The position numbers and the translations under genes are program-made. The notes under the pieces are model-generated. The model saw only the letters and a program-made list of their open reading frames with translations. It did no database searches and had not been told where the DNA came from. This document shows positions 1-64,000 of a stretch of DNA of 64,000 nucleotides, one piece after another. This stretch comes from Anaerolineae bacterium (GTDB lineage: Bacteria > Chloroflexota > Anaerolineae > Aggregatilineales > Phototrophicaceae): contig JADLAY010000003.1 of the NCBI GenBank assembly GCA_020849765.1, forward strand, positions 1-64,000, in the 5' to 3' direction. Within the stretch, counting starts at the first letter, position 1, and the number at the start of each line of letters is the position of its first letter.

Positions 1-2
1 TG

Positions 3-185
3 CGCGTCAGCCCTGGCGACTGGATCATCGGCGAGGCCGATGGCGTGATCGTCGTCCCGCAGGCGATTGCCATGGAGACGCTGATCAAGGCGGAAGAACT
101 CGAAGCCCAAGAACAGGGGATGCGTGACGACGTCGCCGCCGGCATGTCTTTTGACGACGCCTACAAGAAATGGGGCCGCGCCTAG
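3..185 (+). CDS. RraA-family protein, C-terminal fragment
   Basis: The reading frame is open from the left edge and ends at TAG 183-185, leaving 60 C-terminal residues. The fragment starts RVSPGDWIIGEADGVIVVP, which matches the conserved 'GD.i.gD.dGVvvvP' strand of the RraA / 4-hydroxy-4-methyl-2-oxoglutarate aldolase / demethylmenaquinone methyltransferase-like fold. A helical tail with an EELEAQEQ stretch follows, as is usual after that motif. The catalytic Arg/Asp region lies outside the window, so aldolase or decarboxylase activity cannot be judged. The assignment rests on this single motif and the tail. Confidence 0.75.
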   Translation, partial: RVSPGDWIIGEADGVIVVPQAIAMETLIKAEELEAQEQGMRDDVAAGMSFDDAYKKWGRA

Positions 186-214
186 TTCGACTTTCCCTAG
201 CAAGCACAATGTAT

Positions 215-234
215 GGGTCGGAACCACCCGACCC
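215..234. repeat. Inverted repeat after the RraA-like gene
   Basis: GGGTCGG at 215-221 and CCGACCC at 228-234 form a perfect 7-bp stem with a 6-nt loop, 30 bp after the stop codon. No U-tract follows on either strand, so a canonical intrinsic terminator is not supported. It could still be a weak transcript end. Confidence 0.4.
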
Positions 235-310
235 ACCTCATCACCTCGTGCCTCATCCCTCTCACCTGAGCCATAAACACTGAACTCGGTACCCAGAACT
301 CAGAACCTCG
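234..310. repeat. Degenerate 7-bp tandem array (family A)
   Basis: Eleven consecutive heptamers in one register fill the gap between the RraA-like gene and the glycosidase. Examples are TCACCTC, GTGCCTC, ATCCCTC, AACTCGG, TACCCAG and AACTCAG. Units differ from each other but keep the period exactly. The last four resemble the array at 45772-45833. The function is unknown. It is intergenic and has no coding potential of its own. Confidence 0.55.
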
Positions 311-340
311 CCCTAAGAGTTTTCGTGTATCATCCTCAGC

Positions 341-1510
341 ATGATCGCTTCCCTCGCCCGCGCAGCATGGATGGTGGCCGGCCACTGGCGCTGGTTCGTT
401 CGCGTCGGTGTCGCCGTCGCCCTGCTCCAATTGATCGCCCCGGCGCCACCGCGTGCCGTGCTGGAACCGCCGCAAACCGTGCAGACGCAGGACGCGCAGT
501 TATGCGTCCACACCCGTCTGATGGAGGAAGTGGACGAGTGGAAAATCCAGCGCACGCTGCAAATCGTGCGCGAGATGGGCGCGCCGACGATTGTCGAGTT
601 CTTCCCCTGGGCCTACATCGAACCCGGCGAGGACGACTATCACTGGGCGGCGGTCGACCGCATCGTCCGCCACGCGCAGAACCAGGGCATCCGCATCATC
701 GCCCGGCTCGGTCTGGTGCCCGCCTGGGCGCGCCCGAACGAAGATGAACGCCCGACCACGCTCAACGAACTGCCGGTAGAGTCTTTCCCAGATTTTGCCG
801 AGTTCGTCGCCCGTTTCGCCGAGCGCTACGCCGGGCAGATCGACCATCTGATCATCTGGAACGAGCCGAATCTGTCGTTCGAGTGGGGTTACCGTCCGGT
901 CGACCCTGCAGCATACATCGACCTGTTGCGCGTCGTATACGAAGCTGCTCACCGCGCCAATCCGGGCGTGACGATCCTATCCGCCCCGCTCGCGCCAACG
1001 CTGGAACCGGCAGGCAGCCCCAACGGCATGAGCGATCTGCTCTACTTCGAGGCGATGTACGAGGCAGGGCTGGCCGACGTCAGCGATGCCATCGCCATAC
1101 ATCCCTACGGCTTCACCTCACCGCCGGAGGCCGCGCCCGGCTTTGATGCCCTCAACTTCCGCCGCGCCGAGCTGCTGCACGACATCATGCTGCGCTACGG
1201 CGACGCGGATAAGCCCGTCTACATCACCGAGACCGGCTGGAACGATCACCCGCGCTGGGCCAGTGCGGTGACGCCCTCACTGCGCATCGCCTACACGCTC
1301 GACGCGCTCGATTACACCCAGCGCGAGTGGCCGTGGCTGCAATCGCTCTGCCTGTGGGTCATGCGCTTTCCCGCGCCGACCAACAGCTATCCTGACGGCT
1401 TCACACTCGTCACGCCGGACTTCCAACCGAAGCCGATCTATGACGCGGTGCAGGCCTACGCGCGCGGCTGGTCGCCAGGAGGTGCCCTATGGCTGTCGCC
1501 GCCCGGCTGA
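341..1510 (+). CDS. Secreted GH-A clan glycoside hydrolase-like protein
   Basis: This is a 389-residue TIM-barrel glycosidase-like protein. A hydrophobic segment at about residues 18-33 would act as a signal peptide or membrane anchor, so the barrel should be extracytoplasmic. Clan GH-A signatures are present: WNEPN at 173-177 (E175, presumed acid/base) and ITETGW at 295-300 (E297, presumed nucleophile), with HPYG near 254. The pattern is closest to GH39/GH5-type or DUF4434-like 'cellulase family' proteins; the substrate cannot be read from sequence. The last 22 bp overlap the next gene, so the two are probably cotranscribed with the downstream glycosyltransferases. That suggests a role in turnover of a surface polysaccharide. 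No strong ribosome site precedes the chosen ATG. Confidence 0.75.
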   Translation: MIASLARAAWMVAGHWRWFVRVGVAVALLQLIAPAPPRAVLEPPQTVQTQDAQLCVHTRLMEEVDEWKIQRTLQIVREMGAPTIVEFFPWAYIEPGEDDYHWAAVDRIVRHAQNQGIRIIARLGLVPAWARPNEDERPTTLNELPVESFPDFAEFVARFAERYAGQIDHLIIWNEPNLSFEWGYRPVDPAAYIDLLRVVYEAAHRANPGVTILSAPLAPTLEPAGSPNGMSDLLYFEAMYEAGLADVSDAIAIHPYGFTSPPEAAPGFDALNFRRAELLHDIMLRYGDADKPVYITETGWNDHPRWASAVTPSLRIAYTLDALDYTQREWPWLQSLCLWVMRFPAPTNSYPDGFTLVTPDFQPKPIYDAVQAYARGWSPGGALWLSPPG

Positions 1511-2283
1511 AACTCCGCCGCTGGCACTGGATCGCTGCCGGGCTGATCGTCGTCGTGGTCGTCATGCTGCTGCTGCGAGCAACCAGCGCACCGGACAAGC
1601 CGCTCTTACCCGCGGGCGCGCTGCGCGTCGGCGTCGATCCGAGCAATCCGCCGTTCGCCTTTTTCGAGGACGATCAGATCCGCGGCCTGGAGATCGATCT
1701 GGCGAATGCGCTGGGTGACGCGCTGGATGCGCCGGTGCAGCTCGTGCCGCTTGGCTTCGACGGCCTCTACGATGCGCTCAAGGTCGAAGCGGTCGACATC
1801 GTGATCGCCGCCATCACCGCCGATCCGCTGCGCACCGCCGACGTGGATTACAGCCTTCCCTACTACGACGATGGACTGGTGCTCGTCTCGCCAGCCGATC
1901 ACCCCATCGCAGCCATGGACGCGCTCGCCGGACTCTCGCTGGCTTACGCGTTCGGCTCGGAGGCGGATAGCGAGGCACATCGCTGGCTGCGCCGCATCCA
2001 GCCATTCACTACCCAGCCCTACGAAACCCCGCAGATCGCGCTCGACGCCGCCCGACTGGGCGCGGCGGACGCGGCGCTGGTCGGCGCGACCGATGCCCGG
2101 CTCTACGCCCGCGCTCACGACGATTGGCCGAACGTCCGGCAGGCCGTCATGCACACCCCTTTCGTGATCGCCACCAGCGCCAGGCATGGCCGCCTCGCCG
2201 CCGCCATCAACGAGGGCCTGCAGCAGATGCAAAACGACGGCACGCTCGATCTTCTCATCGCGCGCTGGCTAGGCGGGGCATGA
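1489..2283 (+). CDS. ABC transporter-type solute-binding protein (family 3), membrane anchored
   Basis: This 264-residue protein has an N-terminal transmembrane helix (about 14-29) and no lipobox, then a bacterial extracellular solute-binding family 3 domain. Family features are GALRVGVDPSNPPFAFFEDDQIRG near the start, GLEIDLANALG, and a 'TADPLRTADVDYSLPYYDDGLVLV' type hinge region. Family members bind polar amino acids or act as sensor domains. No permease or ATPase gene is adjacent, so it may be an orphan receptor or serve a transporter encoded elsewhere. It overlaps the upstream glycosidase by 22 bp, which is unusual for unrelated functions and suggests translational coupling. Confidence 0.8.
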   Translation: MAVAARLKLRRWHWIAAGLIVVVVVMLLLRATSAPDKPLLPAGALRVGVDPSNPPFAFFEDDQIRGLEIDLANALGDALDAPVQLVPLGFDGLYDALKVEAVDIVIAAITADPLRTADVDYSLPYYDDGLVLVSPADHPIAAMDALAGLSLAYAFGSEADSEAHRWLRRIQPFTTQPYETPQIALDAARLGAADAALVGATDARLYARAHDDWPNVRQAVMHTPFVIATSARHGRLAAAINEGLQQMQNDGTLDLLIARWLGGA

Positions 2284-2316
2284 CACGCCCATGCCCGGCC
2301 TGTTATACTTCGCCCC

Positions 2317-3420
2317 ATGCAACACATCGGCATCGACGCCCGGCTCACTTCCTATCGCACCGGCGGCATCAGCACCTACACACGGCGGCTGATCACGGCG
2401 CTCGAACTACTCGATCATGAGCATCAATACACCGTGTTTCACAGCCGCAAGGCGAAGGAGACGATCGTCGAGCGCTTTGGCGCCGCCAGACTGTGGACGC
2501 CCGCCCATCATCGCATCGAGCGGCTGGCACTGACAGTCGAGCTGGCGCGCTTCCGTCTCGACTTGCTCCACAGCCCGGATTTCATCCCGCCGCTGCATGG
2601 CGCGCGCCGCCACGTCATCACCGTGCACGACCTGACCTTCCTCCACTATCCCGACTATTTGACCGCCGACGCGCGCCGCTACTACAACGACCAGATCGCC
2701 TGGGCGGTGCGCCACGCCGATCACATCCTGGTCGATAGCGACGCCACCCGCCGCGACCTGAGCGCCATGCTGAACGTGCCCGACTCCAAGATGACGTTGT
2801 GCATGCTCGGCGTCGACCCGGAATTCCGGCCGCTCTCAGACGACGAGCGCGAACAGTGGCAAGCGCAGCTCGATCTGCCGCAGGATTACCTCCTGTTCGT
2901 CGGCACCTTCGAGCCGCGCAAAAACATCGTCGGCTTGCTCAATGCCTATGCGACACTTATCGAACGCCATCGCGAGATAACACCCCCGCTGGTGTTGGCG
3001 GGCACGCGCGGCTGGCTCTTCGACGAGACGATGGCGCACATCGCCCGGCTAAATCTCGGCGAGCGCGTCATCTGGCGCGAACGGGTTGCCCAGGAAGCGC
3101 TGCCCGCGCTGTATAATCTGGCGCGTGTGCTCGTCCTGCCATCGTTCTACGAGGGCTTCGGCCTGCCGGTGCTGGAGGGGATGGCCTGCGGCACGGTGCC
3201 GATCATCAGCAACCGCTCCTCGCTGCCGGAGGTGGCGGGCGACGCTGGCTTGCAGATCGACCCGGATGATCTTGATACGCTGGTCGCCGCGCTCGAACGC
3301 GCCCTGACTGACGACACCTGGCTGCTTGAGCAGCGCAAGCTGGCGCTGGCGCAGGCGGCGAAATTCACCTGGCGGCACACGGCGGAAGTCGCGCTCGCCA
3401 CCTATCAATCGTTGTTGTGA
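2317..3420 (+). CDS. Glycosyltransferase family 4
   Basis: This 367-residue GT-B enzyme transfers a sugar from an activated donor to a glycan or lipid acceptor at the cytoplasmic face. The N-terminal half carries GGISTYTRRL, the glycine-rich acceptor-side loop of GT4 enzymes, and VITVHDLTFLHYP. The C-terminal donor domain has FVGTFEPRKNI and the EX7E-type signature FYEGFGLPVLEGMACGTVPI, then SSLPEVAGDAG. It resembles MtfB/mannosyltransferase-type GT4 proteins, but donor and acceptor are not predictable. It is the first of three consecutive glycosyltransferase genes. A TTATAC hexamer lies just before the ATG but is too close to drive a leadered transcript. Confidence 0.9.
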   Translation: MQHIGIDARLTSYRTGGISTYTRRLITALELLDHEHQYTVFHSRKAKETIVERFGAARLWTPAHHRIERLALTVELARFRLDLLHSPDFIPPLHGARRHVITVHDLTFLHYPDYLTADARRYYNDQIAWAVRHADHILVDSDATRRDLSAMLNVPDSKMTLCMLGVDPEFRPLSDDEREQWQAQLDLPQDYLLFVGTFEPRKNIVGLLNAYATLIERHREITPPLVLAGTRGWLFDETMAHIARLNLGERVIWRERVAQEALPALYNLARVLVLPSFYEGFGLPVLEGMACGTVPIISNRSSLPEVAGDAGLQIDPDDLDTLVAALERALTDDTWLLEQRKLALAQAAKFTWRHTAEVALATYQSLL

Positions 3421-4640
3421 GGCTGCTCGTGCGGATCTTGATGCTAACCCAGAACCTGCCTTATCCGCCGACGTCGGGCGGCGCGCTGCGCGCCTATGGT
3501 CTGCTGCACAGCCTGCACGCGAACGGTCACAAACTCACGCTGCTCAGCTTCCACAACGGGCGCAAGATGCTCGCTCCGGCGCTGGACAGGTTGTGTACGT
3601 CCGTCATCGCCATCGCCCACCCCACGCGCACGCACCTGATGCGTTTGCAGCAGTTACTGCTGACGATGCAGCCGGACATCGTCCAGCGCATGTCGAGCGA
3701 GCAAATGTGTGCGACTCTCGCCCACCAATTGCGTACACAAACGTACGACGCGGTGCTGTTCGAAGGTCTGGAGATGGCGACCTACCTGCCCTACGCACGG
3801 ACGCTCAAGCCCGGTGCGAAGCTCATTTACGACGCGTTCAACGCCGAATACGCGCTGCAGCGCACCATCGCCCGTGTCGATGCGCGCAACTTGCGCCGGC
3901 TGCCCGCCGCCATCTATTCGCGCGTGCAGGCCGCGCGCATCCATGCCTACGAGCGCTCGATCTGCGAGATGGCCGATGGCGTGATCGCTGTCTCCAAAGA
4001 GGATGCGGCCCTGCTGCGTCCGCTGCGAGGCAAACGGCCGCTGTCGGTCGTGCCGAGCGGCATCTTCGCTGCCAATTATGACGAGGCTGCGCCGCTCGCC
4101 CTCGAACAACCGGCGCTCGTCTTCACCGGCAAGATGGACTACCGGCCCAACGTCGACGCCGTGCTCTGGTTCGCCGATGAAATCCTACCGCGGCTGAAGG
4201 GGACGATCCCCGACCTGCATTTCTACATCGTCGGCCAGAAGCCGAGCGCGGCGCTCGAACCGCTGCAAGTGATGCCCGATGTGGTCGTCACCGGCGCTGT
4301 CGAGGATGTCCAGCCGTATCTGCATGGGGCGGCGGTTTATGTGGCACCCTTGCGCATGGGCAGCGGCACGCGGCTCAAACTGCTGGAAGCGATGGCATCG
4401 GGCTGCGCCATCGTCGCCACCTCGCTGGCGGCGGCGGGCTTGAGCGACGATGTCCGCCAGGCGCTGCGCATCGCCGACGATCCCGAAGCCTTTGCCGAGA
4501 CGATCCTCGCGCTGCTGAATGCCCCTGACGAGCGCGTCCGCCTCGGCGAGGAGGCGCGCACCGTCGTCCGCCAGCATTACGATTGGGCGGCGATTGCGCC
4601 GCAGTTGGTGCAAGCGTTGAAGGATTTCGGCCTTGGATAG
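3417..4640 (+). CDS. Glycosyltransferase family 4
   Basis: This is a 407-residue GT-B fold glycosyltransferase. The N-terminal LMLTQNLPYPPTSGGALRAY loop is typical of the 'sugar transferase, PEP-CTERM/EpsH1-like' GT4 group. The donor domain has FTGKMDYRPNVDAVLWFADEILP, and APLRMGSGTRLKLLEAMASG with the conserved Glu. The GTG at 3417 overlaps the previous stop (4 bp), consistent with translational coupling. A second GTG at 3429 is an alternative start. The enzyme probably acts after the preceding GT4 in one assembly pathway for an exopolysaccharide or surface glycan. Confidence 0.9.
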   Translation: MRLLVRILMLTQNLPYPPTSGGALRAYGLLHSLHANGHKLTLLSFHNGRKMLAPALDRLCTSVIAIAHPTRTHLMRLQQLLLTMQPDIVQRMSSEQMCATLAHQLRTQTYDAVLFEGLEMATYLPYARTLKPGAKLIYDAFNAEYALQRTIARVDARNLRRLPAAIYSRVQAARIHAYERSICEMADGVIAVSKEDAALLRPLRGKRPLSVVPSGIFAANYDEAAPLALEQPALVFTGKMDYRPNVDAVLWFADEILPRLKGTIPDLHFYIVGQKPSAALEPLQVMPDVVVTGAVEDVQPYLHGAAVYVAPLRMGSGTRLKLLEAMASGCAIVATSLAAAGLSDDVRQALRIADDPEAFAETILALLNAPDERVRLGEEARTVVRQHYDWAAIAPQLVQALKDFGLG

Positions 4641-5835
4641 GGAGGCGCTCGTCCTGCGCAACCGCGCCATGGCGGAGGCCTTCCACAAGCTTCCGCTCAA
4701 GCATCAGGCGCGCCGAGCCGCCCTCATGACCCTGGCCCACCTGCCGATGTGGCGGCGGCGCACGTCCGAAACCGGGCGCATCCTGCTCATCCGCCCGGAT
4801 CATCTCGGCGACGTGCTGCTGACGACGCCCGCCATCCATATGCTGCGACAGCGACTGCCAGACGCCGAGATTCATGCCCTGGTCGGCCCCTGGTCGGCGG
4901 ATGTGCTGGCCAACGACCCGGCACTCGACGCCGTGCTGACGCTGGATTTTCCCGGCTTCAGCCGCATTCCCAAGCAGAGTTTGCGCTCGCCCTACGAACT
5001 GGCCTTCCAGACGGCACGGCAGCTCCGACGCATTGGCTATGACACGGCTTTCATCCTGCGCCCGGATCACTGGTGGGGCGCGATGGTCGCGCATCTGGCG
5101 GGCATTCCGCGGCGGATCGGCTACAAGCTAACGGACGTATCGCCGTTTCTGAGCGAGGCCATCGACCACCACGCCGAGCACGCCGTCTTGCAGAGTGCGC
5201 GCCTGATCGCGGCGCAGTCGGGCAACTTCGCGCTGGATGAGCTGAGCTTGACCTATCCTGTCGAGGAAGCGGATCGTCAGTGGGTGCGCGGCTATCTCGA
5301 AGAATGGGGCATCAGCGCCCAGCAGCGGCTGATCGCCATCCATCCCGGCTCCGGCACGTGGGTCAAGCGCTGGACGGATGAACGCTGGGCGACCGTCGCC
5401 GACGCCCTGCACGAACAGTTGGACGTGGATATCGTCTTCACCGGCGCCGATCACGAACTGCCGATGATCAGCAACATCGTCGCCAGGATGCGGCACACGC
5501 CCGCCCTACTGGTCGGCGATGCCAATATCCGCCAGCTTGCCGCCCTCTACGAGCGAGCGCGCGTCGTCCTCGGCCCGGATAGCGGCCCGATCCACCTGGC
5601 GGCTGCGGTTGGCTCTGCCACCGTTTCGCTGTTTGGCCCTGCCGATCCTGAGGAGTTTGGCCCCTGGGGCGCGCCGGAGCGACATCTGGTGCTGACGTCG
5701 AGCATCGGCTGCCGCCCCTGCCGCGTGATCGATTGGGAGACGGACGATCCGGCGAATCACCCGTGCGTTCGCGACATCCCGATTGAGCAAGTCCTGGAGG
5801 CCGCGCGCCGCCTGGCGCAGCGCGACCGCTTCTAG
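4633..5835 (+). CDS. Glycosyltransferase family 9 (heptosyltransferase-like)
   Basis: This 400-residue GT-B protein belongs to the ADP-heptose:LPS heptosyltransferase family. ILLIRPDHLGDVLLTTPAI is the GT9 N-terminal signature. AIHPGSGTWVKRW and GPDSGPIHLAAAVGSATVSLFGP form the conserved donor-site block. The first 30 residues are poorly conserved; a TTG at 4633 overlaps the previous gene by 8 bp, and ATG 4669 is an equally possible start. In organisms without classical LPS, GT9 enzymes decorate other surface glycans. The 3' end overlaps the convergent PPK2 gene by 4 bp, with no room for a separate terminator. Confidence 0.88.
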   Translation: MDREALVLRNRAMAEAFHKLPLKHQARRAALMTLAHLPMWRRRTSETGRILLIRPDHLGDVLLTTPAIHMLRQRLPDAEIHALVGPWSADVLANDPALDAVLTLDFPGFSRIPKQSLRSPYELAFQTARQLRRIGYDTAFILRPDHWWGAMVAHLAGIPRRIGYKLTDVSPFLSEAIDHHAEHAVLQSARLIAAQSGNFALDELSLTYPVEEADRQWVRGYLEEWGISAQQRLIAIHPGSGTWVKRWTDERWATVADALHEQLDVDIVFTGADHELPMISNIVARMRHTPALLVGDANIRQLAALYERARVVLGPDSGPIHLAAAVGSATVSLFGPADPEEFGPWGAPERHLVLTSSIGCRPCRVIDWETDDPANHPCVRDIPIEQVLEAARRLAQRDRF

Positions 5836-6638
5836 TCCGGGATCACGACGCCGCTCAGGTCTTCCTTGGGTTCGGGATAGGCCAGGCCCATCTGCTCCAT
5901 GGCGTGGACAATCGTCCGCGTGACCACCAGATCGCGATACCACTTGCGGTTGGCGGGTACGATGTGCCAGGGCGCGTAGGCCGTGTTGCACAGTGTGAGC
6001 GCATCCTCGTAGGCGCTCATGTAGTCGTCCCAGCGCGCGCGCACACTCAAATCGCCCATCGAAAACTTCCAGTGCTTGTCCGGGTTATCGAGACGTTCCT
6101 GGAAGCGCTGTTTCTGTTCGTCCTTGCTGATGTGCAGGTAGAACTTCAGGATCGTGACGCCGTTATCGGTCAGCAGCTTTTCGAACGCGTTGATGTCGTC
6201 GTAGCGCCGCTCCCACACCTCGCGCGGTACCAGCTCGTTGACGCGAACGACGAGCACGTCCTCGTAGTGACTGCGATTGAAGATGCCGATGTAGCCGCGG
6301 CCCGGCGTCGCCATGTGTACGCGCCACAGGAAGTCGTGCGCCAGCTCTTCCGGCGTCGGCACCTTGAAGCCTGTCACGTGCACACCCTGCGGGTTGACGC
6401 TGTCGAACACCTTCTTGATCGCGCCGTCTTTGCCACCCGCATCCATCGCCTGGAAGACGACCAGCAGCGCGGATTTATTCTGCGCGTACAACATCTCTTG
6501 CAGCGCGGCCAGGCGCTTTTCGAGCTGATCTTCTTCTTTCTTGGCAGTCTTCTTATCAAGGTCTTCGCAATAATCCGGATCGTAGTCTTTGAGATGGACT
6601 TTGCTGCCGAATTTGGGCGTCAGTGGCTGTTTGCTCAT
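5832..6638 (-). CDS. ppk2: Polyphosphate kinase 2 family protein
   Basis: This 268-residue cytoplasmic kinase would move phosphate between polyphosphate and nucleotides. The Walker A is QAMDAGGKDGAIKKVF and the Walker-B-like motif is IFNRSHYEDVLVVRV. The lid with RWDDYMSAYEDAL follows, then APWHIVPANRKWYRDLVV. This layout fits single-domain PPK2 enzymes that make NDP/NTP from polyP (class I/III type); the class cannot be fixed by eye. ATG 6638 is preferred over the GTG one codon upstream because AAGGAG lies 9 nt before it. It follows rqcH by 11 bp on the same strand. Confidence 0.93.
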   Translation of the reverse strand: MSKQPLTPKFGSKVHLKDYDPDYCEDLDKKTAKKEEDQLEKRLAALQEMLYAQNKSALLVVFQAMDAGGKDGAIKKVFDSVNPQGVHVTGFKVPTPEELAHDFLWRVHMATPGRGYIGIFNRSHYEDVLVVRVNELVPREVWERRYDDINAFEKLLTDNGVTILKFYLHISKDEQKQRFQERLDNPDKHWKFSMGDLSVRARWDDYMSAYEDALTLCNTAYAPWHIVPANRKWYRDLVVTRTIVHAMEQMGLAYPEPKEDLSGVVIPD

Positions 6639-6649
6639 CACGTTGCTCC

Positions 6650-8368
6650 TTAGGTGCCGTCGGTGTCTTCGGCGCTGCGCGGCACGGCCATCACAGTTTC
6701 TTCGTTGCGATAAGTGACCATGCCTGCGGCTGCCCCCTTGATTTTACGCACATGCAGCCGTTGAGTCACATCGACCGGCACTTTTGCGTCCTGGCGCAGG
6801 CCGCTGTAGTAAGCCGCCAGCCCTGCCGCGAGGTCGAGGATCGGCTCCGGCACAGAGCGGCCATCGCTCTTGATGATGACGTGGGAGCCGGGTACGCCGC
6901 GCGCATGCAGCCACAGATCGTTGGCATTGCCCTTGTCGAAGGTGACCTGCTCGTTCTGGCGGCTGTTGCGCCCGACCCAGATCACCCAGCCATCCGGCGT
7001 GACGATGCGCAGCGGCGCGCTGCGCTGGCCGCCGGGTGTGCGCCGCGCCTGACCGCGCAGCAGTCCCGTCGCCTGAAGCGCCTGCTGCACCTCGTCGATG
7101 TCCGGCCAACTGGCCGCCAGGTCGAGATCGACGCCCAACTGGCGGATGAAAGCAAGGTCGCGCTCGTTCTCCGCGACCAGGCGCGGCACGTCGTCGAGGG
7201 CGCGCTTGGCCTTGTTGTAGCGCTCAAAGTAGCGCTGCGCGTTTTCGAGCGGCGTCATTTCAGGGTCAATTGGGATGACCAGCTCCGGCTGATCCGGGTC
7301 ATACTGCGCGCGCAGTTCGGTCTGGCCGGGCGCCAGCGCGTACTGATAAGCCAGGATCAGCTCGCCGCTTTGCCGCAGCTGTTCGCGTTCAGAATCGTCG
7401 GTCAGCGAGCGGCGCATGGAGGTCAGGCGCGCGTTGAGCTTGGCTTCCGCCTCTTGCAGCGCTTCACGGACGGGCGCCTTGGCCGCGTTGTAAGCATCCG
7501 GGCCCGCGGGCGCGCCGTAGAACGCCGCCAACGTCGCGCTGACGGATTCGGCACCCTGCCAGCCGGGCATCGACTCCAGCGGGTAGACGCTGAAGGCCGT
7601 GACCAAACCATCCTGCTCGACCACCCCTGGCTGCCATTCGCGCCGAGCCAGCGGCGTCAGCACTGCCTGGATCGCCGCCAGCAGCCGATCCGGATCGGCA
7701 GCCGCGGCGCGCGTATTGGTCTCGCCGGTCGCGCGGAAGGCGATCTCTTTGGCGAGCAGCGGGCTGAAGCCGAGCAGATGCGCTGTCAGCACCTGATGCA
7801 GTTTGCGCTTCGGATCTTGCTCGGATGAGAGCATGTCGTCGACGTCGTCCGCTGTCAGCCTGGTCGGATCGTGCTTGTCGGTCTGCGGCGGGGGCGGTTC
7901 GTACGGCTGGCCGGGCAGGACGACGCGGAAGCGGTTCTCATCCGCGTGCACCCGGCGCATGCAATCGAGGATCACGCCATTCTGGACCAGGATCAGGTTG
8001 CTGCGCCGCTCCATTGGCTCGACGATCAGCGTGTACGCACCTTCACGGCCTTCGAAATCGATGTGCAGGATGCGCTCCCAGGCTGGCTGGCTGACGTGCG
8101 CGACCAGCCCACCCTCGACGTAGCGCCGCAGCAGCAGCCCAACTTGCGTCGGCTTGGCGATGCCGCGCCGCAGCTTATCACCGACGAGATGCAGACGTGG
8201 TGTGCCCGGATCGGCGCTGATGTAGAGATAGTGACGTTTGTGCTGCGCGTAGATTTCCAGGCCGATGCCCGTCTCGTCGACGTCGAGCACGTCCTGCACG
8301 CGGCCTCCGGCGATCGTATCGAGAAGTTCATCCGCCAACGCTGACAGGGTGAATGCGTCCAGATACAT
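6650..8368 (-). CDS. rqcH: RqcH / NFACT ribosome quality-control protein
   Basis: This 572-residue NFACT protein is the bacterial Rqc2 homologue. It binds stalled 50S-peptidyl-tRNA complexes and directs C-terminal alanine tailing. The NFACT-N domain spans roughly residues 1-190 (LLRRYVEGG, RRSNLILV). A helix-hairpin-helix and long coiled-coil middle follows, to about 450. The NFACT-R domain is C-terminal (GWVIWVGRNSRQNEQVTF, DLWLHARGVPGSHVII). The normally invariant Asp-Arg pair of NFACT-N appears as E98-R99 in QPAWERILHIDF. The length matches the family. The gene lies between the cytochrome c gene and ppk2 in one minus-strand run. Confidence 0.93.
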   Translation of the reverse strand: MYLDAFTLSALADELLDTIAGGRVQDVLDVDETGIGLEIYAQHKRHYLYISADPGTPRLHLVGDKLRRGIAKPTQVGLLLRRYVEGGLVAHVSQPAWERILHIDFEGREGAYTLIVEPMERRSNLILVQNGVILDCMRRVHADENRFRVVLPGQPYEPPPPQTDKHDPTRLTADDVDDMLSSEQDPKRKLHQVLTAHLLGFSPLLAKEIAFRATGETNTRAAAADPDRLLAAIQAVLTPLARREWQPGVVEQDGLVTAFSVYPLESMPGWQGAESVSATLAAFYGAPAGPDAYNAAKAPVREALQEAEAKLNARLTSMRRSLTDDSEREQLRQSGELILAYQYALAPGQTELRAQYDPDQPELVIPIDPEMTPLENAQRYFERYNKAKRALDDVPRLVAENERDLAFIRQLGVDLDLAASWPDIDEVQQALQATGLLRGQARRTPGGQRSAPLRIVTPDGWVIWVGRNSRQNEQVTFDKGNANDLWLHARGVPGSHVIIKSDGRSVPEPILDLAAGLAAYYSGLRQDAKVPVDVTQRLHVRKIKGAAAGMVTYRNEETVMAVPRSAEDTDGT

Positions 8369-8385
8369 TGCGCCTCCGCTGGGGT

Positions 8386-8889
8386 CTATTGGGCGTCGGG
8401 TGACGTCAGATAGGCGAGCAGATCAGCCAGTTCTTGCTGCGTCAGGACTTCGGAGAAATTCTGCGGCATCGCCGGGTCGAAGTCATCGACCACATACGCC
8501 ATCGGGTACAGGATCGACTGCAAGATGTAGGCAGGCCCGCTCAATGGTGGGCGACGCTCCGCGGCGATCTCGGCCATATCGACGAACGCCGGCGCGATGC
8601 CATTGACCACGCCGATCCGGTGACAGGCATAACAGCCGTGCTTTTCGATCAAAGCGTCACCATTGGCCGGGTCGCCGATTTCGAGCAGCGCGGCGGCTTC
8701 CGCTTCCAGTTCCTCGTCCGTTTGCGGCAGATTGACCTGCGTCTCTTGCTGCCTGGGATCGAACGTCAGCAGTTCGTACAGAAACGGGATGGCGATCACG
8801 ACGAGAATGACCGACACGACGATGACAGGCACCAGCGCACGGCGTCCCGGTTTTGAAGACTTCTTCATGGGAGGCGTTTCGAGCGACAT
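8386..8889 (-). CDS. Membrane-anchored mono-heme cytochrome c
   Basis: This is a 167-residue protein. An N-terminal transmembrane helix (about residues 20-40, VIVVSVILVVIAIPFLYELL) would anchor it facing outward. A single heme-binding motif, HGCYACHRIG, lies near residue 90. The predicted axial Met is in DFDPAMPQNFSEVLTQQELADLLAYL, the usual C-terminal part of class I cytochromes c. The start ATG shares one base with the ctaB stop, so it is cotranscribed with heme A synthesis genes. It probably passes electrons to a heme-copper oxidase encoded elsewhere. Confidence 0.88.
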   Translation of the reverse strand: MSLETPPMKKSSKPGRRALVPVIVVSVILVVIAIPFLYELLTFDPRQQETQVNLPQTDEELEAEAAALLEIGDPANGDALIEKHGCYACHRIGVVNGIAPAFVDMAEIAAERRPPLSGPAYILQSILYPMAYVVDDFDPAMPQNFSEVLTQQELADLLAYLTSPDAQ

Positions 8890-9806
8890 TAGAGCAACAG
8901 GCGATCCACAATCATCGCCATGAACACAAACACGAGATAAAGGGTCGAGAATTTGTAAGTCAGCCTGGCGGTGGCCTTGTCCTTGCGCTTGATCAGCTCA
9001 ATCGACCAGTAGACGAGCGTCAGACCCAACCCCAGCGCCGACAGCAAGTAGATCCAGCCGAGCGCGCCGGTCAGCAGCGGCGCCAGGCTGATGGCCAGCA
9101 AGAGCGTCGAAAAGAGCAGGATCTGGCGGCGCGTCGTCGCTTCACCATAAGCCACCGGCATCATCGGCACGTTGGCGCGCGCGTAATCCGTATTCACGAG
9201 CAGCGCCAGCGCCCAGCTATGCGGCGGCGTCCAGTAGAAGACGATGGCGAACAGCAGCCACGCATCCACGCTCAGCCCGCCCGTCACCGCCGCCCAACCG
9301 ACCAGCACCGGCATCGCCCCGGCGCCACCGCCAATGACGATATTGAGACTGGTGTAGCGCTTGAGCAGCACCGTATAGATGATGACGTAGTAGATCGCCC
9401 CGCCGAGCGCCAGCAGCGCGCTCAGCCAGTTGACGAAGTAGCCCAGGATGAGCGTCGACCAGACGAGCAGCGCCAGCCCGAACAGGAGCGCATTGACCGG
9501 CGCGACACGGCCCGACGGAATCGGGCGGCGTGCGGTGCGCGTCATCCGTGCGTCCATATCGCGGTCGAGAAACTGGTTGATCACGCTCGCACCGGCTGCG
9601 GAGAGCGCCCCACCGAGGATCGTCGGCAGCAGGACGACCAACGACGGCACGCCGTTGGCGGCGATCACCATTGCGGTCACGGTTGTGAAGAGCAGCAGTA
9701 TGACGATGCGGACTTTGGTCAGTTCCAGATAAGTTCGCAGCACCGTGCCTAATGTGGGCGGCGCATCCGCATCTATCCCGCGACCGCGTCTGACTGAATT
9801 TTCCAT
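8889..9806 (-). CDS. ctaB: Protoheme IX farnesyltransferase (heme O synthase)
   Basis: This 305-residue integral membrane UbiA-family prenyltransferase converts heme B to heme O by adding a farnesyl group. The first Asp-rich motif is NQFLDRDMDARMTRTARRP. The second conserved loop is YTVLLKRYTSLNIVIGG. WTPPHSWALAL carries a conserved His, followed by the downstream loop with Tyr-Ala-Arg. About eight or nine hydrophobic helices are visible. It overlaps ctaA by 34 bp, so the two are translationally linked. The product is the substrate of CtaA. Confidence 0.95.
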   Translation of the reverse strand: MENSVRRGRGIDADAPPTLGTVLRTYLELTKVRIVILLLFTTVTAMVIAANGVPSLVVLLPTILGGALSAAGASVINQFLDRDMDARMTRTARRPIPSGRVAPVNALLFGLALLVWSTLILGYFVNWLSALLALGGAIYYVIIYTVLLKRYTSLNIVIGGGAGAMPVLVGWAAVTGGLSVDAWLLFAIVFYWTPPHSWALALLVNTDYARANVPMMPVAYGEATTRRQILLFSTLLLAISLAPLLTGALGWIYLLSALGLGLTLVYWSIELIKRKDKATARLTYKFSTLYLVFVFMAMIVDRLLL

Positions 9807-10729
9807 CCTGTACCCGCTCGAACCTTTGAAGTATTCATCGTATCAACAGTGGAGAGCGCAACCAGCAGCGCCCAGGTCAATGCCGCAACCCCGACGTGAA
9901 CCGCGCCCCATTCCGGCGCCGCAGATGTGAGCACAAACAACGCGCCGACCCCCGCCTGCAGTAAGTAGGCGATGCCAGCAGCCAGCGCTAACCGGCGCAC
10001 GAGCGTACTGCTCCGCGCGCTCCAAACCTGCCAGACCAGGATTAGCAGGGAGACGCCCAGCCCGACGACGGCCAGCCGGTGCAGCCAGTGGATCGTTTGC
10101 AGCGGCCCCTGGTTGAATGGCAGCGCGCTGCCATTGCACAGCGGCCAATCGATGCAGGCCAGCGTCGCGCCGGAACCCCGAACGAGAGCGCCCGTCAGAA
10201 TGATGACGAACGAGAGCGCCGCCGTGATATACGCCAACAGCGTGAAGTTATCGCGCTCGTAACTGGCTGGAGGGTTGTAAACCGCCGCCAGCGCCGCCAC
10301 CAGGAGCGCAGCCAGCAACAGCATGGCCGTGCCCAGATGCAGCGTCACAAAGGTGGGCGGCAAATCGAACATGACGACGATGCCACCGAGCGAACTCTGC
10401 ACGGCATACAAAACCGCCGCCACCACCGTCGCGTTGAACACCAGCCAATCGCGCTTGCGGTAAGTGCGAATCGCGGTCACCAACATCACAATCCCGAACA
10501 AGCCGATCAAGACGGCGAACAGGCGGTGCGTCCATTCAATCCAGGCGGTGATGTTATCCAGCGGCGGAATGATCGAGCCGTGGCACAGCGGCCACTCGTT
10601 ACCGCATCCCAGACCCGAATCGGTCACGCGCACGATCGCACCGAAGACGATCAGGCCAACCGTCAGCAGCACCGTGGCAAAGGCAAGGTATACGAAAAAA
10701 CGCGGCGATTTCCGCGCAGCCGCCTGCAT
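9773..10729 (-). CDS. ctaA: Heme A synthase (COX15/CtaA)
   Basis: This 318-residue, eight-helix membrane protein oxidizes the C8 methyl of heme O to the formyl of heme A. The two pseudo-symmetric halves are evident. Each has a Cys pair in an extracellular loop (GCGNEWPLC in half one, LACIDWPLC in half two) and His ligands (EWTHRLF, TLHLGT, HWLHRLAV, AVHVGVA). This disulfide-bearing form is the B. subtilis-like CtaA type. It lies 48 bp downstream of the small two-TM gene, and ctaB follows by overlap. Confidence 0.95.
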   Translation of the reverse strand: MQAAARKSPRFFVYLAFATVLLTVGLIVFGAIVRVTDSGLGCGNEWPLCHGSIIPPLDNITAWIEWTHRLFAVLIGLFGIVMLVTAIRTYRKRDWLVFNATVVAAVLYAVQSSLGGIVVMFDLPPTFVTLHLGTAMLLLAALLVAALAAVYNPPASYERDNFTLLAYITAALSFVIILTGALVRGSGATLACIDWPLCNGSALPFNQGPLQTIHWLHRLAVVGLGVSLLILVWQVWSARSSTLVRRLALAAGIAYLLQAGVGALFVLTSAAPEWGAVHVGVAALTWALLVALSTVDTMNTSKVRAGTGWKIQSDAVAG

Positions 10730-10777
10730 AATGCCTCCAAGCTTAAGTCGATGAAGCAGTCCTGCCGATCAGCGGCA

Positions 10778-11092
10778 TCAACCCGACGCCGTTTGTTGTT
10801 GATCGTTGGGCGGCTGGTTGCGCGCCTTGCGCTTGAGACCCCAGTCGATCAGCCAGATCACGAGCGCAATCGTCAAGGCGATACCGACCAGGTTGAAGAG
10901 GATGAAGCCCACCAGAAGGAAGAATTGCTCCGCCTTCCAGGGCAGCATGCTCGTCGGCGAGGCATCGGGGTTAACCGTCTGCGTCAAGATCGGCAGCACT
11001 CCGGCATCCTGATTGGCGATCAGTTGGCTGGTGAGGCCGCCGCCAATGATGAGGAGGATCAACAATCCGCCGAGGATGATGAGATTACGCAT
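10778..11092 (-). CDS. Small two-TM protein at the head of the heme A cluster
   Basis: The protein has 104 residues if translated from ATG 11092, which is favoured because GGAG sits 7 nt upstream. Helix 1 is about residues 2-22 (LIILGGLLILLIIGGG) and helix 2 about 60-82. Between them is a short extracellular loop, and the C-terminal tail is charged (KRKARNQPPNDQQQ). The family is not recognized. It is the first gene of the ctaA-ctaB-cytochrome c run. That position suggests an accessory role in oxidase biogenesis, but this is inference from context only. Confidence 0.7.
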   Translation of the reverse strand: MRNLIILGGLLILLIIGGGLTSQLIANQDAGVLPILTQTVNPDASPTSMLPWKAEQFFLLVGFILFNLVGIALTIALVIWLIDWGLKRKARNQPPNDQQQTASG

Positions 11093-11211
11093 AACGTGAC
11101 TCCAGGCCGCTCCAGGCATTCAAAAGACGCTGCATTGTACTCTTTATCACAACCCGCAGCAATAACGTTTTCGCATCCCGTCACGCGTGACTCAGGTCGC
11201 GCGTGAGCACG

Positions 11212-11949
11212 TTATTCCGCCGCGGGCGTCTCCGTCACGGCGTCGACTTTCGCTTCCGCAACGTCGAAGTGACGTGGCAGCCGCAGGCGGAAAGTCGTCC
11301 CGACGTCGACCTCGCTCTCAAAGTCGATTTCGCCCTGATGCAGTTGAACGAGTTCGCGCACGATGTAAAGGCCGAGGCCGGTGCCTTCGGTCTTTTTGCC
11401 GTCGCGCGAACGGAAGAAGCGATCGAACACGTGCGGGCGATCTTCCGGCTTGATGCCGCGCCCGTTATCACGCACCTCGACCAGCAGTGAGGCGGCGTCG
11501 CCGCGCACGTTGATCCAGACCTCCCCACCCCGCTTGTTGTACTTGATGGCGTTGGAGATCAAGTTGCTGATCGCGTGGCCGAGGCGCTCCTGATCGAATC
11601 GGCTCAAGCCGATGTCGGGTGAGACCTCAATGTGGAGGTCGACCTGCATCTGGCGCGCCAGCGGCTCCAGGAGCTGAGCTTCATGCTGGATCACGGCTTG
11701 CATATCCACGTCGGCCAGGTCGAGCGGCTTGCCCGCGTCGATGCGCGCCGCTTCCAGGAGGACATCGGCCAGGCGCAGAATGCGCTGCGCCGCGAACTTG
11801 GCGCGGCCAAGAAACTCCGCCTGTGAATCGGTGAGCGGCCCGCTGTTTTCCGCCAGTTCGATGAACCCGTTGATGGCGCTGACAGGCGTCTTCATTTCGT
11901 GGGCGACAAAGCGGACATTATCAAGCCAATTGCTGTTTTGATCGCTCAT
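11212..11949 (-). CDS. Soluble sensor-less histidine kinase
   Basis: This 245-residue protein consists almost wholly of a kinase core. The HisKA H-box is HEMKTPVSAI at about residue 17. The HATPase_c domain has its N-box (NLISNAIKYN), G1 (DNGRGI), F-box (FDRFF) and G2 (GTGLGLYIV). There is no transmembrane segment, PAS, GAF or HAMP domain, and no response regulator next to it. It would need a separate input partner or be a cytosolic relay. It is separated from the BtuF-like gene by only 3 bp on the same strand. Confidence 0.9.
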   Translation of the reverse strand: MSDQNSNWLDNVRFVAHEMKTPVSAINGFIELAENSGPLTDSQAEFLGRAKFAAQRILRLADVLLEAARIDAGKPLDLADVDMQAVIQHEAQLLEPLARQMQVDLHIEVSPDIGLSRFDQERLGHAISNLISNAIKYNKRGGEVWINVRGDAASLLVEVRDNGRGIKPEDRPHVFDRFFRSRDGKKTEGTGLGLYIVRELVQLHQGEIDFESEVDVGTTFRLRLPRHFDVAEAKVDAVTETPAAE

Positions 11950-11952
11950 CTT

Positions 11953-12852
11953 CTATTCTTCCGCTCCACAAATCAAGCCAGGGAGTTGCGCCAGGGCGCG
12001 AGCAATGCGCGTCCCGTGCCAGGTCAGCAAAGAACCATCGACCAGATGAATGCGGCCATCGCGCGCCGCGGGCACGTCCAATGCTTCGAACAACGGCACA
12101 TGCTCCTGCGTAAAAGCGAATGGCTCGCTCGGCAGGAGGATGACGTCGGGCTGCGCGGCTTCAACTTCGGCCCAGGTCACGCGTGGATAACGCGTGTCAC
12201 GCCCGGCCACCCGTGGGTCGTCCGGGTCGATGGCGGCGCTCTCGTCGCCCAAGTCCGCCGCCAGAGGATAACGCCGCTCGCGCTCGGCGAACACATTGGC
12301 CCCGCCGCAAACGCGCAGCAAGTCGTGCGCAAACGTATCGGCGTTGAACGTCATCAACGGCTCGTACCAGATCGGCACAAAGACGCGGCACGGTGTCGTC
12401 CGCGCCATGTCGACGCGCTCGACCACGTCGACCGTCTGCTCGATCAAGCGCACGCGCGGCACCATATGCGGATCGTCGAAGGCTTCCATGATAGTCCACA
12501 ACAGATTGAGTGCGTCTTGCACAGTGCGCGGAAACGTCACCCAGACAGGGATACCGGCAGCCTGGAGCTGCTCGACATCTTCGCGGCGGTTTTCTTCCTG
12601 ATTGGCGATGACGAGATCGGGTTGCAGAGCGATGATGCGGTCGACATCGGGGTTCTTGGTGCCGCCAACCTGCGGCAGTTGACGCACCAATTCGGCAGGG
12701 TGCACGCAATAGTCCGTCACCCCCACCACGCGATCCCCCAACCCCAGTTCAAACAATGATTCGGTGACACTGGGCACCAGAGAAACCACACGCTTTGGCG
12801 GGACAGTCACGGGCGCTTGTATGCCGGATTGATACGTGCTTGCGTCCAACAA
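11953..12852 (-). CDS. BtuF/TroA-like helical-backbone metal or cobalamin receptor
   Basis: This 299-residue periplasmic-binding-protein family 2 fold protein has RVVSLVPSVTESLFELGLGDRVVGVTDYC at the N terminus, IIALQPDLVIANQEENRREDVEQL, and the backbone helix after PVWVTFPRT. It lacks a signal peptide or lipobox in this frame, as do the cytosolic 'cobalamin-binding protein' relatives. No BtuC/BtuD permease or ATPase is adjacent. The start is uncertain: TTG 12852 is assumed, and an internal GTG before VPPKRVV is an alternative. The ligand is undetermined. Confidence 0.8.
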   Translation of the reverse strand: MLDASTYQSGIQAPVTVPPKRVVSLVPSVTESLFELGLGDRVVGVTDYCVHPAELVRQLPQVGGTKNPDVDRIIALQPDLVIANQEENRREDVEQLQAAGIPVWVTFPRTVQDALNLLWTIMEAFDDPHMVPRVRLIEQTVDVVERVDMARTTPCRVFVPIWYEPLMTFNADTFAHDLLRVCGGANVFAERERRYPLAADLGDESAAIDPDDPRVAGRDTRYPRVTWAEVEAAQPDVILLPSEPFAFTQEHVPLFEALDVPAARDGRIHLVDGSLLTWHGTRIARALAQLPGLICGAEE

Positions 12853-12887
12853 CTCTACCCCACTGTCCGTGAATTCACGGCGTTACC

Positions 12888-13541
12888 CTATCGTACAGCG
12901 TAATTTTGTCCCAGTGCAACGCCAATTTGTCGCTGCCCCCAGATCTCGACCTGGCCATCGGGGCCGAGCGCCAATGCCGTCCGCTCGCCGATGCCGATCG
13001 AGAACAGTTCGGGGTAGGTCTGGAGCACGGATTTGACGTGCGCCGACAGGTCCTGCGCGACGGGCATGACGACGGCATCCTGCAGCCAGCCGAAGCCTTC
13101 GATCAGGTTATCCTGACCGTCATACGCCCACTCGCCGAAGAGCATGGCTGGCGCGCCCGCAGCCAGAACGTAGGCGCCATTGGCGAAGGCCGTCTGCAGA
13201 CCCTGCAGCGCCGCGCCCATCAGCGACGACTTCAGGCTGCGCAGGTCGGCACCGGATTCCAGCAAGACGATGCTCGTCTCGGCCAGGCGCGTCGCGATCG
13301 TCTCGTCATCTTCGGTCAGGATGTCGACCAGATAACCGGATGTCGCGCCGAGTTCTTCGAAATCTTCGAGCCGACGGTCGCCCGCGGTCAAATCGCCGTC
13401 GAGTACGGCCACAGCCAGCGAGCCGTCGGCGGAGGCACGCGCGGCGACCAGGGCACGCACGTCCGGGTCATCCATGGTGCCTGGGGCCAGCACCAGCCAG
13501 CCCCGCCCATCGCGCCAGCGAAAGATGCTCGCGCTAGGCAT
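12888..13541 (-). CDS. Peptidase S51 / cyanophycinase-like protein without clear catalytic Ser
   Basis: The protein has 217 residues from ATG 13541, a start embedded in the stop region of the amidohydrolase gene (8-bp overlap). The order is strand (RGWLVLAPGTMDDPDVRALV), SLAVAVLDGDLTAG, FEELGATSGYLVDI, then TSIVLLESGADLRSLKSSLMGAALQGLQTAFANGAYVLAAGAPAMLFGEW. This matches the class-I glutaminase-like/S51 layout. Where cyanophycinases have 'GGNQ' and 'G.SAGA', this protein reads ESGAD and AAGAPA, so the nucleophile Ser appears absent. It is likely a non-catalytic or divergent member. Confidence 0.55.
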   Translation of the reverse strand: MPSASIFRWRDGRGWLVLAPGTMDDPDVRALVAARASADGSLAVAVLDGDLTAGDRRLEDFEELGATSGYLVDILTEDDETIATRLAETSIVLLESGADLRSLKSSLMGAALQGLQTAFANGAYVLAAGAPAMLFGEWAYDGQDNLIEGFGWLQDAVVMPVAQDLSAHVKSVLQTYPELFSIGIGERTALALGPDGQVEIWGQRQIGVALGQNYAVR

Positions 13542-14721
13542 CCGCGTCCGGCAGAACGTACGCTGCCACGGCAGACGCAAGCAATGCCGCACCGAGCGGC
13601 AGCGCGTTCTCGTCTATGCTGAAGCGCGGGTGGTGGTGGCCATAGTAGGCTTCCGCCGTCTGATCGGCAGCGCCGACGAAGAAGTACATGCCGGGCACTT
13701 CATTCATGAAGAAGCCGACGTCTTCGGCGCCCATCGTGCGCGCTGTCATGTCGAGCACCTTGACGCCGTCCATCCGCCTGAAGCGTTCGCGCAGGTTCTT
13801 GCCGATTTCCGGGTCGTTATTGACCGGCTCCGTCTGGTGATCGAACTGCATCGTGCCGACACAGCCCATCGCCAGGCAGGTGTGCTCGACCATCTCGCCC
13901 ATGCGCTGCACGACCTGGTCGCGCACTTCGCGGCGGAAGAAGCGCAGCGTGCCCATCAACTGCGCATCCTGCGGGATGACGTTGAAAGCCGTGCCCGCTT
14001 TGACCATCGTCGTCGAGATGACGGCGCTGTCGAACGGGTCGAGATTGCGGCTTGGGATCGTCTGGAACTGGGTGATCAACTGCGCCGCGCACACCACCGG
14101 GTCGCGCCCCAGATGCGGCGAAGCGGCGTGACCGCCTTTGCCCTCGATGCGAATGGTGAACTCCGACGAACCGGCCATGATCGGGCCATCCGCCACGCCG
14201 AGCGAGCCGATCGGCAGACTGTTCCACAGGTGCAGGCCCAGGCTGATATCCGGGCGCGGGTCTTGCAGCGCGCCATCGCGGATCATCGACTTGGCACCCT
14301 GCGCGATCTCCTCGGCGGGCTGGAAGACGAACTTGACCCGCCCGGCCATCTGGTCACGGTGCGCGGCCAGCATTTTGGCGACGCCGAGCGCGATCGACGT
14401 ATGCCCATCGTGGCCGCAGGCATGCATCTTGCCCGCCGTCTCGGACGCGTAATCGACGGTGTTTTGTTCGTGGATCGGCAGCGCGTCCATGTCGGCGCGC
14501 ACAAGAATGGTCGGCCCGTCGTGCGCCCCCTCCAGAATGCCGACGACGCCGGTTTTGCCGACGCCGGTCTGGACTTCCAGACCCAGGCGATTCAACTCCT
14601 GGGCGACGATGCCCCCTGTGCGAAACTCCTCGAAGGCGAGTTCCGGGTGACGGTGCAAATCACGGCGGCGCTCGACCAACTCTTCACGCAACGCCTCGGC
14701 CTCAGTCTTGAAATCTACCAT
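13534..14721 (-). CDS. M20 family amidohydrolase (N-acyl amino acid hydrolase type)
   Basis: This 395-residue zinc peptidase-like amidohydrolase has ILVRADMDALPIHEQN and MHACGHDGHTSIALG (metal ligands), FVFQPAEEIAQGAKSMI with the catalytic Glu pair, and a dimerization lid domain around 180-290 (AFNVIPQDAQLMGTLRFF). The C-terminal block DVGFFMNEVPGMYFFVGA supplies the last ligand region. It resembles hippurate/IAA-amino-acid hydrolases and N-acetyl-diaminopimelate deacetylases; lysA and aspartate kinase lie elsewhere in the window, so the DAP pathway is possible but unproven. It is 6 bp downstream of the PIG-L gene. Confidence 0.9.
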   Translation of the reverse strand: MVDFKTEAEALREELVERRRDLHRHPELAFEEFRTGGIVAQELNRLGLEVQTGVGKTGVVGILEGAHDGPTILVRADMDALPIHEQNTVDYASETAGKMHACGHDGHTSIALGVAKMLAAHRDQMAGRVKFVFQPAEEIAQGAKSMIRDGALQDPRPDISLGLHLWNSLPIGSLGVADGPIMAGSSEFTIRIEGKGGHAASPHLGRDPVVCAAQLITQFQTIPSRNLDPFDSAVISTTMVKAGTAFNVIPQDAQLMGTLRFFRREVRDQVVQRMGEMVEHTCLAMGCVGTMQFDHQTEPVNNDPEIGKNLRERFRRMDGVKVLDMTARTMGAEDVGFFMNEVPGMYFFVGAADQTAEAYYGHHHPRFSIDENALPLGAALLASAVAAYVLPDADA

Positions 14722-14727
14722 GTTGCT

Positions 14728-15447
14728 TCACCGATCGAAGGTTATGACACGAAACGATTCGACGTAACGCGGATAATCCGCAGGCGATTCCGGATCGAAG
14801 TAGGAGCGCTGGCGTTCGGCCATCGCCTCCATGTCCGCGATCTGGCTTTTGTGCTCGCGCAGGGCGGCGATCTTGGTCTCCACGAAATCGGACACGTCCA
14901 TCCTTCGCGTCGGCGTTTGCGTGCCGCAAATCCAGAGCTGCTTGGTCTTGTGCGGATTCAAGCCCTCGTCACGTTCCAACTCGATGAAATTGAGACGATC
15001 GCGCGCCGTGGGATAGACGGCGTCGAGAGTCGCCTCGCCGATGGCGCGATGATCCGGATGATTGATCGAGCGCTCGCCCGACCAGAAGACCGTCGGGTCG
15101 CAGGTCACGACGACGTCCGGCTGCTTGAGCCGGATGATGCGGACGATGTCGCGGCGCAGCGCCAGATTCGGCTGCAATTCGCCATCCGGGTAGCGCAAGA
15201 AGATCACCTCTTTGACGCCGAGTACGCTCGCTGCATTACGCTCTTCGTCTTCACGGATGGCGCTCAAGCGCTCCGAGGTCATCTCCGGGTCGGCGCTGCC
15301 CTTGTCACCACTGGTCGCCATCAGAAACGTGATCTCTGCGCCATCGGCGGCCCACCGCGCGAAGGTGCCGCCGCAAAAGAACTCCGGGTCATCAGGGTGC
15401 GCGAACACCCCAAGCACCCGTTTCGGCTGTGAATCGTTGTCGCTCAA
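14728..15447 (-). CDS. PIG-L/LmbE zinc deacetylase
   Basis: This is a 239-residue deacetylase of N-acetylglucosaminyl-type substrates (BshB/MshB/PIG-L superfamily). VLGVFAHPDDPEFFCGGT carries the AHPDD zinc motif, and INHPDHRAIGEATLDAV carries the third ligand. The substrate cannot be decided; bacillithiol or another sugar-linked thiol, or a glycan, are options. The TTG start overlaps the ricT stop (TTGA), indicating coupling. It forms a run with the M20 amidohydrolase and the S51-like gene. Confidence 0.9.
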   Translation of the reverse strand: MSDNDSQPKRVLGVFAHPDDPEFFCGGTFARWAADGAEITFLMATSGDKGSADPEMTSERLSAIREDEERNAASVLGVKEVIFLRYPDGELQPNLALRRDIVRIIRLKQPDVVVTCDPTVFWSGERSINHPDHRAIGEATLDAVYPTARDRLNFIELERDEGLNPHKTKQLWICGTQTPTRRMDVSDFVETKIAALREHKSQIADMEAMAERQRSYFDPESPADYPRYVESFRVITFDR

Positions 15448-16424
15448 AGCTCGTCTGCTCCCTCTTCAGGCGACTCGTCGCTCGTGTCTTCGTTGTCAAC
15501 TTCATCGACGGTCTTGCCCGGTTTCGCGCCGCATTCGCACGGGCCATCGCCGTGTTTGGTGCAAGGCTCTTTGGCTTTCTTCGCCAGCGCTTCCAGTTCT
15601 TCCAGCGGGACGAGATCCTCACGCTGCACGAGATGGTAGCTCTCGCCGACGTAAACCGTGACCGCATCCTGCAGAGGGTGCACGTCGACGACTTTGCCTT
15701 CGCCGTGCGGCGTGCCAATCCGTTTGTTGCGCTTGGGCAGCTTTGCGCGGGCCTGCACGTACTGCTCGTACTCGTAGACCAGGCAGCAGCGCAAACGGCC
15801 GCACATGCCCGTGATCTCGGACGGGTTGAGCGAGATGCCTTGCATCTTCGCCATCTTGATCGAGATCGGGCTGAAATCGGTCAGGAAGGTGCTGCAGCAG
15901 CGCAGCTCGCCGCAAGCACCGAAGCCACCGAGCAGCTTCGCCACGTCGCGCGGGCCGATCTGGCGCAGCTCGACGTGCGCATCGAATTCGCGGCTGACGT
16001 CGTTCCACAGGCGGCTGAGATTGACCTTATCCTCCGTGCTGTAGAGGAAGGTCAGTGTCGTGCCGTCGTAATTGAAGAGCGCGGCGACGAACTTCACGCC
16101 CGGATAGCCGCCGTGCTGATTGACGATGCCCAGCAGCACATCCATGGCATCCTGCTGGCGGCCTTCCCAATGCTGTTTGAGCAGCAGATCACGCGGTGTC
16201 GCCATCCGCATGATCGATTTGTAATCGCGCGCATCGGCTTCGGCGGGCGCAAAGGCGACCACCTGCCCCATCTGGCGGCCACGTGCCGTCTCGACGATCA
16301 CGTAGTCATTCATCTGGAGCTGCGGATATTCGTCGAATTCGAAATGGTAGAGCTTACCCACGCGATGAAACCGGATACCAGCAACTTTGCGCTGCTGTTC
16401 CGGTGCTGTAGTCATATCCGTCAT
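15444..16424 (-). CDS. ricT: PSP1 domain protein, RicT-like
   Basis: This 326-residue protein has a PSP1 C-terminal domain. In Bacillus the RicT (YaaT) subunit of the Ric (Y) complex carries iron-sulfur clusters and guides RNase Y processing. The cluster-binding cysteines are visible as GACGELRCCSTF and GMCGRLRCCLVYEYEQY. The N-terminal part (KVAGIRFHRVGKLYHFEFD) and GVKFVAALFNYDGTTLTFLYSTEDKVNL are typical. An acidic, Cys-containing tail (CTKHGDGPCECG) is extra. ATG 16424 is taken as start, but two more Met codons lie close by. RicA and RicF are not in the window. Confidence 0.88.
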   Translation of the reverse strand: MTDMTTAPEQQRKVAGIRFHRVGKLYHFEFDEYPQLQMNDYVIVETARGRQMGQVVAFAPAEADARDYKSIMRMATPRDLLLKQHWEGRQQDAMDVLLGIVNQHGGYPGVKFVAALFNYDGTTLTFLYSTEDKVNLSRLWNDVSREFDAHVELRQIGPRDVAKLLGGFGACGELRCCSTFLTDFSPISIKMAKMQGISLNPSEITGMCGRLRCCLVYEYEQYVQARAKLPKRNKRIGTPHGEGKVVDVHPLQDAVTVYVGESYHLVQREDLVPLEELEALAKKAKEPCTKHGDGPCECGAKPGKTVDEVDNEDTSDESPEEGADEL

Positions 16425-16427
16425 CAC

Positions 16428-16655
16428 ACCATACCGTTAAACTGTGCTTCAGTGACATCCTTGAGCATATCACTTCAATCATAACGCGCGAAACTGGTTT
16501 GATACCAGTCTTCGCGTGATGAATCGTGTACTTGAGTGTTGTTTCTCGTAAATACGCTGCGGAAATAGGCGCGGAAAGTCGACTAACAACGTATAATAGT
16601 CGCATATTCCCCGACATTGACATAATACAGTACAGACGCGGGAGAGCAATCGACA
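16428..16655. other. Divergent intergenic region ricT / aspartate kinase
   Basis: This 228-bp AT-richer gap separates divergent genes. On the plus strand a consensus TATAAT lies at 16592-16597, without a good -35 at 17 bp. A TTGACA at 16617-16622 has no -10 at a proper distance. GGGAGAG about 9 nt before ATG 16656 is the ribosome site of the kinase gene. No riboswitch-like structure (for example a lysine riboswitch) was recognized. Confidence 0.4.
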
Positions 16656-18050
16656 ATGCGGACGCTGGTCATGAAGTTTGGTGGTACGACGCTAGCACGC
16701 GCTGAAGGGTTGACTCAACTCGTCGGCATTGTGCTTTACGAACGCGAGCGTTGGGATCGCCTCATGCTGGTCGTCTCCGCCCTGGACGGCGTGACCGACC
16801 AGTTGATCGACGCCGCGCATCTGGCTCAGTTCGCGCAGCAGCGCGGCTATCGTCGCATCGTCAGCAATCTGCGCCAGCGGCACCTCGCACTGGCGGAGAG
16901 CCTGCCGCTCGATCAAAACGAACGCAGTGTGCTGCAAGCGAATATCGACACGCTGCTCTCCGACATGCTGACCATGTGCGAAGCGCTTGGCGATGCCTCC
17001 AGCGGGCACTCGGCGTCGGATTCGTTCGACGAGATCATCGGCGTCGGGGAACGGTTGACGGCCCGTATCGTGGCGGCCCTGCTGCGCCACAGCGGGCTGC
17101 GCAGCGTCGCGCTCGATACGACCGAGTTGATCATCACCGATAACGTGCGCGCCAACGCCAAGCCGGACATGGAAGCCACCAGTGCGCGCATGGAGACTCA
17201 ACTGCTGCCGATGCTTGAACGCGGCATCATGCCTGTGCTGACCGGCTTCATCGGCGCGACGATGACCGGCAAGCCGACCACCCTGGGGCGCGGCGGCAGT
17301 GACTACACCGCGGCCATCCTGGGCGTGTGCGCCAACGCGACCGAGATCTGGATCTGGACGGATGTCGACGGCGTCATGTCCGCCGACCCGCTCGAAATCG
17401 CGGAGGCCCGCCCAATCCGCAACCTGTCGATCACCGAGGCGACCGAGATGGCCTTCTTCGGCACGCGCGTGCTCCATCCCCGGATGCTGCTGCTCCTGCG
17501 CGGGCGGGATATCGCCCTGCGCGTGCGCAACCTGTTCGCGCCGCAGCAGCCAGGGACGCTCGTCCGCGACAGCTCAGCTCAACTTAGCGAGGGCTTGCAG
17601 GCTGTGACGTCGATCGCCGCGCTGGCGCTGCAAAGCTCATCGAGCGGCTCGCTGGCAAGCATGACGGCATTGGTGGACGACGTATTCTTCAACACGATTG
17701 GCACGCACACGGACATCACCATCACGACACAATCGCCGATGCACACCCTGATTTGTTTCGTGGTGCCCAATGCCGCCGGGCAGGAAGCCGTCCATACGTT
17801 GAGCGCGGCGTTGGAAGATCGCATGCAGGAGAAATCGACGTGGCACGTCAAACCGGTCAGCATCATCACGGCCATTGGCGCGCAGGATGCGATCTCGCTG
17901 GCGGGCTGCCTGCAAATCGTGACCGCCCTGGCCGAAATCCCGATCCTGGCGATTGATTACAGCCCGGCTCGCTGCGGCATCTCGGTCGTCATCAACGTGC
18001 GCGATACCGAATTCGCCATCAACCGGCTGCACCAAACGATCGTGCATTAA
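16656..18050 (+). CDS. Aspartate kinase, monofunctional
   Basis: This 464-residue enzyme phosphorylates L-aspartate, the entry step to lysine, threonine and methionine. Residues 5-11 (VMKFGGT) and the 'FDEIIGVGERLTARIVAALL' block are aspartokinase signatures. GFIGATMTGKPTTLGRGGSDYTAA and WIWTDVDGVMSADP complete the amino-acid kinase domain to about residue 290. Two ACT domains follow (TDITITTQSPMHTLICFV and a second near the end), so end-product feedback is likely. The class with an insert of about 60 residues (LVVSALDGVTDQLIDAAHLA) is the ThrA/LysC-like long form. It converges on glnA. Confidence 0.93.
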   Translation: MRTLVMKFGGTTLARAEGLTQLVGIVLYERERWDRLMLVVSALDGVTDQLIDAAHLAQFAQQRGYRRIVSNLRQRHLALAESLPLDQNERSVLQANIDTLLSDMLTMCEALGDASSGHSASDSFDEIIGVGERLTARIVAALLRHSGLRSVALDTTELIITDNVRANAKPDMEATSARMETQLLPMLERGIMPVLTGFIGATMTGKPTTLGRGGSDYTAAILGVCANATEIWIWTDVDGVMSADPLEIAEARPIRNLSITEATEMAFFGTRVLHPRMLLLLRGRDIALRVRNLFAPQQPGTLVRDSSAQLSEGLQAVTSIAALALQSSSSGSLASMTALVDDVFFNTIGTHTDITITTQSPMHTLICFVVPNAAGQEAVHTLSAALEDRMQEKSTWHVKPVSIITAIGAQDAISLAGCLQIVTALAEIPILAIDYSPARCGISVVINVRDTEFAINRLHQTIVH

Positions 18051-18059
18051 ACCACAACC

Positions 18060-19424
18060 TCAGAAGCGCGAAATGTAACGCTCAATCTCCCAGGCCGTGA
18101 CCTGGCGGTTGTAGTCGTCCAGTTCCTGCTGTTTCGCCGCCAGATAGCGATCGTTCACGTATGGCCCCAGCGCGCCGAGGATCACGTCGTCATCCTGCAG
18201 CGCTTCCAGCGCCTCGCCCAGTGACGTCGGCAGCATCGGCGTCTTACGCCGTTTGGCCGGTTCCGGGCCGAGCAGCGATTCCTGCATCGCTTCCGGCAGA
18301 TCCAGCCGGTGCTCGATGCCGTCGAGACCGGCGGCCAACATGACGGCGAAGGCCAGATAGGGATTGGCCGACGGGTCCGGGCAGCGGATCTCCAGGCGCG
18401 TATGCGATTCGCGGCCCTGAGCGATGTGCGGTACACGGATGACCGACGCGCCGCCGCGGTTGACGTGCCCCCACGAGACGTACATCGGCGCTTCAAAACT
18501 GACGCCTAGCCGCTTGTACGAATTCACGAGCGGCGCCAGCACGGCGCACATGGCGCGCGCGTGGGCAAGCTGCCCGGCCAGGAAGTAGCGGGCAACTTCG
18601 GACAGGCCATACTCGTGATCCGGATCGGCGAAGCAGTTGGTATCCGTGCGCACATCATGCAGGCTCTGGTGCGTGTGCATGCCTGAACCGGGCAAATTCG
18701 CCGACGGTCGCGGCATGAAGGTGCAGAAGAAACCGTTGCGCTGGGCGATCGTGCGCAGGGCGACGCGCCCGGTCAGCACCTGGTCGGCGCACGTGAGCGC
18801 GGGTGCGTAGTCCAGATCGATCTCGTGCTGGCCGTTGCCGATCTCATGATGGGCCGAATCGACCATGATGTCGAGCTTGCACAACGTATCGATCATCTTG
18901 CGCCGCGTCTGGTGGACGAAATCGCTCGAAATATCGAAGTAGCTCGATTCATCGTTTGGCGACAGCGGGAAGATAGGCTTCTCCTTGTCCGTCTGGAACA
19001 GGAAGAATTCCAGTTCGACACCGGTCTTGAACACATAGCCCATCTCGGCCGCGCGCTTGAGCTGGCGCTGCAGCACGTGACGCGGATCGCCGATGAATGG
19101 ATCGCCCTGCGGCGTGTGCACGTTGCAGATCAGGCGCGCCGTCCGCGACTCGGCAGGCTCCCACGGCAGCACGGCGAACGTGTTCAGATCCGGCTGCAGG
19201 ATCATGTCGCTTTCGGCGACGCGCGCGAAGCCCTCAATCGACGAGCCATCGAACGACATGCCATCGTCGATGATGTGCGCCGCCCGGCTCTTGGGGATGG
19301 TCACGTTCTTGACGATGCCGGTGATGTCCGTAAACCACAGGACGACGAATTGTACTTGTTGTTCTTCGAGTGCTTGAAGAACGTCACTTTTGCTGTACAT
19401 GGGTGTCTGATCCACGTCTGTCAT
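18060..19424 (-). CDS. glnA: Glutamine synthetase type I
   Basis: This 454-residue enzyme makes glutamine from glutamate, ammonia and ATP. VQFVVLWFTDITG opens the N-terminal domain. DGMSFDGSSIEGFARVAESDMIL is the substrate loop, NGQHEIDLDYAPAL the metal site and PRPSANLPGSGMHTHQSL the ATP site. The length and lack of the adenylylation loop indicate the GSI-alpha, Bacillus-like form, normally feedback-controlled rather than adenylylated. The true start is uncertain: AAAGGA directly abuts ATG 19424, and GTG 19415 has better spacing. It lies 87 bp behind aroQ on the same strand, so it may be read from the aro operon or from its own promoter. A TATAAA at about -30 supports the latter. Confidence 0.93.
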   Translation of the reverse strand: MTDVDQTPMYSKSDVLQALEEQQVQFVVLWFTDITGIVKNVTIPKSRAAHIIDDGMSFDGSSIEGFARVAESDMILQPDLNTFAVLPWEPAESRTARLICNVHTPQGDPFIGDPRHVLQRQLKRAAEMGYVFKTGVELEFFLFQTDKEKPIFPLSPNDESSYFDISSDFVHQTRRKMIDTLCKLDIMVDSAHHEIGNGQHEIDLDYAPALTCADQVLTGRVALRTIAQRNGFFCTFMPRPSANLPGSGMHTHQSLHDVRTDTNCFADPDHEYGLSEVARYFLAGQLAHARAMCAVLAPLVNSYKRLGVSFEAPMYVSWGHVNRGGASVIRVPHIAQGRESHTRLEIRCPDPSANPYLAFAVMLAAGLDGIEHRLDLPEAMQESLLGPEPAKRRKTPMLPTSLGEALEALQDDDVILGALGPYVNDRYLAAKQQELDDYNRQVTAWEIERYISRF

Positions 19425-19511
19425 TCCTTTAATGTGGACAGTTTATAAAGTTTCAGCGCGCATTTCAGTGTCGAAGTCGCCAACAATTGCCCATGGCCGT
19501 TTGGCCACGCC

Positions 19512-19970
19512 TTACAAGGTCGGGTCACGAAATGCGCCCAGATGGCCGAGCAGCGCGTCGATGCCGAGCAAATAGCTACGCCAGCCAAAGCCGCTGATCT
19601 GCCCGACGCAAACCGGTGCGATCAGCGATGTCTGGCGAAAGCTTTCACGCGCGTGGATGTTGGAGAGATGCACCTCGATCACCGGCAGGCTGATGCCGCT
19701 GACGGCATCGCGCAGGGCGACGGACGTGTGCGTGAAGGCGCCGGGGTTGAAGACGATGCCATCCGCCCAATTGCGCGCAACGTGCAGGATGTCGATCAGA
19801 TCGCCCTCGTGGTTGGATTGATCGGCGCGCAGTTCGGTGTTGTGCTTGGAGGCGTGCTGCGCGGCGATGGCATTAATCTGCTCCAGCGTGTACTTGCCGT
19901 AGATTTCCGGCTCGCGCACGCCGAGCAGATTCAGATTTGGCCCATGCAACAAGAGAATATGTCGGGTCAT
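19512..19970 (-). CDS. aroQ: 3-dehydroquinate dehydratase, type II
   Basis: This 152-residue enzyme dehydrates 3-dehydroquinate to 3-dehydroshikimate, shikimate pathway step 3. [20 protein letters not shown] is the type II signature with the flexible lid. [17 protein letters not shown] and [14 protein letters not shown] form the active site (conserved Asn and His). The start overlaps the aroB stop as ATGA. It is the last clear shikimate gene of the aro operon. Confidence 0.96.
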
Positions 19971-21022
19971 CGGATGCTCTCAAGAACTGCAATAACGTCT
20001 TCTTTTGGCACATCTTCCACGATTGTAGGCTGACCCACGTCCTTGAGCAACACAAAGCGCGCATGGCCGGACTGCCATTTTTTGTCCGTCGCCATGGCGG
20101 CCCACAACTGATCGGGGTTCAGACCGCCCAGACGAACCGGCAGACCGACCCCGGCGACCTTGGCTTCGACCATGCCGACCAGATCGGTATCGCACAGTCC
20201 CAGGCGCGCGGACAACCAGGCCGCCGCCACCAGCCCGGCAGCCACCGCTTCGCCATGCGGCATCTGGTAGTGCGTGACGCGCTCGAAGGCGTGTGCGAAC
20301 GTGTGCCCCAGATTGAGATGCGCGCGCACACTCTGCTCAAACGGATCTTGCTCGACAATATCGACCTTGACCTGAACAGCGCGGCGGACGAGCTGTGCGG
20401 TATCTGGCGCGGTCGATTGGCTCGGCGAGAGCATGTCGAGCAGATCGGGATCGGCCAGCAGCCCGTGCTTGATCACCTCGCCGAGGCCGCAGCGCCATTC
20501 GCGTGGCGGCAGCGTGTAGAGCACATTCGGATCGATGAGGACGAGATCAGGCTGTTTGAACGCCCCGACCAGATTCTTGCCTTCCGGCAGATCGACACCG
20601 ACCTTGCCACCGACACTCGAATCGACCATCGACAGCAGGCTGGTTGGCATCTGCGCCAGGCGGACGCCGCGCATGTAGGTGGCCGCGGCGAACCCGGCCG
20701 TATCACCGACCACCCCGCCGCCGAGCGCGACGACCGTGCTCTTGCGATCCAGGTGCGCCGCCACCATCTGCTGGTAGAGATTGGCGACCGTGTTGAGCGT
20801 CTTGTACTGTTCGCCGTCGGGCATGACGATCAGGTGCGCGTCCGGCAGCGCATCACAAAGCGCCTCGCCATAAATCGGCGCCAGCGTTTCGTTGGTGATG
20901 ACCGCGACGCGCTTATCGAGGCCGAATTCCGCCGCGCGCTTGTTCATTCCCGCCAGCAGGCCGCGCTCGATCAGAATCGGGTAGCCGCCGCCGGGCGCTG
21001 TTACGTCGATGCGTTCCGCCAT
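19967..21022 (-). CDS. aroB: 3-dehydroquinate synthase
   Basis: This 351-residue NAD- and metal-dependent cyclase converts DAHP to 3-dehydroquinate. Seen in sequence: [42 protein letters not shown] (dinucleotide site), [30 protein letters not shown], and [13 protein letters not shown] with metal-binding His. It overlaps aroK by 22 bp upstream and aroQ by 4 bp downstream. The length is normal for the family. Confidence 0.97.
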
Positions 21023-21528
21023 GTCCGCAACACTTCCTCGACAATCTGTTCCGGCTGTTTGCCGGTCGTGTCAATCTGATAGGGAATAGATTCATAAATC
21101 GGGCGGCGGCGTTCGAGCAAGGCGCGCCAATCGCCGCGCAGCAGCGGACGATCCATGTCATCGGCCAGCCGTGCCTCAATCGCGTCGGGCGCCGCCATCA
21201 GGCAGATGACGAGCGCGTGTGCCAGCGCGTACGTGCGCGTCCGCTCGTCAATCAGCGAGCCGCCGCCCGTCGCAATCACGACCTCGTCGTCGTCGATCAG
21301 CGCCTGGACGACTTCGCGCTCAAGCTGGCGAAATTCCGGCTCGCCCCACTGCTCAAAAATCTGCGCGATGCTCAGCCCGGCTCGTGCGACGATCGCCTCG
21401 TCGCTGTCGGCAAAGCGCCAACCGAGGCGCTCCGCCACCGCGCGGCCAATCGTCGATTTGCCGGTGCCCATGAAGCCGGTCAGCACGATCGTGCGCTGGC
21501 TCGCATCCCGATCATTCTGGGTAGCCAA
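21001..21528 (-). CDS. aroK: Shikimate kinase
   Basis: This enzyme phosphorylates shikimate at O3 with ATP. It has 175 residues when started at TTG 21528, chosen because GGAG lies 7 nt upstream and the length then equals the family norm. A longer frame upstream only reads through aroC. IVLTGFMGTGKSTIGRAVAERLG holds the P-loop, FADSDEAI the shikimate Asp, and VVIATGGGSLID the GGG substrate motif. RPLLRGDW is the lid region. It overlaps aroC by 17 bp and aroB by 22 bp. Confidence 0.95.
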   Translation of the reverse strand: MATQNDRDASQRTIVLTGFMGTGKSTIGRAVAERLGWRFADSDEAIVARAGLSIAQIFEQWGEPEFRQLEREVVQALIDDDEVVIATGGGSLIDERTRTYALAHALVICLMAAPDAIEARLADDMDRPLLRGDWRALLERRRPIYESIPYQIDTTGKQPEQIVEEVLRTWRNAST

Positions 21529-22690
21529 AACGCCACTCCAGGTTGTCCATCGGCAGATCTTCCAGCCGGGCGCGGCGCAGCGCTTCGAAGCGCGGGCGCA
21601 TCTCGTCGATGCTGTCGCCGCCAATCTTTTCCAGCAGCGCCTCGGTCAGCACGAAGGCCATCATCGCTTCCAGGATCGGCACGGCGCGCGGCGTCGCACA
21701 GTGATCGCTGCGCTCGTAGGTCGTCTTCTCAGTCTCGCCAGTCGCCAGGTTGACCGACGCCAGCGCCTTCATAACGGTCGAGATCGGCTTCATGGCCACG
21801 CGCGCGACAATCGGTTCGCCGGTCGTGATGCCACCTTCCAGCCCACCCGCTCGATTCGAGCTGCGATAGATGTTGCCGTCGTCATCGACCGCGATCTCGT
21901 CGTGCACTTCTGAGCCGCGCTTGCCCGCGTTGGCGAAGGCAGGGCCAATCTCCGCGCCTTTCATGGCGTGGACGCTGACCATCGCCGCAACGATCCGCCC
22001 ATCCAGACGCCGGTCATAATGCACATGCGATCCCAGGCCGGGCGGCACGCCGAGCGCGACGACCTCCATCACCCCGCCAAGCGTATCCTTGTCGACCTTG
22101 GCCTGACGGATTGCTTCATGCATTCCCTCGGCGGCATCGGCGACCGGGCAGCGGACGTCGCTGGCCTCGGCCAGGGTGAAGCGTTCTTCATAGGGCAAAT
22201 CGTCAGGAATCTGCGCGATGACGTCGCCGATCTGGACGACGTAGCCGCCGATCCGTATGCCGAACTCCGCCAGCAGCTTGAGGCAGACCGCGCCGACGGC
22301 GACGCGCATGGTCGTCTCGCGCGCGCTGGCCCGTTCGAGCGCGATACGCAGATCGCGATAGCCATACTTGATCGCGCCCGTCAGGTCGGCGTGGCCGGGC
22401 CTTGGCGTCGTCATCGGCGTGATGTCTTTTTCGCGCCAGTTCTTGAAGTCGCGGTTGACGACGGTCATCGCAAGCGGCGCGCCGGTCGTCTTGCCCGCCG
22501 CCACACCGGAGGTGATGCGCACCTGGTCGCGCTCAATCTGCATCCGTCCACCGCTGCCATAGCCTTCCTGGCGGCGCGCAAGCTGCGGATCGATGTCGTC
22601 AGGCGAAAGCGGCAGCCCGGCGGGCAAGCCTTCGATGATGGCGGTCAGTTCGGGGCCGTGCGATTCGCCGGCAGTCAGGAAACGGATCAT
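21512..22690 (-). CDS. aroC: Chorismate synthase
   Basis: This 392-residue FMN-dependent enzyme forms chorismate from EPSP. ATG 22690 gives the canonical N terminus MIRFLTAGESHGPEL. Other signatures are RRQEGYGSGGRMQIE, RPGHADLTGAIKYGYRDLRIALERASARETT and the C-terminal SNRAGGLEGGITTGEPIVARVAMKPIST. The frame extends upstream of the ATG without conserved sequence. It follows the GNAT gene by 72 bp, the largest gap within the aro operon apart from the one ahead of aroE. Confidence 0.97.
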   Translation of the reverse strand: MIRFLTAGESHGPELTAIIEGLPAGLPLSPDDIDPQLARRQEGYGSGGRMQIERDQVRITSGVAAGKTTGAPLAMTVVNRDFKNWREKDITPMTTPRPGHADLTGAIKYGYRDLRIALERASARETTMRVAVGAVCLKLLAEFGIRIGGYVVQIGDVIAQIPDDLPYEERFTLAEASDVRCPVADAAEGMHEAIRQAKVDKDTLGGVMEVVALGVPPGLGSHVHYDRRLDGRIVAAMVSVHAMKGAEIGPAFANAGKRGSEVHDEIAVDDDGNIYRSSNRAGGLEGGITTGEPIVARVAMKPISTVMKALASVNLATGETEKTTYERSDHCATPRAVPILEAMMAFVLTEALLEKIGGDSIDEMRPRFEALRRARLEDLPMDNLEWRFGYPE

Positions 22691-22762
22691 GCAGGAGACC
22701 TCAGGTATGCTACAAGGTTCAGAAATTCTGACCGTGACACAGGAAATGCCTGAATACAAATA

Positions 22763-23236
22763 TCAATCAATGAACGCTTCCATGCGGTGTTCAAAGTGCT
22801 TGAAGCCGCAGCGTTCGTAAAAGGCGATGGCGCGTTCGTTGAAAGCCCACACGTTCAGCGTCACGCGATGACAACCGACCGACCGCGCGAAGTCGAAGAC
22901 GTGGTTCATGATCTGTTCGCCGTAGCCCCTGCTGCGAAACTCCGGGTTGACCGACATCGCGTCGACGTAGACCAGATTGATGCCGTAGGAAAAGGCGTCC
23001 TCCGGGCGCTCGTAATGCATGACTAGCGCATAAGCCGCCGGGGCACCATCGACCTCGCCAATGAAGACGTAGGTGTTCTCATCTTCCAGGCGCTCGCGCA
23101 CGAGGGCCACGAATTCATCGGTCACGACCAGCGGCTTGAATCGATCCGGGCGCGCGGCGACATGCACCTCGTGCACAGCCAGATTGAGCGAGGCCACCAG
23201 GGCCGCGTCCTCGACGGTCGCGCGGCGGATGTTCAT
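22763..23236 (-). CDS. GNAT family N-acetyltransferase inside the aro operon
   Basis: This is a 157-residue acetyl-CoA-dependent acetyltransferase. MNIRRATVEDAALVASLNL is the typical GNAT start. VDAMSVNPEFRSRGYGEQIMNHVFDFARSVG holds the acetyl-CoA pyrophosphate loop (R-x-R-G-Y-G). LNVWAFNERAIAFYERCGFKHFEHRM is the C-terminal motif B. ATG 23236 follows GGAG by 8 nt and directly follows the aroE stop; an in-frame GTG 9 bp upstream is the alternative. The substrate is unknown. Its place between aroE and aroC may reflect co-regulation only. Confidence 0.88.
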   Translation of the reverse strand: MNIRRATVEDAALVASLNLAVHEVHVAARPDRFKPLVVTDEFVALVRERLEDENTYVFIGEVDGAPAAYALVMHYERPEDAFSYGINLVYVDAMSVNPEFRSRGYGEQIMNHVFDFARSVGCHRVTLNVWAFNERAIAFYERCGFKHFEHRMEAFID

Positions 23237-23237
23237 G

Positions 23238-24056
23238 TCAGGCACTCCTCAGCGATTTGAGCAACGCATCCATCATCACGTCGACCGGCGGTTCGACCCC
23301 CGTCCACAGTTTGAAAGCCGCTGCACCCTGGCGCACGAGCATGCCCGAACCGTTGAACGCCTGCCCGCTGGCGGCTTCAGCCTGGCGCATCAGGTTGGTC
23401 TGCGCGGGTCGATAGATCGTGTCGTAGAGTGTGACGCCCTTCGGAAACGGCACGTTTTCGTGCCAGGGCGTCAGTGTCACGTTGGGCTGCATCCCCGCCG
23501 GCGTGCAGTTGACGATCAACGATGCGCCCCAATCCGCCGCTTCCTGAAGAGTCATCAGGCGAAATGGCACCAGCAGCGTCCGCGCGAGATCCAGAGCACG
23601 CTCCAACGACCGATTGACGACGGCCACTTCCGCGCCGCTCTGCGCCAGGCCATAGACGACCGCCCGCGCCGCGCCACCCGCGCCGAGGACGACGACGCGC
23701 TGCCCTTGAACGGGCACGCCATTGGCCGCCAGATCGCCCAGGAAGCCCGCCACGTCGGTATTCGTGCCGATGCCGGTGCGAAAATCCACCGTATTGACCG
23801 CGCCGACCGTCTGCGCCAGTTGATCGGCTTGAACGTAGCGCATGATCGCCTCTTTGTGCGGCACCGTCACGTTGATGCCAATGAAGTCGTGCCTGCGCAG
23901 TTCATTGACGCTGTGCCCCAGCACATCCGGCGGGATCGCCATCTTGTCATACAACCAGTCCGTCATGCCCAGCGCGGCGAAAGCTGCGTTGTGCATGGCC
24001 GGGCTTAAACTATGATCGATGGGCCAGCCGATGACGCCAACTTTCTGAATAGTCAT
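23238..24056 (-). CDS. aroE: Shikimate dehydrogenase (NADP+)
   Basis: This 272-residue enzyme reduces 3-dehydroshikimate to shikimate. VGVIGWPIDHSLSPAMHNAAF is the substrate-binding start. INVTVPHKEAIM supplies the catalytic Lys, and GIGTNTDVAGFL the catalytic Asp. VVVLGAGGAARAVVYGLAQSG is the nucleotide-binding loop, with NRS following as the NADP-specificity segment. A run of six G lies 5 nt ahead of the ATG. It lies 59 bp downstream of aroA. Confidence 0.96.
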   Translation of the reverse strand: MTIQKVGVIGWPIDHSLSPAMHNAAFAALGMTDWLYDKMAIPPDVLGHSVNELRRHDFIGINVTVPHKEAIMRYVQADQLAQTVGAVNTVDFRTGIGTNTDVAGFLGDLAANGVPVQGQRVVVLGAGGAARAVVYGLAQSGAEVAVVNRSLERALDLARTLLVPFRLMTLQEAADWGASLIVNCTPAGMQPNVTLTPWHENVPFPKGVTLYDTIYRPAQTNLMRQAEAASGQAFNGSGMLVRQGAAAFKLWTGVEPPVDVMMDALLKSLRSA

Positions 24057-24115
24057 CCGTACCCCCCAATAAAAGACTTTGGAATTGCGGCATCAGCGAG
24101 GTCATCGTGTCCCGA

Positions 24116-25426
24116 TTATCCAACCTCGACCGCCCGCACCGCAACATCTGCACCTAACTTCGCCAGCGTTTCCGCATAGCCAGGAAAAGAATCGGAGGCG
24201 CAGCGCGCGTCGTTGACGACGGTGTCGCCGTCCGCGCACAGCCCGGCCACGACCAGACTCATGGCGATGCGGTGATCGTCATGCCCGTCGACGGGCGCGC
24301 CATGCAGAGTCTGCGGCCCGACGAGCATGAAGCCGTCCGCCTGTTCCTCGATCTGCGCGCCCAGCTTGGTTAGCTCCGCGGTCATGACCGCCAGCCGGTC
24401 GGTCTCTTTGACCCGCAGCTCCCCAGCGTCGCGCACGGTCGTCGTCCCCTCCGCTGCCAGCGCCGCCACCATGAAGATCGGGAACTCGTCGATCATGCGC
24501 ACGACCACCTCCCCGCCGACGTCGACGGCGCGCAGGGCGCTATGACGCACGCGGATCGTCCCGACCGGATCGCCCGCTTGCAGGCCGGTCTCTTCGACGG
24601 CGATGTCCGCGCCCATCTCGCGCAGCACGTCGAGCAGGCCAGTGCGCGTCGGATTGATACTGATATTGGTCAGGGTGATGTCGCTGCCAGGGATCAGCAG
24701 CGCGGCGACGATCAGGAAGGCCGCCGACGAGAAGTCGCCCGGTACGGTGAAATCCATCGGGCGCAGCGGCTGCCCCGGCCTGAGCGTCACCGTCGAACCG
24801 TCGACCGCCAGATCGACGCCCATCGCCTTCAGCATCAGCTCGGTGTGATCGCGGCCCGGCCCCGGCTCGACGACGACCGTTTCGCCCTCGGCGAACAGTC
24901 CGGCCAGCAGCACCGCGCTCTTGACCTGTGCACTGGCAACCGGCAGCTCATAGCGAATCCCATGCAGATGCGCCGATTCAATCGTGAGTGGCGCCCGGTC
25001 GTTTTCACCATGAATGTTCGCACCCATCTGCGTCAGCGGCTCGATGATGCGCTTCATCGGGCGGCGCCGCAGCTGCTCACTGCCGTCGAGCACACTCGGA
25101 AACGGCTGGCCGACCATGATGCCCGCCAGCAAGCGGATGCCCGTCCCGGCGTTGACCAGGTCGAGCGGCCCACTGGGCTGCTTCAGTGCGCCACCATGCA
25201 CGGTCAGTTCGGTCGGGCCGTGGCGTTCGACTTCGACGCCCAGCGCGCGGATCGTCGCCAGCGATGCCTCGGTATCCCCGGCGGGCAGCCAGTCGCGGAT
25301 GTGCGTCACGCCATCCGCCAGCGCGCCGAACATGACCGAGCGATGCGAAATCGACTTGTCGCCGGGGACACGCGTCTCACCATGCAGGGCCATCCCCGGT
25401 CGGATCGCAAAGTAATCGACGGCCAT
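24116..25426 (-). CDS. aroA: EPSP synthase (3-phosphoshikimate 1-carboxyvinyltransferase)
   Basis: This enzyme adds enolpyruvate from PEP to shikimate-3-phosphate. It has 436 residues from ATG 25426, chosen because AGAGGA precedes it by 9 nt and the tyrA stop lies 1 bp before. VPGDKSISHRSVMFGALADG, LVNAGTGIRLLAGIM and DGSEQLRRRPMKRIIEPLTQMGA form the first domain. GDFSSAAFLIVAALL and DEFPIFMVAALAAEGTT, with the ELRVKETDRLAVMTAEL block, form the second. All canonical PEP-site basic residues appear kept. Confidence 0.97.
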   Translation of the reverse strand: MAVDYFAIRPGMALHGETRVPGDKSISHRSVMFGALADGVTHIRDWLPAGDTEASLATIRALGVEVERHGPTELTVHGGALKQPSGPLDLVNAGTGIRLLAGIMVGQPFPSVLDGSEQLRRRPMKRIIEPLTQMGANIHGENDRAPLTIESAHLHGIRYELPVASAQVKSAVLLAGLFAEGETVVVEPGPGRDHTELMLKAMGVDLAVDGSTVTLRPGQPLRPMDFTVPGDFSSAAFLIVAALLIPGSDITLTNISINPTRTGLLDVLREMGADIAVEETGLQAGDPVGTIRVRHSALRAVDVGGEVVVRMIDEFPIFMVAALAAEGTTTVRDAGELRVKETDRLAVMTAELTKLGAQIEEQADGFMLVGPQTLHGAPVDGHDDHRIAMSLVVAGLCADGDTVVNDARCASDSFPGYAETLAKLGADVAVRAVEVG

Positions 25427-25427
25427 G

Positions 25428-26315
25428 CTATGCATTCCTCTCATATTTATGCGACCAATCCAGGCGCGCCGCACGCACCGGACGCAGCCGCTCGGCCAAC
25501 TGCTCGGCATCGCGATCGATCAACGCCGCTTCGAGCAGCGCCAACTGCGCGCGGAAATGCGCCAGCAGCGCGGCCACCGCCTGGGTATTGGTGCTCAGGA
25601 TATCGCCCATCATGTCGAGATTGCTCGCTGCCAGCCGCGACGTATCGCGGAAGCCGCCCGCCGCCAGTTCCCAGACGGCCTCGTCGCGGTCGCCCTCCTG
25701 CTTGACGGTGGCGACCAACGCCGCGCTGAGCAGATACGGCAAATGGCTGATCGCCGCCACCGTGCGATCGTGGCGATGCGCATCCATCTCGATCGGCTCG
25801 GCTTCCAGCGCATCCACGAACGCCAGCGAACGCAGCCGGGCCGCCGGGGTCGTGCGCCGCGTCGGGCAGAGCACGAACGGGCGGTGGCGGTACAGACTCG
25901 CGTCGCTCGCCTCGATGCCGTGAACTTCCTTACCCGTCATCGGATGCCCGCCGACCGCCTGAATGCCGATCGGCAGCGCGCCGAGCGCCTTGCAGATGTC
26001 TTCCTTCGTGCTGCCCAGGTCGATCAGGAAGGTGTTCGAGCGCAGGTAGGCGCCGATGCGCCCGTCGACGATCTGGATGATCGTGCGCACGGGCGCCGCC
26101 AGCACGACCACGTCGGCATCGGCGACTCCAGCTTTGAGATCATCCGTCGCATGGTCGACGATGCGCTCGCGCAGGGCGTAATCGCGCGTCGGTGCGCTGC
26201 TATCGACACCGGTGATGCGATCAACGCAGCCGCGTAAGGCCAGCGCCACCGACCCACCCATCAGACCCAGACCGACCACGGCCAGATGCCGGGCATGAAA
26301 ACCTGTGGTTGCCAT
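25428..26315 (-). CDS. tyrA: Prephenate dehydrogenase
   Basis: This 295-residue NAD(P)-dependent enzyme converts prephenate to 4-hydroxyphenylpyruvate for tyrosine. LAVVGLGLMGGSVALALRG is the Rossmann loop. VLAAPVRTIIQIVDG and LIDLGSTKEDICKAL follow. VGGHPMTGKEVHGIEASDASLYRHRPFVLCP contains the conserved catalytic His. RDTSRLAASNLDMMGDIL belongs to the C-terminal dimer domain. No ACT domain is visible, so feedback by tyrosine through an ACT domain is not expected. The RBS GAGG is 5 nt before ATG. It lies 7 bp after aroH. Confidence 0.95.
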   Translation of the reverse strand: MATTGFHARHLAVVGLGLMGGSVALALRGCVDRITGVDSSAPTRDYALRERIVDHATDDLKAGVADADVVVLAAPVRTIIQIVDGRIGAYLRSNTFLIDLGSTKEDICKALGALPIGIQAVGGHPMTGKEVHGIEASDASLYRHRPFVLCPTRRTTPAARLRSLAFVDALEAEPIEMDAHRHDRTVAAISHLPYLLSAALVATVKQEGDRDEAVWELAAGGFRDTSRLAASNLDMMGDILSTNTQAVAALLAHFRAQLALLEAALIDRDAEQLAERLRPVRAARLDWSHKYERNA

Positions 26316-26322
26316 TTACGCC

Positions 26323-26733
26323 TCACCCGTTCACATGCTCGTCCGCGCCGTCGATCACGATCTTGTTCGTCGGGTACATGTCCGGGCGCAGGCGTTCCGC
26401 GCCGTGCATGTAGACGTGGCGGATATCCGAGAGCGCCTTGGGTGTGTTCCAGTGCATCAGCACGCGGATGCACATCGGCACGCCATCCGGGCAATTGATC
26501 TCCTGTGCACCGAGCAGCGCTACCTCCCACCAGCCAACCGCCCGCGCCGCCTGCGCCGGAAAGGCCGCGTCCAGGTCGGGCGTCGTCGTGAAGAAGACGC
26601 TCGCCACGTGCGACTCCTCGATCCCGTTGGCGTCGATCATCGCCTGAAGCAGTTCCTTGGTCGCGCTGATGATGACTTCAGCGCTGTTGGCCGTGACGGT
26701 CGTCGCGCCGCGCACGCCACGTATCATCGACAT
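26323..26733 (-). CDS. aroH: Chorismate mutase, AroH type
   Basis: This 136-residue trimeric AroH-class chorismate mutase makes prephenate. The start MSMIRGVRGATTV (ATG 26733, AGGAGGA 7 nt upstream) is family-typical. ESHVASVFFTTTPDLDAAFPAQAAR contains the Arg/Glu active-site strand. INCPDGVPMCIRVLMHWNT carries the conserved Cys-Arg segment, and DIRHVYMHGAERLRPD is the C-terminal block. It is the first structural gene of the aro operon, directly behind a leader peptide and terminator. With tyrA next, carbon is directed to tyrosine and phenylalanine. Confidence 0.96.
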   Translation of the reverse strand: MSMIRGVRGATTVTANSAEVIISATKELLQAMIDANGIEESHVASVFFTTTPDLDAAFPAQAARAVGWWEVALLGAQEINCPDGVPMCIRVLMHWNTPKALSDIRHVYMHGAERLRPDMYPTNKIVIDGADEHVNG

Positions 26734-26759
26734 CACAAAATCCTCCTGCTGAACACAAT

Positions 26760-26792
26760 AAAAAAGGCGCGGAGCGTTTTGCTCTGCGCCTT
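26760..26792 (-). terminator. Attenuator terminator ahead of aroH
   Basis: AAGGCGC at the 5' side pairs with GCGCCTT (7 bp). A single A-C mismatch follows, then GAGC/GCTC (4 bp), with an AAAAC loop and a run of six T at 26765-26760. This is a strong intrinsic terminator. It lies 27 nt before the aroH start and after the leader peptide stop, as required for attenuation. Confidence 0.9.
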
Positions 26793-26843
26793 GTGGTTCG
26801 CCGTTCGTTCTGGTTAAGAGTTCGGCATCCCTACACGCGGCAT

Positions 26844-26924
26844 TCAACGCCCCGATTCACGTGGTTTCGTGCGGTAGTAATAATAAAACGCGTATGGGGT
26901 ACCGAAAAAGCCGCGATCAGACAC
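26844..26924 (-). CDS. Leader peptide rich in Phe and Tyr codons
   Basis: A GTG-initiated frame of 26 codons plus TGA. GGAG sits 7 nt upstream, and the promoter -10 lies about 32 bp upstream. The control region reads FFGTPYAFYYYYR: three Phe and five Tyr codons in the stretch of residues 6-17, including four consecutive Tyr. The remaining residues are polar. The composition, position before a terminator and location ahead of aroH-tyrA-aroA argue that it is a control peptide rather than a functional protein. It is too short for routine gene callers. Confidence 0.85.
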   Translation of the reverse strand: MSDRGFFGTPYAFYYYYRTKPRESGR

Positions 26925-26955
26925 GTCAACTCTCCATGAGGAAAAGTGTGCGTTG

Positions 26956-26984
26956 AGCATAGCATGAGGCATGTGGGCTGTCAA
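26956..26984 (-). promoter_or_regulatory. Sigma-70-type promoter of the aro operon
   Basis: TTGACA (26984-26979), a 17-bp spacer and TATGCT (26961-26956) make a near-consensus promoter. The predicted start is around 26949, 25 nt ahead of the leader peptide GTG. It lies in the gap between the GT87-like gene and the leader. Confidence 0.88.
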
Positions 26985-26999
26985 CAAAACGAACACCGA

Positions 27000-28118
27000 T
27001 CAAGCGGCCTGTTGCGTCACCCGCCTAATGTTCGGATGGACTCCACGTCGGCCAACCTCATGCACGATGACGATCGTCGCCAGCAGCACAACCGGCATCC
27101 ACCAGAACTGCGCCTCGTCGCCACTCGTCGTCAGGCGAATGTGTATCGCCAAAATCCATGTGGCAGCATAGACCACAATCATCAGGCCACGCAGCGCGAA
27201 CGATTTTGCAGCAATGAGCGTCGCGACAAACAGGGGAATCAAGAGCACAAAATCCCAACTCCATACGTAGGGCACCACCATCAGGTTGAGTGCCATCGTC
27301 CACAATATCCCCTGTCGCGGCTGCTGCCAGCGCCATAGTCCCAGACACAAGGCCACCACAGCCACCATCCCGGCCACTACGTCGCCAAGAGTGCCCCACG
27401 ACTCGCCGAGTACAACAAACAGCGATGGATGTCGCCACCCAGGATTGCGCCCCAGTGCCGCCTGAAAGCCCGCCAACCAATCCGAATAGCCAAGCCAAAG
27501 CGGTAAGGTAAGGAGTATTGACGTGACGGCAAAAGCACCTGCAAATTTCGCCATCTCTCCCCATCTGCGCTGGCGGATCAGGTAAACCCAATAGCCGAGC
27601 ACGGGCAAGATGAGCAGCTGAGGCTTGCCCGAGGCCAACGCACATAACACACCCGCAGCCACGGGAGGTGGATCATCTCGAAAGAATGCCAGCATCAGGA
27701 GCGCCATCGCAAACACGGTGTATTGGCCAAGGCTCAAATGTGAAATGAACGGTGGAAAGAGCAAAGCCAGGGTAAAGACAATGCCGATAGTGAACAGTGA
27801 TGGTCGCGCCGTTCGCAAAAGCATGACGATGCAGGCGATGTAGAGCACAACGGTGAGGAGAAGCCATAGATTAGTCGCGACTTGCAATGGGAGCCAGCCG
27901 ATAGCGAAGAACGCTCCCACGGAAGTCGGCAGCCAAATGGCATTCGTGCCTTCAAACAAGACGTCGACCGTGTACGGATCGCGCCCGGTCACCAATAGAT
28001 GCGTTGGAGACCAGAGATTGCTGCGAAAATCCCAGCTTGTGAGCGTCTGTGTTGCGACGAAAGCCCCCGCCGCAATTACCAGACCCAGGATGATGACAAA
28101 ACCCAACCCCCGGCGCAT
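27000..28118 (-). CDS. GT87-like polytopic membrane mannosyltransferase-type protein
   Basis: This 372-residue protein has about ten transmembrane helices and fits the DUF2029/GT87 GT-C group, whose members use polyprenyl-phosphate mannose. The first extracellular loop contains DFRSNLWSPTHLLVTGRDPY, resembling the conserved Asp and 'G.dpY' motif. SLGQYTVFAMALLMLAFF and LASGKPQLLILPVLGY are also typical. It sits 86 bp downstream of trpA on the same strand and ends just before the aro promoter. No terminator was seen between it and trpA, so read-through is possible. It has no known metabolic link to tryptophan. Confidence 0.72.
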   Translation of the reverse strand: MRRGLGFVIILGLVIAAGAFVATQTLTSWDFRSNLWSPTHLLVTGRDPYTVDVLFEGTNAIWLPTSVGAFFAIGWLPLQVATNLWLLLTVVLYIACIVMLLRTARPSLFTIGIVFTLALLFPPFISHLSLGQYTVFAMALLMLAFFRDDPPPVAAGVLCALASGKPQLLILPVLGYWVYLIRQRRWGEMAKFAGAFAVTSILLTLPLWLGYSDWLAGFQAALGRNPGWRHPSLFVVLGESWGTLGDVVAGMVAVVALCLGLWRWQQPRQGILWTMALNLMVVPYVWSWDFVLLIPLFVATLIAAKSFALRGLMIVVYAATWILAIHIRLTTSGDEAQFWWMPVVLLATIVIVHEVGRRGVHPNIRRVTQQAA

Positions 28119-28204
28119 CGTATTACTGTCCTCAAGTTCGTGCGATCCCTTTCTACCTTACGATCAGACAGGGCGGCATGAGGCTTAAGGCACAGTCGTT
28201 GTGT

Positions 28205-29005
28205 TCACCGCGGCATCAATTGTTCCGTCAGCGCCCGCGCAGCAGCGACGCCGTCACCGCCCGCGCGTACCAGCGCACTGCCGACGATATAGCCATCGAC
28301 CAGCTTGCTGACCAGCGCGACGTGCTCCGGCCTGCTGATGCCAAAGCCGAGGACGAGCGGTATCTCGCCCGTCTGCTCACGCACGCGAGCGATGAAATCT
28401 GCCAGATCGGGCGCGAGCGATTGGCGTTCGCCGGTAATGCCGGTCAACGAGACGACGTAAATGAAACCGCTGGCCTTCTGCGCGACGAGTCCGATCCGTT
28501 CGTGACTGCTGGTCGGCGCCAGCAGGAATACGAGCGCAAGTCCATGACGCTGGCAGGCCGCGCCGATGCGTTCGGCCTCTTCCGGCGGCAGATCCGGCAC
28601 AATGACGCCGTCCGCGCCCGCATCCGCGGCATCTCTGACAAACGCGTCAATGCCATAGCGCATGAACGGATTGATGTAACCCATCAGCAGCATCGGCTGA
28701 TCCACGCCGCGCGCACGCAGTTCACGCACGCCTTCCAGGCATTTGTGCAGCGTGGCGCCGCCTTCGAGCGCCTTTTGCGTGGCGGCCTGCACCACCGGCC
28801 CGTCCGCCAGCGGGTCGCTGAAGGGGATGCCGATCTCGAAGCCGTCGACGCCCGCTGCCGCCATCGATTCGATGATGGCGAGCGACTCATCGTAAGTCGG
28901 ATAGCCGATTGGGAAGTATGGCAGGAAGGCCGAGCGCCCTTCCGCTTTCGCCTGCGCGAACATGGCGTCGATGGCCGCGAGGCCGTGTGTGATGACGTCT
29001 TGCAT
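28205..29005 (-). CDS. trpA: Tryptophan synthase alpha subunit
   Basis: This 266-residue TIM-barrel subunit cleaves indole-3-glycerol phosphate to indole. FLPYFPIGYPTYDESLAIIESMAAAGVDGFEIGIPFSDPLADGPVVQ includes the catalytic Glu and Asp. LLMGYINPFMRYG, DGVIVPDLPPEEA and VSLTGITG are family blocks. The ATG at 29005 is chosen because GAGAGG lies 6 nt upstream. It is the last trp gene, separated from trpB by an unidentified gene, which is unusual. Confidence 0.96.
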   Translation of the reverse strand: MQDVITHGLAAIDAMFAQAKAEGRSAFLPYFPIGYPTYDESLAIIESMAAAGVDGFEIGIPFSDPLADGPVVQAATQKALEGGATLHKCLEGVRELRARGVDQPMLLMGYINPFMRYGIDAFVRDAADAGADGVIVPDLPPEEAERIGAACQRHGLALVFLLAPTSSHERIGLVAQKASGFIYVVSLTGITGERQSLAPDLADFIARVREQTGEIPLVLGFGISRPEHVALVSKLVDGYIVGSALVRAGGDGVAAARALTEQLMPR

Positions 29006-29039
29006 AATCAACCTCTCAGAGAAAGAGATCCAATCTCAC

Positions 29040-29804
29040 TCATGACTCGCCCGCGACGCCAAGCATCCCGCCGATGATGGCTCTGGCCAAACGCACACGC
29101 CCCGCCCAATTGGCGACCTCAACGTCGAAGGCTTCGGCAGCGCGGCGCTGCGTCTCCGCATCGGCGGCGTGATCGAGCAGTTGATCGGCGGTCTCCCAAT
29201 CCATGCCCTCGACGGCGACGTAACCCAGGCGCATGCCCGCACGCTGGCAGAGCACGATCCACTCGCCGTCGACGCCGAGCGAATTCTCGGCCCGGCTGTC
29301 CCCCAGCGCGCGCACCGCCGCCTCATGGCTGAAGCCGCGCGTCGCCACACAGATGTCGTACGGCAGCCCGGTCACGTGGGCGAAAACGTCGTTCGCAAGC
29401 TGTTCCGTGCTGCGCAGGCAGAGGGGATGCGTCATCAGCGCGCGTTCGGTGCGCCCGATGACGAGACAGTCCACCGTCTCGACACGCGCGACGGTCGCCG
29501 CCAGTTCGTCAGGATGCAGCTCCGCCCAGCGGATCAGCCGGTCAAGATCGCAATAGAGCAGATGGCTGGTCAGGCGTTTGAGCACCTTCTGCAGTGCGAC
29601 GTGGCGCCCGCGCGGCCACGTGTCGGTCACCACCGGGTAGACGCCCTCAAGCTCACTCAACGCGGCCACCAGCACCTCGTCCGCCGTCGGCGGCAGGACG
29701 ATGGTGATGCTCTCGAATAAGCTCATCAGCATCGGATGCAGCCGCTTCAAGCGCGGCAGTTCGTTGTGCGGCTGCCAGGTCGATGTCAGCGCAACGCTCA
29801 TCAT
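29040..29804 (-). CDS. Unidentified protein between trpB and trpA, possible GT-A nucleotide-sugar fold
   Basis: A 254-residue soluble protein. The start ATG overlaps the trpB stop (ATGA), so it is translated with the trp genes. Visible segments are [55 protein letters not shown] and [17 protein letters not shown]. The early beta-strand/helix followed by a D-L-D in CDLDRLIRW is reminiscent of GT-A glycosyltransferases with a DxD metal motif. The middle part ([29 protein letters not shown]) is not recognized. No function is assigned. The GT-A suggestion is tentative. Confidence 0.7.
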
Positions 29805-31042
29805 GCCTCCAGGGCTTTGATGACCGTGTCCAGGTCTTTGTCGCCGCGCCCGGACAGATTGATCAGCATAATCGAGTCCTTCGGCATCGTCGGCGCGCGC
29901 TTGATCGCTTCCGCCACCGCGTGCGCGCTCTCCAATGCCGGGATGATTCCCTCCAGGCGGCTGAGCGTTTGCAGCGCTTCCAGCGTTTCATCGTCGGTCG
30001 CGGCGGTGTAGAAGGCGCGCTCCGTCTGGCGCAGATAGGCGTGTTCCGGGCCGACGGACGGATAATCCAGCCCGGCGCTGATGCTGTGCGTATTCATGAT
30101 CTGGCCGTCGTCGTCCTGCATGACGAACGAGAGCGTGCCATGTAGCACTCCCGGTCGCCCGACGTTCGGGTCGGCGAAGCGCGCGGCGTGCTCGTGGCTG
30201 TCGATGCCGTGCCCACCCGCCTCTACGCCGATTAATTCGACACTCTCGTCGTCGCGGAAGGCGTTGAACAGACCGATGGCATTGCTGCCGCCGCCGACGC
30301 AGGCGACGCACACGTCCGGCAGCCGTCCCGCCTGATCGAGGATCTGCTGGCGCGCCTCGATGCCGATCACACTCTGGAAGTCGCGCACCATCATCGGGTA
30401 CGGGTGCGGCCCAAGCGCCGAGCCGAGCAGATAGAAGGTCGAGTCGACGTTGGTCACCCAATCGCGGATCGCTTCGTTGATGGCATCCTTGAGCGTCTTG
30501 CTGCCGCTTTCGACCGGGATGACTTCCGTGCCGAGCAGCTTCATGCGGAAGACGTTCGGCTGCTGGCGCGCCATGTCGACGCTGCCCATGTAGACGTGAC
30601 ATTCCAGGCCAAGCAGTGCCGCCGCCGTCGCGCTGGCGACGCCGTGCTGACCGGCACCCGTCTCCGCGACGAGCCGCTGTTTGCCCATCCGCTGTGCCAG
30701 CAGCGCCTGCCCCAGCGCGTTGTTGATCTTATGCGCGCCCGTGTGCGCCAGATCCTCGCGCTTGAGGTAGATGCGCGCGCCACCGAGATGCTCAGACAGC
30801 CGCCCGGCGTAGGTCACCGGCGTGGGTCGCCCGACGTAGGTCGCTTGAAGATCGGCCAGCCGCGCGCGGAAGGGTTCGTCCGCCATCGCCTCGCGGTAGG
30901 CGACGGTCAATTCTTCGAGCGCGGGCATCAGCGTCTCCGGCACAAAGCGCCCGCCAAAATCGCCGTAGTAGCCGCGTTCGTCGGGGACGCTGGCACTTTC
31001 TAGCTGCGCGACGGCCTGCGTACTGCTTTTATCTAGCGGCAT
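29801..31042 (-). CDS. trpB: Tryptophan synthase beta subunit
   Basis: This 413-residue PLP enzyme joins indole and serine. [22 protein letters not shown] opens it. [20 protein letters not shown] contains the PLP Lys, [19 protein letters not shown] follows, and [15 protein letters not shown] is the phosphate-binding loop. ATG 31042 is favoured by GGGGA 7 nt upstream; another ATG nine codons earlier lacks a site. It is the standard TrpB1 type (needs TrpA). A 102-bp gap separates it from trpF, with no obvious promoter. Confidence 0.96.
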
Positions 31043-31144
31043 GTTGCTATCCCCCTGCTGCTGTGCCATTTGGCGATAAATCTTTGCATCGACTGAAGCC
31101 TGAGTTTCCCAAGAATTGCCAGGATGTCAGGCGCGACGATCGCT

Positions 31145-31813
31145 TCATTTTGCCGCTCCCTTGACCGCCTGGATGAAAGCCTTCACTTTTTCGGCATCTT
31201 TCTTGCCCGGCTGGCCGTCGAGTTCGACCCCGCTGGCGACATCGACCGCCCACGGCTGCACTTGCTCGACAATCGCGCCGACGTTATCCGGCTTGAGACC
31301 GCCCGCCAGCATCAGGCGTGGCGTCTTGTCTTTGACGGCCCTGGCCACATCGATGCTGGCCTGCTCGCCCGTGCCGCCATACAGATCGGGATGGTAGGCA
31401 TCGAGCAGCAGCGTCGGGTAGCGCTCGTCGGTCGACGCGCCGGGCGCGAAGTAAGCCACGTCATCGAGCGCTTCTTGCAGGCTGCGCGGGCGAATGCCCT
31501 TGAAGCCCGTGCCGTGCAGTTCCTTAAGCAGTTCGACCGATTCGTCGCCGCTCAACTGCGCCAGCTTGAAGCCGACCTGCTCCATCGTGATGGAGATGCG
31601 CCCGACGACCTCGTTGACGAACAAGCCGACCAACAGCGGCATCTGCGCGCCGAGTTCATCGCGCAGCTTCCTGGCGAGTTCGGCGGCATCCTCCGGCGCA
31701 ATGTAGCGCGGACTCTTCTTATAGAAGTTGAGGCCGAGCATGTCCGCGCCCGCCCCCGCCGCCGCCAGCCCATCCTCGTACGACGTGATGCCGCAGATCT
31801 TGACCTTCGTCAT
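31145..31813 (-). CDS. trpF: Phosphoribosylanthranilate isomerase
   Basis: This 222-residue TIM-barrel isomerase catalyses step 3 of tryptophan synthesis. VKICGITSYEDGLAAAGAGADMLGLNFYKKSPRYI is the conserved N terminus with the catalytic Cys. LLDAYHPDLYGGTG carries the general-acid Asp, LMLAGGLKPDNV the phosphate site, and AVDVASGVELDGQPGKKD the C-terminal block. It begins 1 bp after the trpC stop. Confidence 0.96.
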   Translation of the reverse strand: MTKVKICGITSYEDGLAAAGAGADMLGLNFYKKSPRYIAPEDAAELARKLRDELGAQMPLLVGLFVNEVVGRISITMEQVGFKLAQLSGDESVELLKELHGTGFKGIRPRSLQEALDDVAYFAPGASTDERYPTLLLDAYHPDLYGGTGEQASIDVARAVKDKTPRLMLAGGLKPDNVGAIVEQVQPWAVDVASGVELDGQPGKKDAEKVKAFIQAVKGAAK

Positions 31814-31814
31814 C

Positions 31815-32621
31815 TCACTTCGCTCCGCGCGGCTGGCTGCTGAAACGACGCACCTGCGCGCCGATATCCGCCGCCTTGACCAGCCCTTCGCCGACCAGCA
31901 CCGCGTGCGCCCCGAGTTCGCCCATGCGCCGCACGTCTTCCGGGCTGCGGATGGCGCTCTCGGCGACCAGCGTCACCTCCGGCGGGATCAGCCGGGCGAC
32001 GGTCTCGGTCGTGGTCAGATCTTCGTGGAAGGTCTTCAGGTCGCGGTTGTTGACTCCGATCAGCGTTGCGCCGATCTTGAGCGCGCGCTCCAATTCATCT
32101 TCGTTGTGGACTTCGACCAGCGCCGCCATGCCAAGTTCGCGGATCAGCGCGTGCAGGTCGGCCAGCCGCGCATCTTCAAGCGCCATCACGATCAGCAGGG
32201 CGGCATCGGCGTGGTAGGCGCGCGCCTCGTAGATCTGGTAGGGATCGACGATGAATTCCTTGCACAGGATTGGGACGTCGGTCACGCCGCGCACCTGCGT
32301 CAGGTAACGGATGTTGCCCTGGAAGAAATGCTCATCGGCCAACACCGAGATCGCCGCCGCGCCGTTGTCCGCATACGTCTGCGCCAGGGCAGCCGGGTCG
32401 AAGTTCTCGATCAGGATGCCCTTGCTCGGCGAGGCCTTCTTGACTTCGGCGATCAGCGCGACCGTCTCGCGATGCAGCGCGCGCGCGAAGTCCTGCGCCG
32501 GGGGCATCGCTGCCGCCTGCCGCTGCATGTCTGCCAGCGTGGTGTGGCGGTAGCATTCGGCGATCTCGGTCTGCTTGTGCGCCAAGATGATGTCGAGGAT
32601 AGTGTCGGTCTTGACGAACAC
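31815..32621 (-). CDS. trpC: Indole-3-glycerol phosphate synthase
   Basis: This 268-residue TIM-barrel lyase closes the indole ring. ALIAEVKKASPSKGILIENFDPAALAQTYADNGAAAISVLADEHFFQG carries the catalytic Lys region. VPILCKEFIVDPYQIYEARAYHADAALLI, LVEVHNEDELERAL, IGVNNRDLKTFHED and VAESAIRSPEDV are the usual blocks. The start is GTG 32621 with AGGAG 8 nt upstream. Confidence 0.97.
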   Translation of the reverse strand: MFVKTDTILDIILAHKQTEIAECYRHTTLADMQRQAAAMPPAQDFARALHRETVALIAEVKKASPSKGILIENFDPAALAQTYADNGAAAISVLADEHFFQGNIRYLTQVRGVTDVPILCKEFIVDPYQIYEARAYHADAALLIVMALEDARLADLHALIRELGMAALVEVHNEDELERALKIGATLIGVNNRDLKTFHEDLTTTETVARLIPPEVTLVAESAIRSPEDVRRMGELGAHAVLVGEGLVKAADIGAQVRRFSSQPRGAK

Positions 32622-32659
32622 GCGGTTCTCCTTCCGCTGAGTACGCAGCTGTTTGTAAA

Positions 32660-33700
32660 TTACTGAACGGCTGCGGCAAGTTTCTGACTGTGAGCGATCA
32701 ACGCTTCCAGCTTATCAAGCGCGGCACCGCTGTCGATGATATCCGCGGCTTGCTGGATGGCGCTGCGCAGGCTGTTGGCCTTGCCCCCGGCGACCAGCGC
32801 CGCCCCGGCATTGAGCACGACCACGTCGCGCTTGGCATTCTTGATCGACCCGTCGAGCACGCCGCGCAGGATGGCCGCGTTTTCTTGCGCATCCCCGCCG
32901 AGCAGCTCCGAAATATTGGCGCCGCGAAAGCCATAGTCATCCGGCAGCAGCTCAAACGATTCGACGCGGCTGTCGTGATAATGGCTGACGCGATTCGGGC
33001 CGGTCGTCGTCAGTTCGTCCAGGCCGCCGTAACCGCTGACGACCATGGCCGAGACCGCGCCAAGTTGCCCCAGCACGTGCGCCAGCATATCGGTCAGATC
33101 GCTGGCAAAGACGCCCATCAACTGGCGGCGCGCCCCGGCAGGATTGGTCAGCGGGCCGAGGATATTGAAGATCGTGCGCACGCCCAGTTCACGGCGCGGG
33201 CCGACGGCATACTTCATGGCCGGGTGCAGCTTGGGCGCGAACAGAAAGCCGATCCCGACGTTGTCGACGCAGTCGCCGACCTGCTCCGGCGTCAGATCGA
33301 GATTGACGCCGAGCGCGCCGAGCACGTCCGCGCTGCCGCACTTGCTGCTGGCCGCGCGGTTGCCATGCTTGGCGACCTTCAGCCCGGCGCCCGCCGCGAC
33401 GAAAGCGACGGTCGTGCTGATGTTGAAGGTGCCGCTGCGGTCGCCGCCGGTGCCGCAGGTGTCGAGCAGATCGCCCGCATCGCTGTGCGTCGGCACTTTG
33501 TGCGCGTTGGCGCGCATGGCGCGGGCGCTGCCGGTGATCTCGTCTTGCGTTTCGCCCTTCATGCGCAGCGCCATCAGGTAGGCGCCGATCTGCGCCTCGG
33601 TCGCGCTGCCGGTCATGATTTCATTCATGACCGCCTCGGCCTCGTCCAGCTGCAGATGCCCGTAGCGGCTGAGTACGTCAATTGCGCGTTGAATGTCCAT
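32660..33700 (-). CDS. trpD: Anthranilate phosphoribosyltransferase
   Basis: This 346-residue enzyme transfers phosphoribose from PRPP to anthranilate. DLLDTCGTGGDRSGTFNISTTVAFVAAGAGLKVAKHGNRAASSKCGSADVLGALGVNLD contains the PRPP (GTGGD) and KHGNR motifs. GFLFAPKLHPAMKYAVGPRRELGVRTIFNILGPLTNPAGA is the anthranilate site. Its start lies 9 bp after trpS, with a GGGGGCAAGG ribosome site. Confidence 0.97.
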   Translation of the reverse strand: MDIQRAIDVLSRYGHLQLDEAEAVMNEIMTGSATEAQIGAYLMALRMKGETQDEITGSARAMRANAHKVPTHSDAGDLLDTCGTGGDRSGTFNISTTVAFVAAGAGLKVAKHGNRAASSKCGSADVLGALGVNLDLTPEQVGDCVDNVGIGFLFAPKLHPAMKYAVGPRRELGVRTIFNILGPLTNPAGARRQLMGVFASDLTDMLAHVLGQLGAVSAMVVSGYGGLDELTTTGPNRVSHYHDSRVESFELLPDDYGFRGANISELLGGDAQENAAILRGVLDGSIKNAKRDVVVLNAGAALVAGGKANSLRSAIQQAADIIDSGAALDKLEALIAHSQKLAAAVQ

Positions 33701-33709
33701 CCTTGCCCC

Positions 33710-34744
33710 CTACAATCCCGTCAACTGGCGCGCTTTCGCCAGCGTCCGATTGGCGACCTCACCGGCGCGTTCCGCACCGCTCGCGAGCAAATCATCGAGA
33801 TAGCCCGGCTCGCTCGTGATCTGCTGGTAGCGCTCCTGGATCGGGCGCAGCGTTTCGACCACGACCTCGGTCACAGCTTTCTTGAGGCTGCCGTAGCCCT
33901 GGCCGTGGAAACGCCCTTCGATCTGTTCGCGCGGTTCCTTCGTCAGCACTTCGTACAGTTCGAGCAAATTGCGCACGCCCGGCGAGGCATGTTCGAAGCG
34001 CGCCTCGTTGCCAGAGTCGGTCACGGCGGACATGATCGTCTTTTTGACCACGTTCGGCGGATCGAGCAGGTTGACAGCGTGGCCGCTGCGCTGCTCGGCC
34101 AGGCTCTTGCTCATCTTGGCGGTCGGGTCGTCAAAGCCCATCACGCGCGCGCCGGTCGAGCGGTACAGCCCTTCCGGCAGACGGAAGCATTTGCCGAACA
34201 GGTGATTGAAGCGCGCCGCGATGTCGCGTGTCAGTTCGACGTGCTGGCGCTGATCTTCACCGACGGGCACGTAATCCGCCTGATAGAGCAGGATGTCCGC
34301 GGCCTGCAGCGCGGGATAAGTGAACAAGCCGGTGCCGACGCTCTCCGTCTGGCCGGATTTGGTCTTGAACTGCGTCATCCGTTCCAACCAGCCCATCGGC
34401 GTCACACAGCCGAGAATCCAGGCCAGATACGGATGCGCCGGGAGCGCCGACTGCAGGAAGATGACGTTCTCTTCCGGGTCGATGCCGGACGCGATGTAAA
34501 GCGCCGCCACCCGGCGCGAACTGGCGCGCAGTTCCTTCGCCTTGATGTTCTCCGGGATCGTCAGCGCGTGCATGTCGGCGATCATGAAGTAGTTCTTAAA
34601 TTCGTGCTGCTGCTGCGCCCACAAACTCAGCGCGCCGATGTAGTTGCCGATGTGCAGCACACCGGTCGGCTGGACGCCGGAAAGCACGATTTTCTTGCGT
34701 GGTGGAGCGCTCGTCTGCGCGCTCTCGATCTGCCCCTCAACCAT
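33710..34744 (-). CDS. trpS: Tryptophanyl-tRNA synthetase
   Basis: This 344-residue class Ic synthetase charges tRNA-Trp. KIVLSGVQPTGVLHIGNYIGAL carries the HIGH-like motif, GEDQRQHVELTRDIAARFN the tryptophan pocket region, and DPTAKMSKSLAEQ the KMSKS loop. The length is typical. It lies inside the trp operon between trpG and trpD. The upstream T-box therefore controls both tryptophan synthesis and its charging enzyme, so the sensed ligand (uncharged tRNA-Trp) is the substrate of an operon product. Confidence 0.96.
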   Translation of the reverse strand: MVEGQIESAQTSAPPRKKIVLSGVQPTGVLHIGNYIGALSLWAQQQHEFKNYFMIADMHALTIPENIKAKELRASSRRVAALYIASGIDPEENVIFLQSALPAHPYLAWILGCVTPMGWLERMTQFKTKSGQTESVGTGLFTYPALQAADILLYQADYVPVGEDQRQHVELTRDIAARFNHLFGKCFRLPEGLYRSTGARVMGFDDPTAKMSKSLAEQRSGHAVNLLDPPNVVKKTIMSAVTDSGNEARFEHASPGVRNLLELYEVLTKEPREQIEGRFHGQGYGSLKKAVTEVVVETLRPIQERYQQITSEPGYLDDLLASGAERAGEVANRTLAKARQLTGL

Positions 34745-34747
34745 GAG

Positions 34748-35332
34748 TCACGATACCTTTGCTGTCATTTCGACACCGATAAAGTTGCGTAGAATCTGCA
34801 TCCCCTCAGGCGTCAGGATGCTCTCGGGGTGGAACTGCACGCCATAGACGGGATGCTCCTTGTGGCGCAGCCCCATGATCTCGCCCTCTTCCGTGCGAGC
34901 CGTCACCATCAGCGAGTCCGGCAGCGATTCCGGCTCGACGATCAGGCTGTGATAGCGCGTCGCCTGGAACGGATTCGACAGCCCGGCAAACATGGGGTCG
35001 CCGTCGTGATGGATCAGGCTGACTTTGCCGTGCATCTGGCGACCGGCGCGCTTGACGACGCCGCCGTACGCCTGGCCGATGCACTGATGCCCCAGGCAGA
35101 CGCCCAGGATCGGCGTGGTCGCGCCCAACTGCGAGATGACGTCGAGCGAGACGCCGCCGTCTTCCGGGTCGCCAGGGCCAGGCGAGATGACGATGTGATC
35201 CGGGTTCATGTCGCGGATCTGTGGCAGTGTGATCTGGTCGTTGCGCACGACGCACATTTCCGCGCCCAACTCGCCGAAGTACTGCACCAGGTTGTAGGTG
35301 AAGCTGTCGTAGTTATCGATCACCAGGATCAT
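34748..35332 (-). CDS. trpG: Anthranilate synthase component II (glutamine amidotransferase)
   Basis: This 194-residue class I amidotransferase supplies ammonia to Trp[26 protein letters not shown] is the TrpG/PabA start. [17 protein letters not shown] follows, then [17 protein letters not shown] with the nucleophile Cys. [17 protein letters not shown] carries the catalytic His and Glu. It might also serve p-aminobenzoate synthesis, as in Bacillus; no PabB is in the window. It begins immediately after the phosphatase-like gene. Confidence 0.96.
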
Positions 35333-35980
35333 CTAGTCATCCTCCGGTTCTGTAACGGCCGTCGATTCAAGACCTTCGAGATGGAGCGTGTCGTCGGCTG
35401 CGACCACGCGCCACGCATCGCCCTGATCGCGCGCGAGTGTGGTCACAGACGTATTCGCCACCGGGTTGAAATTCACTTCCTTGCCCGGCACCAGCAAACA
35501 GACGGACATGCGAATCGCCGTCGTGTGCGAAATGATGGCAATCGTCTCGCACGGCGCGTTGGGGAGAATGTCCGCCAACGCCGCCTTCACGCGCTTCTGC
35601 ACATCCATGCGCGACTCGCCACCCGGAATGCAAAAGTGATCCGGGTCGTATTGCAGTGCCATGTGCTCGCGCGGGTACCAATCGCGAATCTCGTCGAGCG
35701 TCAGACCCTGCCACTCGCCGACGGCGCGCTCGCGCAAGCGCTCGTCGAAGGTCGGCGTCAGGCCGAGCCGGTTGGCGACGATCTCCGCCGTCTGTTTGGC
35801 ACGGACGAGATCGCTCGAATAGAGCGCGCCGACGCCGATCGACGGCACGACCTTCGCCAGTTTCTCCGCCTGCTGCACACCCCGCGCGTCGAGCGGTGCG
35901 GCGACCCAGCCCTGCTGCCTGCTCTGCCGGTTCCAATCCGTCTCACCCGGTCGGATGAAGATGATCCGTTTGACATTCAT
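35333..35980 (-). CDS. Histidine-phosphatase/phosphoglycerate-mutase-like protein with RPG instead of RHG
   Basis: A 215-residue member of the histidine phosphatase superfamily. The fold signatures are present: IFIRPGETDWNRQSRQQGW, ALYSSDLVRAKQTAEIVANRLGL, RLRERAVGEWQGLTLDEI, GGESRMDVQKRVKAAL and IISHTTAIRMSVCLL. The catalytic phospho-acceptor His of the RHGE motif is replaced by Pro (codon CCG at about residue 11), while the second His (ISHTT) is kept. It is therefore probably not a normal phosphotransferase. It is embedded between trpE and trpG with 0-5 bp spacing. Function unknown. Confidence 0.85.
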   Translation of the reverse strand: MNVKRIIFIRPGETDWNRQSRQQGWVAAPLDARGVQQAEKLAKVVPSIGVGALYSSDLVRAKQTAEIVANRLGLTPTFDERLRERAVGEWQGLTLDEIRDWYPREHMALQYDPDHFCIPGGESRMDVQKRVKAALADILPNAPCETIAIISHTTAIRMSVCLLVPGKEVNFNPVANTSVTTLARDQGDAWRVVAADDTLHLEGLESTAVTEPEDD

Positions 35981-35985
35981 AATTT

Positions 35986-37506
35986 TCAGCCCAAGCCTTC
36001 TTCTGCGTGCTGGATGGCAACGGCGAGCGCGCGCGCCTTATTGACGGTCTCCTGAAACTCGGTGGCGGGGACGCTGTCGGCGACGATGCCTGCGCCCGCC
36101 TGGATGTAGACCCGGTCGCCCTTGATCAGCGCCGAACGAATGGTGATGCAGGTATCCATTGAGCCATCGAAGCTGAAGTAACCGACCGCCCCGCCGTACA
36201 TACCTCGGCGCGTGCCTTCCAACTCCTCGATGATCTCCATGGCGCGGACTTTGGGTGCCCCGCTCAACGTCCCGGCGGGGAACGTCGCGCGCAGCAGATC
36301 GAACGCGTCCATGCCTGCGCGCAGCTTGCCCTGCACCTGGCTGACGATGTGCATGACCGCCGAGTAGCGCTCGACGTACATCATGCGGTTGACTTTGACC
36401 GTGCCGTAATCACAGACGCGGCCAAGGTCGTTGCGGCCCAGGTCGACCAGCATGACGTGCTCGGCGCGCTCTTTGGGATCGGCCAGCAGATCCTCTTCGA
36501 GCTGCCGATCTTCCGCCTCGTTGCCCCCGCGCGGGCGCGACCCGGCGATCGGGCGATTGGTGGCGATGCCATCTTCGAGGCGCACCATCATCTCCGGGGA
36601 CGCGCCGACGAGCGTGAAGTCATCGCCAAACCGCAGCAAGAACATGTAGGGCGACGGATTGGTCGCGCGCAGGGCACGGTAGATGGCGAGCGGTGACGCG
36701 CTGGTGCGACGGCTGAAGCGCTGCGAGACGACGATCTGGAAGGCATCCCCGGCGGCGATGTATTCCTTGGCGCGGCGGACGTTTTCCTCGTACTGCGCCT
36801 GCGTGTGCGTCGATTCCATCTCGGCTGCGATGGGCGCGCCCGGCTGTGGAATCGGCGGCAGCGGTTGGCGCAGCGCGGCGTCGATGGCGTCGATGCGGCG
36901 GACGGCATCGTCGTAGGCGGCGTCCGGGTCGCCGGTGTTATGCGCGTTGGCGAGGATGGTGAGCTGGTGCTTGGCATGGTCGAAGATGACGAGCGTATCG
37001 ACGAGCATGAAGGCGGCATCCGGCACGTCGAGTTCGCGGCTGGCCGTCTCTGGCAGGCGTTCGAAAGCGCGCACGGCGTCATAGGCCAGGCAGCCGACCG
37101 CCCCGCCGACGAAGCGCGGCAGCCCTTCAAGCTGGACGGGCTTGAAGCGGCCAAACTCCTGCTTGACGGCGTCGAGCGGGTCTTCGCCGCGCGCCAGCGG
37201 GCGGGTGATGGTCTTGTCTTCCTGACGAATGCTGACAACCTCGTCGCGCACGGTGATGACGCTGCGCGGGTTGACGCCGAGGAACGAGTAGCGCCCGACC
37301 TGCTCGCCGCCTTCGACGCTTTCGAGCAGAAAAGCGTCATCACCCGTCTGGCCGAGCTTGAGGTAGACGCTCATCGGCGTTTCCAGGTCGGCCAGCAGCG
37401 TGCGGTAGACCGGCACCAGATCGCCCTGCGCGAACAGATCGTGCACCTGCTCGCGGCTGGGCTGTGCGCGCGTTTTTTCAGACACCAACGTCGTTGCAAA
37501 TACCAT
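35986..37506 (-). CDS. trpE: Anthranilate synthase component I
   Basis: This 506-residue enzyme makes anthranilate from chorismate. ATG 37506 has GAGGA 7 nt upstream. The open frame continues 81 codons further, but only through the T-box RNA, so the longer start is rejected. FLLESVEGGEQVGRYSFLG includes the LLES tryptophan feedback site. The chorismate-binding domain has GDAFQIVVSQRF, RPIAGSRPRGG, DLGRNDLGRVCDYGTVKV and FPAGTLSGAPKVRAMEIIEELE, followed by GAVGYFSFDGSMDTCITIRS. It is the first gene of the trp operon. Confidence 0.97.
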   Translation of the reverse strand: MVFATTLVSEKTRAQPSREQVHDLFAQGDLVPVYRTLLADLETPMSVYLKLGQTGDDAFLLESVEGGEQVGRYSFLGVNPRSVITVRDEVVSIRQEDKTITRPLARGEDPLDAVKQEFGRFKPVQLEGLPRFVGGAVGCLAYDAVRAFERLPETASRELDVPDAAFMLVDTLVIFDHAKHQLTILANAHNTGDPDAAYDDAVRRIDAIDAALRQPLPPIPQPGAPIAAEMESTHTQAQYEENVRRAKEYIAAGDAFQIVVSQRFSRRTSASPLAIYRALRATNPSPYMFLLRFGDDFTLVGASPEMMVRLEDGIATNRPIAGSRPRGGNEAEDRQLEEDLLADPKERAEHVMLVDLGRNDLGRVCDYGTVKVNRMMYVERYSAVMHIVSQVQGKLRAGMDAFDLLRATFPAGTLSGAPKVRAMEIIEELEGTRRGMYGGAVGYFSFDGSMDTCITIRSALIKGDRVYIQAGAGIVADSVPATEFQETVNKARALAVAIQHAEEGLG

Positions 37507-37551
37507 GCTCTTGTCCTCGATCTGACTCGTCCAAGCGCCGACTGTGCAAAC

Positions 37552-37586
37552 AAAAACCCCTCCGCCGATCAAGGACGAGAGGGGTT
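37552..37586 (-). terminator. T-box terminator ahead of trpE
   Basis: AACCCCTC (37586-37579) pairs with GAGGGGTT (37562-37555) around a loop of about 16 nt, and T residues follow to 37552. The 5' arm overlaps the sequence that would form the T-box antiterminator, so the two are exclusive. Confidence 0.85.
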
Positions 37587-37845
37587 CCCGTGGTGCCACC
37601 TTGTTGAACCCACGCCAATGCGCAGGAACACTCTTTTCGAGTACGGGCGCAATGCCTATACCGTATGCCTTGATAACGGTGGCCGCTCCGGCACAGACTA
37701 CTTTACGGCGTCCCCGTGTTCGCCCGTGCAACTCCCTGAGCCATTCCACATCCGCGCCGGCGTCACCTTCCCAGCTTCCGGCAACTCTCTGGGCCTCGCC
37801 TTGATGTGTACTCGTTCAGTTCAACGTCGTTGTGATATTCAACTG
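37552..37845 (-). promoter_or_regulatory. T-box riboswitch, tRNA-Trp specific
   Basis: A leader of about 290 nt before trpE. The T-box sequence AAGGTGGCACCACGGG (37602-37587) is close to the family consensus AGGGTGGNACCGCG. Its UGGC bulge (37598-37595) would pair with the GCCA end of a tRNA with discriminator G73, as in bacterial tRNA-Trp. The Stem I region starts with GAGAGAG and CTGGGAAGGTG. The specifier loop reads GAA TGG CTC, giving specifier TGG at 37743-37741 (Trp). The terminator at 37586-37552 competes with the antiterminator. Uncharged tRNA-Trp should turn on the operon. Confidence 0.93.
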
Positions 37846-37851
37846 CGATTC

Positions 37852-37880
37852 AGGATAGCGAGTATCAGCGGGCGTGTCAA
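37852..37880 (-). promoter_or_regulatory. Sigma-70-type promoter of the trp operon
   Basis: TTGACA (37880-37875), a 17-bp spacer and TATCCT (37857-37852) predict a start near 37845, at the beginning of the T-box leader. The layout matches the aro promoter (same spacer length, perfect -35). Confidence 0.85.
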
Positions 37881-37884
37881 GCAG

Positions 37885-37931
37885 TTGGCGGAGGCTTCTG
37901 GCCGTTGGACATTGGCTGTGAGCCCTTAGCC
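37885..37931. repeat. Degenerate 7-bp tandem array (family B)
   Basis: Seven units of about 7 bp built on TGGC/AGCC cores: TTGGCGG, AGGCTTC, TGGCCGT, TGGACAT, TGGCTGT, GAGCCCT, TAGCC. One spacing is 6 bp. The array lies immediately upstream of the trp promoter and 36 bp before the divergent NYN gene. It resembles the arrays at 44742 and 63254. Confidence 0.45.
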
Positions 37932-37966
37932 TCCGAATCCCCGGATATTATCTCTTTAGGAGTAAT

Positions 37967-38761
37967 ATGGACTCGTACCTTCGCCACAAAGGACAATCCC
38001 CCATGGATACGACACGGCGATTGGCGTTGATGATTGACGGCGACAATGCACAGGCCTCCCTGCTGCCCAAGATGCTGGCCGAGGTCAGCAAGTACGGCAC
38101 CATGACTCTGCGCCGGGTCTATGGCGACTGGACGGAGCCGGAGATGAAAAGCTGGAAGGCTGTCTTGCACAACTATGCCCTGCAGCCCGTTCAGCAGTTC
38201 CGCTACACCCAGGGCAAAAACGCGACCGACAGCGCCCTGATCATCGACGCGATGGACATCCTCTACACGGCGGGTGTCGATGGCTTCTGCATCGTCTCCA
38301 GCGATAGCGATTACACCCGGCTGGCGACACGCATCCGCGAGAAGAACCAGTTTGTGCTGGGCATCGGGCGCAGCACGACCCCGCGCGCGTTCGTCAATGC
38401 CTGTGACGTCTTCGTCTACACGGAAAACCTGGAATCAGAGATCGAAGAACCCATCCCCGACGTCCCTGCGGTGCCCAAAAAGAAGCAGGCCAGCGATCAG
38501 ACAGCTGCTGGAGATGGTGCCAGCCCAACGCAGCTCGAAGCGCTCCTGCGCACAGCCTATGAATCGGCCGCTAAAGAGAATGGATGGGTTCACCTGGGTG
38601 CCATCGGCCATGTCTTGCGGCAGCTCGATCCTGGCTTTGACCCGCGCACCTATGGATTCAAGCTGCTCTCGCAGTTGGTGCAGGCTTATCCCGCCTTCAT
38701 CAAAGTACAGAAACGAAAGACAAAAAGCGGGAACGAGGTCATCTTCATCCGCGTGAAATAG
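37967..38761 (+). CDS. NYN (PIN-like) domain protein with C-terminal LOTUS/OST-HTH domain
   Basis: This 264-residue protein is of the LabA/DUF88 type. The NYN ribonuclease-like domain (about residues 15-150) has LALMIDGDNAQASL, GKNATDSALIIDAMDILY, GFCIVSSDSDYTRLATRIRE and TPRAFVNACDVFVYTENL, retaining the acidic catalytic residues. After a Pro/Lys linker, residues about 185-264 (LEALLRTAYESAAKENGWVHLGAIGHVLRQLDPGFDPRTYGFKLLSQLVQAYP) fit an OST-HTH RNA-binding domain. It is probably an RNA-processing or RNA-decay factor. AGGAG lies 4 nt before the ATG. It is divergent from the trp operon. Confidence 0.9.
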   Translation: MDSYLRHKGQSPMDTTRRLALMIDGDNAQASLLPKMLAEVSKYGTMTLRRVYGDWTEPEMKSWKAVLHNYALQPVQQFRYTQGKNATDSALIIDAMDILYTAGVDGFCIVSSDSDYTRLATRIREKNQFVLGIGRSTTPRAFVNACDVFVYTENLESEIEEPIPDVPAVPKKKQASDQTAAGDGASPTQLEALLRTAYESAAKENGWVHLGAIGHVLRQLDPGFDPRTYGFKLLSQLVQAYPAFIKVQKRKTKSGNEVIFIRVK

Positions 38762-38827
38762 CGGTGTGGATAGGCTTCTCGTTCGGGCGTTCCGAGGTGT
38801 TTGCATGCCACCGCATCAGCGCGCGGC

Positions 38828-38857
38828 TTTACCTTGGGCGGGGGTTTCGATTATACT
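38828..38857 (+). promoter_or_regulatory. Candidate promoter for polX
   Basis: TTTACC (38828-38833), an 18-bp spacer and TATACT (38852-38857) lie about 50 bp before the polX start, in the 144-bp gap after the NYN gene. The match is moderate. Confidence 0.5.
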
Positions 38858-38905
38858 TATCTGTGAACCATTTGTTCTAGCACAATCGCTACCGAGGACT
38901 TGGCC

Positions 38906-40651
38906 GTGGCGCTGACCAACCAGCAAATCGCAGGCATCTTTCACACGGTTGCCGACATGCTTGAAATCAAGGGCGAGATCATCCACCGGGTGATGTCGTA
39001 TCGTCGCACCGCCGAGACCGTGGCCGATTATCCGCGCGCGATGAGCGACCTCGCCGCCGAGGGAAAGCTGACGGACATCCCTGGCGTCGGCAAGGTGCTG
39101 GCGGAGAAGATCCAGGAAATGATCGACACGGGCAAGCTCGACTTCTACGAGAAGCTCAAGACCGAAATCCCGGAAGGCGTGGTCGAGATGCTGGCCGTCA
39201 ACGGCGTCGGCCCCAAGAAGGCGCGCATGTTCTGGGAAGAGGCGGGCATCACGACGCTGGAGGCGCTCGAAGCCGCCGCCCGCGAGGGCAAACTGCGTGA
39301 AATGCCGGGGATGGGCGCCAAGAGCGAGACCAAGATCCTGGAAGGCATCGAATCCTACCGGCGGCGCGTCGCCAACCCGCGGACGCCACTCGGCGTGGCG
39401 CTGCCGATGGCCGAGCGCATCCTGGCCCGGCTGCTGGAACTGCCCCAGGCGCAGCGCGGCACAGTCGCGGGCAGCCTGCGCCGTGCGCGCCCGACCATCG
39501 GCGATGTCGATCTGCTGGTCGCGAGCGATGACGGCGCTCCCCTGATGGAGGCGTTCGTCACCATGCCGGAAGTCGCGCGCGTGCTCGGCAATGGCGAGAG
39601 CAAAAGCTCGGTCGAACTCCAGAACGGCGTCCAGGTCGATCTGCGCGTCGTGCCGGCGGAACGCTGGGGCACCGCGCTCCAATATTTCACCGGCAGCCAG
39701 GCGCACAACATCAAGATCCGCGAGATGGCGCTCAAACGCGGGCTGAGCCTGAACGAGTTCGCCTACACGCGTCAGGACGACGGCCAGCAGATCCTGTGCG
39801 CGGACGAGGAAGCCGTCTACAGCGAGATCGGCCTGCCGTGGATCGCGCCCGAACTGCGCGAAGACTGGGGCGAGATCGAGGCGGCGCAGCGCGGCACCCT
39901 GCCCAAGCTGATCACCATCGACGACATCCGCTCGGATCTGCACATGCACACGCAGTGGAGCGACGGCGCCCTGACCATCCGCCAGATGGCCGAGGCGGCG
40001 CGCCAGCGCGGGCGCGAATTCATCGTCATCACCGATCATTCGCGCAGCGCAGGCATCGCCAACGGCCTCTCGATTGAGCGGCTGCTGGCGCAGCAGCAAG
40101 AAGTGCGCGAAGTCGACGCCGAAATGCGCGACAAGTACGGTTTCCGCGTCTTCCACGGCTCCGAGATCGAGATCAAGGCCGACGGCACGCTCGATTACCC
40201 GGATGACATCCTGGCGCAGTTGGATTTCGTGGTCGCGTCACTCCACGTAAGTCTGCGCCAACCACGCGAGCAAGTCACCCAGCGCGCGCTGAACGCCGTC
40301 AGCAATCCGCACGTTGACCTGATGGGCCATCCGCGCGGCCAGTTGATCCCGGATCGCGAAGGCGCCGACCTGGACATGGAAGCGCTGTTCGCCGCCGCCA
40401 AAGCCAATGACACCGCGCTGGAGATCAATTCGAACCCGGCGCGGCTCGACCTGGAAGCGCAGAATGCCAAGCGCGCGATTGAACTCGGCATCAAGCTGTG
40501 CATCGACACCGACGCGCACAGCGAGAGCGACATGGATTTGCTGCGCTATGGCATCATGACCGCACGGCGAGGCTGGGTCGAAGCTCCATCCGTGATCAAC
40601 ACGTGGCCGCTGGACAAATTCCTCGCCTGGGTAGAAGCGCGAGGTAAGTAA
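38906..40651 (+). CDS. polX: DNA polymerase/3'-5' exonuclease PolX
   Basis: A 581-residue family X polymerase with a PHP exonuclease domain, acting in base-excision/gap-filling repair. The N-terminal helix-hairpin-helix repeats are LTDIPGVGKVLAEKIQEM, MLAVNGVGPKKARMFWEE and LREMPGMGAKSETKIL. The palm has GSLRRARPTIGDVDLLVAS with the catalytic Asp pair and VDLRVVPAERWGTALQYFTGSQAHN. The PHP domain from about 350 has SDLHMHTQWSDGALT, IVITDHSRS, HGSEIEI and IDTDAHSESDMDLLRYG, all metal ligands present. GTG 38906 is preferred because GAGG sits 8 nt upstream; a TTG lies two codons earlier. Confidence 0.95.
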   Translation: MALTNQQIAGIFHTVADMLEIKGEIIHRVMSYRRTAETVADYPRAMSDLAAEGKLTDIPGVGKVLAEKIQEMIDTGKLDFYEKLKTEIPEGVVEMLAVNGVGPKKARMFWEEAGITTLEALEAAAREGKLREMPGMGAKSETKILEGIESYRRRVANPRTPLGVALPMAERILARLLELPQAQRGTVAGSLRRARPTIGDVDLLVASDDGAPLMEAFVTMPEVARVLGNGESKSSVELQNGVQVDLRVVPAERWGTALQYFTGSQAHNIKIREMALKRGLSLNEFAYTRQDDGQQILCADEEAVYSEIGLPWIAPELREDWGEIEAAQRGTLPKLITIDDIRSDLHMHTQWSDGALTIRQMAEAARQRGREFIVITDHSRSAGIANGLSIERLLAQQQEVREVDAEMRDKYGFRVFHGSEIEIKADGTLDYPDDILAQLDFVVASLHVSLRQPREQVTQRALNAVSNPHVDLMGHPRGQLIPDREGADLDMEALFAAAKANDTALEINSNPARLDLEAQNAKRAIELGIKLCIDTDAHSESDMDLLRYGIMTARRGWVEAPSVINTWPLDKFLAWVEARGK

Positions 40652-40655
40652 GCCG

Positions 40656-43492
<2,837 letters not shown>

Positions 43493-43532
43493 CAACGGGT
43501 TTGTTTTTTTCGCATCCCTGAAGGGCATGGAT

Positions 43533-44735
43533 ATGTACAGCATCGTAATCAAGAAGGGGCGCGAGAAGCCCATTATTCAGCAGCACCCTTGGATCTTTTC
43601 CGGTGCGATTGACTCGGTCAAAGGTAACCCTGAGCCGGGTGAGATCGTCAACGTCGTGTCGAAGGACGGCAAATTCCTGGCCCGCGGCTACTGGAACCCC
43701 ACGTCGCAGATCCAGGTGCGGATTCTGACCTGGCAGGACGAGCCAATTGACGAAACGTGGTGGCGCTCGAAGCTCGAGCAGGCGATCCAGGCACGGGCGC
43801 ATCACCCGACGCCGACCGCGCTGCGGCTGGTCAACGCCGAAAGCGATTATCTGCCGGGGCTGATCGTGGATCGCTACGGCGACACGCTCGTCTTGCAGTC
43901 GCTGACGCTCGGCATCGAGACTCGCAAAGCACAGTTGGTCGAGATGCTGGCGGATCTCGCACAGCCGACGAGCATCTACGAACGCAGCGATGTGGATGTG
44001 CGCCAAAAAGAAGGACTCGATCAGGCCAAGGGCTTGCTGTGGGGCGAAGAACCGCCCAGGCAGATCGAGATCGACGAGTACGGTGTGCGCGTGCTGGTCG
44101 ACGTGGTCAACGGGCACAAGACCGGCTACTACCTCGACCAGATGGCGAACCGGGGCAAGCTGCGCAGTCTGCTCGCGCCGCTGGCCTTGAACGCGCCGAA
44201 CGATTTCCGCTTTGTCAACGTCTTCAGCTTCACGGGCAGCTTCGGCCTGCACGCGCTGTCGATGGGCGCGGGCTACGTGCTCAACGTCGATTCGTATCGC
44301 GAGGCGCTGCAAACCGCGGAGGACATCGCCAGGCTCAACGACCCGGAGTGGAAGAAACGCAGCGATTACGTCATGGGCGATGCCTTCCAGTTGCTGCGTG
44401 ACTTTGCGCAAACCGGCGACATGTATGACGTGGTGGTGCTCGATCCGCCCAAGTTCGCGCACAGCGCCGGGCAGGTCGAAAAGGCCGCGCGCGGCTACAA
44501 AGATCTCAACCTGCACGCCTTCAAGATCATCAAGCCCGGCGGCTACCTGATGACCTTCTCATGTTCAGGCGCGGTCAGTGCGGATCTGTTCCAGAAGATC
44601 GTGTTCGGCGCGCTGGCGGATGCCGGGCGGCAGGCGCAGATTGTCGAGCACCTGGAGGCCGGGCCGGATCATCCCGTGGCGCTGACGTTCCCGGAGGGCG
44701 CGTATCTGAAAGGGCTGCTGCTGCGGGTGGTTTGA
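43533..44735 (+). CDS. Class I SAM-dependent rRNA methyltransferase (RlmI/RlmK-like)
   Basis: This 400-residue protein methylates a cytosine of 23S rRNA by analogy to RlmI. The N-terminal PUA-like domain spans about 1-80 (KPIIQQHPWIFSGAIDSVKGNPEPGEIVNVVSKDGKFLARGYWNP). The middle holds NAESDYLPGLIVDRYGDTLVLQ and VLVDVVNGHKTGYYLDQ. The methyltransferase core has FVNVFSFTGSFGLHALSMGA (SAM loop) and VVVLDPPKFAHS (DPPK), with FSCSGAVSADLF carrying the catalytic Cys. ATG 43533 has AAGGG 7 nt upstream; ATG 43527 is an alternative. Confidence 0.9.
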   Translation: MYSIVIKKGREKPIIQQHPWIFSGAIDSVKGNPEPGEIVNVVSKDGKFLARGYWNPTSQIQVRILTWQDEPIDETWWRSKLEQAIQARAHHPTPTALRLVNAESDYLPGLIVDRYGDTLVLQSLTLGIETRKAQLVEMLADLAQPTSIYERSDVDVRQKEGLDQAKGLLWGEEPPRQIEIDEYGVRVLVDVVNGHKTGYYLDQMANRGKLRSLLAPLALNAPNDFRFVNVFSFTGSFGLHALSMGAGYVLNVDSYREALQTAEDIARLNDPEWKKRSDYVMGDAFQLLRDFAQTGDMYDVVVLDPPKFAHSAGQVEKAARGYKDLNLHAFKIIKPGGYLMTFSCSGAVSADLFQKIVFGALADAGRQAQIVEHLEAGPDHPVALTFPEGAYLKGLLLRVV

Positions 44736-44741
44736 GGGCAA

Positions 44742-44769
44742 TTGGCGGTTGGGTAATGGCTTTTGGCTG
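44742..44769. repeat. Degenerate 7-bp tandem array (family B)
   Basis: Four exact-period units TTGGCGG, TTGGGTA, ATGGCTT and TTGGCTG fill the 34-bp gap between the methyltransferase stop and the end of the convergent recombinase-like gene. Confidence 0.5.
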
Positions 44770-45720
44770 CTACTCTTCCGTCTCTATCTCGTCAGCCTCT
44801 TCGCCCGCCAGGCGCCTGATCTTGGCGAAGGTTTCGACCCAACTGATCTTGCTCAGGCCGAGTTTGTCGCGGATGGCGTCCGGGTCCATGCCCGCCTGAT
44901 AATCGCGTAGGGCGGCGATCCAGCGCAGCATCTCGAACGACGGCTTCTTTTCCAGGCCCGCGCCGACGCCGATGTCCGCCAGGATGTATTCCAGATTGCG
45001 CGGTGTGCAGGTGAAGAGTGTCTCCTCTACGCGGTACTGACCGAGGTATTCATCGAGCACGTCGAGCAGCTCGCCGTCGATTTCGATGCGCCGCTCTTTG
45101 TAGACATCCTTCGGGCTGCCGTGCTTGACCAGCAGAATCCCCTGCCCCTTGGCGATGCGCAGCACATCTTGCGGAGCGATACGCGCGGCCTCAGCCTTCT
45201 TGATGCCGGTCGCCAGCAGCAGGCGCAGGATCAGCGCCGGGCGCGCGTCGGGCTTGTCGGCGATGCGCAGCGTATCGGCATAGCTGAGCGCCATGGCGAC
45301 CTCGCGCTCATCCAGGATGTCCGCCAGCGGCGCCTGTCCCGAACGCTGCAAGATCGGCACAGCAGGGTCGATCTGTATCGCGCTGATGTCGTGCAGCCAC
45401 TTGAAATAGACCTTGAGCGTCGTCACACGGCGCGCATACGACTTGCGGCTGCACGGGATACCGCGTCCATGTTCGAGCCAGCGCAGGAAGTCACTCAGCG
45501 TCGACGTCGTGAACGCCCCCACCGGCGTGTCCTCGCCAACGCGCTCGGCCAGCAAGTGCAGATCCGACGTGAAGGCTTTGACGGTGTGCTCGGTCTTGCC
45601 CGTCTGCATCAGATGCGTCTGGAACAGCGCAATCGTGTGTTTGAACGGGCTGTAGCGGTTGAGATCGTCGGGCGAGGCGGGCTGATCGGGAAACAGCGGC
45701 AGTTGGCGCACGTCGGTCAT
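44770..45720 (-). CDS. Degenerate tyrosine recombinase (XerC/D-like) lacking catalytic residues
   Basis: A 316-residue protein with a SAM-like core-binding N domain (about 25-125, FQTHLMQTGKTEHTVKAFTSDLHLLAE) and an XerC/D-like C domain. Compared with XerD, the catalytic positions are mostly lost. LLLATGIKKAEAARI has Lys where the first Arg should be. PSFEMLRWIAAL has Phe for the HxxR His but keeps the Arg. KLGLSKISWVETFAKI has Leu for the second His and Phe for the nucleophile Tyr. It can hardly cut DNA, but might bind it. No att site, phage or other mobile gene is near, so it looks like a resident, repurposed gene. Confidence 0.82.
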   Translation of the reverse strand: MTDVRQLPLFPDQPASPDDLNRYSPFKHTIALFQTHLMQTGKTEHTVKAFTSDLHLLAERVGEDTPVGAFTTSTLSDFLRWLEHGRGIPCSRKSYARRVTTLKVYFKWLHDISAIQIDPAVPILQRSGQAPLADILDEREVAMALSYADTLRIADKPDARPALILRLLLATGIKKAEAARIAPQDVLRIAKGQGILLVKHGSPKDVYKERRIEIDGELLDVLDEYLGQYRVEETLFTCTPRNLEYILADIGVGAGLEKKPSFEMLRWIAALRDYQAGMDPDAIRDKLGLSKISWVETFAKIRRLAGEEADEIETEE

Positions 45721-45771
45721 GGTTCAATGCTTGACTATGCGAAAGATGATGCCATTATAACAGGAAATCAT

Positions 45772-45833
45772 GGTACTTAGTGCTCAGTGCTCGGTACTCA
45801 GAATGGGTGCATGGTGCCCGGTTCACAGTTCAT
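45772..45833. repeat. Degenerate 7-bp tandem array (family A)
   Basis: Nine units: GGTACTT, AGTGCTC, AGTGCTC, GGTACTC, AGAATG (6 bp), GGTGCAT, GGTGCCC, GGTTCAC, AGTTCAT. They lie in the 252-bp gap between the recombinase-like gene and the lipoate ligase gene. The rest of that gap shows nothing recognizable. Confidence 0.55.
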
Positions 45834-45972
45834 TGTGCGTAAGATCTGACCGCTTGCGAACGATGTGCCAGAGGGTCTTCGAACAGGTTTTCAGCCTCTT
45901 TAGCAGGCTTGATGACATCGAGCCGATGGGTTGACCCGTCGGCGACCGCACCCAGACATCTTCGCTATGGCA

Positions 45973-46782
45973 TTACCGCTTGAGCGTCCAACTATCACTG
46001 CCGTAGACCTCATCGCGGATGTGGGCGGCGGCAGCCTGCTCGTCGTCGGACAGCGGCTGGAGATCGAGATCGATATCAAACGTCTCGCGGAAGCCGTCGA
46101 TGACCGCCTGCGCCGCTTCCGACCACCCCACTTGCCGACCGAGCGCATCTTCCAGCGTGAGCGCGCGCGCCCGCACATGTGTCTTGGCCGCCTCACGCGC
46201 GTCCTCGTCGGCGTAGACGAGCGCGTCGCAGATGCGGGCAATGTCGCCCTGGAGCGGGAAGGCGCCGTGTTGCAGCACCCCATCGTGCTTACGCGCTTGA
46301 GCGCTGCCGATCAGCTTGCGTCCGTCGACGGTGATCTCGTAGTGCGACGGCGTCTCGAAGCAGACCGGGTCGACCGAACGCAGCGGCTCCCGCAGCGGAT
46401 CGGCGGCGGGCTGTGCGCCCAATGTGCGCAGCGCGGTCAGCAGCGCGCTGCTGATGCGGCGGTAGCTTTCGACCACGTCGCCCTCCGCCAGCGGGTGATC
46501 CGGCGGCAGCGCGACGCTGTAGGTCAGTTCGTCCGTGTGCAGGATGGCGCGCCCACCCGTCAGTCGGCGCACGGCGTCCCAACCCTGTGCCGCCAGCCGT
46601 TCCCAATCGACATCGGTCGCGCGCTGCCCGTAGCCGAGCGAGAGGCAGGCCGGTTCCCAGGCGTACAAGCGCAGCGTCGGCGGCTGGCGCCCAACCGCCA
46701 CAGCCCGCAGAATCGCCTCATCGACGGCCATGTTTTCCGCGCCCATCGTCGGGTAATCGTAAATCAAGCGCCATTGACGCAT
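45973..46782 (-). CDS. Lipoate-protein ligase A / octanoyltransferase-like (BPL/LplA family)
   Basis: This 269-residue enzyme would attach lipoate or octanoate to E2/GcvH proteins. WRLIYDYPTMGAENMAVDEAIL is the N-terminal block. PTLRLYAWEPACLSLGYGQ, VRRLTGGRAILHTDELTYSVALP (RRxxGG..H loop) and GRKLIGSAQARKHDGVLQHGAFPL (catalytic Lys region) are family motifs. ACLSLGYGQ and CFETPSHYEITVDGRKLIG resemble the LipM/LipL group, so octanoyl transfer and ligation cannot be told apart here. It is divergent from the LCP gene. Confidence 0.9.
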   Translation of the reverse strand: MRQWRLIYDYPTMGAENMAVDEAILRAVAVGRQPPTLRLYAWEPACLSLGYGQRATDVDWERLAAQGWDAVRRLTGGRAILHTDELTYSVALPPDHPLAEGDVVESYRRISSALLTALRTLGAQPAADPLREPLRSVDPVCFETPSHYEITVDGRKLIGSAQARKHDGVLQHGAFPLQGDIARICDALVYADEDAREAAKTHVRARALTLEDALGRQVGWSEAAQAVIDGFRETFDIDLDLQPLSDDEQAAAAHIRDEVYGSDSWTLKR

Positions 46783-46853
46783 ATGACAAGCAACCCTATA
46801 CTCGGAATAGATTTCGTGGATTTGTGTGCGATTCGCGGAGCGACGATCCGCCT

Positions 46854-48116
46854 ATGACAGTAGAATCCTGGTCAAATGACGACATGACCATTCCGGCATC
46901 CTCACAGCAGCCCTCGCCCGCGGATTATCCAATCCCACCGACTTACAGACCGATGCCCCAACAACGCGATGATTTTACACCACCGCCGTCGCTTGCGCGC
47001 GAGTCTGCCGCGCGGGCGCGCATGCGCAAACGCAAGCTACACAGCCGTTCGCGAGGCTCCGAGTGGGCCTGGGTGATCGTCGCCTTTGCGCTGCTGAGCA
47101 CGGTGATCGTCGCCAGCATGGGCGTGGCGATCCTGGTGCGCGCCTCGCAAACGAGCGCCGAAGCCATCCCGACCAATATCGCGGTGCTGCCGACGGCGGT
47201 CGATGCGCGCGCGGACTTCACCAACCTGACGACCATCGAAGGCGGCGAACGCGTCACGCTCGACGATGGGCGCACGATCACGCTGACGCCGTGGGACGGA
47301 TCGTCGCGCTTCACCATCCTGATGATGGGCCTGGATCGTCGTCCCGGCGAGACCGGGCTGGCCTATCGTACCGACACGATGATGCTGGTCAGCATCGACC
47401 CGGCCAGTGAGCGGATCGGCATCCTGAGCATCCCGCGCGACCTGTACGTCGAAGTGCCGGGCTACCAGCAGCTTCAGCGCGTCAACAGCCCGATGGTGCT
47501 CGGCGAGCTGAGCCAGCCGGGATACGGCCCGCGCCTGACGATGCAGACGGTGCAGTACAACCTCGGCATTCGTGTACACGAATACATGGCGGTCGACTTC
47601 AACGCCGTCATCACGCTGATCGATGCGCTGGGCGGCATCGACGTGGACGTGCCCTATGACATCATCGACTACCAGATGCCGGATCTCTACTTCGGCTACG
47701 ATCCTTTGATCGTCGAGGCGGGGCCACATCATTTCAACGGCTATGAAGCGCTGCGCTACGCCCGCACGCGCCATGGCGACAGCGATTTCGCGCGCGCCGA
47801 ACGCCAGCAGCAGGTCCTCTATGCCGTGCGCGACCGTGTGCTCGACTTCAACATGCTGCCTCAACTGATCGTGACCGCGCCGGGGATGCTGGCGCACTTG
47901 AGCGACAGTGTCTACACCGGCCTCGGCGTCGACCAGATGATCCAGCTTGCGCTGTATCTGAAAGACATCCCGCCGGAGAACATCCATACCGGCGTCGTCG
48001 ACGGGCGTTATATCATGCCCTACACCACGTCGCAGGGTTGGTCCGTGCTGGTGCCGAATCGGTCAATGCTGGGTGAGCTGATGGTCGAAGTCTTCGGCGA
48101 GAACTACTCGGAATAG
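46854..48116 (+). CDS. LytR-CpsA-Psr (LCP) family cell-envelope protein
   Basis: The protein has 420 residues from ATG 46854. The cytoplasmic N terminus is Pro-rich and then basic (RMRKRKLHSRSRG). One transmembrane helix lies at about 75-98 (WVIVAFALLSTVIVASMGVAILV). The extracellular LCP domain follows: FTILMMGLDRRPGETGLAYRTDTMMLVSIDPASERIGILSIPRDLYVEVPGY, VDFNAVITLIDALGGIDVDVPYDI, GPHHFNGYEALRYARTRHGDSDFARAERQQQVL. The Asp/Arg residues that bind polyprenyl-pyrophosphate substrates are kept. LCP enzymes transfer glycopolymers to the cell wall or other acceptors. The start is weakly supported; ATG 46884 is an alternative. Confidence 0.9.
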   Translation: MTVESWSNDDMTIPASSQQPSPADYPIPPTYRPMPQQRDDFTPPPSLARESAARARMRKRKLHSRSRGSEWAWVIVAFALLSTVIVASMGVAILVRASQTSAEAIPTNIAVLPTAVDARADFTNLTTIEGGERVTLDDGRTITLTPWDGSSRFTILMMGLDRRPGETGLAYRTDTMMLVSIDPASERIGILSIPRDLYVEVPGYQQLQRVNSPMVLGELSQPGYGPRLTMQTVQYNLGIRVHEYMAVDFNAVITLIDALGGIDVDVPYDIIDYQMPDLYFGYDPLIVEAGPHHFNGYEALRYARTRHGDSDFARAERQQQVLYAVRDRVLDFNMLPQLIVTAPGMLAHLSDSVYTGLGVDQMIQLALYLKDIPPENIHTGVVDGRYIMPYTTSQGWSVLVPNRSMLGELMVEVFGENYSE

Positions 48117-48122
48117 GTCGCG

Positions 48123-49235
48123 TCAGCCCGCCAGCAGAAACGCGAACAACGCGAACCAGACGAGCGCATACCGCAATGCGAATCCGCGCGGCTGGCGCAT
48201 GGCCGCGTACAGAAGCAGTGCCAGCACCAGGCCGGACATGACGCGCATCGTGCCCAACGGCTCGCGGAAGGTCGAGTACGGCAGCGTCCACATCAGCAGC
48301 CCGTTAAGCAAGACGAAGCCGAGGTACGGATGGCGCATGCCGCGCAGGAGATCGCGCGCGACGTGGTACAGCCCCCAGAGTGTCGGCAGCACCACGAGCG
48401 GGATCATGAGGATGGCAAAAGCGAAGATCAGTCCGGGGTTGCCGCCCGCGTCCGCTGCGATGCGCCACAGGCCATTGAACGGCAGCAGCTCGAAGCGCGT
48501 GCTCAGCGCGCCGCCGGAGCCGATGCCAAACGCCCCCAGCCACAGATAGAGGACGATCTGCCACAGCGCGAACGGCACGCAGACGAGCAGCAGCCATCCG
48601 GCGTGGCGCCAGCGGCCCATCCAGACGTCCATCAACAGCCAGCCAGCGACGAACACGATCGCCGTCTCCTTGGCGAGCACGGCGGCCACCAGCGCCAGCA
48701 TCTCCGGCAGCGTCCGCTCGCGCCGGTTGAACCAGAGCGCGATGATGACGAAACCCAGGCTGAGCGGTTCCGGCGTGTTGAGCCGGATCGCCATCACCAA
48801 CCCGGCGAACAAGCCATAGATCAGCGCAAGCCAGCGATTAGCACGCTGCTCCTGCAGGATGCGCGTGAGCAGCGCCATCGCGACCACGTGCACGCTCAGG
48901 TTAGCGACGATCATCGTGATCGGCAGCCAGGCCGTCATGCCCAGGGCGAGCGCCCGACCCAGCAGCGGCAGCAAGATGCGCTGGTAGCGGTAGGCAGGCA
49001 CGTCGAGACATTGCGCCGCACCCACCGGATCGCGAGCGATGTAATAGGCGAACTGGCCGTCATAGCTGCCGATGCGCGTGGGATCGCACGCGCCGGGGGT
49101 CTGGCACGTTTCGAAGCACGGATCGATGGTGACGAAGATCATCGGGTCGAACCCGGCGGAGGCGAGGATCAGGGCGAGATGGACGAGGATGACAGCCAGC
49201 GTGACGTGCCAGGGTGACAACCGGACTCGGCGCAT
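48123..49235 (-). CDS. Polytopic membrane protein, GT-C-like, preceded by a structured RNA leader
   Basis: A 370-residue protein with about nine to ten hydrophobic helices. The first extracellular loop carries a small Cys-rich stretch (CFETCQTPGACDPTRIGSYDGQFAYYIARDP). It continues CLDVPAYRYQRILLPLLGRALALG; the DGQF and RYQRI-type motifs recur in uncharacterized bacterial GT-C-fold membrane proteins. LNTPEPLSLGFVIIALWFNRRER and LAKETAIVFVAGWLL follow. No precise family is assigned. GAGGAGGTGA precedes ATG 49235. A terminator hairpin lies 25 nt upstream, so expression may be gated by read-through. Confidence 0.75.
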   Translation of the reverse strand: MRRVRLSPWHVTLAVILVHLALILASAGFDPMIFVTIDPCFETCQTPGACDPTRIGSYDGQFAYYIARDPVGAAQCLDVPAYRYQRILLPLLGRALALGMTAWLPITMIVANLSVHVVAMALLTRILQEQRANRWLALIYGLFAGLVMAIRLNTPEPLSLGFVIIALWFNRRERTLPEMLALVAAVLAKETAIVFVAGWLLMDVWMGRWRHAGWLLLVCVPFALWQIVLYLWLGAFGIGSGGALSTRFELLPFNGLWRIAADAGGNPGLIFAFAILMIPLVVLPTLWGLYHVARDLLRGMRHPYLGFVLLNGLLMWTLPYSTFREPLGTMRVMSGLVLALLLYAAMRQPRGFALRYALVWFALFAFLLAG

Positions 49236-49252
49236 TAGTCACCTCCTCGGTA

Positions 49253-49283
49253 TACAAAGACAGCGCCCCATTATGGGACGCTG
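49253..49283 (-). terminator. Intrinsic terminator ending the structured leader
   Basis: CAGCGTCCCA pairs with TGGGGCGCTG (10 bp including one G-U, loop TAA) at 49283-49261, followed by TCTTTG on the minus strand. The U-tract is modest. On the plus strand no T-run follows, which fixes the orientation. Confidence 0.7.
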
Positions 49284-49465
49284 CTGTTGATAAGTCCACC
49301 TGCCGTGCCGTGTGTGCGAGTTCTGAACCTGCGTTAGCAGGTGGGAATTCACCTGGCGATGGGGTCTTGGCTACGCAAGCCTATCACCTTGCCGCCAAAC
49401 GGCAACTCCCGTTCTTTGGGTGTTGGCTCAAAACGTTGGCGCAGCATCACGCACACAGCAGGTAT
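49253..49465 (-). ncRNA. Structured RNA of about 200 nt with competing helices (riboswitch-like or 6S-like)
   Basis: A TATAAG -10 (49477-49472) predicts a minus-strand start near 49465. The RNA would close with CTGCTGT (49461-49455) pairing to ACAGCAG (49287-49281), which overlaps the foot of the terminator. Segment CACCTGC (49343-49337) can pair in three exclusive ways: with CAGGTG at 49355-49350, with GCAGGT at 49332-49327 (tetraloop hairpin), or with GCAGGTGG at 49303-49296. The length and an AGGTTCAGA...CACGGCA stretch recall 6S RNA; the terminator just before a start codon recalls a riboswitch. Neither identity is proven. The -35 is weak. Confidence 0.55.
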
Positions 49466-49618
49466 GTATCACTTATACCATGCGCCTTGATTGCAGAAAA
49501 GGGCTAAAATGTTGCGGATGAATTAACCGCATGTGAAGCTTCACGGAGGGGCAGAAACCGTTCGCAGTATTTGCCTTTCTTGAGCATGATCCTCGCAAGC
49601 CAAATCAGGAGAAGCACA

Positions 49619-50287
49619 ATGGATAGCACTGTCAAAGCTTACCTAGCGGAACTACTGGGCACGTTTATGCTCGTGTTCATCGGCGGGTTATCGGTCATCG
49701 TCGCAGGCACGGCCGGGGTCGTCGCGCCCGCGCTCGGTCATGGCCTGATCCTGGTAGTCATCGCCTTCACCCTGGGCGGCATCTCCGGGGCACACGTCAA
49801 CCCGGCGATCACGATCAGTCTGCTGCTCGGCAACAAGATCAAAGTCGACAAAGCTGTGATCTACATCGTGATGCAGGTGCTGGGCGCGCTGGTGGCGGCG
49901 CTCGTGATTAGCGTCGTTCTGCCAGACGTGCCGGATGCCGCATCCGGGCGCGCCGGGCAGGCCATCGGCAGCCTGACGGCCACAAACGTGACCGGCGCAG
50001 GCATTCTGGAATTCCTGTTCACATTCTTGCTGGCGACGGCGGTTTGGCAGGCAGCGGCCCATGGGCGCGCCGGGACTCTCGCGCCGCTTGCAATTGGGCT
50101 GACGCTGGCGGCGTGTATCTTCGCGGGTGGCATTTTCACCGGCGCATCGTTGAACCCCGCGCGCACGCTCGGCCCCGCCTTGGTCGGTGGCGATCTCAGT
50201 TATGTGGTGGTCTACATCGTCGCGCAGGTGCTTGGCGGCGTGGCTGGATGGGCCGTCAACGATCTCGTGCTCAGTCCTGGGAAGTAA
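49619..50287 (+). CDS. Aquaporin / MIP family channel
   Basis: A 222-residue, six-helix channel for water or small neutral solutes. Both half-helix NPA motifs are present: GISGAHVNPAITISLLLG and FTGASLNPARTLGPALVGG. The N-terminal start MDSTVKAYLAELLGTFMLVFIGG is typical. The Arg after the second NPA (NPAR) is kept, and residues at the filter suggest an aquaporin rather than a GlpF, but this needs alignment. GGAG is 7 nt before ATG 49619. It stands alone, and no glycerol kinase is nearby. Confidence 0.92.
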   Translation: MDSTVKAYLAELLGTFMLVFIGGLSVIVAGTAGVVAPALGHGLILVVIAFTLGGISGAHVNPAITISLLLGNKIKVDKAVIYIVMQVLGALVAALVISVVLPDVPDAASGRAGQAIGSLTATNVTGAGILEFLFTFLLATAVWQAAAHGRAGTLAPLAIGLTLAACIFAGGIFTGASLNPARTLGPALVGGDLSYVVVYIVAQVLGGVAGWAVNDLVLSPGK

Positions 50288-50327
50288 GCCCGCACACAGC
50301 GATTGATTGACTTGCGGCGAGGCACGA

Positions 50328-51566
50328 CTACTCGCCGCGAATCAGATCCTCCCACGTTTCGCGCGGGCGGGCAATGCGCCACGTCTCACCGTCCGGCTCG
50401 ATCACGACTTCCGGCGGGCGCGGGCGGGCATTGTAGTTGCTCGCCATGACGTAGCCATAGGCACCCGCCGTCATGAGCGCGACATGCTCTCCCGGCGCGA
50501 GCGGCGGCAGCGGGCGCCCGTGAGCCAGCGCGTCGGTCGTCTCGCAGACGGGGCCGACGACTTCGACCGGCTCGCACGGCGCGTCTGCAGCGGGCTGGAC
50601 GAGCGGTACGATCTCGTGATGCGCCTCGTAGAGCGCCGGGCGGATCAGCTCCGTCATGCCCGCGTCGAGGACGACGAACTTATGACCGCCCTGCTCTTTC
50701 AGATACAGCACCCTGGCGACGAGGATGCCCGCGTTGGCGATGATGCTGCGCCCCGGTTCCAAGATGACGTCGTAACCCTTGAGCAGCGGCGCCAGGGCAT
50801 CGGCGAACGCCTCCGGCTGCGGCATGATCTGCCCTCGCTCATAGGCGACCGGCAGGCCACCGCCAATGTCGATCGTGCTGATCGACGGATAGGCGCGCGC
50901 GATCTTGAGTACTTCTTCGACTGCCTGAAGCGTCGCCGCCGTGTCGCCAAGCTGGCTGCCGATGTGGATGTGAATGCCCTCGAAGCGCAGGTGCGGATAG
51001 TCGCCCTGCGTGTCGAGCAGATGACGAACGACGTCGGCGGTCAGGCCGAACTTCGCCCCGCCGTGGCCGGTCGCGATGTGGCGATGCGTGCTCGCGCTCA
51101 CGTCCGGGTTCAGGCGCAGTGCGATGCGCTGGCTGCGTCCGAGCGCCGCCGCGTACTGTTCCAGCAGCGCGCATTCGGCCACGTTCTCGACGTTGACCCA
51201 ACCGACGCCCTGCTCAACCGCAAAGCACAGTTCTTCCGGCGTCTTGCCGACCCCGGCCAGCACAATCTGTGACGGTTGTGCCCCGGCCTTCAGCGCGAGG
51301 AAGATCTCGCCCGCGCTGACACAGTCAATGCCCGCTCCGGCCCCGATCAGGGCGCGCAAAACGCTCAGATTGCCATTGGCCTTGGCGCTGTAGTGGATGT
51401 GCGCGCCGAGTTCGGCGAAGGCCGCTTGCAGGCGGCGTAGATTGGCGAGCGCCCCCTTCAAACTGTAGATGTAGACGGGCGTGCCGACCGCCTCGACGAT
51501 GGTACGAATCGGGAGTCCATCACAGGTCAATTCGCCCGCCTGATAGCGGAAAACATCGTCGAGCAT
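50328..51566 (-). CDS. lysA: Diaminopimelate decarboxylase
   Basis: This 412-residue PLP enzyme of fold type III makes L-lysine from meso-DAP. VYIYSLKGALANLRRLQAAF, HIHYSAKANGNLSVLRALIGAGAGIDCVSAGEIFLAL (PLP Lys), HGGAKFGLTADVV, HIHIGSQLGD, IDIGGGLPVAYE and ILEPGRSIIANAGILVARVLYLKE are family blocks. GPVCETTDALAHGRPLP holds the active-site Cys of the second subunit. ATG 51566 is followed by the normal N terminus. It is divergent from the dynamin pair; aspartate kinase lies 33 kb away. Confidence 0.95.
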   Translation of the reverse strand: MLDDVFRYQAGELTCDGLPIRTIVEAVGTPVYIYSLKGALANLRRLQAAFAELGAHIHYSAKANGNLSVLRALIGAGAGIDCVSAGEIFLALKAGAQPSQIVLAGVGKTPEELCFAVEQGVGWVNVENVAECALLEQYAAALGRSQRIALRLNPDVSASTHRHIATGHGGAKFGLTADVVRHLLDTQGDYPHLRFEGIHIHIGSQLGDTAATLQAVEEVLKIARAYPSISTIDIGGGLPVAYERGQIMPQPEAFADALAPLLKGYDVILEPGRSIIANAGILVARVLYLKEQGGHKFVVLDAGMTELIRPALYEAHHEIVPLVQPAADAPCEPVEVVGPVCETTDALAHGRPLPPLAPGEHVALMTAGAYGYVMASNYNARPRPPEVVIEPDGETWRIARPRETWEDLIRGE

Positions 51567-51658
51567 ACGTCGCCTTTGTGGGGTGTCATGGGATAGCCGG
51601 AACGAATGTGATGTAGTATAACAGCAATGCATGTAGCCGTAGGGATAGGAATGAAACG

Positions 51659-53515
51659 TTGGTAGACGAGACCCTGGGCACGAAACTGGCAACCGATTAT
51701 GAAAGTCTGCGGCGGCGCGAGCATGAGCTGATCACCAAGCTGCTCGATGTGCTGCCGAAAATTGACAATGTGCCGGAAGAACGCATCTCTCAGGTGCGTG
51801 ATGCGCTGTTCCACGCGGACAATCCGTTCCTGGTGGTTTTTGTCGGGCCGTTTAGCTCCGGCAAGTCGTCGATCATCAACGCGCTGCTCGGTGAAGAAGC
51901 GCTGCCGGTCGGCCCTGTGCCGACGACGGACAGAATCGCGATCCTGCGCTGGGGCGAGCATGCCGAACGCGTGCGCACGGGCGAATACGACACCGTATTT
52001 CATCCGTCGTCGCTGCTGCGCAAGATCAGCTTTGTCGATACGCCCGGCCTCGAATCGGTTTTCCAACGCCACGAGGAAGCGACGCGCAAGTTCCTACATC
52101 GCGCCGACGTCGTGCTGCTGGTGATGCTGGCGACGCAGGCGATGACGGCCAAGAACCTCGATTACCTCAAGATCCTGCAAGAATACGGCAAGACGGTCAT
52201 CCTGGTCATCAACCAGGTCGACGTGCTGACCGAAGAAGAAGCGGAAAACGTCCGCGAGTACGTGGTCGAACAGACGCAGGCCAAGCTCGGCTACAAGCCG
52301 CAGGTATGGATGATGTCTGCCCGGCAGGCGATGGCCGCCCGCATGGGCGACGATGGCGAGGTCGACGCGCAAGCCCTGGAAGCGAGCGGCGTGCCGCAGA
52401 TCGAGCACTACGTCGATACGCAGCTCGGCGACGTCGCACGCTTGCGCCAGAAGCTGCAAACTCCGCTGCAAATCATCCAGAACGTCAACCAGACGGCACT
52501 GGAAGCGCTCCGTTCGAATCAGGCGGCGCTCGACCAGTATCAGAACATCCGCGAGAACGTAGAGCAGCAGCTCGGCGCGCAGAAGCGCGATCAGGATCGC
52601 ATGGTGCGCGAGACGATCGAGATGGTCAGCGCTAAGTTCGTCGAGGCGGAGAAGCGCGGCGGCGAGGCCGTGCGCGAGATGTTCCGCTTCTCTAACGCGC
52701 TGCGCTCGTTCTGGCGCGGGCTGCTCGAACTGATCGGCCTGGGCGGCGTGGCCCGGCGCATGCGCGGCGATTACGTGCAGGCGGCTTTTGCCGAGGTCAA
52801 GGCCTTCGAGCCGATTGACGAACTGGCAGGCGTCGTCGATAAGCTGGCGCCGCGCCTGGAAGGCAAAGACATCCAGGACATCGACGATCTGGTCAAGTAC
52901 AGCCGCCGCGAAATCGACGCGCTGCCGGATGCCATTCGCAGCAAAGTGATCGGCGACGTCAAGCCGCCGGTGCAGTATGAACGCGAGGCCTTGCAGGCGC
53001 TGCGCCCGCAGCTCGACGCCATCGAAGACGAGGCGCGGGTCGTGGAGACGCGCGGCCTGGAGCGCACTGTGCGCAACACGCTGCTTTATCTGGCGGCGTG
53101 GGAAGTCCTCGTGATCGTCATCCTGATCTTCCTGATGCGTTCGGGCAGCATGTTCAGCGACGGGCAAGAAACCCTGCAACTGATCCTGTTCTTCGTCGTG
53201 CTCGGCGCAGGCATTGCCGGTCTGGCACTGCTGCCGCTGCGCGGTCGCTTTTTGGCGAGTGCTCACGCGAACCGGATCGACAAGCTGCAAGCGCGCTACG
53301 TGGATACCATCGGCAAGGCCGCCGAAAAGCAGATCGACTATGGCATGCAGCTCCGCCGGGCAGCGGTCGCCCCACTCACGCGTCTGGTCGAAGCTCAGAC
53401 GGGCATTCAGGGTGAGCAACTGCGCAGCTTACAGGAAGCACAACAAGAAATCGTCAAAATCGAAGGCGAACTGTCTGGCTTGGGCAGGCACAGTTTGCTT
53501 GGATTGAGAGGCTAA
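51659..53515 (+). CDS. Bacterial dynamin-like GTPase 1
   Basis: A 618-residue large GTPase. N-terminal helices run 10-50. P-loop VGPFSSGKSSIINALLG at 62-78, G2 PTTD, G3 FVDTPGLESVF, G4 LVINQVDVL. Long helical middle and stalk-like regions follow (270-430, many Gln/Glu/Arg heptads). Two adjacent transmembrane segments are near 480-530 (LLYLAAWEVLVIVILIFLM and LQLILFFVVLGAGIAGLALLPL), then a C-terminal helical stalk. Dynamin-like proteins remodel or fuse membranes. TTG start with AGGA 8 nt upstream; the nearby ATG is out of frame and stops at once. It is followed 1 bp later by a paralogue. Confidence 0.9.
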   Translation: MVDETLGTKLATDYESLRRREHELITKLLDVLPKIDNVPEERISQVRDALFHADNPFLVVFVGPFSSGKSSIINALLGEEALPVGPVPTTDRIAILRWGEHAERVRTGEYDTVFHPSSLLRKISFVDTPGLESVFQRHEEATRKFLHRADVVLLVMLATQAMTAKNLDYLKILQEYGKTVILVINQVDVLTEEEAENVREYVVEQTQAKLGYKPQVWMMSARQAMAARMGDDGEVDAQALEASGVPQIEHYVDTQLGDVARLRQKLQTPLQIIQNVNQTALEALRSNQAALDQYQNIRENVEQQLGAQKRDQDRMVRETIEMVSAKFVEAEKRGGEAVREMFRFSNALRSFWRGLLELIGLGGVARRMRGDYVQAAFAEVKAFEPIDELAGVVDKLAPRLEGKDIQDIDDLVKYSRREIDALPDAIRSKVIGDVKPPVQYEREALQALRPQLDAIEDEARVVETRGLERTVRNTLLYLAAWEVLVIVILIFLMRSGSMFSDGQETLQLILFFVVLGAGIAGLALLPLRGRFLASAHANRIDKLQARYVDTIGKAAEKQIDYGMQLRRAAVAPLTRLVEAQTGIQGEQLRSLQEAQQEIVKIEGELSGLGRHSLLGLRG

Positions 53516-53516
53516 C

Positions 53517-55310
53517 TTGAACGCAATCAGTCCATTGGAGGGCACACTCGCCGCGCTGCGCGAGTCGCAAATCCGCCTGATCTCCGAAATCGCCGAGACG
53601 ATTGGCGAACTTGGCGACGTGGCGCAGGAAGATCAGCAGCGCCTGCGCGAAATGGCGGAAGATCTGCGCGATCAATTCTTCCTGGTCGCGATCATCGGCG
53701 AGTTTAATTCCGGCAAGTCGTCGCTCATCAATGCGCTGCTCGGTGAGACACTGCTACCGGTCGGCGTGACGCCGACGACGGAAGCGATCGAAGTCATTCG
53801 TTACGGCGAGATTGCCGAGCGCAGGCCGGAGATCCGCGACGACAGTACGCGCGTGTGGACCCACCCGAACACGGGCGCGCCCGGCGTGGCGCTGGTCGAT
53901 ACCCCCGGGACCGGCTCGGTCTTCCAGAAGCACGAGAAGACGGCCAAGGCTTTCCTGCACCGCAGCGACCTGATCATCTTCGTCATCTCGGCCAAGCGCG
54001 CGCTGGCAGAAACCGAGCGGCTCTACCTGGAGCTGGCGAAGAATTACGGCAAGAAGATTGTCCTGGTCGTCAATCAGGTCGACCTGCTGCATGCGAACGA
54101 ACGCAACGAAGTGCGCCGTTTCATCGAGCGCCAGTTGCAGGAAATGCTGGATCTCAAGCCGCTGATCTTCATGGTCTCCGCGCGCGAGGCGCTGGCGGCT
54201 GCGACCAACGGCGCCGCGAGTTCGAGCACCGGCAGCGATCCGGGCGGGATCGGCGCGCTCAAGGCGCATCTGCGCGGTGTCTTCAGCGAAACACCCCCCG
54301 CCAAGCAGAAGCTGCTGGCCCAGCTCGACACCGCCGAGCGGATCGTCAAGCGCTATGTCGAGACGGCTCAGGCCGGTGCCAACACGGTTTCGCACGACAC
54401 GACCAAAGTGCGCGACGTCCAGCACGAACTCGAACAGCAGTCCGAAGGGCTGGAAACGCAGCTCAAGCTCGCGCGCGCCGAGATCGACAAGGTCTTCGAC
54501 GGCCTGCGCCAGCGTGGGATCAACTTCGTCGATACGAACCTGTCGTTCAGCCTGCTGCGGCGTGGGGTCAATCGCGAAGTGCTTCAATCGGAGTTCCGCG
54601 AGTTCGTCATCGGCCGGGCGCTGCGCGACATCAACGATGCGAGCAGCGACTACGTCAATGCGCTGATCGATAACAGCCGCCTCTACTGGCGCGGCGTGAT
54701 CGACCGGCTGAACCAACTGCGCGATCTGCTCGACCAGGAATTGGCCGGGCTGGACGCAGGCGTCTACAGTGAGCAGCGCGAGGCGCTCCAGCAGGCGATC
54801 CGGATCGCCGAGGCCGAACTGAGCAGCTACTCCAGCGGCCAGGTGCTGGAAAACCTGCGCATGACCTTCGCCACCAACATGGGCAACTTCACCATGTGGG
54901 GCGCCACGGCGCTGATCGGCCTCATCCTGAGCATCGTCGCGATTGTGACACCCGGCCCGCTGGTTGGCGCGGGTGCGGCAGCGCTGGCACTGCCCGCCTT
55001 TATCGTCGGCGCGCCCCTGGCGGCCATCGGCGGTCTGGCGGCTTATCGCTACTACCGCAAGGTGCAGGCGGATACGCGCCACGAGATCGTCGAGCGCGTC
55101 AACGGCCTGCAGAAGACTTATTACGACGCCCTGGATAACCTGACCCAGCGCGAGCGCAACCGTCTGGTACAGTACGGCCAACAGGTGTTGACGCCCGTCT
55201 TCAGCCGCCTGGAAGTCCTGTCACAGCGCTATGCGACGCAGTTGGCGGAACTGCGCGAACATCTGACGCAGTTGGAGATGCTGCGGAAAGGCATCATATC
55301 GGCACCGTAG
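53517..55310 (+). CDS. Bacterial dynamin-like GTPase 2
   Basis: A 597-residue paralogue of the preceding protein with its own complete G motifs: IIGEFNSGKSSLINALLG (60-77), TPTTEAIEVI, LVDTPGTGSVF, LVVNQVDLL. A helical stalk runs about 240-450. A hydrophobic hairpin lies near 460-510 (ATALIGLILSIVAIVTPGPLVGAGAAALALPAFIVGAPLAAIGGLAAY), then a terminal helix. TTG start with GAGAGG 5 nt upstream. Only one base separates it from the first gene, so both are made from one mRNA and may form a hetero-oligomer like other paired bacterial DLPs. Confidence 0.9.
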   Translation: MNAISPLEGTLAALRESQIRLISEIAETIGELGDVAQEDQQRLREMAEDLRDQFFLVAIIGEFNSGKSSLINALLGETLLPVGVTPTTEAIEVIRYGEIAERRPEIRDDSTRVWTHPNTGAPGVALVDTPGTGSVFQKHEKTAKAFLHRSDLIIFVISAKRALAETERLYLELAKNYGKKIVLVVNQVDLLHANERNEVRRFIERQLQEMLDLKPLIFMVSAREALAAATNGAASSSTGSDPGGIGALKAHLRGVFSETPPAKQKLLAQLDTAERIVKRYVETAQAGANTVSHDTTKVRDVQHELEQQSEGLETQLKLARAEIDKVFDGLRQRGINFVDTNLSFSLLRRGVNREVLQSEFREFVIGRALRDINDASSDYVNALIDNSRLYWRGVIDRLNQLRDLLDQELAGLDAGVYSEQREALQQAIRIAEAELSSYSSGQVLENLRMTFATNMGNFTMWGATALIGLILSIVAIVTPGPLVGAGAAALALPAFIVGAPLAAIGGLAAYRYYRKVQADTRHEIVERVNGLQKTYYDALDNLTQRERNRLVQYGQQVLTPVFSRLEVLSQRYATQLAELREHLTQLEMLRKGIISAP

Positions 55311-55323
55311 GAAGCGAGAATTC

Positions 55324-55749
55324 ATGGTTTTGATGAGTCTCGAAACCCAATTCGTCGCCATTTTTCAGCTTCTATTGGCGGCGCTGTTGAGTGGCTTGAT
55401 CGGCATCGACCGCGAGCGCCACGCCACCACGGCGGGCTTCCGCACGCACATGCTGGTCGGCGTCGGCTCGTGCCTGATCAGCGTCCTATCGGTGGCCGTC
55501 TTCCCCGATGACCCGGCGCGCATCGCCGCTCAGATCGTGGTCGGCATCGGCTTCCTGGGCGGCGGCACCATCCTCAAAGAGGGCACTAGCATTCAGGGCC
55601 TGACGACCGCCGCCAACATCTGGGCGACGGCGGCAATTGGCATGGCCGTCGGTCTCGGCGCGTGGTTCCTCGCCATCGTCGCGACGATCATGATCTGGGT
55701 CATCCTGGCGATCTTCGTGCACATCGACTTCGGCAAGCCGCCGAAGTAA
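55324..55749 (+). CDS. MgtC/SapB family membrane protein (short form)
   Basis: A 141-residue protein with four to five transmembrane helices. LLLAALLSGLIGIDRERHATTAGFRTHMLVGVGSCLISVLS is the MgtC signature, with conserved Glu-Arg and Arg. GIGFLGGGTILKEGTSIQGLTTAANIWATAAIGMAVGLG is the second conserved block. The C-terminal soluble ACT-like domain of longer MgtC proteins is absent. It lies 13 bp after the second dynamin gene, so probably in the same transcript. Confidence 0.92.
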   Translation: MVLMSLETQFVAIFQLLLAALLSGLIGIDRERHATTAGFRTHMLVGVGSCLISVLSVAVFPDDPARIAAQIVVGIGFLGGGTILKEGTSIQGLTTAANIWATAAIGMAVGLGAWFLAIVATIMIWVILAIFVHIDFGKPPK

Positions 55750-55757
55750 GCGCTGTC

Positions 55758-56813
55758 TCAGTCGCCCAGGCCATGCAGATCGCGCAGCCGCGCGATCAGC
55801 GGCTCCGCATCCGGCTCGCGCAGGCCATCGTCCGGCGCGCCGAGTGGATCGGCGGCCTCGTCGCCAAGCAAAATCCGCGCGATATTGGCGACACCGTAGC
55901 TGAGCGCGTCCAGGTTGTAGCCGCCCTCCACGACGAAGACGACCCGTCCGCCGCACAATTCCACCGCCAGATCTTTGAGCGCGCTCGTCAGATAGGCGTA
56001 TCCGGACAGGCTCAGGCGCATGCCTGCCAGCGGATCGACCCAATGCGCATCGAACCCGGCGGAAACGAGGATCAGCTCCGGCTGGAAGCGGCGGGCCGCC
56101 GGTGCGATCACGCGTTCGTACAAAGCCCTGTAGCTGGCATCGCCGTGGCCGGGCGGCAGCGGGATATTGAGTGTCGTGCCAACGCCCTTGCCGACGCCCG
56201 TATCGCCGATGGCGCCGGTGCCAGGATAGAACGGCGTGCCGAAGGCCGACACCGATTGGTGCATCGAGATGAAGTAGACCGACGGATCGTCGTAAAAAAT
56301 AGCCTCCGTGCCGTTGCCGTGATGGACGTCGATGTCGACGATCAGGACGCGCTCGACGCCATGCACGCGCTGCGCCTGGCGCGCGCCGATGGCGACGTTG
56401 CCGAGCAAGCAGAAGCCCATCGCCCGCCCCGGCACGGCGTGATGCCCCGGCGGGCGCACTGCCGCGAGGCCGTTATCCGCCTGCCCCGTCAGCACCGCAT
56501 TGACCGCCGAGACCACCCCGCCCGCGGATAGCTTCGCGATCTCGAACGAGACCGGATTGCAGTAGGTATCCGGGTCAAAACGCACCGTATGCGTCAAGGC
56601 CGCGGACTTGTGCAGCAGTTCAAGGTACTCTGGCGTATGGACGTAGAGGATCTGCTCGTCGGTAACCGGCTCCGGGACGGCGCGCTGCATCCGCTCACTC
56701 AGGCCAAGCTGATCGAGCATGCGCCAGATGGCCCGGATGCGCCCCGCGTGCTCGGGATGCGATTCCAGATCGTGTTCGGTGTAGCGGGGATGTGTCGCGT
56801 AAATAGTCGTCAT
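55758..56813 (-). CDS. Histone deacetylase family (AcuC/acetylpolyamine-type) enzyme
   Basis: A 351-residue zinc deacetylase of the arginase/deacetylase fold. All key residues are present: AAVRPPGHHAVPGRAMGFCLLGNVAIGA (catalytic His pair), LIVDIDVHHGNGTEAIF (zinc Asp and His), HQSVSAFGTPFYPGTGAIGDTG, LVSAGFDAHWVDPL (second zinc Asp) and VFVVEGGYNLDAL. The substrate might be acetyl-lysine in proteins or acetylpolyamines. ATG 56813 is assumed; a TTG is directly upstream. It converges on mgtC with 8 bp between stops. Confidence 0.95.
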   Translation of the reverse strand: MTTIYATHPRYTEHDLESHPEHAGRIRAIWRMLDQLGLSERMQRAVPEPVTDEQILYVHTPEYLELLHKSAALTHTVRFDPDTYCNPVSFEIAKLSAGGVVSAVNAVLTGQADNGLAAVRPPGHHAVPGRAMGFCLLGNVAIGARQAQRVHGVERVLIVDIDVHHGNGTEAIFYDDPSVYFISMHQSVSAFGTPFYPGTGAIGDTGVGKGVGTTLNIPLPPGHGDASYRALYERVIAPAARRFQPELILVSAGFDAHWVDPLAGMRLSLSGYAYLTSALKDLAVELCGGRVVFVVEGGYNLDALSYGVANIARILLGDEAADPLGAPDDGLREPDAEPLIARLRDLHGLGD

Positions 56814-56989
56814 CAAACGGCGTCTCCGGTGAATTTACCACTCGATTGTGACGGCTTCCGGCAACCTGTGCAAGCGCCACGCTTCAGGCCCAGAGGGGAC
56901 AATCGAACTATTTTGTGATGGACTTTTAAGAATCGCCGATGCTGATTCAGAAAGGACTTAATCCCCGTTTAATTCCTGGAGAAATGCCC

Positions 56990-57030
56990 TATAATACGTT
57001 GTGCAAGAGGCACAAACAGATCCGTGCCTC
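56990..57030 (+). promoter_or_regulatory. -10 element and 5'-UTR hairpin before the AAA ATPase gene
   Basis: A perfect TATAAT at 56990-56995 (no good -35) lies in the 268-bp gap between the deacetylase gene and the ATPase gene. Just after the predicted start, GAGGCAC (57007-57013) and GTGCCTC (57024-57030) form a perfect 7-bp dyad with a 10-nt loop and no T-run. It may be an operator or an mRNA hairpin. Nothing else is recognizable in the gap. Confidence 0.5.
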
Positions 57031-57081
57031 ATCTGACAACATTGCACCGAAACCCCAAGAGTGTCGACATTGAGGTCAGAC

Positions 57082-58383
57082 ATGATGATGTATGAGCGGC
57101 TTGTCCAGTGGGCAGCCGATGTCTGGGAAGAGCGCTTCCCGGGACAGCGCTTCGTGACGCTGCGCGCCGCGGTCGAGTGCGGCAACATGATCGCGCACAG
57201 CCAGGTCAAAGCCGGGCGGAAACTGCGTGGCAAGGCGCGCTACACGGGCTACGAGAGAATCGAATGCCCGGTGATCACGCCGATCAGCGATTACGGCGCG
57301 CGCGGCAACAAAATGGTGCTCACGGCGACCGCTGGCGCATACATCTTCCACTTCGATGCCGAAGGCGAGGCGACGTTCGACGTCATTTTCGCCGCCGCTT
57401 ACTACGACGACGACATGCAGGATCTGGTCTCGATTGCGCTGGTGCCGGACGACAAGCTGGAGACGTGGGCGGCCTTCGAGGCCGCTTGCACGCGCGCCGT
57501 GCGCCCGCGCATTCGGCGGCGGCGCGATGTCTACGTGATCGGCGGCGCGGATGCCTTTTTCGATCCGACGGTCGATTGGGAAGACGTGATCCTGCCGGAC
57601 GAGTTGAAATCAAAGCTCCTGGACGACATGCAGGCCTTCTTCAAAACCGGCGTGCCGATCTACCGCCAGTTGAAGCTGCCCCCCTTCCGCAAACTGCTGC
57701 TGGCGGGTGTGCCCGGCACCGGCAAGACGATGTTGTGCGCCGCGATGGCGCGCCTCGCGATTCAGGAGGGCTGCGTCGTCGTCTACGTCTCCGGCGCGGA
57801 TCGTGATGGCGCGTCGTTCGAGAAGATCCAGCGGGCGCTGCAAGCGGTGGCCGCGGCGCGCTACCCGGTGCTGATGATCGTCGAAGAGCTGGACGCCTAC
57901 CTGCGCGGCGACGACAAGGCGCGTATCCTCAACGTGCTCGACGGCATCGAATCGCCGAACAACCCGCAGGGCGCGCTCATGCTGGCGACGACCAACTATC
58001 CCGAAGCCATCGACGAGCGCATCACCAAGCGGCCCGGTCGCGTCGACCGCATCTTCATCATCCCGACGATCCAGGATGCGCGTCACGCCGAGTTGATGCT
58101 GCGCCACTACATGGGCGACCAGTGGCGCGAGGAACAGCTCGTTCTGATCGACCAGTTGATCGAGCAGCCGGGCGCGTTCGTGCGCGAAGTCGCGCTGCAT
58201 GCGCGCATGTTAGCGGCGCACGAGCACAAGACGGAAGTCTCGCTCGACATGCTGGAACAGTCCGTCAGCACGCTGCTGCGCCAGATCCACGCTGATGCCG
58301 ATTTCTTGCAAGACCGACGCCCGATCACCATGGTCGGCAGCAACCGTAACAAACGCACCAATCCGTTTGGCTGGCGCGACTGA
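57082..58383 (+). CDS. BCS1-like AAA+ ATPase
   Basis: This 433-residue protein has an N-terminal domain of about 190 residues not assigned to a family (YERLVQWAADVWEERFPGQ...). The single AAA module has LLLAGVPGTGKTMLCAAMARLA (Walker A), YPVLMIVEELDAYLRGDDK (Walker B, reading EELD rather than DEID), GALMLATTNYPEAIDERITKRPGRVDRIFIIP (sensor 1 and Arg-finger region), and a helical lid. BCS1-type and SpoVK-like remodelers share this core. The N domain is cytosolic with no transmembrane segment. GAGG lies 6 nt before ATG 57082; a GTG at 57061 is an alternative. Confidence 0.85.
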   Translation: MMMYERLVQWAADVWEERFPGQRFVTLRAAVECGNMIAHSQVKAGRKLRGKARYTGYERIECPVITPISDYGARGNKMVLTATAGAYIFHFDAEGEATFDVIFAAAYYDDDMQDLVSIALVPDDKLETWAAFEAACTRAVRPRIRRRRDVYVIGGADAFFDPTVDWEDVILPDELKSKLLDDMQAFFKTGVPIYRQLKLPPFRKLLLAGVPGTGKTMLCAAMARLAIQEGCVVVYVSGADRDGASFEKIQRALQAVAAARYPVLMIVEELDAYLRGDDKARILNVLDGIESPNNPQGALMLATTNYPEAIDERITKRPGRVDRIFIIPTIQDARHAELMLRHYMGDQWREEQLVLIDQLIEQPGAFVREVALHARMLAAHEHKTEVSLDMLEQSVSTLLRQIHADADFLQDRRPITMVGSNRNKRTNPFGWRD

Positions 58384-58385
58384 CG

Positions 58386-60002
58386 CTACGGCTTCGGCCT
58401 GAGCAGCATATACTCGAACCCGTTCATCTCGATAATCTCATAGCGCTCGTAGTTGGCGGCGATGGCCTGCAAGACCTCGACCGGGTAAAGCTGGCCGCGG
58501 AAGATGATCAGGCCGAAGGCGCGCTCGTCGATCATGTCGATCAAAGCTGAAGAATCGAGCAGGTCGTTCATCCACAGGTTGAGCAGCTGAGTCGGGTTGC
58601 CGACCGGCTGGCGACCCGCCATCAGGCTGAAACCCGCGTCCTCGCTCATGACCTCGCCCTGGGCATTGCGCACCTCTTCGACGATGCGCCACCCGGCGTC
58701 GACGTCGGCCTGGGTCGTGAAGTGGCCGATGTCGGCATAGCCCCCGGCGATGCGCCCGGCGGAGTCGTAGAAGGCGTAATCGGTGTTCGGGCGCAGGTTG
58801 ATCGCGCGCGCCAGATCGCCGAACAGTGGGCCATCGGTCGGCATGTGGAAGACGGCCAGCGCGTAGAGCAGATAGATCGTCGGGATAATCAGCGCGCCCG
58901 CCGCGAGCACAACCGGGGCGAAACGCCTCAGCGGGAAGATCAACGCGCGCGACAGGTAGTTGGCCGGAAATGTCCACTCGCCGCGCAGCGTGCGGGCGGC
59001 GAAGATGCCACTCAGAATGCACATGGCGGCGATGGCCGTTGCGAAGTAGCTATCGCCCGCACCCCACTGCCCTGACGCCGCACCGACTCCGATGGCGACG
59101 ACGAACCAGATGCTGTAGATCGAGAGCCGGTCGAAATAGAGTTCGTAGACGACAAACAGCGCCGCCGGGACGATCAAGAGGCCGTGCAGATTGAACCACA
59201 GGCGATAGAGTCCCAGGGTTTGATCGAGATTGTAGCGGTTGATGTTGGCGGCGATGACGTTGCGCCACCATTCGCCATCGGTCGCCAGGTTGAGCCAGAC
59301 GAAGATGCCCGCTGCCGCCAGCCCGAAGCCGATGCCCCAGACGGCCGCGCGGCGCGGCTGGCGAATGAAGAGCCAGGCAAAAACGGCGATCACGGTGAAG
59401 GCGGCCAACTGCTTGGTGTAGCCCGCTGCCAGCAAGAGCAGAACGCCGAGCAGCATAATCCAGCGGCGGCGCGTCTTGTCTACCACCTCGTTCACCCCGG
59501 CCAACAGGATGACGGCCAGGACTTCGAACATGACCATCATCATGTGCTGCCGGAACAGCGGCCCGATGTGATAGATCGTGTTCGAGGCGAGGAAGGCCAG
59601 CCCGGCCAGCCCGGCGATCCAGCAGTGGCGCCCGGCCCGATAGACCGCGTAGCCGATGCCACCGGCGGCGATCAACGACGATAGGAAACCGAGCAGACGC
59701 CCGTACCAGAAGGCCGTGCCAAACAGCGGCACGAACGGCGCCGCGATCACATGATAGAGCGGCGGGTAATTGCTGGCGTAGAACGGATAGACGTTGCTAT
59801 CACGAAACGGGAATTGGCCGTGGCTGAACATGATCGTGTCGATCAGTTCGAAGCCCTCGCCCTGGTCGTAGTCGAATGGGAAGCTGATCAGGTTAAAGGC
59901 GTAGGCGACGTAGACGACAAGGAGGAAGCCGAGCAGAAGGGTCGCGACCGCCAGGAGTATATTGCGTGGGAGGCGAAGCGCAGGTTTGTTTGTCAAGGTC
60001 AT
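58386..60002 (-). CDS. Polytopic GT-C glycosyltransferase-like protein (PMT/GT39-like)
   Basis: A 538-residue membrane protein. Eleven or so helices fill residues 15-400, and a soluble extracytoplasmic domain occupies the C-terminal 150 residues. The first loop carries FPFDYDQGEGFELIDTIMFSHGQFPFRDSNVYPFYASNYPPLYHVI; the acidic D-x-D-x-x-E pattern and NYPPLYH are typical of GT39/ArnT-like enzymes that use polyprenyl-phosphate sugars. The donor and acceptor are unknown. It ends 2 bp from the convergent ATPase gene. The next small gene upstream overlaps its start. Confidence 0.78.
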   Translation of the reverse strand: MTLTNKPALRLPRNILLAVATLLLGFLLVVYVAYAFNLISFPFDYDQGEGFELIDTIMFSHGQFPFRDSNVYPFYASNYPPLYHVIAAPFVPLFGTAFWYGRLLGFLSSLIAAGGIGYAVYRAGRHCWIAGLAGLAFLASNTIYHIGPLFRQHMMMVMFEVLAVILLAGVNEVVDKTRRRWIMLLGVLLLLAAGYTKQLAAFTVIAVFAWLFIRQPRRAAVWGIGFGLAAAGIFVWLNLATDGEWWRNVIAANINRYNLDQTLGLYRLWFNLHGLLIVPAALFVVYELYFDRLSIYSIWFVVAIGVGAASGQWGAGDSYFATAIAAMCILSGIFAARTLRGEWTFPANYLSRALIFPLRRFAPVVLAAGALIIPTIYLLYALAVFHMPTDGPLFGDLARAINLRPNTDYAFYDSAGRIAGGYADIGHFTTQADVDAGWRIVEEVRNAQGEVMSEDAGFSLMAGRQPVGNPTQLLNLWMNDLLDSSALIDMIDERAFGLIIFRGQLYPVEVLQAIAANYERYEIIEMNGFEYMLLRPKP

Positions 60003-60214
60003 GCAGGATGTTTGCCGAGCGGAATCAGTGTCAGCCCTAAGAACAGCAGCAAGAGCATGGCAGCGAGTGCAATCCGCTGCGATGGGCCGATGCCGCCCTC
60101 ACGACCGATGTCGAACACGTCGATCAACAAGATAGCGACGAACCCCACTGCGCCCAAGAGCACAAATAAGAAGCCGAGAAGTCGTTTACTGAAAGTGAAA
60201 TTATTGCTCAGCAT
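59999..60214 (-). CDS. Small two-TM protein
   Basis: A 71-residue protein with helices at about 10-32 (LLGFLFVLLGAVGFVAILLIDVF) and 48-66 (IALAAMLLLLFLGLTLIPLG), joined by a short Gly-rich loop. Its stop overlaps the start of the GT-C gene (ATGA), so they are coexpressed. The family is not recognized. It may assist the membrane enzyme. Confidence 0.65.
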   Translation of the reverse strand: MLSNNFTFSKRLLGFLFVLLGAVGFVAILLIDVFDIGREGGIGPSQRIALAAMLLLLFLGLTLIPLGKHPA

Positions 60215-60329
60215 AGGATAGCAGTATAGCTTTTCAGACCTTGGGAGTGCAACTTTCCTTAAAAGATTGCGTATAATTTTTGAGTCATGAGGGTAACTGG
60301 CATCAGCAATGCTTTACGAAGGATCCGTG

Positions 60330-61007
60330 ATGAACGACGAACAGATTCACCGCCCGGAAGATGCGGAGCGCGTCTCGCGGCTAACGACGACGCCGACCGT
60401 TGACGAAGCGGCGCAGCCTTCCGGCGATGATGCAATCGTGGTCGAATACGAAACGCGTTATCGCGGCGGTGACGAGATCAAGTCCAAGCGCAAAGGTCTG
60501 CCCCGCAGCTACAGCACGTCGCACATCAGCGACGACGAGCGCCTGTGGGCATCGGTCGCGCACGCGAGCGTCTGGATCACGGCGCTGGGTGGCATCTTCA
60601 CGATTGGCGCCATTATCCCCGTCAGCATCTTCATCCCGCTGGCGATCTACTTCCTCTTCCGCAGGCAGTCCGATTACGTCGCCTTCCATGCGCTCCAGGC
60701 GTTTGTCATCCAGTTGCTCGGCACGGTCGGCGCTTTCACGCTGCTGACGGTCGGCGGCGCGGTCTGGGGCCTGGGCATGGTCGTCGCGGCCGTCTCAATC
60801 CTGGTGCTGGTCGGCTTTGTGCTGGTGCCGGTCTGGGGGATCGTCGGCATCGTGCTGCTGCTCGCGGTCGTCGCTCTGCCGCTGGCGATGGTGCTCTACG
60901 GTACGATGGGTGCCATTTCCACCTACAAAGGCGATGACTACCGCTATCCGTTTGTCGCTCGCTGGGTCGACCGGCAGTTGGCCGGTGGATTGATGAACGC
61001 CGCTTAG
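60330..61007 (+). CDS. DUF4870 membrane protein
   Basis: The protein has 225 residues from ATG 60330 (AAGGA 6 nt upstream; an earlier ATG at 60309 has no site). The N-terminal 75 residues are polar. The DUF4870 region begins [62 protein letters not shown], which is the family signature. Two or three further helices and a Tyr-rich tail ([17 protein letters not shown]) follow. The family has no known function. A TATAAT at 60272-60277 is its probable -10. Confidence 0.85.
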
Positions 61008-61090
61008 TAGCGCTTCATTTTTTCGGCGCACCATGCTATCCTTCCCGCACCTTTGAAGGGATTCCATCGTCATCAGGAGCGGGAACGATT

Positions 61091-62890
61091 ATGTTGAAGA
61101 CGCAAACGTGCGGCGAACTACGACTTTCGCACGCCGGCCAGCGCGTCACCCTGGCCGGTTGGGTGCATCGCCGCCGCGATCAGGGCGGCGTGATTTTCAT
61201 CGACTTGCGCGATCGCTGGGGCATCGTGCAGGTGGTGATCAATGCCGAGAATGCACCTGAAGCGCACAGCGTCGCCAATCGCGCCCGCAATGAGTACGTC
61301 CTCCAGGTGACGGGCACCGTGCGCCCGCGCCCGGAAGGGACGGTCAACCCTGACCTGGAGACCGGTGAGGTCGAGGTCAATGCGGACGAGATCGTCATCC
61401 TGAACGAAGCGAAGACCCCGCCCTTCTACCTCAATCAGGACACCAAAATCGACGAGACGATGCGGATGAAGTACCGCTATCTCGACCTGCGCCGCCCGCG
61501 CATGCAGCGCAACATCATCATGCGCCACAAGGTCGTCAAGTTCATCCGCGACTACCTGGATGAGCGCAGCTTTGTCGAAATCGAAACGCCGATCCTGTTC
61601 AAGACGACGCCGGAAGGTGCGCGCGACTTTCTCGTGCCGAGCCGCCTCAATCCCGGCACATTCTACGCGCTGCCGCAAAGCCCCCAGCAGCTCAAGCAGC
61701 TGCTAATGGTCGGTGGCTACGAGCGCTACTTCCAGATCGCACGCTGCTTCCGCGATGAAGATCTGCGCGGCGACCGTCAGCCGGAATTCACCCAGCTCGA
61801 CCTGGAGATGAGCTTCGTCGAGCGTGAGGACATCATGGCGTTGATCGAAGGCCTGATGACGGCGATCAGCGAGCAGGTCGCGGGCAAGACACCGATGTAC
61901 AAGCCGTTCCCGCGACTGACCTATCACGATGCGATGGAAAAGTACGGCAGTGATAAGCCCGATCTGCGCTTTGGCCTGGAAGCCGTCGACGTGACCGACA
62001 TCGCGGGTCAGAGCGCCTTCCAGGTGTTCGTCACCAACGCCGCCGAGGGCAAGCCGATCAAGGTGCTGCGCGCGCCGGGCTGGGCTGCCCAACTGAGCGG
62101 CACCGCGCTGCGCAGCGTGACGGCGGAACTGGAAACGATGGCGCGTGCGGCGGGTGCCAAGGGCCTCGCCTACATGGCGCTCGGTGAAGGGCTGGACGGT
62201 GAGGTCAAGGGGCCAATCGGCAAGCACTTCACCGTCGACCAGAAGATCGCGCTGTTCGAGCGCACCGGCGCGGAGCCGGGCGATCTGCTGCTCTTCATGT
62301 CCGACGAGCGCGAGATCGTATACGCGGTCATCGGCGCCCTGCGCGGCTACATCGCCGAACAGCTCAATCTGATCGACCCGGACGTCATCGCGTTTTGCTG
62401 GGTGATCGACTTCCCGATGTTCTACTGGAACGCGGAAGAAAATCGCTGGGACCCGTCGCAGCACATGTTCACGCTGCCGGTGCCGGAGGACATCCCGCTG
62501 CTGGATACCGATCCGGGCAAGGCGCGCGGCTCGCAGTACGACCTGGCCTGCAACGGCTACGAAGTCGCCGGTGGCAGCATCCGTATCCACAGCCGCGAGG
62601 TGCAGGAGAAGATCTTCCCGCTGATCGGCCAGACGCCGGAGCACGCCCGCGAGCAGTTCGGCCACATGCTGGAAGCATTCGAATATGGTGTGCCGCCGCA
62701 CGGTGGCATCGCATCCGGCATCGACCGTCTGGTGATGGTGCTGCTTGGCGAGCCCAATATCCGCGAGGTGATCGCCTTCCCCAAGACGCAGCAGGGGTCG
62801 GACATCATGGCCCACTGCCCCACCCCGGCAGAGCAAAGCCAGCTCGACGAGCTGTGGCTGCGCGTGGCCGAGCCGGTCAAGCAGCGCTAA
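61091..62890 (+). CDS. aspS: Aspartyl-tRNA synthetase, possibly non-discriminating
   Basis: A 599-residue bacterial-type class IIb synthetase. N-terminal OB fold ([31 protein letters not shown]), motif 2 ([30 protein letters not shown]), GAD insertion domain about 290-410, and motif 3 near the end ([28 protein letters not shown]). Two anticodon-domain positions that separate discriminating from tRNA-Asn-accepting enzymes look like the latter: GTV in [10 protein letters not shown], and Gln after RRRD where non-discriminating enzymes often have His. GatCAB is not in the window. An AGGAGCGGGAA site precedes the ATG. Confidence 0.96.
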
Positions 62891-62902
62891 ACGAGAATCA
62901 AG

Positions 62903-62932
62903 ACGACCCGCCAGATGTGCGGGTCGTTTTTT
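62903..62932 (+). terminator. aspS terminator
   Basis: ACGACCCGC (62903-62911) pairs perfectly with GCGGGTCGT (62919-62927) around a 7-nt loop and runs into six T. It lies 13 bp after the aspS stop. Confidence 0.92.
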
Positions 62933-63014
62933 ATCAGGCATTTTCAGTTGGGCGCGGGAGCCGCAGGGATTTCAGGCAAACAAAAACTCCGGGCGTTCCC
63001 AGAGTTTTCTCGCA

Positions 63015-63087
63015 TGGTGATGGCAGGATTTGAACCTGCGACCTATTCATTATGAGTGAATCGCTCTAACCGCTGAGCTACATCACC
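63015..63087 (-). tRNA. tRNA-Met (CAT), elongator-like
   Basis: 73 nt without encoded CCA. The acceptor stem is GGTGATG/CATCACC, the D-arm has GCTC AGCGGTTA GAGC, and the T-arm is GCAGG TTCAAAT CCTGC. The anticodon stem ATTCA/TGAAT encloses CTCATAA, giving anticodon CAT, and the discriminator is A. The sequence resembles elongator tRNA-Met, but a tRNA-Ile2 whose wobble C becomes lysidine cannot be excluded by eye. Confidence 0.88.
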
Positions 63088-63095
63088 ATAAAAAA

Positions 63096-63167
63096 TAGCG
63101 GGGGGAGGATTCGAACCTCCGGCCTCCGGGTTATGAGCCCGACGAGCTGCCACTGCTCTACCCCGCA
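63096..63167 (-). tRNA. Initiator tRNA-fMet (CAT)
   Basis: 72 nt without encoded CCA. The TCGGG/CCCGG anticodon stem contains the three G-C pairs typical of initiators, the anticodon is CAT, and the D-arm is GAGC AGTGGCA GCTC. The acceptor strands are TGCGGGG and CCCCGCT, so the 1-72 pair is an unpaired U-U. Initiators usually carry an unpaired C1-A72. It lies 8 bp upstream of the other tRNA on the same strand, so both are probably cotranscribed. Confidence 0.93.
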
Positions 63168-63253
63168 ATATGCTGAGCATGGTAGCACTGCCCACCAGCC
63201 GTGTCAACGGTGAGTTGGGCGAGAATGTGACTTCTTACACATGTCTAATGATT

Positions 63254-63288
63254 GTGGGCTTTTGGGTGTTGGCGGTTGGCGATTCGCC
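63254..63288. repeat. Degenerate 7-bp tandem array (family B)
   Basis: Five units in one register: GTGGGCT, TTTGGGT, GTTGGCG, GTTGGCG, ATTCGCC. It is close in sequence to the array at 44742-44769. Confidence 0.5.
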
Positions 63289-63429
63289 TGTCAACAGGAT
63301 ACACAAGCGCTTTCACATTCGGCTGCACAGCCGCATCTAGGGGTGTATGATGAACACATGTATCCACATCTCCGACCACACGTCATCCAGAAGTGCACAT
63401 GACCGTATCCAAGGGCGGGCCGCCTGGGG

Positions 63430-63459
63430 TACAATACGCATCTCAAGAACTGACGTTCT
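63430..63459 (+). promoter_or_regulatory. uvrB promoter with LexA (Cheo-type) SOS box
   Basis: A TACAAT -10 at 63430-63435 is followed by AGAACTGACGTTCT at 63446-63459. The latter is a perfect GAAC-N4-GTTC dyad with flanking A/T symmetry, the Gram-positive LexA consensus. The box would sit at the transcription start and block uvrB until the SOS response. The -35 is poor. It lies 21 bp before the uvrB ATG. Confidence 0.8.
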
Positions 63460-63479
63460 AATGTACAAGGTTTGCAGCG

Positions 63480-64000
63480 ATGCCCAAGTTTGAACTCGTG
63501 TCCGAATTCCAGCCGACGGGCGACCAGCCCACGGCCATTCGCGAACTGGTCGAAGGTATCGACAAGAACTACAAATCGCAAACGCTGCTCGGCGCGACCG
63601 GCACCGGCAAAACGTACACGATCGCGCAGGTTGTCCAGGAGATCCAGCGCCCGACGCTGGTGCTGGCGCACAACAAAACGCTGGCCGCACAGCTCTACGC
63701 GGAGTTCAAAGAGTTCTTCCCGCGTAACGCCGTCGAGTACTACGTCAGCTACTACGATTACTACCAGCCAGAATCCTACGTGCCGCGCTTCGACCTCTAC
63801 ATCGAGAAGCAGACGGACATCAACGAACAGATCGAACGGCTGCGCATCGCGGCCAAGGCAGCGCTGCTCTCACGGCGCGACGTGCTGATCGTCGCCTCGG
63901 TCTCGTGCATCTACGGCACGGGCGATCCGGCGACCTGGGGCAAGTCGATCGTCGAGTTCCGCGTCGGTGACTCGGTGCGGCGCGAGAACCTGCTGCGCGA
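63480..64000 (+). CDS. uvrB: Excinuclease ABC subunit B, N-terminal part
   Basis: The first 173 residues of UvrB, the helicase-like damage-verification subunit of nucleotide excision repair. The frame runs off the right edge. [17 protein letters not shown] is the Q motif, [18 protein letters not shown] the Walker A, and [24 protein letters not shown] motif Ia. [19 protein letters not shown] is the beta-hairpin that clamps DNA, with its Tyr residues intact. [14 protein letters not shown] follows. ATG 63480 has AAGG 9 nt upstream. Confidence 0.97.

Follow-up and report, generated by a model that had tools for sequence, protein, structure and literature searches.

Background

Until a His case was reported in Bacilli, leader-peptide systems had been described from Proteobacteria and Actinobacteria alone (Naville and Gautheret, PMC2965389), and a later survey lists T-boxes, and no leader peptides, for the Chloroflexi (PMC3766115). 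The pheL-pheA and pheST attenuators of Escherichia coli have leaders rich in cognate codons and alternative 1:2, 2:3, and 3:4 hairpins (PMC11802643). A mixed Phe-Tyr-Phe leader, AroR, precedes aroF of Corynebacterium glutamicum and controls this aromatic pathway gene (DAHP synthase) by ribosome-mediated attenuation (Neshat et al. 2014, as described in PMC11802643). AroR (Actinobacteria) has a short FYF motif, and the leader is reported to respond to Phe, not Tyr.

We analysed a 64-kb stretch of DNA (the window) from an Anaerolineae bacterium and read the region upstream of its aroH gene, with high confidence, as a putative ribosome-mediated transcription attenuator of the trp/pheA type that would sense charged tRNA-Phe/Tyr and control the aro operon. 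The aro leader resembles pheL-pheA and pheST in its cognate-codon-rich frame and alternative hairpins, but those are Phe-only systems of Proteobacteria with other target genes. With the trpL-trp attenuator of E. coli and Actinobacteria (PMC1262725) it would share the overall mechanism and the four-segment logic, whereas trpL uses Trp codons, and in the aro element the main partners of segment 2 are the loop and 3' arm of the terminator. In the aro cluster, the trp operon has a T-box in place of a trpL-type leader. T-box leaders (RF00230) likewise attenuate transcription of amino-acid genes in the Chloroflexi (PMC3766115), but they bind uncharged tRNA directly, whereas the aro element has a predicted translated leader and no T-box match.

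The Rfam Phe_leader family covers leaders of the E. coli pheL type. Rfam searches returned no match in 26700-27010 (threshold E<=5) or in ten homologous loci (threshold E<=1), and membership in the Phe, Trp, His, Leu, or Thr leader families was ruled out for lack of a covariance-model match. A T-box at the aroH site was ruled out in the same way, the only T-box found being upstream of trpE.

An earlier note on this DNA had proposed that sensing of both Phe and Tyr would be new. This is put too strongly, because AroR is an earlier mixed leader (PMC11802643). Unlike AroR, the aro leader has up to 5-7 aromatic codons, is dominated by Tyr, includes Trp in some lineages, and stands before chorismate mutase and the whole shikimate pathway. 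Given the AroR precedent, the comparison of sequences points to a known kind of attenuator in a new family, the novelty apparently lying in the family itself, the phylum, and the target operon. We found no report of a leader-peptide attenuator in Chloroflexota in the open-access literature searched, although the supplements of automated leader surveys may hold an unnamed listing (e.g., that of PMC4833913, a survey which included Chloroflexi genomes).

Leader Frame, Promoter, and Operon

The leader region sits on the minus strand, as do all features given here for the window, and is bounded by a glycosyltransferase-like ORF that ends at 27000 and by the aroH ATG (26733). A sigma-70-type promoter, TTGACA-N17-TATGCT with an extended TG (26984-26956), has 10/12 matches; its -35 box TTGACA (26984-26979) and -10 box TATGCT (26961-26956) are separated by a 17-nt spacer. 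The ribosome-binding site GGAG (26935-26932) lies 7 nt 5' of the start of a 26-codon frame, VSDRGFFGTPYAFYYYYRTKPRESGR, which runs from GTG at 26924 to TGA at 26844. This frame holds the regulatory run F-Y-Y-Y-Y (TTT TAT TAT TAC TAC, 26888-26874) and, 5' of it, FF (TTT TTC, 26909-26904) and Y (TAC, 26894-26892). A short leader ORF with a ribosome-binding site and a run of cognate codons, as in known attenuators, is thus present. Direct re-reading of the letters confirmed the promoter, the GGAG, the Phe/Tyr frame, and a terminator with T6 before aroH, all as the earlier note had placed them. That the leader is translated, that ribosomes stall on it, that transcription terminates, and which amino acid is decisive (Phe or Tyr) we infer from sequence. 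In homologous loci a promoter of at least 10/12 matches was present in 81/123, compared with 0/123 control stretches within aroH.

The nine-gene order claimed for the operon, aroH-tyrA-aroA-aroE-GNAT-aroC-aroK-aroB-aroQ, was borne out by NCBIfam/Pfam assignments. The genes encode monofunctional chorismate mutase (aroH, TIGR01796, 26323-26733), prephenate dehydrogenase (tyrA, 25428-26315), EPSP synthase (aroA, 24116-25510), shikimate dehydrogenase (aroE, 23238-24056), a GNAT acetyltransferase (22763-23245, RimI-like, below cut-off), chorismate synthase (aroC, 21512-22759), shikimate kinase (aroK, 21001-21624), 3-dehydroquinate synthase (aroB, 19967-21022), and type II 3-dehydroquinate dehydratase (aroQ, 19512-19970). 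The aroC and aroK coordinates are those of the ORFs as called, and the true starts are probably inside. The downstream genes are exactly those of the Tyr/Phe/chorismate pathway, which supports the attenuator. The GNAT gene inside the shikimate operon is retained in some relatives.

The next gene after aroQ is glnA, and a complete trp operon including trpS stands upstream of the aro leader. The T-box leader upstream of trpE (37833-37568) scored 91.6 bits against a gathering score of 93 (E 1e-20), and its specifier, read by eye as UGG-A, corresponds to Trp. Trp is probably sensed by this neighbouring T-box, which could explain why the aro leader of the source genome has no Trp codon. The window also holds a 6S RNA (RF00013) at 49293-49467 (60.5 bits).

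Conservation in Relatives

The scan looked for a short ORF with a densely aromatic stretch, followed by a hairpin and a T run. With the thresholds set for it, the 64-kb window gave one site only, the aroH leader. The same scan of 1.11 Mb, made up of the relatives' 10-kb loci on both strands, gave 32 sites, all directly upstream of aroH (for two of the 32, the aroH start of the locus is 3934 and 3993). A covariance model run on the 6.3-Mb source genome returned one site with E 4.6e-12, the next best having E 1.8. A match of the model in the phylum search, L248, was set aside as a plain terminator with no aromatic leader.

Within the same order, 123/130 aroH loci carry the aromatic-run leader and terminator. 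Of the seven loci without a call, two are cut by contig ends, three (L004, L016, and L035) lack a terminator close to aroH, and two (L014 and L067) were uncalled. In L004 and L016 aroH comes directly after trpA, as if the operon had fused to trp. Differences in the aromatic run between relatives keep F, Y, or W in 58% of cases versus 22% for random single changes, related pairs being non-independent. The Phe/Tyr frame, the terminator, and the pairing are conserved across the order and beyond, as the earlier note had asked to be checked by comparison of relatives.

Since the 1.11-Mb scan gave aroH-upstream sites only, a chance ORF beside an unrelated terminator was ruled out. We likewise give virtually no credence to the related explanation in which the hairpin merely closes the upstream gene (GT87) at its 3' end and the aromatic frame is an intergenic ORF that arose by chance. 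The glycosyltransferase-like ORF does end just upstream, at 27000, and genes often end in intrinsic terminators, but the promoter and leader stand between the GT87 gene and the terminator, and the aromatic run, the terminator, and their spacing are kept in the order while the upstream gene varies (often trpA).

Terminator

Between the leader ORF and the first structural gene, where an attenuator would have it, lies an intrinsic terminator hairpin, AAGGCGCAGAGC-AAAAC-GCTCCGCGCCTT (26792-26764), with a fold of -19.1 kcal/mol. Its arms (26792-26781 and 26775-26764) enclose the AAAAC loop, and a T6 tract read directly from the sequence (26765-26760) overlaps the stem base. The hairpin is GC-rich and the terminator ends 26 bases 5' of aroH. 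In the relatives' alignment its covariation was 0.207 compared with 0.147 when shuffled (0/500). A simple pattern scanner did not list a terminator at this site, although the fold is ~-19 kcal/mol; the stem has a central mismatch, which probably caused the miss.

A switch that acts via translation or Rho, or a role of the peptide in trans, in place of intrinsic termination seems very improbable to us. The E. coli tna leader is an example of such alternative modes. Another is peTrpL of S. meliloti (PMC7298713), and the tract after the hairpin in Chloroflexaceae-type genomes is C/T-rich, not pure T. Against this, in the source genome and nearly all sampled Anaerolineae the hairpin is followed by a T5-T8 tract and is clear of the aroH ribosome-binding site, and intrinsic termination is the reading kept below.

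Antiterminator Pairing

Relative coordinates count from where the last aromatic codon ends. Three pairings vie for segment 2 (about +14 to +36): those with the terminator, with the pre-run codons, and within a local hairpin. In the source genome the segment 2 core (CGGGGCGTT, 26854-26846), the predicted 5' strand of the antiterminator, overlaps the leader stop codon and pairs with 26778-26770 (AACGCTCCG), a segment of the terminator loop and 3' arm, in the stalled-state fold.

The pairing of segment 2 with the terminator was compared with that of partners swapped between species, and gave z -11.2 for the whole terminator. In 77 sequences the own pairs were far more stable than the swapped ones (z -11), and in more divergent subsets they gave z -6.7 (31 sequences under 65% similar) and z -4.7 (13 under 58% similar), with 0/5000 permutations in each of the three similarity sets. 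For +16 to +32 with the terminator z was -12.4. The contact is strongest at the terminator loop and proximal 3' arm and reaches over the whole hairpin. In the same swap test the pre-run stretch and the stretch after segment 2 showed no own-pair signal with the terminator. Dinucleotide shuffling of one strand left z about -2, at most -3.9, for both the segment 2:terminator and the segment 1:2 pairing; since a shuffled strand still gives about -2, base composition accounts for only part of the pairing signal.

Unusual terminators have a matching segment 2, as in L020 (GGTGTGAG : CTCACACC), L022 (GGCAGATGT : ACATCTGTC), and L031 (GAGGCGTTGA : TCAACGCCTC). In fixed alignment columns the correct register of the antiterminator was 77% paired versus 23-55% when slid, and the covariation there was not significant (57/500 for the score, 34/500 for paired cells), probably because loop lengths differ.

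In the folds of the stalled state, the RNA was free from 9 nt past the final aromatic codon, with the 3' arm hidden over its last 5 nt. Under these settings the terminator was absent from the MFE fold in 83% of the 77 sequences versus 30% with segment 2 shuffled, and the source genome formed CGGGGCGUU : AACGCUCCG. In full-length stalled folds the terminator was absent in 27% versus 4% with segment 2 shuffled. Without a ribosome it was lost in 9%, and in 0% when segment 2 was masked. As the terminator wins in 73% of the full-length stalled folds, the switch must be kinetic. In the folding model these are the states needed for attenuation, and the choice falls before the polymerase has moved far. 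The antiterminator that the earlier note had suggested looking for by alternative folding was thus found: it is partner-specific (z -11.2) and, in the stalled-state folds, mutually exclusive with the terminator, as in an attenuator.

Helix 1:2 and the Local Hairpin

In the MFE fold, segment 1, made of the codons just 5' of the aromatic run (26906-26889), is the 5' strand of helix 1:2, and CGCGTGTAGGGATGCCGAA (26839-26821) is its 3' strand. In the own-against-swapped comparison, the region -40 to -15 shows specific pairing with the segment 2 region of its own sequence (z -7.3), and the pre-run and post-run regions gave z -5.7. A protector helix that overlaps the control codons, as known for attenuators, therefore has the z of -7.3 behind it. 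The 11-position 1:2 pairing put forward in the earlier note is present within this longer helix, and the regional pairing is kept; the exact pairs are lost in the nearest relative, L003. Together with conservation, the partner-specific 1:2 and 2:terminator pairings support the attenuator interpretation of that note.

Right after the Tyr run the MFE fold has a local hairpin, CCGCACG / CGTG-AAT-CGG (26874-26851), which in relatives takes the form CCAC/CGAC-AUAGn-GUGG/GUCG. Its covariation in 37 relatives was 0.267 compared with 0.131 when shuffled (0/500); slid registers gave 0.075 at most. Own-against-swapped pairing gave z -1.2 in coarse windows and z -4.8 in narrower ones. The idea that this CCAC/GUGG hairpin is the sole 1:2 helix was dropped, because the region 5' of the run also pairs with segment 2.

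The local hairpin has an (A)CAUA(G) loop that is kept across classes and reading frames (e.g., L015, L026, L037, and L208). In L028-L030 it is conserved despite a differing frame, which indicates that it is constrained as RNA. Such a loop would suit a metabolite- or protein-binding riboswitch or antiterminator, with the loop as recognition element and the leader peptide in a secondary role. We consider this very improbable: codon-level conservation of the aromatic run would be purposeless under a riboswitch model, and the Rfam searches described above gave nothing at the source site or in the ten relatives' loci. The ribosome-mediated attenuator remains the preferred reading.

Proposed Mechanism

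Transcription would start at about 26949, and a ribosome would set out on the 26-codon leader. With charged tRNA-Tyr or tRNA-Phe in short supply, it would stall in the FYYYY run, covering both segment 1 and the local hairpin's 5' side and leaving segment 2 (CGGGGCGUU) free. Once free, segment 2 would pair with the loop of the terminator and the proximal part of its 3' arm, and in many homologs further towards the 5' arm. This would keep the terminator from closing, and the polymerase would read into aroH through aroQ. When Phe and Tyr are ample, the ribosome would reach the stop codon, which in the source genome is inside segment 2, and mask this segment. After its release helix 1:2 would hold segment 2, so that the terminator could form and transcription would stop near 26760. 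In many homologs the stop codon is ~30 nt past segment 2; direct masking is impossible there and helix 1:2 must act.

Distribution in Chloroflexota

The aroH leader arrangement was found in nearly all other sampled Anaerolineae families. It was also found in Chloroflexia, among others in what we take to be a Chloroflexaceae-type family (complete 4.6-5.3 Mb genomes) and a Herpetosiphon-type family (6.35-Mb chromosome), and the carriers include L208 (Oscillochloris) and L195 (Roseilinea). It was not found in several other Chloroflexota families, each represented by a single sample, and a search of plasmids gave no match. The presence of the family in two Chloroflexota classes, tied to one operon, suggests that the mechanism is old outside Proteobacteria and Actinobacteria, and opens aromatic amino-acid control in cultured Chloroflexia to testing. 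The operon is unusually broad, and the family also has a conserved CAUAG loop. A Phe/Tyr leader switch beside a Trp T-box in one cluster offers a clean natural comparison of two strategies.

Leaders of some lineages have added Trp codons (WVWFGFYFYF, YYFWFWYF), and from these codons the leader would sense Trp as well there. A more speculative extension, which we hold to be rather doubtful, is an ancestral Chloroflexota-specific family that combines Phe, Tyr, and in some cases Trp in one leader beside a Trp T-box, with the CAUAG hairpin as a further functional element (a pause site, a factor site, or a second switch).

In two genomes of the WVWF-type leader family the aro operon includes a tyrosyl-tRNA synthetase gene, between aroE and aroC (L254, 11556-12854, minus strand; L255, 5518-6939, plus strand). 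DAHP synthase follows aroH in many relatives, and in one genome (L252; L266) a similar leader stands before DAHP synthase itself. Beside this leader-bearing DAHP synthase (L252), L266 has at 3107-4261 (minus strand) a methyltransferase domain with an AroH-type chorismate mutase fused behind it.
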